Source of the DNA: Castellaniella sp.
GTDB taxonomy: Bacteria > Pseudomonadota > Gammaproteobacteria > Burkholderiales > Burkholderiaceae_B
Direction of reading: 5' to 3'
Length of the DNA: 33,799 nt
NCBI RefSeq assembly: GCF_004321985.1
Contig: NZ_SCQN01000038.1
Span: 1-33,799 of the forward strand
Below, one piece after another: positions 1 through 33,799 of the stretch. Each line of letters starts with the position of its first letter. The stretch's first letter is position 1. Position numbers and translations under genes: made by a program. The notes under the pieces were generated by a model. That model was given only the letters and a program-made list of their open reading frames with translations. It was not told where the DNA came from and did not search any database.

Positions 1-29
1 ATCACCAGTCCCACGACCGACCTCACATC

Positions 30-69
30 GTTAACCCTAAATGACCCCACTGGGGCCCTGTGTCAGAAT
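30..69 (+). promoter_or_regulatory. Candidate promoter of the two-component/transporter operon
   Basis: A possible sigma-70 promoter lies upstream of the response regulator: -35 ATGACC at 41-46 (4 of 6 consensus bases), a 17-base spacer, and -10 CAGAAT at 64-69 (4 of 6). The 10-mer GTTAACCCTA sits just upstream at 30-39 and is also part of the palindrome at 28594-28607. A short dyad, CCCCA-C-TGGGG, lies at 45-55 inside the promoter. Both could be regulator sites. Seen in sequence; promoter function is inferred. Confidence 0.35.
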
Positions 70-126
70 GAAAGCGCCCGGGCCGACCCGACGCCCGCTC
101 CTTCATCCCTGAACGCCATACCCGCC

Positions 127-828
127 ATGCGTATCCTGATTGCCGAGGACGACAGTATTCTCGCGGATGGGCTCTCCCGGTCGCTGCGCCACGAGGGCTA
201 CGCGGTCGACGTCGTCAGCGATGGCTCCAGCGCAGACTCCGCCCTGCAACTGCAGACCTTCGACCTGCTGATCCTGGATCTGGGCCTGCCCCGATTGAAC
301 GGCCTGTCGGTCCTGCGCAAGCTGCGCCAGCGAGGAACACCACTGCCGGTCCTGATCCTCACGGCTTCCGATTCCATTGAACAACGCGTGGAAGGCCTGG
401 ACCTGGGGGCTGACGACTACATGTCCAAACCCTTCGCACTCAGCGAACTCGAGGCGCGGGTCCGGGCCCTGGTCCGCCGCCACGGGGGCGTCCGTGCATC
501 CGTCCTGCGGCATGCGCGGCTCGCATTCGATCTCAACGGCCGGATCGCCACCATCGACGACTCCCCGCTGGAACTCTCGGCCCGCGAAACCAGCCTGCTC
601 GAAATCTTCCTGTCCCGCAGCGGCCGCATGATCAGCAAGCACCAGCTCGTGGACCTGCTTTGCGAATGGGGCGAGGAAGTCACCACCAACGCCATCGAGG
701 TCTACATCCACCGCCTGCGCAAAAAGATCGAGCCCGCAGGGGTCCACATCCTCACCGTGCGCGGTCTGGGATACTGCCTGGAAGCGGAACACCGCCCGCA
801 GCCGACCGACGCCGTCGCCGCAGCCTGA
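127..828 (+). CDS. OmpR-family response regulator (TctD/QseB-like)
   Basis: A 233-residue cytoplasmic DNA-binding response regulator. The N-terminal receiver domain (about 1-115) has the acidic pocket E7-D8-D9, the phospho-acceptor D51 in a LILDLGLP strand, T79 and the conserved K101 (SKPF). The C-terminal half (about 125-225) is a winged helix of the OmpR type, with the recognition-helix region NAIEVYIHRLRKK and the closing wing VRGLGY. It is expected to be phosphorylated by the kinase encoded 12 bases downstream and to control transcription of its own operon, including the transporter at 2277. The family resemblance is to TctD/QseB; the signal and targets cannot be read from the sequence. 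ATG 127 gives a normal family N-terminus (MRILIAEDD), although no strong ribosome binding site precedes it. Confidence 0.93.
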   Translation: MRILIAEDDSILADGLSRSLRHEGYAVDVVSDGSSADSALQLQTFDLLILDLGLPRLNGLSVLRKLRQRGTPLPVLILTASDSIEQRVEGLDLGADDYMSKPFALSELEARVRALVRRHGGVRASVLRHARLAFDLNGRIATIDDSPLELSARETSLLEIFLSRSGRMISKHQLVDLLCEWGEEVTTNAIEVYIHRLRKKIEPAGVHILTVRGLGYCLEAEHRPQPTDAVAAA

Positions 829-840
829 CCCGCGCAGCGG

Positions 841-2280
841 ATGTCCGCCCGTTCCGATCGCACCCGCCGGTCCAGCCACCGGACACTGCTGAGCCGCATC
901 CTGCTGTGGATGATCGTGCCGCTGTTCATCATGTGGACCATCGGCATCGTCATCACCTATTTCATTTCGCTGAACCTGGCCAATTCGCCCTATGACCGCA
1001 CCCTGGCCAGTCACCTGCGGCTGCTGCGCCACGAGGTCGAACAACAGAAAATTGCACAGGGCATCGTGCTGTCGGGGTCGGCCCGCACGGTACTGGCCGG
1101 CAGTGCGGACGAAACCCCCATTCAGTGGCAGATTCTGGATGCCAACGGCCACCTGATGGCGGGTGACGCCCGCATCCCCACACCAGAGAATTGGGGGTAC
1201 GACATCGATGCCGTGCGCTTTCGAAACGCCGAGCTGAACCATCACTCGATCCGGATGGCCTACGTCTGGGGCGGGCGCGACCAGAACGGCACCGGCTTCC
1301 TGGCGGTGGTGGCGGAACCCAGCGAAGCCCGCGCCACCCTTCAGCAGGAAATCCTCACCGGCATGCTCACGCCGCAGCTCATCATCCTGCCGCTGGCCGC
1401 CATGCTGGCCGGCCTGGGACTCACCCAGGGACTGGAACCGCTCAGCCTGCTGCAAGAACTCATGCGCCGGCGCAAGCCCAGCGACCTGTCACCGATCCGC
1501 GACGACCTGGCCCCGGCGGAAATCGTCCCGTTGATCGACGCCATGAACGACGTGCTGCAGCGACTGTCCGCATCGATAGACTCCCAGCGGCGCTTCGTCG
1601 CCAACGCCGCGCACCAGCTCAAGACGCCGCTGGCCGGGATCCGCACGCAGTGCGAACTGGCGATGCGTGAACGGGACCCACAAGAGCTGCGCGCAAGCCT
1701 GCAGCAGCTCATCACCGGTTCACAACGAGCCACCCGCCTGGTCAACCAGCTGCTGCTCCTGGCCCGCGCAGAATCCATCGACCCCAATCAGGCCCGGACC
1801 ACCGAATCGCTGGACCTTGCGGCGCTGGCCGAAGACTGTACGGGCGGATGGGTCCAGACCGCGCTGGAGCGTGGCCTGGATCTGGGCTTCGAGGCGACCG
1901 GCGAGCCTCTGCCGGTCTTCGGCAACCGCGCCATGATCCGCGAACTGCTCAACAATCTGATCGACAATGCCCTGCTGTACACCCCGGCAGGCGGGCAGGT
2001 GACCGTGCGGGCGCTGACGGCGAATGACGACGTCTGCCTGGAAGTCCAGGACACCGGCCCCGGCATCCCCGCCGAAGAGCGATCGAAGGTCTTTGACCGC
2101 TTCTACCGCATCCTGGGCCAGCAGGCCGAAGGCAGCGGGCTGGGGCTGGCCATCGTCCAGGAAATCGCCGAGCACCATCGCGCCACCGTGGGCTTTCTGC
2201 CACCCGGCAATCACCGGGACCCGACCAGCGCCGGCACCCGCCTGCGCGTATCGTTTCCTCGAGACAGGACCCGCCCATGA
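841..2280 (+). CDS. Membrane sensor histidine kinase (TctE/QseC-like)
   Basis: A 479-residue inner-membrane kinase paired with the preceding regulator. Visible in order: TM1 about 20-44; a periplasmic sensor region about 45-175, as in TctE-like kinases; TM2 about 176-194; a HAMP-like linker; the dimerisation/phospho-acceptor helix with H258 in FVANAAHQLKTPL; then the ATPase domain with N box (N372, N376), G1 box DTGPGIP (404-410) and G2 box GSGLGLAIV (431-439). All catalytic motifs are intact. The stop codon overlaps the start of the transporter gene (ATGA at 2277-2280), so kinase and transporter are translationally coupled. That suggests the kinase senses the transported compound or works with the transporter, which is an inference. 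The ligand is unknown; TctE relatives respond to tricarboxylates. Confidence 0.93.
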   Translation: MSARSDRTRRSSHRTLLSRILLWMIVPLFIMWTIGIVITYFISLNLANSPYDRTLASHLRLLRHEVEQQKIAQGIVLSGSARTVLAGSADETPIQWQILDANGHLMAGDARIPTPENWGYDIDAVRFRNAELNHHSIRMAYVWGGRDQNGTGFLAVVAEPSEARATLQQEILTGMLTPQLIILPLAAMLAGLGLTQGLEPLSLLQELMRRRKPSDLSPIRDDLAPAEIVPLIDAMNDVLQRLSASIDSQRRFVANAAHQLKTPLAGIRTQCELAMRERDPQELRASLQQLITGSQRATRLVNQLLLLARAESIDPNQARTTESLDLAALAEDCTGGWVQTALERGLDLGFEATGEPLPVFGNRAMIRELLNNLIDNALLYTPAGGQVTVRALTANDDVCLEVQDTGPGIPAEERSKVFDRFYRILGQQAEGSGLGLAIVQEIAEHHRATVGFLPPGNHRDPTSAGTRLRVSFPRDRTRP

Positions 2281-3959
2281 ACCGTGCCCGCCTCACGGCC
2301 CAGGATTCCGCGGCCGATCTCAACCGCCCCATGACCCACGAGGAACGCCGCGTCATCCTGGCCTCCTCGATGGGGACCGTTTTCGAATGGTATGACTTCT
2401 ACGTGTACGGGTCGCTCGCCGCCGTCATCGCCCGCCACTTCTTTTCGGGCCTGAACCCGACGGCCGGATTCATTTTCGCGCTGCTGACCTTCGCGGCAGG
2501 CTTTGCGGTACGGCCCTTCGGCGCCTTGGTCTTCGGGCGCCTGGGCGATCTGGTGGGACGCAAATACGCCTTCGTCGTCACCATCCTGATCATGGGGCTG
2601 TCGACCTTCCTGGTGGGCGTACTGCCCTCATCGGCGTCGATCGGCACGGCTGCCCCCATGATCCTGCTGGGCCTGCGCCTGCTGCAGGGCCTGGCGCTGG
2701 GCGGCGAATACGGCGGCGCCGCCGTCTACGTGGCCGAGCATGCGCCCAATCACCGGCGCGGTTTTTTCACCAGTTGGATCCAGACCACAGCCACCACCGG
2801 CATGTTCCTGTCGCTGGTCGTGGTGCTGGGTACCCGCGTCACGCTGGGCAGCGAAGCCTTCGAATCCTGGGGATGGCGCGTGCCGTTCCTGATCTCGGTG
2901 TTTCTGCTGGTGATCTCGGTCTGGATCCGACTGCGGCTGCACGAGTCTCCAGCCTTCACACGCATGAAATCCGAGGGCTTGCTGTCCCGCGCGCCTATCA
3001 AGGAAGCCTTCGGCCGCTGGCGCAACCTGCGCCTGATCCTGCTCGCACTCGTCGGCCTGACTGCCGGTCAGGCGGTCGTCTGGTACACCGGGCAGTTCTA
3101 TGCGCTCTACTTCCTGACCGAAACCCTGGGCGTCGATGCAAACATTGCCAACATCCTGGTGGCGCTTGCGCTGCTGCTCGCCTGCCCCTTTTTCCTGGTG
3201 TTCGGCGCGCTGTCCGACCGCATCGGACGCAAACCCATCATCATGGCAGGCTGCCTGATCGCGATCCTCACGTATTTCCCGGTGTTCAAGGGTCTCACGC
3301 ATTTCGCCAACCCGGCGCTGGAACGGGCTCATGCGAACGCACCGGTGTATGTGGTGGCAAACCCAGCAAACTGCTCGCTGCAATTCAACCCGGTCGGCAT
3401 CGCCGCCTTTACCAGTTCATGCGACCTGCTCAAGTCCTTCATGGCCGAGAACTCGGTGCACTACATCAACCGGTCCGCACCGGCTGGCACCATCGCCTAC
3501 GCGCTGGTGGGAGACCAGCGGATCGAGGCCTTCGAGGGCGGCCACCTGGCTCGGGCTGAATTCGCCCGCCGGGACGTCGCACTGCAGGGGCGGCTCCGCG
3601 AGGCCATACGCGCCCACGGCTACCCGGCCTACGCCGACCCGACCCAGATCAACTACGTCATGGTGCTGCTGCTGTTGTTCTTCCTGGTGCTGCAAGTCAC
3701 GATGGTTTACGGGCCCATCGCTGCCATGCTGGTAGAGATGTTCCCCACGCGCATCCGCTATACGTCCATGAGCGTGCCCTATCACATCGGCAACGGATGG
3801 TTCGGTGGCTTTCTCCCGCCGATCGCCTTCGCCACCGTCGCCACCACCGGCAACATGTACGACGGTCTCTGGTACCCCATCATCGTGTGTACGATGACGC
3901 TGGTGGTGGGCCTGCTTTTCGTCAAGGAAACACCGCATCAGGATCTGAACGCGATCTGA
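2277..3959 (+). CDS. MHS-family major facilitator transporter with a large periplasmic insertion
   Basis: A 560-residue inner-membrane proton-coupled transporter of the metabolite:H+ symporter family (ProP, KgtP, CitA and ShiA relatives). The N-terminal motif GTVFEWYDFYVYG and the loop 2-3 motif GRLGDLVGRK (about 88-96) are typical, and the related motif GALSDRIGRKP (310-320) marks the cytoplasmic loop 8-9. The usual family length is about 430-500. The extra length is a hydrophilic stretch of about 120 residues (340-460) after TM9, which topology places in the periplasm; it contains two cysteines (C366, C382) that could pair. TM10-TM12 follow normally. The gene overlaps the kinase stop by four bases and is probably the regulated target of the two-component system. 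The substrate is unknown; an organic acid or betaine-type compound is plausible. Confidence 0.88.
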   Translation: MNRARLTAQDSAADLNRPMTHEERRVILASSMGTVFEWYDFYVYGSLAAVIARHFFSGLNPTAGFIFALLTFAAGFAVRPFGALVFGRLGDLVGRKYAFVVTILIMGLSTFLVGVLPSSASIGTAAPMILLGLRLLQGLALGGEYGGAAVYVAEHAPNHRRGFFTSWIQTTATTGMFLSLVVVLGTRVTLGSEAFESWGWRVPFLISVFLLVISVWIRLRLHESPAFTRMKSEGLLSRAPIKEAFGRWRNLRLILLALVGLTAGQAVVWYTGQFYALYFLTETLGVDANIANILVALALLLACPFFLVFGALSDRIGRKPIIMAGCLIAILTYFPVFKGLTHFANPALERAHANAPVYVVANPANCSLQFNPVGIAAFTSSCDLLKSFMAENSVHYINRSAPAGTIAYALVGDQRIEAFEGGHLARAEFARRDVALQGRLREAIRAHGYPAYADPTQINYVMVLLLLFFLVLQVTMVYGPIAAMLVEMFPTRIRYTSMSVPYHIGNGWFGGFLPPIAFATVATTGNMYDGLWYPIIVCTMTLVVGLLFVKETPHQDLNAI

Positions 3960-4180
3960 TCGCACAGCAAACTTCCGGCATTCACCGCCAATCCTGTTCA
4001 GAATTGGCCGTCGATCCCGTTCAGAGTTTCGTCAGCGTTCCGCTCCTAGAATGCCCATGCACGCTCGAAAGGCGGCCGGGTCCCTCTTCCCCTTGATGGC
4101 CCGCTGCCGGACACTTCAGCGTACCGTCATTGGCGCATCCCCCGCGAGCTTCAGCATTATGCGTCCGTGATCGTCTCTAC
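3960..4180. other. Non-coding stretch between transporter and rdgC
   Basis: I see no convincing gene in the 313 bases between the transporter stop and rdgC. The stretch contains two similar words about 28 bases apart (CTGTTCAGAATT near 3994 and CCGTTCAGAGTT near 4018) and a -10-like TAGAAT at 4047-4052 without a good -35. A transcript starting near 4059 would end at the terminator at 4181-4211 and be about 150 nucleotides long. This could be a small RNA or simply the transporter 3' untranslated region. No known RNA family was recognised. Confidence 0.3.
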
Positions 4181-4211
4181 CGGCCCAGTCCATCTGGGCC
4201 GTTTTTTTTTT
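4181..4211 (+). terminator. Rho-independent terminator
   Basis: A perfect 8-bp stem (CGGCCCAG at 4181-4188 and CTGGGCCG at 4194-4201) encloses a 5-base loop, TCCAT, and is followed by ten T residues at 4202-4211. It ends plus-strand transcripts coming from the two-component/transporter operon or from a small RNA in the preceding gap, and so insulates rdgC. Confidence 0.95.
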
Positions 4212-4229
4212 GGCGCAACAGGCTTCGCG

Positions 4230-4235
4230 TACAAT
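4230..4235 (+). promoter_or_regulatory. Candidate -10 of the rdgC promoter
   Basis: TACAAT (5 of 6 consensus bases) lies 37 bases upstream of the rdgC start and just after the terminator. No good -35 is present at the standard spacing. The same CGCGTACAAT context recurs upstream of the DHA2 transporter gene at about 25910. Confidence 0.4.
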
Positions 4236-4272
4236 CAAGGCCTTTTTTCCGCATCCGACCGTTGCCCCCATC

Positions 4273-5175
4273 ATGTGGTTCAAGAATCTCAAGATCTACC
4301 GCCTCGCCCCCAAGACCCGTCTGACCGCCGCCACGGTTGAATCCGCTCTGGAATCGCTTGCCTTCCGGTCGGGCGGAAGCCAGGACAGCCAGGTATCGGG
4401 CTGGGTGTCGCCGCGCGACGACGGGGCGCTGGTCTACGAGATGAACGGCCAGATGCTGCTGCGCCTGCGCACGGAAAAGAAGCTGCTGCCCACGACCGTG
4501 ATCAACCAGGCCAGCCGCGCGCGCGCATCGGAAATCGAGGAACAGCAGGGTTACAAGCCAGGCCGCAAGCAGATGAAGGAAATCAAGGAGCAAATGACGA
4601 TGGAGCTGCTGCCGCGCGCCTTCGTCATTGCCCACGACACCTGGCTCTGGATTGATACCGTGAACGGCTGGGTGGCCATCGATGCGGCCTCCACGGCGCG
4701 TAGCGATGAGGTCCTGGGGCTGCTGGCCAAAACCCTGACGCCGTTTCCCATCGTGCCGCTGCATGTCGAGATGTCGCCGGCGGCCGCCATGACGATCTGG
4801 CTGTCGGAGGATGAACCCCCGGCCGGATTCACCATCGACCAGGACACGGAGCTGCGGTCGACCGGCGAATCACGCGCCACCGTGCGCTACGTGCGCCAGT
4901 CGGTGGAAATCGACGAAGTCCGCCGGCACGTTCAGGCCGGCAAGCAGTGCACGCGCCTGGCCCTGACCTGGAACGACCGGGTGTCGTTCGTGCTGACGGA
5001 TGCACTGGACGTCAAGCGGGTCGCACCGCTGGATGTGCTGAAGGACAATCAGGACGCGCAGGCGGCCAACGAGGCCGAGCAGTTCGACGCCGATACCGCG
5101 CTCATGACGGGCGAACTCGCCCGCCTGCTGGCCGACCTGGTGGAAGCGCTGGGCGGCGAGCACGCCGCCGCCTGA
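4273..5175 (+). CDS. rdgC: Recombination-associated protein RdgC
   Basis: A 300-residue nucleoid-associated protein that forms a ring-shaped dimer around double-stranded DNA and restrains RecA-driven recombination. The start [11 protein letters not shown] is the family signature and the length is the usual one for RdgC. An in-frame ATG at 4210 would add 21 non-conserved residues overlapping the promoter, so ATG 4273 is preferred even though no clear Shine-Dalgarno sequence precedes it. The tract [17 protein letters not shown] (about 91-107) and the downstream LLPRAF segment are also typical. The gene appears monocistronic: a terminator lies upstream and pyrB converges from downstream. The C-terminal alanine-rich tail (GGEHAAA) is not diagnostic. 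Confidence 0.95.
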
Positions 5176-5211
5176 GCGGTCAGGGCACCGAACGCAGGCG
5201 CGCCAGCGCCA

Positions 5212-5243
5212 GCAGCCCACCCGAAAGTATCCCCCTGGGCTGC
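5212..5243. terminator. Dyad between convergent rdgC and pyrB
   Basis: An 8-bp perfect inverted repeat (GCAGCCCA at 5212-5219, TGGGCTGC at 5236-5243) with a 16-base loop occupies the 75-base spacer between the convergent rdgC and pyrB stops. No T-tract follows on either strand, so it is at best a weak or factor-assisted terminator. Confidence 0.35.
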
Positions 5244-5250
5244 CTCGGAA

Positions 5251-6543
5251 TCAGTCGATTCCGTGAAAGACGCTGTCGTCCGGCCCGACATGCGAGGGCG
5301 GCAGCCAGGTCACATCGCGCAGTGAGTGCTGGACCAGGTTTTCAACCCCCAGCAGGACGGCAAAGATCGCCATGCGCACGGGAATCCCGTTGTCGGTCTG
5401 GCGGAAGATTGCCAGCCTGGAGTCATGGTTCAAGTCCGTGCTCAGGTCGTGCGCGCCTTCCCTGCTGTCGCGCGGCAGCGGATGCATGATGACGACATCC
5501 GGGCCGCAGCTCGCATCCACGAGGGCCTTGTTGACCTGGAAGTCTTCCGAATATCCTTCCATCTGTTCGCCCGTGAAGCGCTCCTTCTGGACCCGGGTAG
5601 CATAGATCACGTCGGCACCCTTCAGCCCCTGGGCCAGATCGTGCGTCTGCTCGATGACATGATCACTTCGGCCGACCTGCTCCAGCACATAGTCGGGCAT
5701 TTCCAGCCCCGGCGGCGAAACCAGCGTGAACTTCATGCCGCGATATAGCGCCAGCAGCTTGATGAGCGAGTGCACGGTACGGCCATATTTCAGGTCTCCC
5801 GCCATCACGATATGCGCCCCGTCGAGCAACTTCCCCAGGCGCGAAAACTCAGTCAGGATGGTATAGAGGTCCAGCAGCGCCTGACTGGGGTGTTCGCCCG
5901 CGCCGTCGCCGCCGTTGACCACCGGAATATTGGTGGCCGCCGCGAACTCCGCAACCGACCCCTGTTCAGGATGGCGGATCACCATGGCATCCACATAGCC
6001 GCTCATCACCCGGCTGGTGTCATAAATCGACTCGCCCTTGACCATGGATGAAAACGTGAAGCCCGTGGTGTCGCAGACGGAACCGCCCAGCCGGCAGAAC
6101 GCCGCCCCGAAACTGACCCGCGTGCGTGTGCTGGCCTCGAAAAACAGGTTCCCCAGCACGGCCCCCTCCAGAACGCGCGAGACCTTGTGGCGGCGGGCGA
6201 TCGGCTGCATCAGGTCCGCCACCCGGAACAGCTCTTCCACAGACTCGCGGCTGAACTGATCGACGGACAGTAATTGATGCTTGTTGTTGATCGCAATGCG
6301 ATCACGCAGCGATCCAGAACGTGCGCTCTGCGCATATTTCTGGAGCAGCTCGTCGTTGTCCACGATCTCAGTCACGAAGCGGCTCACCACTTCCGGCATC
6401 GAACGGGCTTCCTGGGAACCCTCGGGCAACAGCCAGGTATCCAGCGCCCGACGCTTCACCCCGATACGTGCCGCAAACACGTCACGAGTCAGATTCAGGC
6501 GGCGCATGGCGTCGCGTAGAAATACCTGTTGAGAGACGGCCAT
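5251..6543 (-). CDS. pyrB: Aspartate carbamoyltransferase with an N-terminal HTH-like extension
   Basis: A 430-residue enzyme that condenses carbamoyl phosphate and aspartate, the first committed step of pyrimidine synthesis. The catalytic part (about 89-430) has the carbamoyl-phosphate loop STRTRVSF (138-145), K169 in the SMVKGES loop, HPSQALLDL (218-226), the aspartate-loop motif TRVQKERF (316-323) and HPLPR (354-358). It resembles the E. coli catalytic chain, but that is only about 310 residues long. The extra 88 N-terminal residues include a segment (about 18-42) resembling an XRE-type helix-turn-helix: LTRDVFAARIGVKRRALDTW. No pyrI lies nearby. Two adjacent ATGs are possible; AGGAG at 6553-6549 is better spaced for the second (6543). 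A perfect palindrome sits directly upstream, suggesting autoregulation. Fusion and palindrome are seen; DNA binding is inference. Confidence 0.93.
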   Translation of the reverse strand: MAVSQQVFLRDAMRRLNLTRDVFAARIGVKRRALDTWLLPEGSQEARSMPEVVSRFVTEIVDNDELLQKYAQSARSGSLRDRIAINNKHQLLSVDQFSRESVEELFRVADLMQPIARRHKVSRVLEGAVLGNLFFEASTRTRVSFGAAFCRLGGSVCDTTGFTFSSMVKGESIYDTSRVMSGYVDAMVIRHPEQGSVAEFAAATNIPVVNGGDGAGEHPSQALLDLYTILTEFSRLGKLLDGAHIVMAGDLKYGRTVHSLIKLLALYRGMKFTLVSPPGLEMPDYVLEQVGRSDHVIEQTHDLAQGLKGADVIYATRVQKERFTGEQMEGYSEDFQVNKALVDASCGPDVVIMHPLPRDSREGAHDLSTDLNHDSRLAIFRQTDNGIPVRMAIFAVLLGVENLVQHSLRDVTWLPPSHVGPDDSVFHGID

Positions 6544-6588
6544 CATGACTCCTATATGCGCAATGCGCATATTTTGAAGAGAGTCATG
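6544..6588 (-). promoter_or_regulatory. Palindromic operator-like element in the pyrB leader
   Basis: A perfect 19-bp palindrome, ATATGCGCAATGCGCATAT, lies at 6554-6572, immediately upstream of the AGGAG ribosome binding site of pyrB. It is flanked by a second inverted repeat, CATGACTC (6544-6551) and GAGTCATG (6581-6588). On the minus strand a weak promoter (-35 TTGCGT, 17-base spacer, -10 CAAAAT) would place the palindrome over the transcription start. In RNA it would fold into a 7-bp hairpin with a 5-base loop abutting the ribosome binding site. It may act as a DNA operator, a translational hairpin, or both. Confidence 0.6.
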
Positions 6589-6643
6589 ATAGAACGCAAG
6601 AAAAATTTGCGCCGTGGCCTTCTTGGGTGACAGCGACGGAGAA

Positions 6644-8125
6644 TCAGCTCCCGCTCTTGACGCCGCCGTCAGCACTGCCACCGGAAGTTTCCGCCTTGGG
6701 CGCAGCCTTGGTGCCGCCGACTGCAGTTCCCGCCTTGGGTGCAGGATGGCTTGGCGCCAGGGACGAGGCCAATATCTGTCCAGGCAGCAGGTCGTGCGCC
6801 GAGGTCGGCGTCGTCTCCAGAGAAAATGCCACCGACGGGTCACCCTTTTCCAGGAAGGCTTGGGCATCGGCGGCCGACGCCGGTACGGCCTCAGGTCGCT
6901 GGCGCAAGGCCGACGCCAGGAACCAGTGAATCGCCTCCGGGCTCTGCCAGGGCGACGCGGCCTTCTGCATGGCGGTCACGCCAACCCGGTACTGAGCGCC
7001 TGGATCACCCTGCTTTGCAGCTGACTGAAGCCACTGGGCGGCCTGCACGGGATCTGCTGTCGCGACACCACTCAGGCCCTGGGTATACAACACACCCAGG
7101 CAATACTGAGCCCGGGCCATACCATCCTGAGCCTGCTTGCGATAGGTGTCCAGGCTGGCGGCGGTCTTCAGGTCGCAACCCCTGCTCTCGCTCTGATCGG
7201 CATTGTTGGCAGCCGTCAACAGCAGCGTGACGGCCTGCATCAGATTGGGTTTCTCCACCCCGAACCCCGTGGCATACATGAGCCCCAACGTCGCGCGTGC
7301 GCGTTCACTCTCGCGCTTGGCCGCCTTCTGGAAGAGCTTGACCGCCTGGGACACATCTCTGGCAACGCCGTCCCCCTTCAAGTACATGAGACCGAGGTTG
7401 AAATCAGCATTGGGGTCCTGGGCTGCAGCCGCCTTCCGATAAAACTCGATGGCCATCGCCGGATTTTTCTCCACGCCGGCACCCATGGCGTACATGGCCC
7501 CCAGATTCCCCAGCGCACGGACGTCCCGCCCCGACGATGCTGCCAACCGAAACCAGAAGATGGCTTGGGCGTCGTCCTTTTTGACCCCCTCGCCCAGCGC
7601 GTACATGCCGCCGACGCTGTTCTGCGCGGGTACGAAGCCGTTGCGCGCCGACGACAGATACCACTTGAACGCCTGCGCATGGTCACGTGGTACCCCCCGG
7701 CCCAGGTCATACATCACCCCCAGGTTGAACTTGGCTCGCGGAAAGCCGCGTTGCGCGGAGGCATCATAGAGTTTGGCGGCCCGCGCGAAATCGATACCGA
7801 CGCCGCGCCCCTTGTCATTCATGTAGCCAAGGCCATTTTCACCGACCGAGTTCCCGGCGTCGGCCGCCTTCCGGAACCAGGTGGCAGCATCCTCGACGCT
7901 GACGTCGGTACCGATACCGTCCTGCAGCAGAGCGCCCAGCATTGCCTGGGCATTCGAAGACCCCTGTTTGGCCTGCGTCTGGTACTGCGTAAACGCGCCC
8001 TTGAAGTCGGACTGCAGAAAAGCATCCACAGCGGCGGCCTGCGCAGCGCTGGGCAGACACTGCAGCACAGCACACAGCACGGCGCCAGAAACACCGGTTT
8101 CCAATGCAATACGACTGCTCGACAT
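6644..8125 (-). CDS. Secreted Sel1-repeat (tetratricopeptide-like) protein
   Basis: A 493-residue protein with a signal peptide (about 1-30, cleavage after AQA) followed by roughly eight Sel1-like repeats from about 58 to 400. Each has the pattern of alanine and glycine spacing seen in LGxMYxxGxGVxxDxxQAxxWFxxAA. Such solenoids act as protein-protein scaffolds in the periplasm or outer envelope; the partner is unknown. The tail (about 450-493) is low-complexity, rich in Ala, Gly, Lys and Pro. AGAGGAG lies 7 bases before ATG 8125. The gene is followed on the same strand by pyrB after 100 bases, but that spacer appears to contain pyrB's own promoter, so a shared function is not implied. It diverges from the urease operon. 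Confidence 0.85.
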   Translation of the reverse strand: MSSSRIALETGVSGAVLCAVLQCLPSAAQAAAVDAFLQSDFKGAFTQYQTQAKQGSSNAQAMLGALLQDGIGTDVSVEDAATWFRKAADAGNSVGENGLGYMNDKGRGVGIDFARAAKLYDASAQRGFPRAKFNLGVMYDLGRGVPRDHAQAFKWYLSSARNGFVPAQNSVGGMYALGEGVKKDDAQAIFWFRLAASSGRDVRALGNLGAMYAMGAGVEKNPAMAIEFYRKAAAAQDPNADFNLGLMYLKGDGVARDVSQAVKLFQKAAKRESERARATLGLMYATGFGVEKPNLMQAVTLLLTAANNADQSESRGCDLKTAASLDTYRKQAQDGMARAQYCLGVLYTQGLSGVATADPVQAAQWLQSAAKQGDPGAQYRVGVTAMQKAASPWQSPEAIHWFLASALRQRPEAVPASAADAQAFLEKGDPSVAFSLETTPTSAHDLLPGQILASSLAPSHPAPKAGTAVGGTKAAPKAETSGGSADGGVKSGS

Positions 8126-8389
8126 GAATTCGCTCCTCTACCACATCAAATGTCCCGGCCAAGGCAAGACCACCGTGGCCCTCTGCCGGGGTCGGCACGA
8201 CTGACAGTGATAGCAGGGATTACGCGTTGTGACCATCGGTACAAACAGCAACATTGCCGTTGTCGGTCCCCCGCCCGCCGCCGCGCGTTGCATAATTATC
8301 CGGACCCGATACTCGGACGGAAAACCCCCCATGGACTGGTGCCTGACCGCGGCCAGCAGAACCGCCGGCAGGCGAGCCCGATACATTGC
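8126..8389. promoter_or_regulatory. Divergent spacer between the Sel1 gene and ureD
   Basis: This 264-base spacer must carry the promoters for the Sel1-repeat gene and the urease operon. An AT-rich island, TTGCATAATTAT, at about 8288-8299 is the likeliest -10 area for ureD. No good -35 and no clear sigma-54 -24/-12 pair could be placed, although urease operons are often nitrogen-controlled. The regulator is therefore not identifiable from the sequence. Confidence 0.3.
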
Positions 8390-9253
8390 ATGATGCCGCA
8401 GACGATTTCAGACACCAGGACCTGGCAGGCGACCCTCGATCTCGGCTTCTCACGGAAGGGTGCGCGCAGCGTACTGTCGGCCCAGAACCATACTGGTCCC
8501 CTGCTGGTGCAGCGCGCCCTATACCCCGAAGGCCCGGAAGTCTGCCACATGGCCATACTGCACCCGCCATCCGGCATCGCGGGGGGCGACGAAATCGACA
8601 TCAACATCCACGTCGCCAAAGAGGCTCACGCGACATTGACCACCCCTGGCGCCACCCGTTGGTACAAAGCCAATGGCCGGCGGGCGCGGCAGACCATTCG
8701 CCTGACGGTCGAACCCCAGGCACGGCTGGACTGGCTGCCGATGGAAAACATCTTTTACGAACAGGCAGACGCAACGAATCAGATCGAAATCAGCCTGCAA
8801 CCCGGGGCGCGCGCGATCGGATGGGAAATTTCGCAACTCGGCTCCATCCTGAAGGACGGCCATTGGGGATCGGGACGGGTCCGATCATCCGCTTCCCTCA
8901 GAATCGCAGACCGGTTGCTCTGGGTGGAGGAAGGCTCCATCGCGGCCACTGATCCCTTGAGAACCAGCGTGGCTGGCCTCGCAGGACTGCCGATCCACGC
9001 CACGCTGTGGTGTTTCGGCCCCACCCTGGCTGCGGCACCCACCGAATCGCTCAGCGCTCAGATGCCTTGGCGGGAGGACTTGCGCGCCGGCATGACGGTG
9101 ATAAGCTACGACACGACCCAGTCGCTTCACATGGTCCGTTGCACGGGTCTGCACGCAGAAGACGTCCGCAATCTGCTGGTTGAGGCGTGGATGATCCTGA
9201 GGCGCGACGTGTTGGGTATCGTCGGCACACCTCTCCGCCTATGGAACACCTGA
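8390..9253 (+). CDS. ureD: Urease accessory protein UreD
   Basis: A 287-residue urease maturation factor that binds apo-urease and recruits UreF and UreG for nickel insertion. Family features are the N-terminal [19 protein letters not shown], the segment [29 protein letters not shown], and [13 protein letters not shown]. It is the first gene of a compact ureDABCEFG cluster. Two tandem ATGs (8390, 8393) are possible starts and no strong ribosome binding site is visible; the reading frame stays open far upstream, but that part overlaps the divergent Sel1 gene and is not UreD-like. Confidence is high in the function, moderate in the exact start. Confidence 0.93.
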
Positions 9254-9293
9254 TCCGCGACAACCCGCCGCACCCTTTGAAAGAAGCCTGGTC

Positions 9294-9596
9294 ATGGAAC
9301 TGACGCCCCGAGAAAAAGACAAGCTGCTGATCTTCACCGCAGCCTTGCTGGCCGAGCGACGACGCGCCCGCGGCGTGAAACTCAACTACCCTGAAGCCAC
9401 GGCGCTGATCACAGCGGCAGTCATGGAGGGCGCGCGCGACGGAAAAACGGTGGCCGAGCTCATGACGGAAGGCGCCCGCATTCTGACCAAGGACGACGTC
9501 ATGGACGGCATCCCCGAGATGATTTCCAGCATTCAGGTCGAAGCCACCTTCCCGGACGGCACCAAACTGGTCACCGTCCACAACCCCATCCAGTAG
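9294..9596 (+). CDS. ureA: Urease gamma subunit
   Basis: The 100-residue gamma structural subunit of the cytoplasmic nickel urease, which hydrolyses urea to ammonia and carbamate. It starts [23 protein letters not shown] and contains [11 protein letters not shown] and the closing VTVHNPI, all standard for UreA, at the usual length of 100. It lies 40 bases after ureD and 9 bases before ureB. Separate gamma and beta genes are the common bacterial arrangement, unlike the fused subunit of Helicobacter. Confidence 0.97.
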
Positions 9597-9605
9597 AGGC
9601 CAGAC

Positions 9606-9914
9606 ATGATTCCCGGTGAAATCATGGCCGAAGACGGGGCAATCACCCTGAACGAAGGCCGCCCCACCATTCGCCTGGAGGTCGTCAACAGCGGTGACCG
9701 GCCGGTACAGGTAGGCTCCCACTATCATTTCGCGGAAGTCAACGACGCCCTGCTGTTCGACCGCAAGGCTGCACGGGGATTCAGGCTCAACATCATCGCC
9801 GGCAACGCAGTGCGCTTCGAGCCGGGGCAGCGCCGTACGGTGGAACTGGTCGCCTTCGCCGGCGCCCGAAGAATCTTCGGATTCCAGGGAAAGATCATGG
9901 GAGCGCTGGAATGA
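9606..9914 (+). CDS. ureB: Urease beta subunit
   Basis: The 102-residue beta structural subunit of urease, with the family start MIPGEI and the motifs [19 protein letters not shown] and [13 protein letters not shown]. Normal length. The stop codon overlaps the ureC start (ATGA at 9911-9914), so beta and alpha subunits are translationally coupled, consistent with equimolar assembly of the (alpha-beta-gamma) trimer. Confidence 0.97.
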
Positions 9915-11626
9915 CGACGATCTCCCGCAGGGGCTATGTGGAAACCTTCGGACCCACCGTCGTCAACGGCGTGGGCGACCGGGTACGGCTGGCCGATACC
10001 GATCTCATCGCCGAAGTCGAGCACGACCACACCCTCTACGGTGAAGAGGTCAAATTCGGCGGCGGCAAGGTCATTCGCGACGGCATGGGCCAGAGCCAGC
10101 GGCTCGCGCGCGAGTGCGCCGACATGGTGATCACCAACGCGCTCATCATCGATGCCGTGATCGGCATCGTCAAGGCCGACATCGGGATCAAGGACGGCCT
10201 GATCAGCGGCATCGGCAAAGCCGGCAACCCGGACACCCAGCCCGGAGTCGACATCATCATCGGCGCCTCCACCGACGCCATCGCCGGCGAAGGCATGATC
10301 GTCACGGCCGGGGCCATCGACACGCACATCCACTTCATCTGTCCCCAGCAGATCGAGGCCGCCCTGACCAACGGCACGACGACCATGATCGGCGGCGGTA
10401 CCGGGCCGGCTGCGGGCACCCAGGCGGTCAGCAGCACCAACGGCCCCTGGAACATCATGGCCATGATGCAGGCGCTGGATGTCTTCCCGGTGAACACCGG
10501 GCAACTCGGCAAAGGCAGCACCAGTTCTCCGGATGCCGTACGCGAACAGATCCGGGCAGGTGCCATGGGCCTGAAGATCCATGAAGACTGGGCCGCCACG
10601 CCCGCCGCAATCGACAATGCGCTGAGCATCGCGGACGAAATGGACGTCCAGGTAGCCCTGCACAGCGACACCCTGAATGAATCAGGCTTCGTCGAGGACA
10701 CGTTCGCGGCCTTCAAGGGCCGCACCATCCACTCCTTCCACACCGAGGGCGCGGGCGGCGGACACGCCCCCGACATCATCCGGGCAGCCGGCATGCCCAA
10801 CGTTCTGCCGGCCTCGACGAACCCGACCATGCCGTTCACGCGCAACACCATCGATGAGCACCTGGACATGCTCATGGTGTGCCACCATCTGGACCCGTCG
10901 ATTGCCGAGGACCTGGCCTTTGCCGAAAGCCGCATCCGGCGGGAGACCATCGCGGCCGAAGACGTGCTGCACGACCTGGGTGCGCTCTCCATCATGAGCT
11001 CAGACTCCCAGGCCATGGGCCGGGTGGGCGAAGTCGTGCTGCGTACCTGGCAGACCGCCCACAAGATGAAGCGGCAGCGCGGCCCACTGGAGGGCGACAA
11101 CGCTCGCCGCGACAACGAACGGATCAAACGCTACATTGCCAAATACACCATCAACCCCGCACTGGCACAGGGCATATCCCACCTGATCGGTTCGGTGGAA
11201 GTCGGCAAGCTTGCCGACCTCGTCATCTGGAACCCCGCCTTCTTCGGCGTGAAACCATCGCTGGTCGTAAAGGGCGGCATGGTGGCCATGGCCAGCATGG
11301 GGGATCGCGGTGGCTCCATCGCCACTCCACAGCCCAAGATCCTGGAGCCTATGTGGGGAAGCTACGGGCGGGCCTTGCGCACATCAGTGCAGTTCGTGTC
11401 CCAGGCGGCATTGGACAACCCCGAAATCCACCAGCTCGGCCTGAACAAGCGGCTGGAAGCCGTCCACGGATGCCGCACGATCACCAAGCACGACATGGTG
11501 CGCAACAACTGGCTGCCCCACATCACAGTCGACCCCCAGACCTATGAAGTCTTCGCCAACGGTGAACTGCTGACTTGCGAGGCCGTGAACGAACTTCCCA
11601 TGTCCCAACGCTACTTCCTGTTCTGA
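9911..11626 (+). CDS. ureC: Urease alpha (catalytic) subunit
   Basis: The 571-residue catalytic subunit carrying the dinuclear nickel site. All active-site residues are present: H139 and H141 in THIHF, the carbamylated lysine K222 in GLKIHEDW, H251 in ALHSDT, H277 in SFHTEG, the mobile-flap C324-H325 (VCHHLD) and D365 in SSDSQAMG. Each is offset by five from Klebsiella numbering. The end, MSQRYFLF, is the family C-terminus. The gene overlaps ureB by four bases and is followed two bases later by ureE. There is no sign of truncation or of a missing ligand, so the enzyme should be active once loaded with nickel. Confidence 0.98.
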
Positions 11627-11628
11627 TC

Positions 11629-12171
11629 ATGCGCCTCGCCACCACCATCATTCCCTGGGAACACGCTGGGCCACATGCCGCCCAGGCTGGACAAAACGTG
11701 ACGCTGACACTGGCTCAGCGGCGCCACAGCCGGCAGCGGCTGGTCCTCTCGGACGGCGAAGCCGTGGGCCTGTCCATCGCCCGCGGCATCGTGCTCCATG
11801 ACGGCGATCTGCTGGATACGGCCGATGGCCGCTACATTCGCGTGATCGCAGCCCACGAAGACCTGCTGCGCGTCACGTCCGGATCCCACCGGGCGCTGAC
11901 GTGCGCCGCCTACCACCTGGGCAACCGCCACGTCGCACTGGAGGTTGCCGACGGCTATCTGCAGCTTGGCTACGATGCGGTGCTGGCGGACATGTTGGCG
12001 CACCTTCCGGATGTCAAGGCCGAGCGTGTCCAGGCCCCCTTCGAGCCGGAAGCGGGCGCCTATGGCGGCGGCCACCACCACGGCCACGACGAAACGTTCG
12101 AGGAAGACTACGCACTGGCTCAGGCAGCCTTTCATGCGCACGACAAGCCCCATCCGGGCCACCACTCATGA
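11629..12171 (+). CDS. ureE: Urease nickel metallochaperone UreE
   Basis: A 180-residue cytoplasmic nickel chaperone that delivers Ni2+ to the UreDFG-apourease complex. The N-terminal domain includes RRHSRQRLVLSDGEAVGL; the metal-binding domain has AYHLGNRHVALEV with the conserved histidine. The C-terminal tail is histidine-rich, with nine histidines among the last 35 residues (GGGHHHGHD and HPGHHS), suggesting extra nickel storage as in Klebsiella UreE. ATG 11629 lies two bases after the ureC stop. Its stop overlaps the ureF start at ATGA (12168-12171). UreE and UreF are reported as a single fused protein in some Bordetella; here they are separate. Confidence 0.96.
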   Translation: MRLATTIIPWEHAGPHAAQAGQNVTLTLAQRRHSRQRLVLSDGEAVGLSIARGIVLHDGDLLDTADGRYIRVIAAHEDLLRVTSGSHRALTCAAYHLGNRHVALEVADGYLQLGYDAVLADMLAHLPDVKAERVQAPFEPEAGAYGGGHHHGHDETFEEDYALAQAAFHAHDKPHPGHHS

Positions 12172-12881
12172 ACCCGGACGCCCCCATCGCCGTCAGCCTG
12201 GACAGCCTGACCATCCTGCAGCAGATATCTTCGCCGGCGCTCCCCATCGGCGGCTTCACCTATTCCCAGGGGCTGGAAGCCGCTGTGGAATTGCGTCTGA
12301 TCCATGACGAGGCCTCTGCCGCACAGTGGATCACGGCACAACTCCACACCGTCATGACACCGTCCGAAGCGCCGCTATGGTGCCTGCTGTTCGACGCCTG
12401 GCAGCGCCAGGACGACGACGCGGTCCGACATTGGAACGGGTGGTTCCACGCCTCCCGCGAAACGCAGGAAATCCGCCAGGAAACCGAACAGATGGGGCGG
12501 TCGCTGGCACGCCTGGCCCGGGAATTGAGTTGGGTTGGCGAAGCCAGCCTCAGTCTGCTGGATCGCCTGCAACCGCTGACACTGCCGCTGGTGCACAGCC
12601 TGATCTGCGCGACAGCGCGCATTCCACAGCCGGCCGGCCTGTCCGCGTATCTGTTCACCTGGCTGGAAAACCAGATCGCCGCAGCCGTCAAGAGCGTGCC
12701 GCTGGGTCAGACAGCCGGACAACGCATTCTCGACGGACTGCGCCGGCAGATCCCGGCCTTGGTGGACGAAGCCCAGACCCGCAGCCACACCGCGCCCCCC
12801 GCCCTGCACACCCTGGCGCCACAATACGGTATCGTTTCCTCACGGCACGCGAGCCAGTTCTCCCGACTGTTCCGATCCTGA
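12168..12881 (+). CDS. ureF: Urease accessory protein UreF
   Basis: A 237-residue helical accessory protein of the urease activation complex, bridging UreD and UreG. The family signature [17 protein letters not shown] (about 21-37) and the C-terminal [14 protein letters not shown] are present. Translation is coupled to ureE by a four-base overlap. It is followed after 29 bases by ureG. The length is as expected and no anomalies are seen. Confidence 0.95.
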
Positions 12882-12910
12882 CCGCCGCCGCTCCTTTCGG
12901 GTCACGCATC

Positions 12911-13555
12911 ATGCAAAACCAGTCTGTCATCCCAGGTCGCCAGAAACCACTGCCACCTCTGCGCGTCGGCATTGCAGGCCCTGTGGGTTCGGGCAAAACC
13001 ACGCTCCTGGAAAAACTCTGCAAGGCCATGCGCGAGAACTACGACGTGGTCGCCATCACGAACGACATCTACACCAAGGAAGACCAACGGCTGCTCACCG
13101 TGTCCGGCGCACTACCGCCCGAACGCATCATGGGAGTGGAAACCGGCGGCTGCCCGCACACCGCCATTCGCGAGGACGCCTCCATCAATCTGGCCGCCAT
13201 CGACCACATGCTGGGCCTGTTTCCGGAGGCCGACATCGTCTTCATCGAATCGGGCGGTGACAATCTCGCCGCAACGTTCAGTCCGGAACTCGCGGACCTC
13301 ACACTCTATGTCATCGATGTGGCCGCAGGCGAGAAAATCCCGCGCAAGGGCGGCCCGGGCATCACCAAGTCAGACCTTTTCGTCATTAACAAGACCGACC
13401 TGGCCCCATACGTGGGGGCGAACCTGGACGTGATGCGATCGGACACGCTGCGCATGCGCGGCGACAAGCCGTTCGTGATGACTAACCTGATGAAGGGAGA
13501 AGGACTGGACGAAGTGGTCGGTTTCCTCCACAAGGAAGGTCTGCTCGCTCGCTGA
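12911..13555 (+). CDS. ureG: Urease accessory GTPase UreG
   Basis: A 214-residue SIMIBI-class GTPase that drives nickel insertion into urease. The P-loop GPVGSGKT is at 23-30, the nickel-binding C81-P82-H83 motif is in [15 protein letters not shown], the [18 protein letters not shown] switch region is intact, and the base-recognition NKTD motif follows. ATG 12911 gives the standard short N-terminus before [14 protein letters not shown]. It is the last gene of the urease cluster. No ureJ or nickel importer is present in the window, so nickel supply must be encoded elsewhere. It converges on cysN across a 62-base spacer without an obvious terminator. Confidence 0.97.
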
Positions 13556-13617
13556 ACTGGATGAACCGCGCACCGGCCGTAGCGCCCACCGACGGGAAGA
13601 TTCGGCAGACTGATCCC

Positions 13618-14922
13618 TCAGAATGCCAACCGGACCATACCAGCCGCCGCACTCTGATGGCTGGCATCGTCGATCAAAATGAACGCACCGGTTGCGCGCT
13701 GCCGGTCGTAATCATCCAGCGCCAACGGGTCCCGCGTCCGGATGCGGACACGCCCGATATCGTTCAGGCCCAACGTGCCGCGCCAAGGCACGCTGCGCAG
13801 CTCGTGAATATCGCGCCGCGCCGAGACCTCTTCCACACGCGCCTGTGTCACCCGGGACCCCTGCTTGAGCCAGTACCAGCGCGACGGATCCAGCGCCTGC
13901 CGGTCCAGCCAGCACAGATCCGCCTGGAACTGGCGCGATAGCTCGGGCTGCGAATCGGCATCCACGAGCAGGTCGCCGCGCGACACGTCCACATCCCGAT
14001 CCAGCACCACCGTAATACTGTCGCCGGAACGGGCCGCTTCCAGCTGCTCGTCCCCGCGCCACAGTTCGCGAATGTGCACCGATTCACCGCCCGGCAGCAC
14101 CCGGACCGCATCCCCAACATGCCACGCGCCGCCCTGGAGCTGTCCGGCATAACCCCGGAAGGCCTGCGCGGTGCTGCCGTCGTGACGAATCACCCATTGC
14201 ACGAAAAAGCGCGCGGCGCCCGTTCCCGACTGCCCGCCCACCGGCAACGACTCCAGCAACGGCAGCAATGGCAGCCCATCGTGCCAAGGCATGTGACCAC
14301 TGGCATGAACCACGTTGTCCCCGGTCAGCGCTGAAAGCGGCAGGCAGTGCAGCGCCGGAATCGCCAGATGCCGCGCCAGATCCTGGCACGATACCCGAAT
14401 CCGTTCAAAGACCGCGCGATCCCAGCCGACCTGATCCATCTTGTTGACTGCCACTACGATATGACGCAGCCCCAGCAGCCGCGCCAGCGTGGCATGACGC
14501 TTGGTCTGCGGCAGCAACTCGCCGCTGGCGGCCCGGGCGGCGTCGATCAGAATGACGGCCGCGTCGGCCGTGGACGCACCAGTCACCATATTGCGGGTGT
14601 ACTGCTCGTGACCGGGCGCATCGGCGATGATGAATTTGCGCACAGGCGTGGCGAAATAGCGATACGCCACATCGATGGTGATGCCCTGCTCGCGTTCCGC
14701 TTCCAGGCCGTCGGTCAGCAGCGCCAGATCCACCGCGTTCTCGGGCGCGCGAGAATAGCGCGAGCCTGAAATGGCCTTGAGCTGATCTGCGAACACACCT
14801 TTGCTGTCCAGCAGGAGGCGCCCGATCAGCGTGGATTTGCCGTCGTCGACCGATCCTGCCGTCACCAGCCGCAGCACGCTCGTGTCCTGGCTCAGCGGCC
14901 AGCGTTCATTGATTGCGTTCAT
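13618..14922 (-). CDS. cysN: Sulfate adenylyltransferase GTPase subunit CysN
   Basis: The 434-residue GTPase subunit of ATP sulfurylase; GTP hydrolysis drives CysD to form adenosine 5'-phosphosulfate (APS) from sulfate and ATP. An EF-Tu-like G domain shows GSVDDGKS (23-30), DAPGHEQY (101-108) and NKMD (160-163), followed by beta-barrel domains. The protein ends without an APS-kinase domain, so it is not a CysNC fusion. It is the last gene of cysG-H-D-N, its start overlapping the cysD stop by one base (TGATG). Confidence 0.96.
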   Translation of the reverse strand: MNAINERWPLSQDTSVLRLVTAGSVDDGKSTLIGRLLLDSKGVFADQLKAISGSRYSRAPENAVDLALLTDGLEAEREQGITIDVAYRYFATPVRKFIIADAPGHEQYTRNMVTGASTADAAVILIDAARAASGELLPQTKRHATLARLLGLRHIVVAVNKMDQVGWDRAVFERIRVSCQDLARHLAIPALHCLPLSALTGDNVVHASGHMPWHDGLPLLPLLESLPVGGQSGTGAARFFVQWVIRHDGSTAQAFRGYAGQLQGGAWHVGDAVRVLPGGESVHIRELWRGDEQLEAARSGDSITVVLDRDVDVSRGDLLVDADSQPELSRQFQADLCWLDRQALDPSRWYWLKQGSRVTQARVEEVSARRDIHELRSVPWRGTLGLNDIGRVRIRTRDPLALDDYDRQRATGAFILIDDASHQSAAAGMVRLAF

Positions 14923-15836
14923 CAGAAATACCCCCGTTTCTTGCGGCGCTCCATGGACGCCTCGGACACCTGGTCATCCATGCGGGTCGCCCCGCGTTCC
15001 GTGATGTTCGTTACGGCCGTCTCCGCGATGATGTCTGCAGACGTGGTCGCATCGGATGCCACGGGACAGGTGCAGGACACATCTCCCACTGTGCGGAAAC
15101 GCACGTTCAACCGTTCGACCGCTTCGCCCTCGTGTGCTGGCGTGAGCGCTGTCACGGGGGCCAACAGCCCCTTGCGACGCACGACGTCGCGCGCATGGCT
15201 GTAATACAGCGACGGAAGCGATAACCGTTCGCGCTCCACATACTGCCAGACATCCAGCTCAGTCCAGTTCGAAATCGGAAATACGCGGATGTTCTCGCCT
15301 GGGTGCACCTTCGTGTTGTACAGGTTCCACAATTCCGGGCGCTGGTTCTTGGGATCCCACTGGCCGAATTCATCGCGGAAGGAGCAGATGCGTTCCTTGG
15401 CCCGGGCTTTTTCCTCATCGCGGCGCGCACCGCCAATGCAAGCGTCGAACCGGAATTCGGCGATCGCCTCCAGCAGCGTGGTAGCCTGGGCGGCGTTACG
15501 CGAGTCATTCGCATGCTGCAGCACGACGGTGCCGCGTGCAATCGAGTCTTCCACGCGACGCACGATCAATGTCTCGCCCAGCTCTGCGACCCGACGGTCA
15601 CGGAACGCAATCACCTCCGGAAAATTGTGGCCAGTGTCCACGTGCAGCAGCGGAAACGGAAACTTGCCCGGCCGGAAGGCCTTTTCGGCCAGCCGCAGCA
15701 GCACACAGGAGTCCTTGCCACCCGAAAACAGCAGCACCGGACGCTCGCACTCGGCGGCGACCTCCCGCAGGATGTGAACGGCTTCGGACTCCAGCCAGTC
15801 CAGATGGGTTTGCTCGAGCAAGGTGGCAGTTTCCAT
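14922..15836 (-). CDS. cysD: Sulfate adenylyltransferase catalytic subunit CysD
   Basis: The 304-residue catalytic subunit of ATP sulfurylase, with the PP-loop SGGKDS (38-43) that binds ATP, the HVDTGHNFPEV segment, GGARRDEEKARAKER and the characteristic C-terminal RKKRGYF. ATG 15836 gives the standard start before LEQTHLDWLESEAVHILREV and lies four bases after the cysH stop. The frame is open further upstream, but that part overlaps cysH and is not CysD-like. It pairs with CysN, encoded immediately downstream. Confidence 0.96.
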   Translation of the reverse strand: METATLLEQTHLDWLESEAVHILREVAAECERPVLLFSGGKDSCVLLRLAEKAFRPGKFPFPLLHVDTGHNFPEVIAFRDRRVAELGETLIVRRVEDSIARGTVVLQHANDSRNAAQATTLLEAIAEFRFDACIGGARRDEEKARAKERICSFRDEFGQWDPKNQRPELWNLYNTKVHPGENIRVFPISNWTELDVWQYVERERLSLPSLYYSHARDVVRRKGLLAPVTALTPAHEGEAVERLNVRFRTVGDVSCTCPVASDATTSADIIAETAVTNITERGATRMDDQVSEASMERRKKRGYF

Positions 15837-15840
15837 GATT

Positions 15841-16602
15841 TCAAACGGAAGAATGAGGGAGATTTCGCGGGATGACGGTCGGCGTGTGCGGATGCGCAGC
15901 AGGGGCGACGTGCAGGCCACACTCGCGGCTCTGGCGCTGCTCCCACCACCAGCGGCCGGCGCGCAGATCCTCGCCGGGGCGCACCGCCCGGGTACAGGGC
16001 TCGCAGCCAATGGACGGATAGCCTCGGTCGTGCAGCGGGTTGTAGGGCACATCCAGGGCGCGCACCACGGCCCAGACGTCCTTGGTGGACCAAGTGGCAA
16101 GCGGATTGAACTTCTGCAGCCCGAAAGATTCGTCCCATTGGGATTCAGGCAGTTCCGCACGAGTCACGGACTGCTCCCGGCGCTGGCCGGTGATCCAGGC
16201 CGAATGGCCGGCCAGTGCGCGACGCAGCGGTTCCACCTTACGAATCGCACAGCATTCCTGGCGCAGCGCCACACTTTCATAAAAAGCGTACTTCCCGTGA
16301 TCGGCCACGTAGGCCGCCACGGCACCAGAATCAGGATGCATCAGCTGCACATCCAGGCCATACCGATCGCGGACCACGTCCACCATGGCCAGCGTCTCCG
16401 CATGTAGCATATCGGTGTCGAGCATGAAAACGCCCAGTGGCTGCGGCAACTGCATCAGCGCGTGGATCAGCAGACTATCCTCGACGCCCATGGAAGACGC
16501 CAGCAGGGCATCCGGATGTGCGGCGGCAATGTCGGCGAGCCGCGCCAACAACGCCTCCCAGCGAACTGCCAGAAGCTCACTCAAGCGATCATCCGTCTTC
16601 AT
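15841..16602 (-). CDS. cysH: Assimilatory APS reductase (iron-sulfur type CysH)
   Basis: A 253-residue reductase that makes sulfite with thioredoxin as electron donor. It has the SSMGVEDS phosphate loop (36-43), DTDMLH (62-67), the paired cysteines C117-C118 ([11 protein letters not shown]) and C200-x2-C203 (GCEPCTRAV) that ligate a 4Fe-4S cluster, and the catalytic C228 in ECGLH. The four extra cysteines are known to mark enzymes that use APS rather than PAPS. This agrees with the absence of an APS kinase gene (cysC) and of a CysNC fusion. Start and stop are tightly packed: ATGA overlap with cysG at 16599-16602, four bases before cysD. A GGAGG ribosome binding site lies within the cysG end. 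Confidence 0.95.
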
Positions 16603-18035
16603 GCGACCGCCTCCAGGACATCCGGCAGCAGGGTCGTTTGCGGATCGTCATCGAACGTCAAGGTCTCGCCAAACCAGGCTAGCTTGGGCCCCAGACCGGC
16701 CACGGCACCAACGATGAACAGCGCGGGGGAATGCACAGCAGCGCGACGCGCCTGAATGGCAACCCGTTCCAGCGGCGCGTGGATGACCCGCTGGTTGGCC
16801 CGCGAGCCGTTCTCGATCAGGGCGCACGGCGTTCCTCGGCCGACCCCCCGCGCCATCAACCGGGCGCACAGTCCATCCAGGCGTTCCACCCCCATGTAGT
16901 ACACCCTGGTCGTCGCCGCTTCCCGGTCGCTGGCAGGGCCGTCGCCCGCCCGGCGATGCGCTGTGGACAGGATCAGCTCGCTGGCATGGGAACGGTGCGT
17001 CAGCGGAATGCCGGCATAGGCCCCGCAAGCCAGTGCTGCGGTGATGCCAGGAACAACCTCATAGGTGATCCCTTGTTCACGCAGATATTCCAGTTCCTCG
17101 CCGCCGCGCCCATAAACCAGCGGATCGCCGCCTTTCAGCCGGACCACGCAGCGACCCAGGCGTGCATGCTGCGCCATCAGTCCATGAATGCGCCGCTGCG
17201 TGGCCTCGTGATCTTCTCCCGGCATCTTGCCCACTGCGATGCGCCGCGCATCACGCCGTGCCAAGGACAGTACTTCCGGGCTCACCAGGCGGTCATGCAG
17301 GATCACGTCGGCCTCGTTCAGTGCCCGCAGGCCCCGCAGCGTCAGGAGCCCGGGATCCCCCGGACCGGCGCCCACCAGCAATACCTTACCGGCCGCAGGC
17401 CTGACCGTTCCCACCAACGCCTCATCCAGCAGGTCCTCTGCCTGCCGCGGCCGCCCGCAACGCAGCGCCGCCAGTACCGGTCCATCCAGCAGCCAGTCGT
17501 AGAAACGGCGCCGGTCCGCAAGGCCCGGACGCGCTGCACGAATGGCACTGCGGTGGCGTTGCGCCAATTCGGCCAGCAATCCCACCGCCGGTTCGACCAG
17601 CGTCTCGATGCGCTCACGCAGGCGCCTGGCGATGACGGGCGCCGCACCGCCCGAGGACACGGCCACAGTGACCGGCGAACGGTCCACGATTGCCGGCACC
17701 TGGGCACTGGAAAGCTCGGCGTCATCCACCACGTTGCACCACAGGTGCCGGGCCTCGGCGGCGGTAGCTACGGCCCGATTCAGCCTCGCGTCATCCGTCG
17801 CGGCCACCACCAGCCAGGCGCCGGCCAGCTGAGATGGCTCGAATTCGTCCAGCCGCAGTTCGATGTCGCCCGACCGTGCGCGCACCTGGACCTGCAAGTG
17901 CGCGGTCCGCGCCACCACGACGACGCGTGCGCCAGCCGAGCGCAACAGTTCGATCTTGCGGTCGGCCACGAGGCCGGCACCGACGACCAGCACGGTCTTG
18001 CCGTGAAGGTCCAGAAATAGCGGGAAGTGATTCAT
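16599..18035 (-). CDS. cysG: Siroheme synthase CysG (three activities)
   Basis: A 478-residue multifunctional enzyme that makes siroheme, the prosthetic group of CysI. The N-terminal dehydrogenase/ferrochelatase module (about 1-205) has [20 protein letters not shown] (101-105, D104 equivalent) and SSGG with S127/S128. The C-terminal uroporphyrinogen-III methyltransferase module (about 215-460) has [32 protein letters not shown] and [21 protein letters not shown]. It is the first gene of cysG-H-D-N, divergent from cysJ. The only -10-like hexamer, TAGAAT, ends six bases before the ATG and no Shine-Dalgarno sequence is visible, so the mRNA may be nearly leaderless. Placing siroheme synthesis first in the reduction operon matches its role. 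Confidence 0.95.
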
Positions 18036-18041
18036 GACGCC

Positions 18042-18112
18042 ATTCTAGGAACCATGACGCGGCCACAGAACGATCGTCTCGTCATGTCGTTATGCGGTCA
18101 TAAGCAAATGAC
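18042..18112 (-). promoter_or_regulatory. cysG promoter with a candidate CysB-type activator site
   Basis: A nested dyad spans 18081-18112: GTCAT-N4-TTATG-N4-CATAA-N4-ATGAC. Both pairs of 5-base arms share exactly the same centre (18096.5) and all three spacers are four bases. A minus-strand -10, TAGAAT, occupies 18047-18042, with a poor -35 as expected of an activated promoter. If transcription starts near 18035, the dyad is centred at about -61, the classic recognition-site position for LysR-type activators such as CysB. The dyad is seen; the identity of the regulator is inferred from the genes it faces. Confidence 0.55.
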
Positions 18113-18172
18113 CGAAACCCGCACCCGCCGCGACTCTCCGGACACTTCACACTAAATGGTGCGCTCCGTCGA

Positions 18173-18190
18173 TTCTTATTTTCTTATGAC
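18173..18190 (+). promoter_or_regulatory. Second AT-rich CysB-like element on the cysJ side
   Basis: In the GC-rich divergent spacer, an AT-rich patch contains a direct repeat of TTCTTAT at 18173-18179 and 18181-18187. The last copy extends into CTTATGAC (18183-18190), the exact inverted copy of GTCATAAG (18097-18104) in the dyad facing cysG. It is a candidate second binding site for the same activator, controlling cysJ. The rest of the spacer up to 18305 shows no further structure that I can support. Confidence 0.4.
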
Positions 18191-18305
18191 GAATCATTCC
18201 TTCGCGTCCCGCCATCGCCTGGATACCATCGTTGCTCATCAGTACGCACCACCGGTGTCCCGCCTGAACAGGCACCGACCTTTCACCGCCAATACGGAGC
18301 CCCTC

Positions 18306-20165
18306 ATGACACCCGCCAACGAAGCAGTCCTGGACTTGCTGCCCATCCCTCCGGAGAAGGCACAAACCGCGGCCCGGCTGATCCAGGGGCTGGACGGATA
18401 CGCGCTGGAATGGCTGTCCGGCTACCTGGCCGGTGCAGCGGCCCAACTGAGGCTGAAGCAGATTCCGGATGAAGCTGCCCCGGCGGTCGCCACGCCAGTG
18501 GCCGTCCCTGCCACCAGGCAACCGCTCACCATCCTCTACGGCAGCCAGACTGGAAACGCCAAACGCACGGCTGAAAAACTGGCCGCCGAAGTCGAGGCTC
18601 AGGGCCTGCCGGTGCGGTTGGTCCGCGCCGATGCCTTCCGCACGAACGAGCTCCGGAAGGAACAGTTCCTGTACGTGGTCATCAGCACCCACAGCGTGGG
18701 CGACGCGGCGGAGCCCCCCGACGACTCACGCGGATTCTTCGAGTTCCTGACGGGCCGCCGCGCACCGCAGCTCCCCGATCTGAGCTACGCCGTGCTGGCC
18801 CTGGGCGACTCCACTTACGCGGACTTCTGCGGCATCGGCCGGCGCATCGATGAGCGCCTGGCCGAACTGGGTGCCAAGCGGTTGTTCGAACGCGCCGACG
18901 CCGACGTGGATATCACGACCGTGGCAGACCCGTGGGCCAGAGAGGCGCTGCGCCATGCGCAAGAGCGGCTGGCCCCCGGCCCGGACCAGGCCCGGTCGCC
19001 CGCACCGGCCGCCAACGGCGTCGTGACCTTCCTGCGGCCGATGCATGCGACGTGGACGCGCGAACGCCCCTTCGCGGCCGAAGTGCTGGTCAGCCAGCGC
19101 ATCGTCGCGGGCAGCAGTGCAAAGAACATACATCACGTGGAGCTCTCACTCAAAGGCAGTGGCCTGCGCTACCAGCCCGGCGACGCCCTGGGCGTATGGC
19201 CCACCCAGGCGCCCGAGCTGGTCGACCGCGTCCTGGAAGTGCTGGATCTGGACGGTACAACGGACGTCGCGCAGGGCGATGAACACCTGCCGCTTTCACA
19301 GTGGCTCACCGAGCGGCGGGAGCTGACAGTCCTCACCCGCCCCTTCATTACCGCTCACGCCGAGCGCGGCCAACATGATGGGCTTCTGGCGTTGCTGCAG
19401 CCACCGTCGGCTGCCGAGCTGGCGCGGCGGCTGCAGCAATGGCAGCTGATCGACCTGCTGCGCAACCACCCGACTGCATGGGACGCCGCGTCACTGGTCT
19501 CGGCATTGCGTCCCCTCGCACCCCGCCTGTATTCCATCGCGAGCAGTCAGGAGCAGGTGGACGAGGAAGCGCACATCACCGTCGCCCACGTGGATTTCCA
19601 ACAGGATGGCGAAGCCCGCTGGGGTGTCGGCAGCCATTATCTGTGCGGGCTGGCCGAAGGCGAGCAGGCGTCGATCTTCATCGAACCCAATGAACGCTTC
19701 CGCCTGCCAAAGGATGCTGCGCGAGACGTCATCATGATCGGCCCCGGCACCGGTGTGGCACCCTTTCGCGCTTTCCTGCAGCAGCGCCAAGCCGACGGCG
19801 CGTCGGGCCGCAACTGGCTGTTCTTCGGCAATCCCTACCGCCACAGTGACTTCCTGTACCAGACCGAATGGCTGCAAGCCCTCAAGGAAGGGCTGCTGAC
19901 CCATCTGGACGTTGCCTTCTCGCGCGATCAGGCCAACAAAATCTATGTCCAGCATCGGCTGCGCGAACACGGCAAGGAGGTCTGGGATTGGCTGGAAGGC
20001 GGCGCTCACCTCTACGTGTGCGGCGACGCCGATCACATGGCTCCGGACGTTCACACAACCCTGATCGAGATCGCGACCGAGCACGGCGGCCAATCGCGCG
20101 AGGATGCAGCCGCATGGTTGAAGAACCTGATGAACGAAGGCCGCTACGCCCGCGACGTGTACTGA
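18306..20165 (+). CDS. cysJ: NADPH-sulfite reductase flavoprotein CysJ
   Basis: The 619-residue alpha subunit of assimilatory sulfite reductase, passing electrons from NADPH through FAD and FMN to CysI. The FMN-binding flavodoxin domain (about 72-210) begins with ILYGSQTGNAKRTAE and includes STHSVGDAAEPPDD. A linker and FAD domain follow (about 235-455, with RLYSIASS), then the NADP-binding domain (about 470-619, with GPGTGVAPFRAFLQQR and YVCGDADHMAPDV), ending RYARDVY. ATG 18306 follows GGAG at 18296-18299 and gives the usual N-terminus; 50 additional in-frame codons upstream overlap the regulatory region and are not CysJ-like. First gene of cysJ-I-P-T-W-A. Confidence 0.96.
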   Translation: MTPANEAVLDLLPIPPEKAQTAARLIQGLDGYALEWLSGYLAGAAAQLRLKQIPDEAAPAVATPVAVPATRQPLTILYGSQTGNAKRTAEKLAAEVEAQGLPVRLVRADAFRTNELRKEQFLYVVISTHSVGDAAEPPDDSRGFFEFLTGRRAPQLPDLSYAVLALGDSTYADFCGIGRRIDERLAELGAKRLFERADADVDITTVADPWAREALRHAQERLAPGPDQARSPAPAANGVVTFLRPMHATWTRERPFAAEVLVSQRIVAGSSAKNIHHVELSLKGSGLRYQPGDALGVWPTQAPELVDRVLEVLDLDGTTDVAQGDEHLPLSQWLTERRELTVLTRPFITAHAERGQHDGLLALLQPPSAAELARRLQQWQLIDLLRNHPTAWDAASLVSALRPLAPRLYSIASSQEQVDEEAHITVAHVDFQQDGEARWGVGSHYLCGLAEGEQASIFIEPNERFRLPKDAARDVIMIGPGTGVAPFRAFLQQRQADGASGRNWLFFGNPYRHSDFLYQTEWLQALKEGLLTHLDVAFSRDQANKIYVQHRLREHGKEVWDWLEGGAHLYVCGDADHMAPDVHTTLIEIATEHGGQSREDAAAWLKNLMNEGRYARDVY

Positions 20166-20235
20166 GCCATCCTCCATTCCTTTCACCGGGGTGTGCGCAC
20201 AACACGCGCGCCCAACGTTTCCAAGCAGGACTACC

Positions 20236-21951
20236 ATGCCCCAACCCACCGCACCCGCCCAGCTATCCGCACTGGAACACATCAAGGCCAACAGCCGATT
20301 CTTGCGCGGCACCATAGACGCCGGACTGGCCGACCGGACGACTGGCGCCATCAGCGAACCGGACACCAAACTGCTGAAATTTCACGGCAGCTACCAGCAG
20401 GACAACCGCGACGTGCGTGACGAGCGGCGCCGCCAGAAGCTGGAACCCGACTACGGGTTCATGGTGCGTGTCCGGCTACCAGGCGGCGTGCTGACCCCAC
20501 AGCAATGGCTGGGGCTGGACGAACTGGCAGGCCGATACGCCAGCAACGGTCTGCGCATCACCACCCGCCAGACCTTCCAGTTCCACGGCATCCGCAAGGA
20601 ACAGCTGCGCGACATGATTGGCGGCATCAACGCCATCGGATTGTCCACGCTCGCGGCCTGCGGCGACGACGTGCGCAACGTGATCTGCTCAGTGAATCCC
20701 CTGCTGTCATCCAGCCATGCGCAGGTCTACGACTGGGCCCTGAAGATCATGGACCACGTCAAGCCGCACACCACGGCCTACCAGGAGTTGTGGATAGACC
20801 AGAACGAAAAGACCAGCGATGGCGCGGGTGATGAGGAGCCGCTGCTGGGTCAGGCCTACCTGCCGCGCAAGTTCAAGTTCGGCATCGCCGTCCCGCCCTA
20901 CAACGATATCGACGTCTTCGCGCAGGACTTCGGACTGATCGCGATCCTGGGAGAGGACGGCGAGCTTCAAGGTTTCAACCTGGCCCCCGGCGGCAGCATG
21001 GGCGCCACGGCCGGCGACCCCAAGACCTACCCGTCGCTGGGCGACCTGATCGGATTCGTCACGCCCGACCACCTGCTGGAGACCTGCTGGCACGCGGTCG
21101 CCGTGCAGCGGGACTTCGGCGACCGGAGCGAGCGCAAGCACGCCCGACTGAAGTACACCATCGACGATCGCGGCCTTCAGTGGTTCCATGACGAGCTGCA
21201 GTCCAGGCTGAGCTTCAGGATCGAACCGCCACGCCCCTACCACTTCGAACACAATGGCGACCGCTACGGCTGGACCAAGGGCGACGACGGCCGCTGGCAC
21301 CTGACGCTGCAGATCCCAAGCGGCCGCATCCGCGACGTGGAGGATCACCCACGCCAAACCGGCATGCGCGAAATCGCCCGCATCCACAAGGGCGAGATCC
21401 GCATGACTTGCGACCAAAACCTCATCATCGCCGGCGTGGCGGCAAAGGACCGCGCCGCCATCAACACTCTGGTCAAGCAATACGGCCTGGATGACTACAA
21501 ACGTGCCAGCGGACTGCGGCTGCACGCGCTTTCCTGCGTGGCACTGCCGACCTGCGGCCTGGCCATGGCAGAGTCCGAACGCTACCTGCCCCACATCCTG
21601 GACAAGCTGGAAGAACTGCTGGACCACCACGGATTGCGCGACGAACCCATCCACTTCCGGATCTCGGGCTGCCCCAACGGCTGTTCGCGGCCCTACATGG
21701 GCGAGATCGGGCTGATCGGCCGCGCCGTCGGCAAATACGATCTGCGCATCGGCGCCGACCACATCGGCGAGCGGCTGAACGCGATCTACAAGGAGAACAT
21801 TGGTGAAGACACAATCCTCGCGACGCTCGACGAGGTGTTCGGGCGCTTCGCCACTGAACGCAAACGCGGCGAGCACTTCGGGGATTTTGTCGTGCGGACC
21901 CGTATCGTCACCCCGCCCAAGCGCCGCCCCACCGTGCGGCCGAGTGCCTGA
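20236..21951 (+). CDS. cysI: Sulfite reductase hemoprotein CysI
   Basis: The 571-residue beta subunit that performs the six-electron reduction of sulfite to sulfide with siroheme and a coupled 4Fe-4S cluster. The four cluster cysteines are C434, C440 (SCVALPTCGLAMAESER) and C479, C483 (SGCPNGCSRPYMGEIGLIG), at exactly the E. coli positions; C483 also ligates siroheme. The active-site arginine/lysine segments such as LRITTRQTFQFHG are intact. It starts at ATG 20236 after a 70-base spacer from cysJ, with AGGA as ribosome binding site; that spacer contains a 10-bp palindrome TGTGCGCACA (20192-20201) of unknown significance. Its CysJ partner indicates an NADPH-dependent, enteric-type enzyme rather than the ferredoxin-type CysI common in Burkholderiales. 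Confidence 0.97.
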   Translation: MPQPTAPAQLSALEHIKANSRFLRGTIDAGLADRTTGAISEPDTKLLKFHGSYQQDNRDVRDERRRQKLEPDYGFMVRVRLPGGVLTPQQWLGLDELAGRYASNGLRITTRQTFQFHGIRKEQLRDMIGGINAIGLSTLAACGDDVRNVICSVNPLLSSSHAQVYDWALKIMDHVKPHTTAYQELWIDQNEKTSDGAGDEEPLLGQAYLPRKFKFGIAVPPYNDIDVFAQDFGLIAILGEDGELQGFNLAPGGSMGATAGDPKTYPSLGDLIGFVTPDHLLETCWHAVAVQRDFGDRSERKHARLKYTIDDRGLQWFHDELQSRLSFRIEPPRPYHFEHNGDRYGWTKGDDGRWHLTLQIPSGRIRDVEDHPRQTGMREIARIHKGEIRMTCDQNLIIAGVAAKDRAAINTLVKQYGLDDYKRASGLRLHALSCVALPTCGLAMAESERYLPHILDKLEELLDHHGLRDEPIHFRISGCPNGCSRPYMGEIGLIGRAVGKYDLRIGADHIGERLNAIYKENIGEDTILATLDEVFGRFATERKRGEHFGDFVVRTRIVTPPKRRPTVRPSA

Positions 21952-21987
21952 TCCGGACGCGGAACAACCCGTTCAGAGGATCTCCAC

Positions 21988-22992
21988 ATGCGACGCATCG
22001 CCCTTCTTCCAGCTGTTCTGCTGTGGCTGTCCGGCACAGCCTGCGCCACCAACATCACGCTGCTCAATGCTTCCTACGACCCCACGCGCGAGCTGTACCA
22101 GGCGTACGACCAGGCCTTCACCCGGTTCTGGGCCGCGAAGACTGGTGACCACGTCACGGTCCGCCAGTCGCATGGCGGCTCCGCCAGCCAGGCACGGGCG
22201 GTGATCGACGGCCTCCCGGCCGACGTGGTGACGCTGGGCATGGCGCCAGACATAGCCGCCATCGCCGCACACGGGCTGATCCACAAGGACTGGCAACGGC
22301 AGCTCCCGCTGAACAGCGCCCCTTACACATCGACCATCGTCTTTCTGGTGCGCAAGGGCAACCCGAAAGGCATCCACGACTGGGCTGACCTGATCAAACC
22401 GGGCATCCAGGTGATCACGCCAAACCCCAAGACTTCGGCCGGTGGCCGGTGGAACTACCTCGCTGCCTGGGGATATGCCCTGAAGCAACCCGGCGGCGAC
22501 GAAGCCAAGGCGCGCGCATTCGTCGGCAAGCTCTACCGGCAAGTCCCCGTGCTGGATTCAGGCGCTCGTGGGGCAACGACGACCTTCGTGAAACGCGGCA
22601 TCGGCGACGTGCTGCTGGCCTGGGAAAACGAGGCGCTCCTGGCGATCCGCGAGCTCGGTCCGGATAAGGTTGAGATCGTCGTCCCTTCGGTCAGCATCCT
22701 CGCCGAACCACCGGTCGCCGTCGTGGACAAGGGAGTCGACGCACGCGGAACGCGCGCGGTGGCGCAGGCCTACCTGACCCATCTGTACTCCGAGGAAGGG
22801 CAGGACATCGCGGCCAGGAATTTCTACCGGCCAACCCTGAAATCCGTGGCGGACCGCTATGCTGCGCAGTTCCCCAAGGTCAGGCTATTCACGCTCGGTG
22901 ACGTGGCCTCGAACTGGGCGGACGCGCAGAAGCGGTACTTCGCCGACGGCGGCGTATTCGACCAGATCTACCAGCCTGGAGGTCAGCCGTGA
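21988..22992 (+). CDS. cysP: Sulfate/thiosulfate ABC transporter periplasmic binding protein
   Basis: A 334-residue periplasmic binding protein delivering sulfate or thiosulfate to the CysTWA permease. A signal peptide (about 1-21) precedes [15 protein letters not shown]. Family motifs are [52 protein letters not shown] and [13 protein letters not shown]. It could equally be named Sbp; sequence alone does not decide sulfate versus thiosulfate. AGAGGA lies 8 bases upstream of ATG 21988. Its stop overlaps the GTG start of cysT by four bases, so it is co-translated with the permease. Confidence 0.95.
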
Positions 22993-23870
22993 GCAATCGC
23001 AAGGGTACGCTGGCCATGCCATTGCCAGCGGTGGGAGCCGGCCCGAAACCGCGCGTACTGCCGGGACGCAATCTGACGCTGGGCTTCACGCTGGCCTACC
23101 TGGGCCTGATCGTGCTGCTCCCGCTATCAGCGGCATTCCTGAAAACGGCCACTCTCAGTGGACATGCGTTCTGGCAGATCATCACTTCCGCGCGGGTGCT
23201 GGCCTCGCTGCGGTTGAGCTTCAGCGCCGCGCTGCTGGCAGCGGGAGTCAACGTAGTCTTCGGCGGGTTGGTCGCGTGGGTGCTGGTGCGCCACCGGTTC
23301 CCCGGCAAGCGCTTGGTGGACGCCTTGGTAGATCTGCCGTTCGCGCTGCCGACGGCGGTCGCCGGCATCGCCCTGACCGCACTGTATGCCCCCAATGGCT
23401 GGATCGGGCACCTGCTGACGCCACTGGGCATTCAGGTAGCCTTCAAGCCGCTGGGCGTAGTCGTCGCACTGATCTTCATCAGCCTGCCCTTCGTGGTCCG
23501 CACCCTACAGCCCGTGCTCGAAGATCTGTCGGCCGAGCTCGAGGAAGCGGCCAGCAGCCTGGGGGCATCCGGCGCCCAAGTGTTTGCCCGAGTGATCTTT
23601 CCGACGATCCTGCCGGCCCTGGTGACCGGCTTCGCCCTGGCCTTCGCGCGCGCATCGGGAGAATACGGCTCCGTGATCTTCATCGCCGGCAACATGCCCA
23701 TGGTCTCGGAAATCACGCCGCTGCTGATCGTCACCCGCCTGGAACAGTACGACTACGCCGGCGCCACCGCCATTGCCGTCGTAATGCTGGCGATCTCATT
23801 CACTCTTCTGCTCGTAATCAACCTGCTGCAGGCCTGGTCGCGGCGCCGCTCGCTGGGCGAGGCCGCCTGA
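22989..23870 (+). CDS. cysT: Sulfate ABC transporter permease CysT
   Basis: A 293-residue inner-membrane permease subunit with about six or seven transmembrane segments. The cytoplasmic EAA-type coupling motif [27 protein letters not shown] (about 177-203) contacts CysA. The gene starts with GTG inside the cysP stop (GTGA at 22989-22992). Next to the membrane segments, [17 protein letters not shown] is typical of CysT/CysU. It forms a heterodimer with CysW, encoded four bases downstream. Confidence 0.95.
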
Positions 23871-23874
23871 ACCC

Positions 23875-24777
23875 ATGTCTACGACAGCTACCATCCTCGG
23901 CTCTGCCAGCGGCTGGGCCATCCCGCCCACCGGCACCTCGAGCACCGGAAGCCGGCTCGCACACGCCGCCGCCACGTTTGGAGCACTCGCGTTCCTGTTG
24001 CTGTTCCTGTTCCTGCCGCTCGCCGCGGTATTCCACGAGGCGCTGGCCAAAGGATGGAGCACCTGCCTGGCTGCCGTCACCGAACCAGACGCGCTGGCGG
24101 CCATCCGCCTGACGCTGACCGCCGCGGGCATCGCCGTCCCGCTGAACGCCGCCTTCGGAATCTGCGCTGCCTGGGCCATCGCCCGCTTCGATTTCCGGGG
24201 CAAAAGCCTGCTGGTCACGCTGATCGACCTGCCCTTTTCGGTGTCTCCGGTGATTGCGGGCCTGGTCTACGTGCTGCTGTTCGGGATGCAGGGCTGGCTC
24301 GGCCCCTGGCTCCAGGCACACGACATCAAGATCCTGTTCGCCGTTCCCGGCATCGTGCTGGCCACCCTGTTCGTGACCGTGCCGTTCGTGGCGAGGGAAC
24401 TGATTCCGCTCATGCAGTCCCAGGGAAGCGAGGAGGAAGAAGCTGCCATCGTCCTGGGCGCGTCCGGCTGGCAGACGTTCTGGCACGTCACCCTGCCCAA
24501 CGTCCGCTGGGGACTGTTCTACGGCGTCATTCTCTGCAATGCACGGGCGATGGGAGAGTTCGGCGCCGTCTCCGTAGTCTCGGGCCACATTCGCGGATTG
24601 ACCAACACCATGCCGCTGCACGTCGAGCTCCTTTACAACGAGTACAACTTCGCGGCCGCGTTCTCCGTCGCCTCGCTGCTGGCACTGCTGGCGCTGCTGA
24701 CACTGATCCTGAAATCCCTGGTGGAGCGGGTCCTGCACACCCAGGCCAGCCACACCGCTTCGGAGCAAACACCATGA
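23875..24777 (+). CDS. cysW: Sulfate ABC transporter permease CysW
   Basis: The 300-residue second permease subunit of the sulfate importer, with about six transmembrane helices and the coupling motif [26 protein letters not shown]. The segment [21 protein letters not shown] is the CysW counterpart of the CysT motif. The N-terminal 35 residues are polar and low-complexity, somewhat longer than in E. coli CysW. The stop overlaps the cysA start (ATGA at 24774-24777). Confidence 0.95.
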
Positions 24778-25874
24778 GCATCGAGGTCCGCCACATCCAC
24801 AAGCGATTCGGCGCATTCACCGCACTGGACGATGTATCCCTGTCATTCCCCGACGGGCGCCTGACCGCCCTGCTCGGCCCTTCAGGCTGCGGCAAGACGA
24901 CGCTGTTGCGCATCATCGCCGGCCTGGAACACGCCGACCAGGGCCAGGTGCTTCTGGGTGGGCAAGATGCTTCCCGAACCCACGTGCGGCACCGGCACGT
25001 CGGCTTTGTCTTCCAGCACTACGCGCTGTTCAAGCACATGTCGGTCTTCGAGAACGTTGCCTTCGGCCTGCGCGTGAAACCGCGCGAGCAGCGCCCCAGC
25101 AAGCAGGACATCCGCAAGAAGGTCATGGACCTGCTGGAACTGGTGCAACTCGATTGGCTGGCCGACAGGCGACCGGCGGCCCTGTCGGGCGGCCAGCGCC
25201 AGCGCATTGCCTTGGCGCGGGCGCTCGCCGTAGAACCCAGGGTCCTGCTGCTGGACGAGCCCTTCGGCGCGCTGGATGCCAAGGTCCGCAAGGAACTGCG
25301 CCGCTGGCTGCGCAGGCTGCACGACGAACTCCAGGTCACGAGCATCTTCGTCACCCACGACCAGGAGGAAGCCCTGGAAGTATCCGACGACGTCGTGATC
25401 ATGAACCAGGGCCGGGTGGAGCAAATCGGCACGCCGCAGGCGGTCTACGACAACCCGGCCACGGCCTTCGTCTGCGGATTCCTGGGCCACGTGAACCTGT
25501 TCCAGGGGCGCATGCTCGACGGACGGCTGCAGGCAGACGGGATGGTATTCGCCGCCCCCGGCCACAGCGGGGAACAGAACGTTCCCGGCACAGCCTTCGT
25601 ACGCCCTCACGACATCCAGATCGAGCCCTACCCATCGCCTGCCACAGCTGCAGCTGGCTCCAGCGCAGCCAACGATCCGGGCTGGCTGGTGAGCGTGCGC
25701 CGGGCGCGGGCACTGGGACCGATGGCGCAACTGGAACTGCAGCGCGAGGACACCCAGGAGATCATCGAGGCAGTCATGTCCAGCCGTGAGTTCCACCGCC
25801 TGGGTGGAGCGGTCCATCAACGCTTCATCGCCCGGCCCCGCCAGGCGCGCGTCTTCCCGAATCAGCCGACCTGA
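24774..25874 (+). CDS. cysA: Sulfate ABC transporter ATP-binding protein CysA
   Basis: The 366-residue ATPase of the sulfate importer. Walker [10 protein letters not shown] (35-43), Q-loop [10 protein letters not shown] (80-89), signature LSGGQRQR (137-144), Walker [12 protein letters not shown] (158-168) and switch H195 are all intact. A TOBE-like regulatory domain (about 240-355) follows and includes VRPHDIQI. It ends the cysJIPTWA operon, so uptake and reduction of sulfate are transcribed together. A 71-base spacer separates it from the next gene. Confidence 0.96.
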
Positions 25875-25945
25875 GCACCGCCGCGCGAACCCCGTCCGGG
25901 CGCCGCGTACAATGACGTCCCGGTCCATTCCCGTGACGCTCCAGC

Positions 25946-27322
25946 GTGACTGATCCTCCCCTGCCCGCCAATCGCGGGCTGATCTTCACCATCATCGCCT
26001 TCGCGCTGATGATGATGTCGATCGACGCCACCATCGTCGCTACCGCCCTGCACGCGCTGCAGGAAGACCTGGGCGCGCCGATCAATTGGACGAGCTGGAC
26101 CATCACCGCCTACTGGTTTGGCTACGTCATCATGCTGCCGGTAAGCGGCCGGCTAAGCGAACGCTACGGCCACCGGCGGGTGTTCCTGCTGTCCACGCTT
26201 GCATTCGCCGTTACGTCACTGCTGTGCGGACTGGCGACCAACGTGTATGCACTGGTGGCCTTCCGCGCACTGCAATCGGCCGGTGGGGCGGGCCTCACAC
26301 CCGCAGCCACCGGCATCATCGTCACCTGGTTCGGGCGCTCCCGCGACCGGGCTCTCGGTCTATTCGGCGCAGTCTTTCCGGTCGGCGCCATGATAGGACC
26401 CATCTTCGGCGGCCTGTTCGTCACCTACGCAAGCTGGCGCGACGTGTTTTTCGTCAACGTGCCCATCGGCCTGATCATGGCGGGACTGGGCTGGTGGATC
26501 ATTCCCAGGGACCGCGCGGCGGACCGCTCCGCCCGCAGCCTGGACCTGCCCGGAATGGTCTGGCTGGCGCTGGGAGTGGTCGCCGGCATGCTGGGCATCA
26601 GCTACCTGGGGAACCCCGAAGCGACCTTGAGCTCGTGGGGATTCACGCTTCCCATGGCGATCTGCGTGCTGTGCGCCTGCGTCTTCTTCCGCCACATTCA
26701 AAGGGCGGCAGAACCCTTCCTGGCACCCCGGCTGATCTACGGCCGCGGCTTCGGCGCCACGAATTTCCTGAATGCCATGTACGGCGGCGCGGCCTCCGGC
26801 GCGGTGACGCTGGTTCCGCTGTACGCCGCCACACGCTACGGCCTGAATGCGCTGGACGCGGGCACGCTGCTGATCGCACAGGGCATCGCCGCCATCACTT
26901 TTTCCACCCTGGCCGCCTACGCGCTGCGCTGGAGCGGGTACCGCCTGCCCTTCCACGCCGGCGGGCTGCTCATGGCCGTGGGGTTGCTGCTGCTCGCTCC
27001 TGTGCCGCGATTCGGGATCCCCGCCTACGGCTGGCTGGCCACCGCCACCTGCTTCATCGGCGCCGGCGCCGGCATCATGGGTCCGGCCAGCCGAAATGCC
27101 TGCGTGCAGCTCGTACCGGACCAGGCATCGACCATGGCGGCGCTGCGCGCCACGGCGCAGGAACTGGGTGTCATCGTGACACTGGCCGTCACCACGGCTA
27201 TCATGGCCAGAACCGAAACGCCCAGCCTGACGCTAGCCGTCATCTATGCCGCCATGGCCCTGCTCTGTCTGATGATCCAGCCCATCATCCGGCGGGTCCC
27301 TGAACACCACGGCGCTTGGTGA
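25946..27322 (+). CDS. DHA2-family (EmrB/QacA-like) drug efflux transporter
   Basis: A 458-residue inner-membrane proton antiporter. The first helix carries SIDATIVATALHAL, matching motif D1 of 14-helix drug:H+ antiporters; GRLSERYGHRRVF is the loop 2-3 motif A, and AAGTITPAATG-like sequence LTPAATGIIVTWF plus FPVGAMIGPIFGGLFVTYASWRDVFFVNVPIG gives the family motif C and its downstream segment. The start is a GTG at 25946 without a good ribosome binding site; an upstream TACAAT (about 25911) may be its -10. No EmrA-type adaptor gene accompanies it, so it probably works alone. The substrate is unknown. Confidence 0.88.
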   Translation: MTDPPLPANRGLIFTIIAFALMMMSIDATIVATALHALQEDLGAPINWTSWTITAYWFGYVIMLPVSGRLSERYGHRRVFLLSTLAFAVTSLLCGLATNVYALVAFRALQSAGGAGLTPAATGIIVTWFGRSRDRALGLFGAVFPVGAMIGPIFGGLFVTYASWRDVFFVNVPIGLIMAGLGWWIIPRDRAADRSARSLDLPGMVWLALGVVAGMLGISYLGNPEATLSSWGFTLPMAICVLCACVFFRHIQRAAEPFLAPRLIYGRGFGATNFLNAMYGGAASGAVTLVPLYAATRYGLNALDAGTLLIAQGIAAITFSTLAAYALRWSGYRLPFHAGGLLMAVGLLLLAPVPRFGIPAYGWLATATCFIGAGAGIMGPASRNACVQLVPDQASTMAALRATAQELGVIVTLAVTTAIMARTETPSLTLAVIYAAMALLCLMIQPIIRRVPEHHGAW

Positions 27323-27401
27323 CGCCCCGCCATGCCCGGTCAGCGTATGGCAACGCGCCCACCCACCGGGGTGGTATCGTTTGGTTTTACAGGGAGCCGC
27401 C

Positions 27402-28223
27402 ATGACCACGCACCAGCCTGCCAGCGCTTCGCGCCCGGCCCAGGACACCCGACGCCAGACACCCGCCTCACCACGGATCGCGCTCGTGACCGGTGCCTCG
27501 GCGGGATTCGGCCACGCCATCTCGGCCGCACTGTGCCGTGACGGCTGGACCGTGGTGGGGGCTGCCCGGCGGGCGGATCGCCTGAATGCCATCCGCCAGG
27601 AACTCGGTCCGAACTTCCACCCGCTGGAACTGGACGTGACATCCGACACCAGCGTGGCCCACGCCGTGGCCCACATGGCGGCCCACTTTCCCGACGGTCC
27701 GGACCTGCTGGTGAACAACGCCGGCCTGGCGCTGGGCGTGGGACCGGCCCAGCACGCCGACATGCAGGACTGGGAACGGATGATCCTCACCAACGCCCTG
27801 GGACTGAGCCGCATGGTTCACCACTTCCTGCCGGGCATGATCACGCGGGGACGGGGCCACGTGATCAACATCGGATCGACCGCCGGCAACTACGCCTATC
27901 CGGGTGGCAACGTCTACGGCGGGACCAAGGCCTTCGTGAAGCAATTCAGCCGGGGCCTGAAGGCGGACCTGCACGGGACCCCGGTTCGCGTCACGAACAT
28001 CGAACCGGGCCTGGTGGGCGGCACCGAGTTCTCACTGGTCCGCCTGCACGGCGACGAGGCCAAGGCTACCGCCGTCTACAAAGATGCCAACGCCCTGCTG
28101 CCGGAAGACGTGGCCGAAGCGGTCGTCTGGGCGGCCAGCCAGCCGCCGCGCGTCAACATCAGCACCATTGAACTGATGCCCGTCACCCAGAGCCTGGCTG
28201 GCACGCGTGTCTACCGGGGCTAA
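27402..28223 (+). CDS. ydfG: NADP-dependent 3-hydroxy acid dehydrogenase (YdfG-type short-chain dehydrogenase)
   Basis: A 273-residue classical short-chain dehydrogenase. TGASAGFG (30-37) binds the cofactor, NNAG (105-108) stabilises the core, and the catalytic S159, Y172 and K176 (YGGTK) are present; the arginines after the second beta strand (GAARRADRL) favour NADP(H). EPGLVGGTEFSLVR and the end VNISTIELMPVTQSLAG match E. coli YdfG, which oxidises L-allo-threonine and serine and reduces malonic semialdehyde. The N-terminal 25 residues are an extra disordered extension not found in the 248-residue E. coli protein. GGGAG precedes ATG 27402. A weak hairpin follows the stop (CGCCA 28232-28236, TGGCG 28244-28248). 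Confidence 0.9.
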   Translation: MTTHQPASASRPAQDTRRQTPASPRIALVTGASAGFGHAISAALCRDGWTVVGAARRADRLNAIRQELGPNFHPLELDVTSDTSVAHAVAHMAAHFPDGPDLLVNNAGLALGVGPAQHADMQDWERMILTNALGLSRMVHHFLPGMITRGRGHVINIGSTAGNYAYPGGNVYGGTKAFVKQFSRGLKADLHGTPVRVTNIEPGLVGGTEFSLVRLHGDEAKATAVYKDANALLPEDVAEAVVWAASQPPRVNISTIELMPVTQSLAGTRVYRG

Positions 28224-28300
28224 TGAACCCGCGCCATCTCAGGTGGCGTTCAGCCGATCCGGATTAGCATGTGCGCCGTTCACCTCATCGGAGCCTGATC

Positions 28301-28549
28301 TTGGCGACGAAAAAATCCATCTGGGCCATCACCGGACTGGTACTGATCCTGGCTGTCTGGGAAGTCAACGGAACCCTGGTCGAGCGCCGCAACGTGCTGC
28401 ACGAGGAAGGCGCCGACGTCGTTCAACACGCTGCCGGGCGAAATCCGATACCCCATTCCGCCACCGACGATGCAGCATCCGGGCAGACGGCGGACCACCC
28501 GTCGTCACCAACAGTGGCCGGAGTCGCCGACGCTCACAGCCAACACTGA
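28301..28549 (+). CDS. Small single-pass membrane protein, uncharacterised
   Basis: A possible 82-residue protein starting at TTG 28301, with GGAG at 28290-28293 at good spacing. An alternative GTG start at 28271 would add ten residues. One hydrophobic segment (about 5-23, SIWAITGLVLILAVWEV) is followed by a polar tail rich in His, Ala, Ser and Asp, suggesting a membrane-anchored protein with an exported tail. I do not recognise the family. Coding status is uncertain because the gene is short and the start is non-ATG. An inverted repeat (CTGGAC 28560-28565, GTCCAG 28575-28580) just after the stop may help end transcription. Confidence 0.4.
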   Translation: MATKKSIWAITGLVLILAVWEVNGTLVERRNVLHEEGADVVQHAAGRNPIPHSATDDAASGQTADHPSSPTVAGVADAHSQH

Positions 28550-28593
28550 CTGTTGCGTCCTGGACAACACCGGCGTCCAGTCTGGACATTCAT

Positions 28594-28622
28594 TAGGGTT
28601 AACCCTAGTATCAGGGTATAAT
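28594..28622 (+). promoter_or_regulatory. Promoter with a 14-bp palindromic operator-like site
   Basis: A consensus -10, TATAAT, at 28617-28622 is preceded at -35 spacing not by a consensus hexamer but by the perfect palindrome TAGGGTTAACCCTA (28594-28607). This arrangement suggests a promoter controlled by a dimeric regulator bound over the -35 region. The predicted start is about 30 bases before the ATG of the 71-residue gene. Ten bases of the palindrome recur at 30-39. Confidence 0.6.
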
Positions 28623-28661
28623 AGAACAGTTGGGCAAAAGCCCTGCTTTCACGAGAAGCAC

Positions 28662-28877
28662 ATGTTCTACCCTTACAAAAACTTTGGCGAAACCCGCCTC
28701 ACCGACGCGCTCGAGCGCGAACTGCTGATCGAAGCCGAGCAAGCATACGGCTACCGGTCGGGCGAGGTCCTGCTCAGTGCGCTGCAAAAAGCCGCCGCAG
28801 TCCTGCGCCGCTGGCTCACCAGCAGCAGCAACATGGCATCGGCCTATTGGGTCTCGTTCCATCATCGGGCAGCCTGA
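28662..28877 (+). CDS. Small orphan protein, uncharacterised
   Basis: A 71-residue soluble protein, not recognised. A likely amphipathic helical region (about 10-50) contains LERELLIEAEQAYGYRSGEVLLSALQ-like alternating charged and hydrophobic residues, followed by a basic patch VLRRWL and a polar end. GAGAAG lies 5 bases before the ATG. It has its own strong -10 and the palindromic site at 28594-28607, which argues for a real, regulated gene despite its size. The short length, helix and basic patch are reminiscent of small stress-induced proteins such as DUF1127 members, but I cannot confirm that relation. It is followed by a strong hairpin. Confidence 0.6.
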   Translation: MFYPYKNFGETRLTDALERELLIEAEQAYGYRSGEVLLSALQKAAAVLRRWLTSSSNMASAYWVSFHHRAA

Positions 28878-28895
28878 ACGGCCACGCCAGACAAC

Positions 28896-28929
28896 CGCCG
28901 CCCGGCGAGCTGACGCAAGCCGGGCGGCG
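28896..28929. terminator. Strong GC hairpin between convergent genes
   Basis: A perfect 11-bp stem (CGCCGCCCGGC at 28896-28906, GCCGGGCGGCG at 28919-28929) with a 12-base loop fills the spacer between the small gene at 28662 and metY, which converge. No T-run follows on either strand, so it may be a bidirectional pause or mRNA-protecting hairpin rather than a classical terminator. Confidence 0.5.
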
Positions 28930-28949
28930 CGGTACTACGGCAACCGGCC

Positions 28950-30221
28950 TCAAGCAGCAGCCAGCGCCTGATCGAGATCGTCGACCAAGTCATTGACGTG
29001 CTCGATCCCCACGCACAGGCGGACCAGGTCGGCACTCACTCCGGCCGTCTTGAGCTCTTCGTCGGTCAGCTGACGGTGCGTGGTCGTCGCCGGATGGCAG
29101 GCCAGCGTCTTCGCGTCGCCGATATTCACCAGGCGCTTGATGAGCGACAGGCGGTCCATGAAACGCGCGCACGCCTCGAGACCGCCCTTGACCCCAAAAC
29201 TGAAGAGCGACGCCGGGATGCCGCCGTCCATGTAGCGCTGGGCCAACGCGTAGTCCCGGTTGTCTTCCAGACCGGCAAAATTGACCCAGCTGACCTTGGG
29301 GTGGGCCTTCAGGTAGCGCGCCAGCGCCAGCGCATTCTCGCAATGGCGCTCCATGCGCAGCGTCAGCGTCTCGATGCCCTGCAGAATCAGAAATGAATTG
29401 AACGGCGAAATGGCGCCCCCCGTATTACGCAGCGCCACCGTGCGCGCCCGACCCGCAAAAGCGGCCTCGCCGAAGTCATTCACATAGACCACCCCGTGGT
29501 AGGCGGGCTCGGGGTTGTTGAACTGCGGAAATCGCGGATTGCCGCGCCAGGGGAACTTGCCGGAATCCACCAGCACACCGCCAATGCTGGTGCCATGGCC
29601 CCCCAGGTATTTGGTGGCCGCATGAATGACGATGTCCGCGCCATGCTCGATCGGCCGGCAAAGCGCCGGCGTCGGCACCGTGTTGTCCACCGCCAGCGGC
29701 ACCCCGTGGGCGTGCGCAATGGCCGCCAGCGCACCAATATCCACCACGTTGCCCGCCGGATTACCGACCGATTCGCAATACACCAGCCGAGTGTGATCGT
29801 CGATTTCCGCGGCGAACGCCTCGGGGTCGCGCCCATCCACCAACCGGGCCTCGATGCCCAGCTCGCGCAGGGTGTGTCGGAAGAACGTATAGGTGCCGCC
29901 ATAGACCTGGCTGGTCGCCACGATGTTGTCGCCCGCCCGGGCCAGAGTCAGCACACAGGCCGTAATGGCTGCCATGCCGGAGGCAAAGGCCAGGCCGGCC
30001 ACACCGCCTTCCAGCAGCGCAACCCGCTCCTCCAGCACTGCCGTCGTGGGGTTCTGAATGCGCGTATAAATGTTGCCCGCCACCTTCAGGTCGAACAGAT
30101 CAGCACCGTGCTGCGTGTCGTCGAAGTAGTAGCTGGTCGTCTGATAGATCGGCACAGCAACCGAGTGGGTTTCCGGATCTCCGGCGAACCCGCCGTGGAT
30201 GGCAATCGTTTCTCGTTTCAT
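28950..30221 (-). CDS. metY: O-acetylhomoserine sulfhydrylase (MetY)
   Basis: A 423-residue PLP enzyme of the Cys/Met metabolism family that makes homocysteine from O-acetylhomoserine and sulfide. Visible features: ETIAIHGG start, PIYQTTSYYFDDTQHGADLF, YTRIQNPTT, the phosphate-binding SGMAAI segment (81-86), the cofactor-binding D179 and the Schiff-base lysine K204 in HAATKYLGGHGT. The length and the DLFDLKVAGNIYTR segment favour MetY over MetB/MetZ, which are about 380-400 residues. AGGAG lies 5 bases upstream of ATG 30221. A small hairpin, CGGCC-GAA-GGCCG (30242-30254), is close to the ribosome binding site, but no SAM riboswitch was recognised in the 192-base upstream spacer. It can use the sulfide made by CysJI. 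Confidence 0.94.
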   Translation of the reverse strand: MKRETIAIHGGFAGDPETHSVAVPIYQTTSYYFDDTQHGADLFDLKVAGNIYTRIQNPTTAVLEERVALLEGGVAGLAFASGMAAITACVLTLARAGDNIVATSQVYGGTYTFFRHTLRELGIEARLVDGRDPEAFAAEIDDHTRLVYCESVGNPAGNVVDIGALAAIAHAHGVPLAVDNTVPTPALCRPIEHGADIVIHAATKYLGGHGTSIGGVLVDSGKFPWRGNPRFPQFNNPEPAYHGVVYVNDFGEAAFAGRARTVALRNTGGAISPFNSFLILQGIETLTLRMERHCENALALARYLKAHPKVSWVNFAGLEDNRDYALAQRYMDGGIPASLFSFGVKGGLEACARFMDRLSLIKRLVNIGDAKTLACHPATTTHRQLTDEELKTAGVSADLVRLCVGIEHVNDLVDDLDQALAAA

Positions 30222-30413
30222 GGTGTCTCCTGGGGTCGAGGCGGCCGAAGGCCGATGTGCATGGAAATGGTTCTGGTGCTGGCCAGATGCGCGCCATCAC
30301 GCCGCGCTTGTGTTCAATTCCGGCATTCTGGCACGGATGTACATGACCTGGAGTGATATGCAACGACGCATCCGTTCCGACGACGCCCAATCAGAAACCA
30401 CGCGCCTGCACCG

Positions 30414-31403
30414 CTATTTCATCGCAAGCTGGCTGCCCAGAATGCGCCGCAGGCGCACCGCATCGCCGAAGCGTGAGCCATTCATCCCGTGCGCATCGAG
30501 CAGCACCATCGCCAGATTGCGGCCGCCGACCTTGACTACCATGACCAAGCAGTTTCCGGCCTCGCGCGTGGTTCCTGTCTTTGACATCAGGATGTCCCAG
30601 CGCGGCCGGCCCACCAGCATGTTCGTATTGTGGAAGGTCCGGCCGGCAGCGCTGTAGCTAGCGTCCGTGGTGAACTGCCGGATCAGCGGCTGCTGCGAAG
30701 CGGTCCGAACCAGCCTGGCCAGGTCCCGGGCCGACGAGACGTCTTCACTGGACAAGCCGACGGACTCGACAAACCTGGAATTCGTCATGCTCAGCGCCTG
30801 CGCCTGGGCGTTCATCGCCTCGACGAAGGCCGCCATGCCACCCGGATAGGTACGGCCTAGTGCGTGCGCCGCACTGTTCTCGGACGCCGTCAAGGCCATG
30901 TGCAGCAGATCAGACCGGGTCAGCCACATGCCCACTGACAAGCGTGAAGGCAATTCGCTGGGAACACCGACATCGCTGGCATCCACTGCAATCTTCTCAC
31001 CCATGGGCAGACCAGCCTTAACCACCACCAGCGCTGTCATGAGCTTGGTGATGGAGGCAATCGGCCGCACAGCATCTTCGTCGCGCGCGAACAGGACCTC
31101 AGACGTGTCCAGATCCTGTACCAGAATCGCGGTGGACTTGAGCTTCCTGATTTCTTCCGCCGGGTTGTGCGTGACCAGAGACGCCTTGGTACCCGCGTCA
31201 GGATCCAACGGCTCGGGTAGCGCGCCCCAGCGCTGCACCGCGATGCGCCGCCCATAGCCATGCAAGCATATCGGCAGCGAGGGATCCGCATTGCAGGGGT
31301 GGAAATTGGCGACCTGGGCTCGCGCAGGAGAAGACCACCCGCCCGCAACCGCGACCAGAACCGCCGCCACATACAACGCTGCCCGCGCCCGCCATCCCGC
31401 CAT
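30414..31403 (-). CDS. pbpG: D-alanyl-D-alanine endopeptidase PbpG (penicillin-binding protein 7 type)
   Basis: A 329-residue periplasmic serine peptidase of family S11 that cleaves peptidoglycan cross-links. A signal peptide covers about 1-29 (ARA cleavage). The active-site triad of motifs is complete: S117-x-x-K120 (SITK), S174-E-N176 and K275-T-G277. An N-terminal cysteine pair (C37, C46) may form a disulfide. ATG 31403 is preferred, with GAGGG upstream; the frame stays open for over 110 codons upstream but that sequence is not exported-protein-like and overlaps the divergent gene. The 219-base divergent spacer (31404-31622) is AT-rich near 31470-31495 and probably holds both promoters, though none is clear. 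Confidence 0.93.
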   Translation of the reverse strand: MAGWRARAALYVAAVLVAVAGGWSSPARAQVANFHPCNADPSLPICLHGYGRRIAVQRWGALPEPLDPDAGTKASLVTHNPAEEIRKLKSTAILVQDLDTSEVLFARDEDAVRPIASITKLMTALVVVKAGLPMGEKIAVDASDVGVPSELPSRLSVGMWLTRSDLLHMALTASENSAAHALGRTYPGGMAAFVEAMNAQAQALSMTNSRFVESVGLSSEDVSSARDLARLVRTASQQPLIRQFTTDASYSAAGRTFHNTNMLVGRPRWDILMSKTGTTREAGNCLVMVVKVGGRNLAMVLLDAHGMNGSRFGDAVRLRRILGSQLAMK

Positions 31404-31622
31404 GATTGCCCTCGTTTGACCCGCGCAAGACAAAATTCCTCGCGCCTGCCGCCAGACACACGTTGAAAGGTATCTTACTATTATCCATACGGAAGTGACA
31501 TGGTGGCCCCGTGAGAGGGTCGGAGACCGACACGCAGATTCCCGCCGCCGCGAAGACCTGAACAATCCTAAACTGCAGCAGACACAGCCACCCGTGGCCG
31601 GGACACAGAGGAGACAGACCAT

Positions 31623-33164
31623 ATGATGATGAGGTGGGTGACGGAACGGATCAGCTTCCCCGGATCGCTGGCAACATCTCAGTGGAAGTTGGTCGTATTT
31701 GTTTCTTTTGCCGCCTGGATCATCGTCGTAGGGATGCATCATGAACCATGGTTCGACGAAAGTCAGGCCTGGCTGCTGGCACGAGACAGCAGCTTCTACG
31801 AGCTTCTGGCCGAACGCGTACGCTACGAGGGGACACCAGGGCTATGGCACATCCTGCTCTGGCTGGCCATTCGAGCCGGCCTGCCGTTTGATGGCTTCTA
31901 CCTGATTTCCGTGGCTTGTGCACTGATCGGAGCCACGCTCATACTCTGGCGCGCCCCGTTTCCGGCGCCCCTGCGCATGCTGCTGCTGGCCTCTTACTTT
32001 TTCTCCTACCAATTCTCGATCGTTGCACGCAGCTACGCACTGGATCTGGCCCTCGTGCCAGCCCTGGCCTGCGTCTTTCCGCAACGGACGAAAAGGCCAG
32101 TCGCGTACGGATTGCTGATCGGTCTCCTTGCCAACAGCAACGCACACAGCCTCTGCTTTGCCAGCGTACTGGGCGTGGAATGGCTGTGGGTGTTGATCCG
32201 CGTGCATCGAACAAAGGCAGCATCATGGGGCCTGGCTCTGGCCATCGGACTTGGTCTGTTCGCAATGCTCGTCGCTTGGCAGCCGTCCGACAACGCATTC
32301 GTGAACCCTGGGATCAAGGCCCGCTCGGCCCTGGCTGCCGGTCTGCTGTACATCGACGAAGCCTTCATCGACCGACCGACGTTCTGGTCTGCAATCGAAC
32401 CAACCCCGCTGGACATGGCGTACGGCGCGTTCGGTTCAATAGTGCTCCTGCTGCCATCCCTGCTCCTGTTCCTCCGCGCGGGAACCTTGCTACTGGGCAT
32501 GGCGACCATGGTCGCACTGACAGGCTTCTCGGTGATGGTCTACGCAATGCAATGGCACTCCGGTATCCTGTTCCTGGCCTGGATATTCGGTCTGTGGATC
32601 ACATGGCCAGCGATGCAAACCTGGCCAGCATTGGGCCGTATGGTCGTGACCAGCTTCGCCATCATTACGGCAGTACAAGCGACCGAAGGAGTGCACTCCG
32701 GTCTCTGGGATATCAAACATGCCTATACAGGCTCGGTCCAGGCAGCGCAGAAAATCGCCAGCATTCTGTCAGAACGCCCACGCGCCCGCATCGCCGCGGC
32801 AGGATTCCAAGCGATCGAAGTGCAGCCATATTTTCCCCACAATATTTTCGCCAACTTCCATGGCGGCAATCCATCACCGAGCTTTCTCACTTGGAAAACG
32901 AGCGACTGGCGGATCTTTTCAACATTACCAGAAGCGTATGCAATAGCCGCTGCCCAATACGACATCATTCTGATGTCGACTTTCAATATACACCGCGGCG
33001 ACCTCACCCGATTCGATGGTTTCGCTGCAAAGCATGGCTACCGGATTCTAAAGATTTGCCCTGGTAATCGAATCTGGAAGGGATACAACGCAAAAAATGA
33101 CGCGGAGTCGTTTATTATCTATGGTGTCGAAAACGACCAACCCAAAGTCGGCAATTCACCTTGA
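31623..33164 (+). CDS. Polytopic membrane protein, probable GT-C-type glycosyltransferase
   Basis: A 513-residue inner-membrane protein with about ten hydrophobic segments between residues 22 and 355 and a soluble C-terminal domain (about 360-513), expected to be periplasmic. The first extracytoplasmic loop contains EPWFDESQAWLLARD with D45-E46, resembling the acidic catalytic pair of ArnT/PMT-like lipid-linked sugar transferases (GT-C fold). The function is inferred from this motif and topology only; donor and acceptor are unknown. AGGAG lies 9 bases before the first of three tandem ATGs (31623, 31626, 31629). It is followed after 18 bases by another membrane protein gene, suggesting an envelope-glycan operon. 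Its base composition becomes AT-richer toward the 3' end. Confidence 0.75.
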   Translation: MMMRWVTERISFPGSLATSQWKLVVFVSFAAWIIVVGMHHEPWFDESQAWLLARDSSFYELLAERVRYEGTPGLWHILLWLAIRAGLPFDGFYLISVACALIGATLILWRAPFPAPLRMLLLASYFFSYQFSIVARSYALDLALVPALACVFPQRTKRPVAYGLLIGLLANSNAHSLCFASVLGVEWLWVLIRVHRTKAASWGLALAIGLGLFAMLVAWQPSDNAFVNPGIKARSALAAGLLYIDEAFIDRPTFWSAIEPTPLDMAYGAFGSIVLLLPSLLLFLRAGTLLLGMATMVALTGFSVMVYAMQWHSGILFLAWIFGLWITWPAMQTWPALGRMVVTSFAIITAVQATEGVHSGLWDIKHAYTGSVQAAQKIASILSERPRARIAAAGFQAIEVQPYFPHNIFANFHGGNPSPSFLTWKTSDWRIFSTLPEAYAIAAAQYDIILMSTFNIHRGDLTRFDGFAAKHGYRILKICPGNRIWKGYNAKNDAESFIIYGVENDQPKVGNSP

Positions 33165-33182
33165 AAAAGGCAGGCCGACGTA

Positions 33183-33799
33183 ATGAACAGACTTCGTCCA
33201 ACAGAACAAAATGCGATTGGTTATAACATCCTGATCGCAGCGATCTTTATATTGTCCCTATGGGTTGCGAAACATCCCTATCTGGGAATCGTCCATGACG
33301 CCCGATATTACCTACTCCAGACTCTGCATGCACTGGAACCGACAAGGTGGAACGAAGATCTATTTTTCAGGTATGGCTCGCAGGATTCGTTCTCTATTTT
33401 CTCAAGCGTCTATAAATGGCCCGTTGGGGCAATAGGGATCGCCGCTGCCAACCTTCTGGCGATTGTAATCGGCGATGGGCTGTGGTTAGCCTCACTCGGC
33501 CTCTTGGTTTGCAGCATTCTGAACCGTCCGACCGAGCGTCTTGCAGCAGCCTGTGGCGTTATTGCGCTTAACACAGGGTACGGTGGCCTAGACACCCTCC
33601 ACTATGCTGAACCTTTCATAACACCAAGGCTGTTCGCCGAAGCGGCCGTGATGTGTGGCTTCGCGGCCGCATCAAGAGGTCGATATGTCTTGTTGTCGAT
33701 GCTAAGCCTTCTGGCAGCTGCTATCCATCCTCTCTCGGCATTACCCGGAATTGGGATCATTACATTCGACTCGTTACGCCGCGATCGCCGCACCTGGTC
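33183..33799 (+). CDS. Polytopic membrane protein, partial (runs off the window)
   Basis: An open frame from ATG 33183 continues without a stop to the window end (205 complete codons). It encodes hydrophobic segments at about 12-30, 80-112, 118-135, 150-162 and 167-192. The loop after the first helix has LGIVHDARYYLLQTLHALEP, with an Asp-Ala-Arg placed where GT-C proteins keep acidic residues, so a glycosyltransferase-like or related envelope role is possible but not shown. GGCAGG upstream is a fair ribosome binding site. The first 120 bases are about 43% G+C by my count (33181-33300), far below the roughly 68% of a sampled cys-region line, suggesting horizontal acquisition. Confidence 0.7.
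   Translation, partial: MNRLRPTEQNAIGYNILIAAIFILSLWVAKHPYLGIVHDARYYLLQTLHALEPTRWNEDLFFRYGSQDSFSIFSSVYKWPVGAIGIAAANLLAIVIGDGLWLASLGLLVCSILNRPTERLAAACGVIALNTGYGGLDTLHYAEPFITPRLFAEAAVMCGFAAASRGRYVLLSMLSLLAAAIHPLSALPGIGIITFDSLRRDRRTW

Follow-up and report, generated by a model that had tools for sequence, protein, structure and literature searches.

A long aspartate carbamoyltransferase of Burkholderiales with a predicted N-terminal helix-turn-helix domain and a conserved palindrome at its promoter: a candidate self-repressing enzyme

Aspartate carbamoyltransferase (ATCase) is the textbook allosteric enzyme, and in Escherichia coli the expression of pyrB is controlled by attenuation. Some enzymes of other pathways are fused to a DNA-binding domain, a ribbon-helix-helix in PutA and a winged helix-turn-helix (HTH) in BirA, and among small HTH proteins Aca1 and HigA are autoregulatory. 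PutA and BirA are described as metabolic enzymes acting as repressors of genes of their own pathway (PMC6978683); the long PyrB studied here would, judging from its sequence, resemble them in being an enzyme with a repressor role at its own pathway's promoter, although the enzymes are different and long PyrB carries a predicted XRE-type HTH. A second ATCase of about 430 residues with HPLP was noted in Burkholderia by a 2015 review (PMC4581275), which gave its role as unknown and whose main text makes no mention of a helix-turn-helix or of DNA binding for it. No description of an HTH-bearing or self-repressing PyrB, or of its operators, was found in the literature accessible without subscription. 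The analysis below suggests that a branch of the ATCases carries its own repressor, with an operator on the promoter and often a second one within its own codons.

The window is a stretch of 33,799 nt from Castellaniella sp. (contig NZ_SCQN01000038.1), and the features discussed are listed in Table 1. Its PyrB is a full-length member of the NCBIfam equivalog NF008853/PRK11891 (819 bits over 1-430/430, curated cut-off 560 bits) and also matches TIGR00670 (291.7 bits, above the cut-off of 236.95). The first-pass annotation, made from the letters of the window, knew of no described autoregulatory PyrB of this type; the long form already constitutes a named family, but one named for its enzyme activity alone, and in the literature found neither the HTH and operators nor a DNA-binding N-terminus is described. 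A start-codon error as the origin of the long form was rejected, since the model of the family has the same first residue and M1 is present in 96 of 99 distinct N-termini. By Pfam, OTCace_N spans residues 90-229 and OTCace residues 242-396, with nothing N-terminal of these over the cut-off, in good agreement with the 88 or so extra residues that had been estimated to precede the core. The catalytic motifs, also judged intact at first pass, were all found in the alignment to solved ATCases (STRTR, SSMVKGES, HPSQALLD, GDLKYGRTVHS, TRVQKERF and HPLPR, against 1ml4), and from both OTCace domains together with the full motif set (STRTR, the K of SSMVKGES, HPxQ, GRTVHS, RxQxER, HPLP) we infer that the enzyme is catalytically active. 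Among the PDB sequence matches listed (60 of 85), no alignment starts before residue 84. The full-length AlphaFold2 model, built from a shallow alignment, had a pLDDT of 65.9, with part of the core below 50.

Table 1. Features of the long pyrB locus, in coordinates of the window.
Feature	Position	Strand	Basis
Long pyrB (PRK11891-type ATCase), 430 aa	5251..6543 (including stop)	-	ORF translation and NF008853 match
C-terminal tail, residues 401-430	5254..5343	-	Translation and conservation profile
Catalytic core, residues 89-400	5344..6279	-	Pfam and PDB alignment
Variable linker, residues 63-88, bearing O2	6280..6357	-	Entropy profile
O2, imperfect second copy TATGCGCAGAGCGCACG, centre 215 nt after the A of the ATG, within the linker	6320..6336	.	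O1 weight-matrix scan
N-terminal HTH domain (predicted), residues 1-62	6358..6543	-	AlphaFold2, Foldseek, sub-threshold HTH_3, conservation of residues 1-40
Predicted recognition helix, residues 31-37 (RRALDTW)	6433..6453	-	AlphaFold2
T36 codon, putative base-specifying residue	6436-6438	-	Comparison of homologues
O1 palindrome ATATGCGCA-T-TGCGCATAT, centre 20 nt 5' of the A of the ATG	6554..6572	.	Inverted-repeat search and conservation
Candidate promoter: TTGCGT 6594-6599, AAATAT 6569-6574, 19-nt spacer	6569..6599	-	Inferred by alignment on O1

Besides long pyrB, the genome contains exactly one OTCace_N gene, which we take from its sequence to be argF; because this single other gene reads like argF, long PyrB is very probably the only ATCase of the genome. 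The first reading had noted no pyrI nearby, and a profile search of the whole genome (PF01948) gave no match at E≤0.001, with 7 of 14 controls positive. Compared with PyrB/PyrI of E. coli, the window PyrB has the catalytic chain and its motifs in common, whereas its genome is without PyrI, the protein has an extra predicted HTH, and a promoter-operator is proposed instead of attenuation; this may offer an answer to the question of how pyrB is regulated in Burkholderiales that have no PyrI. Elsewhere in the window (8386-11626, plus strand) lie urease-like ORFs, presumably ureD, ureA, ureB and ureC to judge by their translations.

The AlphaFold2 model of the N-terminal domain (48 homologous N-termini) showed helices at residues 5-16, 20-27, 31-37 and 51-62 with moderate confidence (mean pLDDT 76.8), and the two middle helices fall in the HTH-like segment (about 18-42) recognised at first pass. 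In a Foldseek comparison with the PDB, the best 20 matches to this model were all DNA-binding HTH proteins by title (Aca1, the HigA2 antitoxin and lambda repressor as the best, besides Aca2, ClgR, C.AhdI and a designed DNA-binding protein), and some of the Aca1 structures contain palindromic DNA; the E-values are weak (best 0.15, none of 229 at ≤0.001), and a few enzymes appear from rank 21 onward. Of the two checks that the first-pass annotation had proposed for the N-terminus, structure prediction gave an HTH for residues 1-62 with XRE-type repressors as the best matches, and Pfam did find HTH_3 (residues 9-34), but at 14.0 bits and below the gathering cut-off of 23. HTH_3 was nevertheless the commonest sub-threshold Pfam match to the domain (29 of 48 homologues at E≤10). 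A sequence search of the PDB with the domain reached a best E of only 0.68. Across long PyrBs, conservation of residues 1-40 equals that of the catalytic core (mean entropy 0.41 bits, vs 0.42 bits for residues 90-400), with 0.97 bits for residues 41-66 and 1.37 bits for residues 67-80. According to the model, the N-terminus of PyrB is an XRE-type HTH fold, the same as in Aca1 and the HigA-type antitoxins. Direct sequence homologues are found among the HTH proteins of Burkholderiales plasmids, several of which have a palindrome before their own gene. These mobile-element regulators are stand-alone proteins of 64-85 aa and go with CCC or CTC, whereas in PyrB the domain forms part of an enzyme of biosynthesis and goes with CGC. 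Long PyrB suggests that a core metabolic gene captured a domain from mobile-element regulators.

The domain might instead be a structural or docking module without DNA binding, used for oligomerisation or for binding dihydroorotase as in the Pseudomonas type, since N-terminal extensions of other ATCases serve assembly and ATCase trimers assemble into larger oligomers only through bridges. We regard this as very improbable: no pyrC-like ORF was recognised by eye in the ORF list from 2.5 to 10.5 kb, the fold matches are DNA-binding regulators by title, 5 of 8 plasmid homologues are annotated as such (the other 3 being hypothetical or otherwise annotated), and the operator covaries with residue 36 and with the state of the helix, as described below. 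Bridging of trimers and DNA binding by the same domain are compatible.

The DNA at 6544-6588, which the first-pass annotation had proposed for a test of binding, contains a 9-bp perfect inverted repeat, O1 (dinucleotide shuffles of the window gave a mean of 0.04 matches at ≤3 mismatches). We assembled 125 long-pyrB loci with 116 distinct upstream regions: 80 came from a scan of named genomes, as the best among 580 full-length relatives, 16 from a survey of the order (a long PyrB scored over the cut-off in 17 of 300 genomes, the window's genome included) and 28 more from a survey of the family (135 genomes reached the cut-off for a long PyrB and 65 did not), and the window itself made up the rest. 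O1 was present at ≤4 mismatches in 19 positions in 115/116 distinct upstream regions, vs 115/2320 Markov shuffles, and its core TAYRCGC-NNN-GCGYRTA at ≤1 mismatch in 111/116. A first control, the initial 250 nt of the coding sequence, had sites at ≤4 mismatches in 95/116 loci, most of which proved to be a second copy, O2 (89). Across 91 non-redundant regions the O1 centre lies anywhere between 19 and 100 nt before the ATG, and the information content drops outside O1; the variable distance and the confinement of conservation to O1 therefore argue that O1 is not simply shared leader ancestry.

A scan from -250 to +1290 with the O1 weight matrix placed the sites of the 116 loci in two zones, the 125 nt upstream and +200 to +225; the sole exception was one site in L133. 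The downstream copy, O2, was found in 89 loci, and 27 were without it at the score used. One might explain O2 as a by-product of protein conservation, against which its codons argue: resampling of synonymous codons attained the O2 score in 3.7% of trials, and in the 80 loci with O2 at ≤1 mismatch the site uses GTA in 57, GCA in 20 and CAA in 72, codons little used in the rest of these genes (GTA 5% of Val, GCA 7% of Ala, CAA 15% of Gln). The centres of O1 and O2 are 232-281 bp apart in loci with ≤2 mismatches in both sites, and their spacing showed no clear helical phasing (at 10.5 bp the resultant was 0.39, and neighbouring periods gave at least as sharp a value). Some PyrBs without O2 have additional upstream sites or half-sites (L047, L048 and, at 3910 and 3941, L245). 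The last of these is a long pyrB on a 373-kb plasmid of Comamonas odontotermitis with proC annotated directly upstream, and its two imperfect sites form a direct repeat 31 bp apart.

A consensus scan of the window region found no promoter, and the -35 and -10 boxes of the window are poor; the candidate promoter is weak in this species and stronger in relatives. Of 72 upstream regions with dissimilar flanks, 47 have a TTGACA-like hexamer (≥4/6) 15-18 nt upstream of the left O1 arm (in shuffles the mean was 10.5 and the maximum 24), and the left arm reads TAATAT in 47 of the 72. From the spacing of the hexamer and the TAATAT arm it follows that O1 covers the likely -10 box and start point, a position that is likely to represent the geometry of a repressor. 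Inverted repeats can also form short stems, and in the window O1 lies near the ribosome-binding site, so that O1 and O2 could be read not as DNA operators but as hairpins in the RNA that serve attenuation or control of translation. This reading is scarcely credible in our opinion, because 42 of 111 O1 copies have a position that would not pair in RNA, the left arm sits at the expected -10 box, and the association with residue 36 (see below) tracks a DNA recognition helix; Rfam had no match in window 5000-7200 at E≤1, and on this result and the non-pairing positions we rejected a hairpin for O1.

The exact O1 pattern occurs at a single place in the window's genome, O1 itself, and on this ground a general operator was rejected. 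With ≤1 mismatch allowed, the pattern has 7 places in total vs 16 for a reversed-pattern control. In the order survey, an exact match to TATRCGCNNNGCGYAYA was found in 13/17 genomes with a long PyrB vs 32/283 without. In the family survey, TAYRCGCNNNGCGYAYA, a looser pattern tallied by hand and counted anywhere in the genome, not necessarily at pyrB, was matched exactly in 116/135 genomes with a long PyrB vs 12/65 others; in two of these 12 the assembly seems to have truncated the gene or to lack it, and among the 135 the HTH has been lost in G603 and G701. A separate transcription factor might bind these sites, the PyrB HTH having another target or none: palindromes often serve as operators, and the pattern is matched in some genomes that have no long PyrB. 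However, the exact site is single in the window's genome, matches in the order are far commoner among genomes with a long PyrB, O1 has gone where the HTH is lost, degenerate or T36A, and the sites of homologues follow residue 36; a separate factor is, in our assessment, unlikely.

In a tree of the catalytic core, HTH-bearing PyrBs cluster with those that lost the HTH (support 97/93, in a midpoint-rooted tree with long branches and unsettled bootstrap), which is consistent with one gain of the HTH and later losses. Three short members of the family that lost the HTH (L207-L209) are without O1, as are five from small genomes with a degenerate recognition helix (L211, L212, L214, L302, L303; L304 and L305, in which our patterns matched no start, were left out of the comparison). 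In L210, T36A is found in an otherwise nearly unchanged HTH, and both O1 and O2 are absent. L133 (RRELDAW, also T36A; same contig as L297) has no upstream site and is the sole locus without O1 among the 116; a 1-mismatch site inside its own HTH codons (981-997) is unexplained. Several proteins have serine at this position: L306, of the same genus as L210 and L133, keeps both sites, L044 and L045 keep O1 and an intact helix, and L213 keeps O2 with merely a poor O1-like site upstream. By comparison of these loci, O1 and O2 depend on an intact recognition helix. Several of the losses (L207, L208, L211, L212, L214, L302, L303) are in genomes of 0.7-0.9 Mb of the same family, in which the HTH is degenerating or lost and the ATCase core is kept.

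A comparison of 35 homologues of the domain outside PyrB comprised small plasmid-borne HTH proteins of Burkholderiales, neighbours of AbiEii-type nucleotidyltransferases and two pPIWI_RE_Y N-termini (L228, L229); the set excludes 19 weaker matches, and its 8 stand-alone members come from 42 counted records (37 of them listed), which overlap and include some PyrB. Residue 36 could be placed in 34 (L287, without a helix match, was dropped). A palindrome with a gap of 3 and arms of ≥5 was found upstream in 19/34 (chance about 20% each), at about 140 nt from the start codon in L238 and L243; none qualified in the other 15 (L240, L241, L244, L260, L279, L280, L283, L285, L288-L293 and L296), L240 having a CCCC site with one mismatch that was left uncounted. 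With K at position 36 the best palindrome was CCCC-NNN-GGGG in 11/11 homologues, with N it was ACTC-NNN-GAGT in 4/4, and with T it was (C/T)GC-NNN-GC(G/A) in 3/4, the exception being L294, in which the longest palindrome differs and TACGC-NNN-GCGTA ranks second. By best palindrome, 18/19 homologues therefore agree with a residue-36 code, a count in which several are near-copies or single clades; because many homologues are related, we give no formal probability. Lysine and asparagine facing G and A on the opposite strand are textbook recognition chemistry, and K, N and T at this residue form a natural series of residue-to-base recognition. In a domain tree of 62 columns, K36 proteins fall in several places, and the T36 proteins outside PyrB (L228, L229, L294, L295) group together far from PyrB, with which 3 of these 4 distant proteins have TACGC-NNN-GCGTA in common. 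Of the arguments that O1 would be read by the PyrB HTH itself, the code is the strongest.

We consider it highly probable, on these comparisons, that long PyrB binds O1 via its HTH and negatively regulates its own gene. That a PyrB with a built-in DNA-binding domain might regulate transcription was proposed at first pass, and the idea has gained support: the HTH is predicted, and the palindrome at the promoter accompanies the gene, is missing from loci that lost the HTH or have a changed recognition helix, and follows residue 36 in homologues. Of the marks of an enzyme-repressor of the PutA/BirA kind, a DNA-binding domain fused to the enzyme is seen here in the predicted fold, and a conserved, HTH-dependent operator at its own promoter in the comparison of loci. 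Two N-terminal HTH domains would bind O1 as a dimer, and PyrB so bound, over the -10 box and start point, would block RNA polymerase, acting in repression rather than activation. O2, about 235-280 bp downstream in most species, might serve as an auxiliary operator for the same oligomer, through a loop or a roadblock; the HTH dimers might bridge catalytic trimers, and substrate or nucleotides might control the repression. A fuller version is tentative and, on balance, rather doubtful: the ATCase oligomer would be a ligand-sensing repressor in which HTH dimers bridge catalytic trimers in the place of PyrI and an O1-O2 loop is opened or closed by carbamoyl phosphate/aspartate in the active site or by nucleotides, the HTH having been captured once from mobile-element regulators and retuned by T36 from CCC/CTC to CGC. 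If the ligand-sensing reading were true, one protein would carry out the committed step of pyrimidine synthesis and also meter how much of itself is made. Long PyrB offers a compact, testable system for feedback from enzyme to transcription.

Some of the homologues outside PyrB lie in other genetic contexts. L228 and L229 are pPIWI_RE_Y proteins by Pfam with a homologue of the PyrB HTH at the N-terminus and palindromes upstream, and the short frames L294 and L295 have a similar HTH together with TACGC palindromes; by analogy, the defence islands of L228 and L229 (and the loci L294 and L295) may be autoregulated like PyrB. In L225, L226 and L227, HTH homologues adjoin nucleotidyltransferase ORFs and have CCCC-NNN-GGGG palindromes upstream. 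The neighbours are AbiEii/DUF6036 by Pfam in L226 (AbiEii just under the cut-off) and L227, and the three HTH proteins could possibly represent an unrecognised family of antitoxins.
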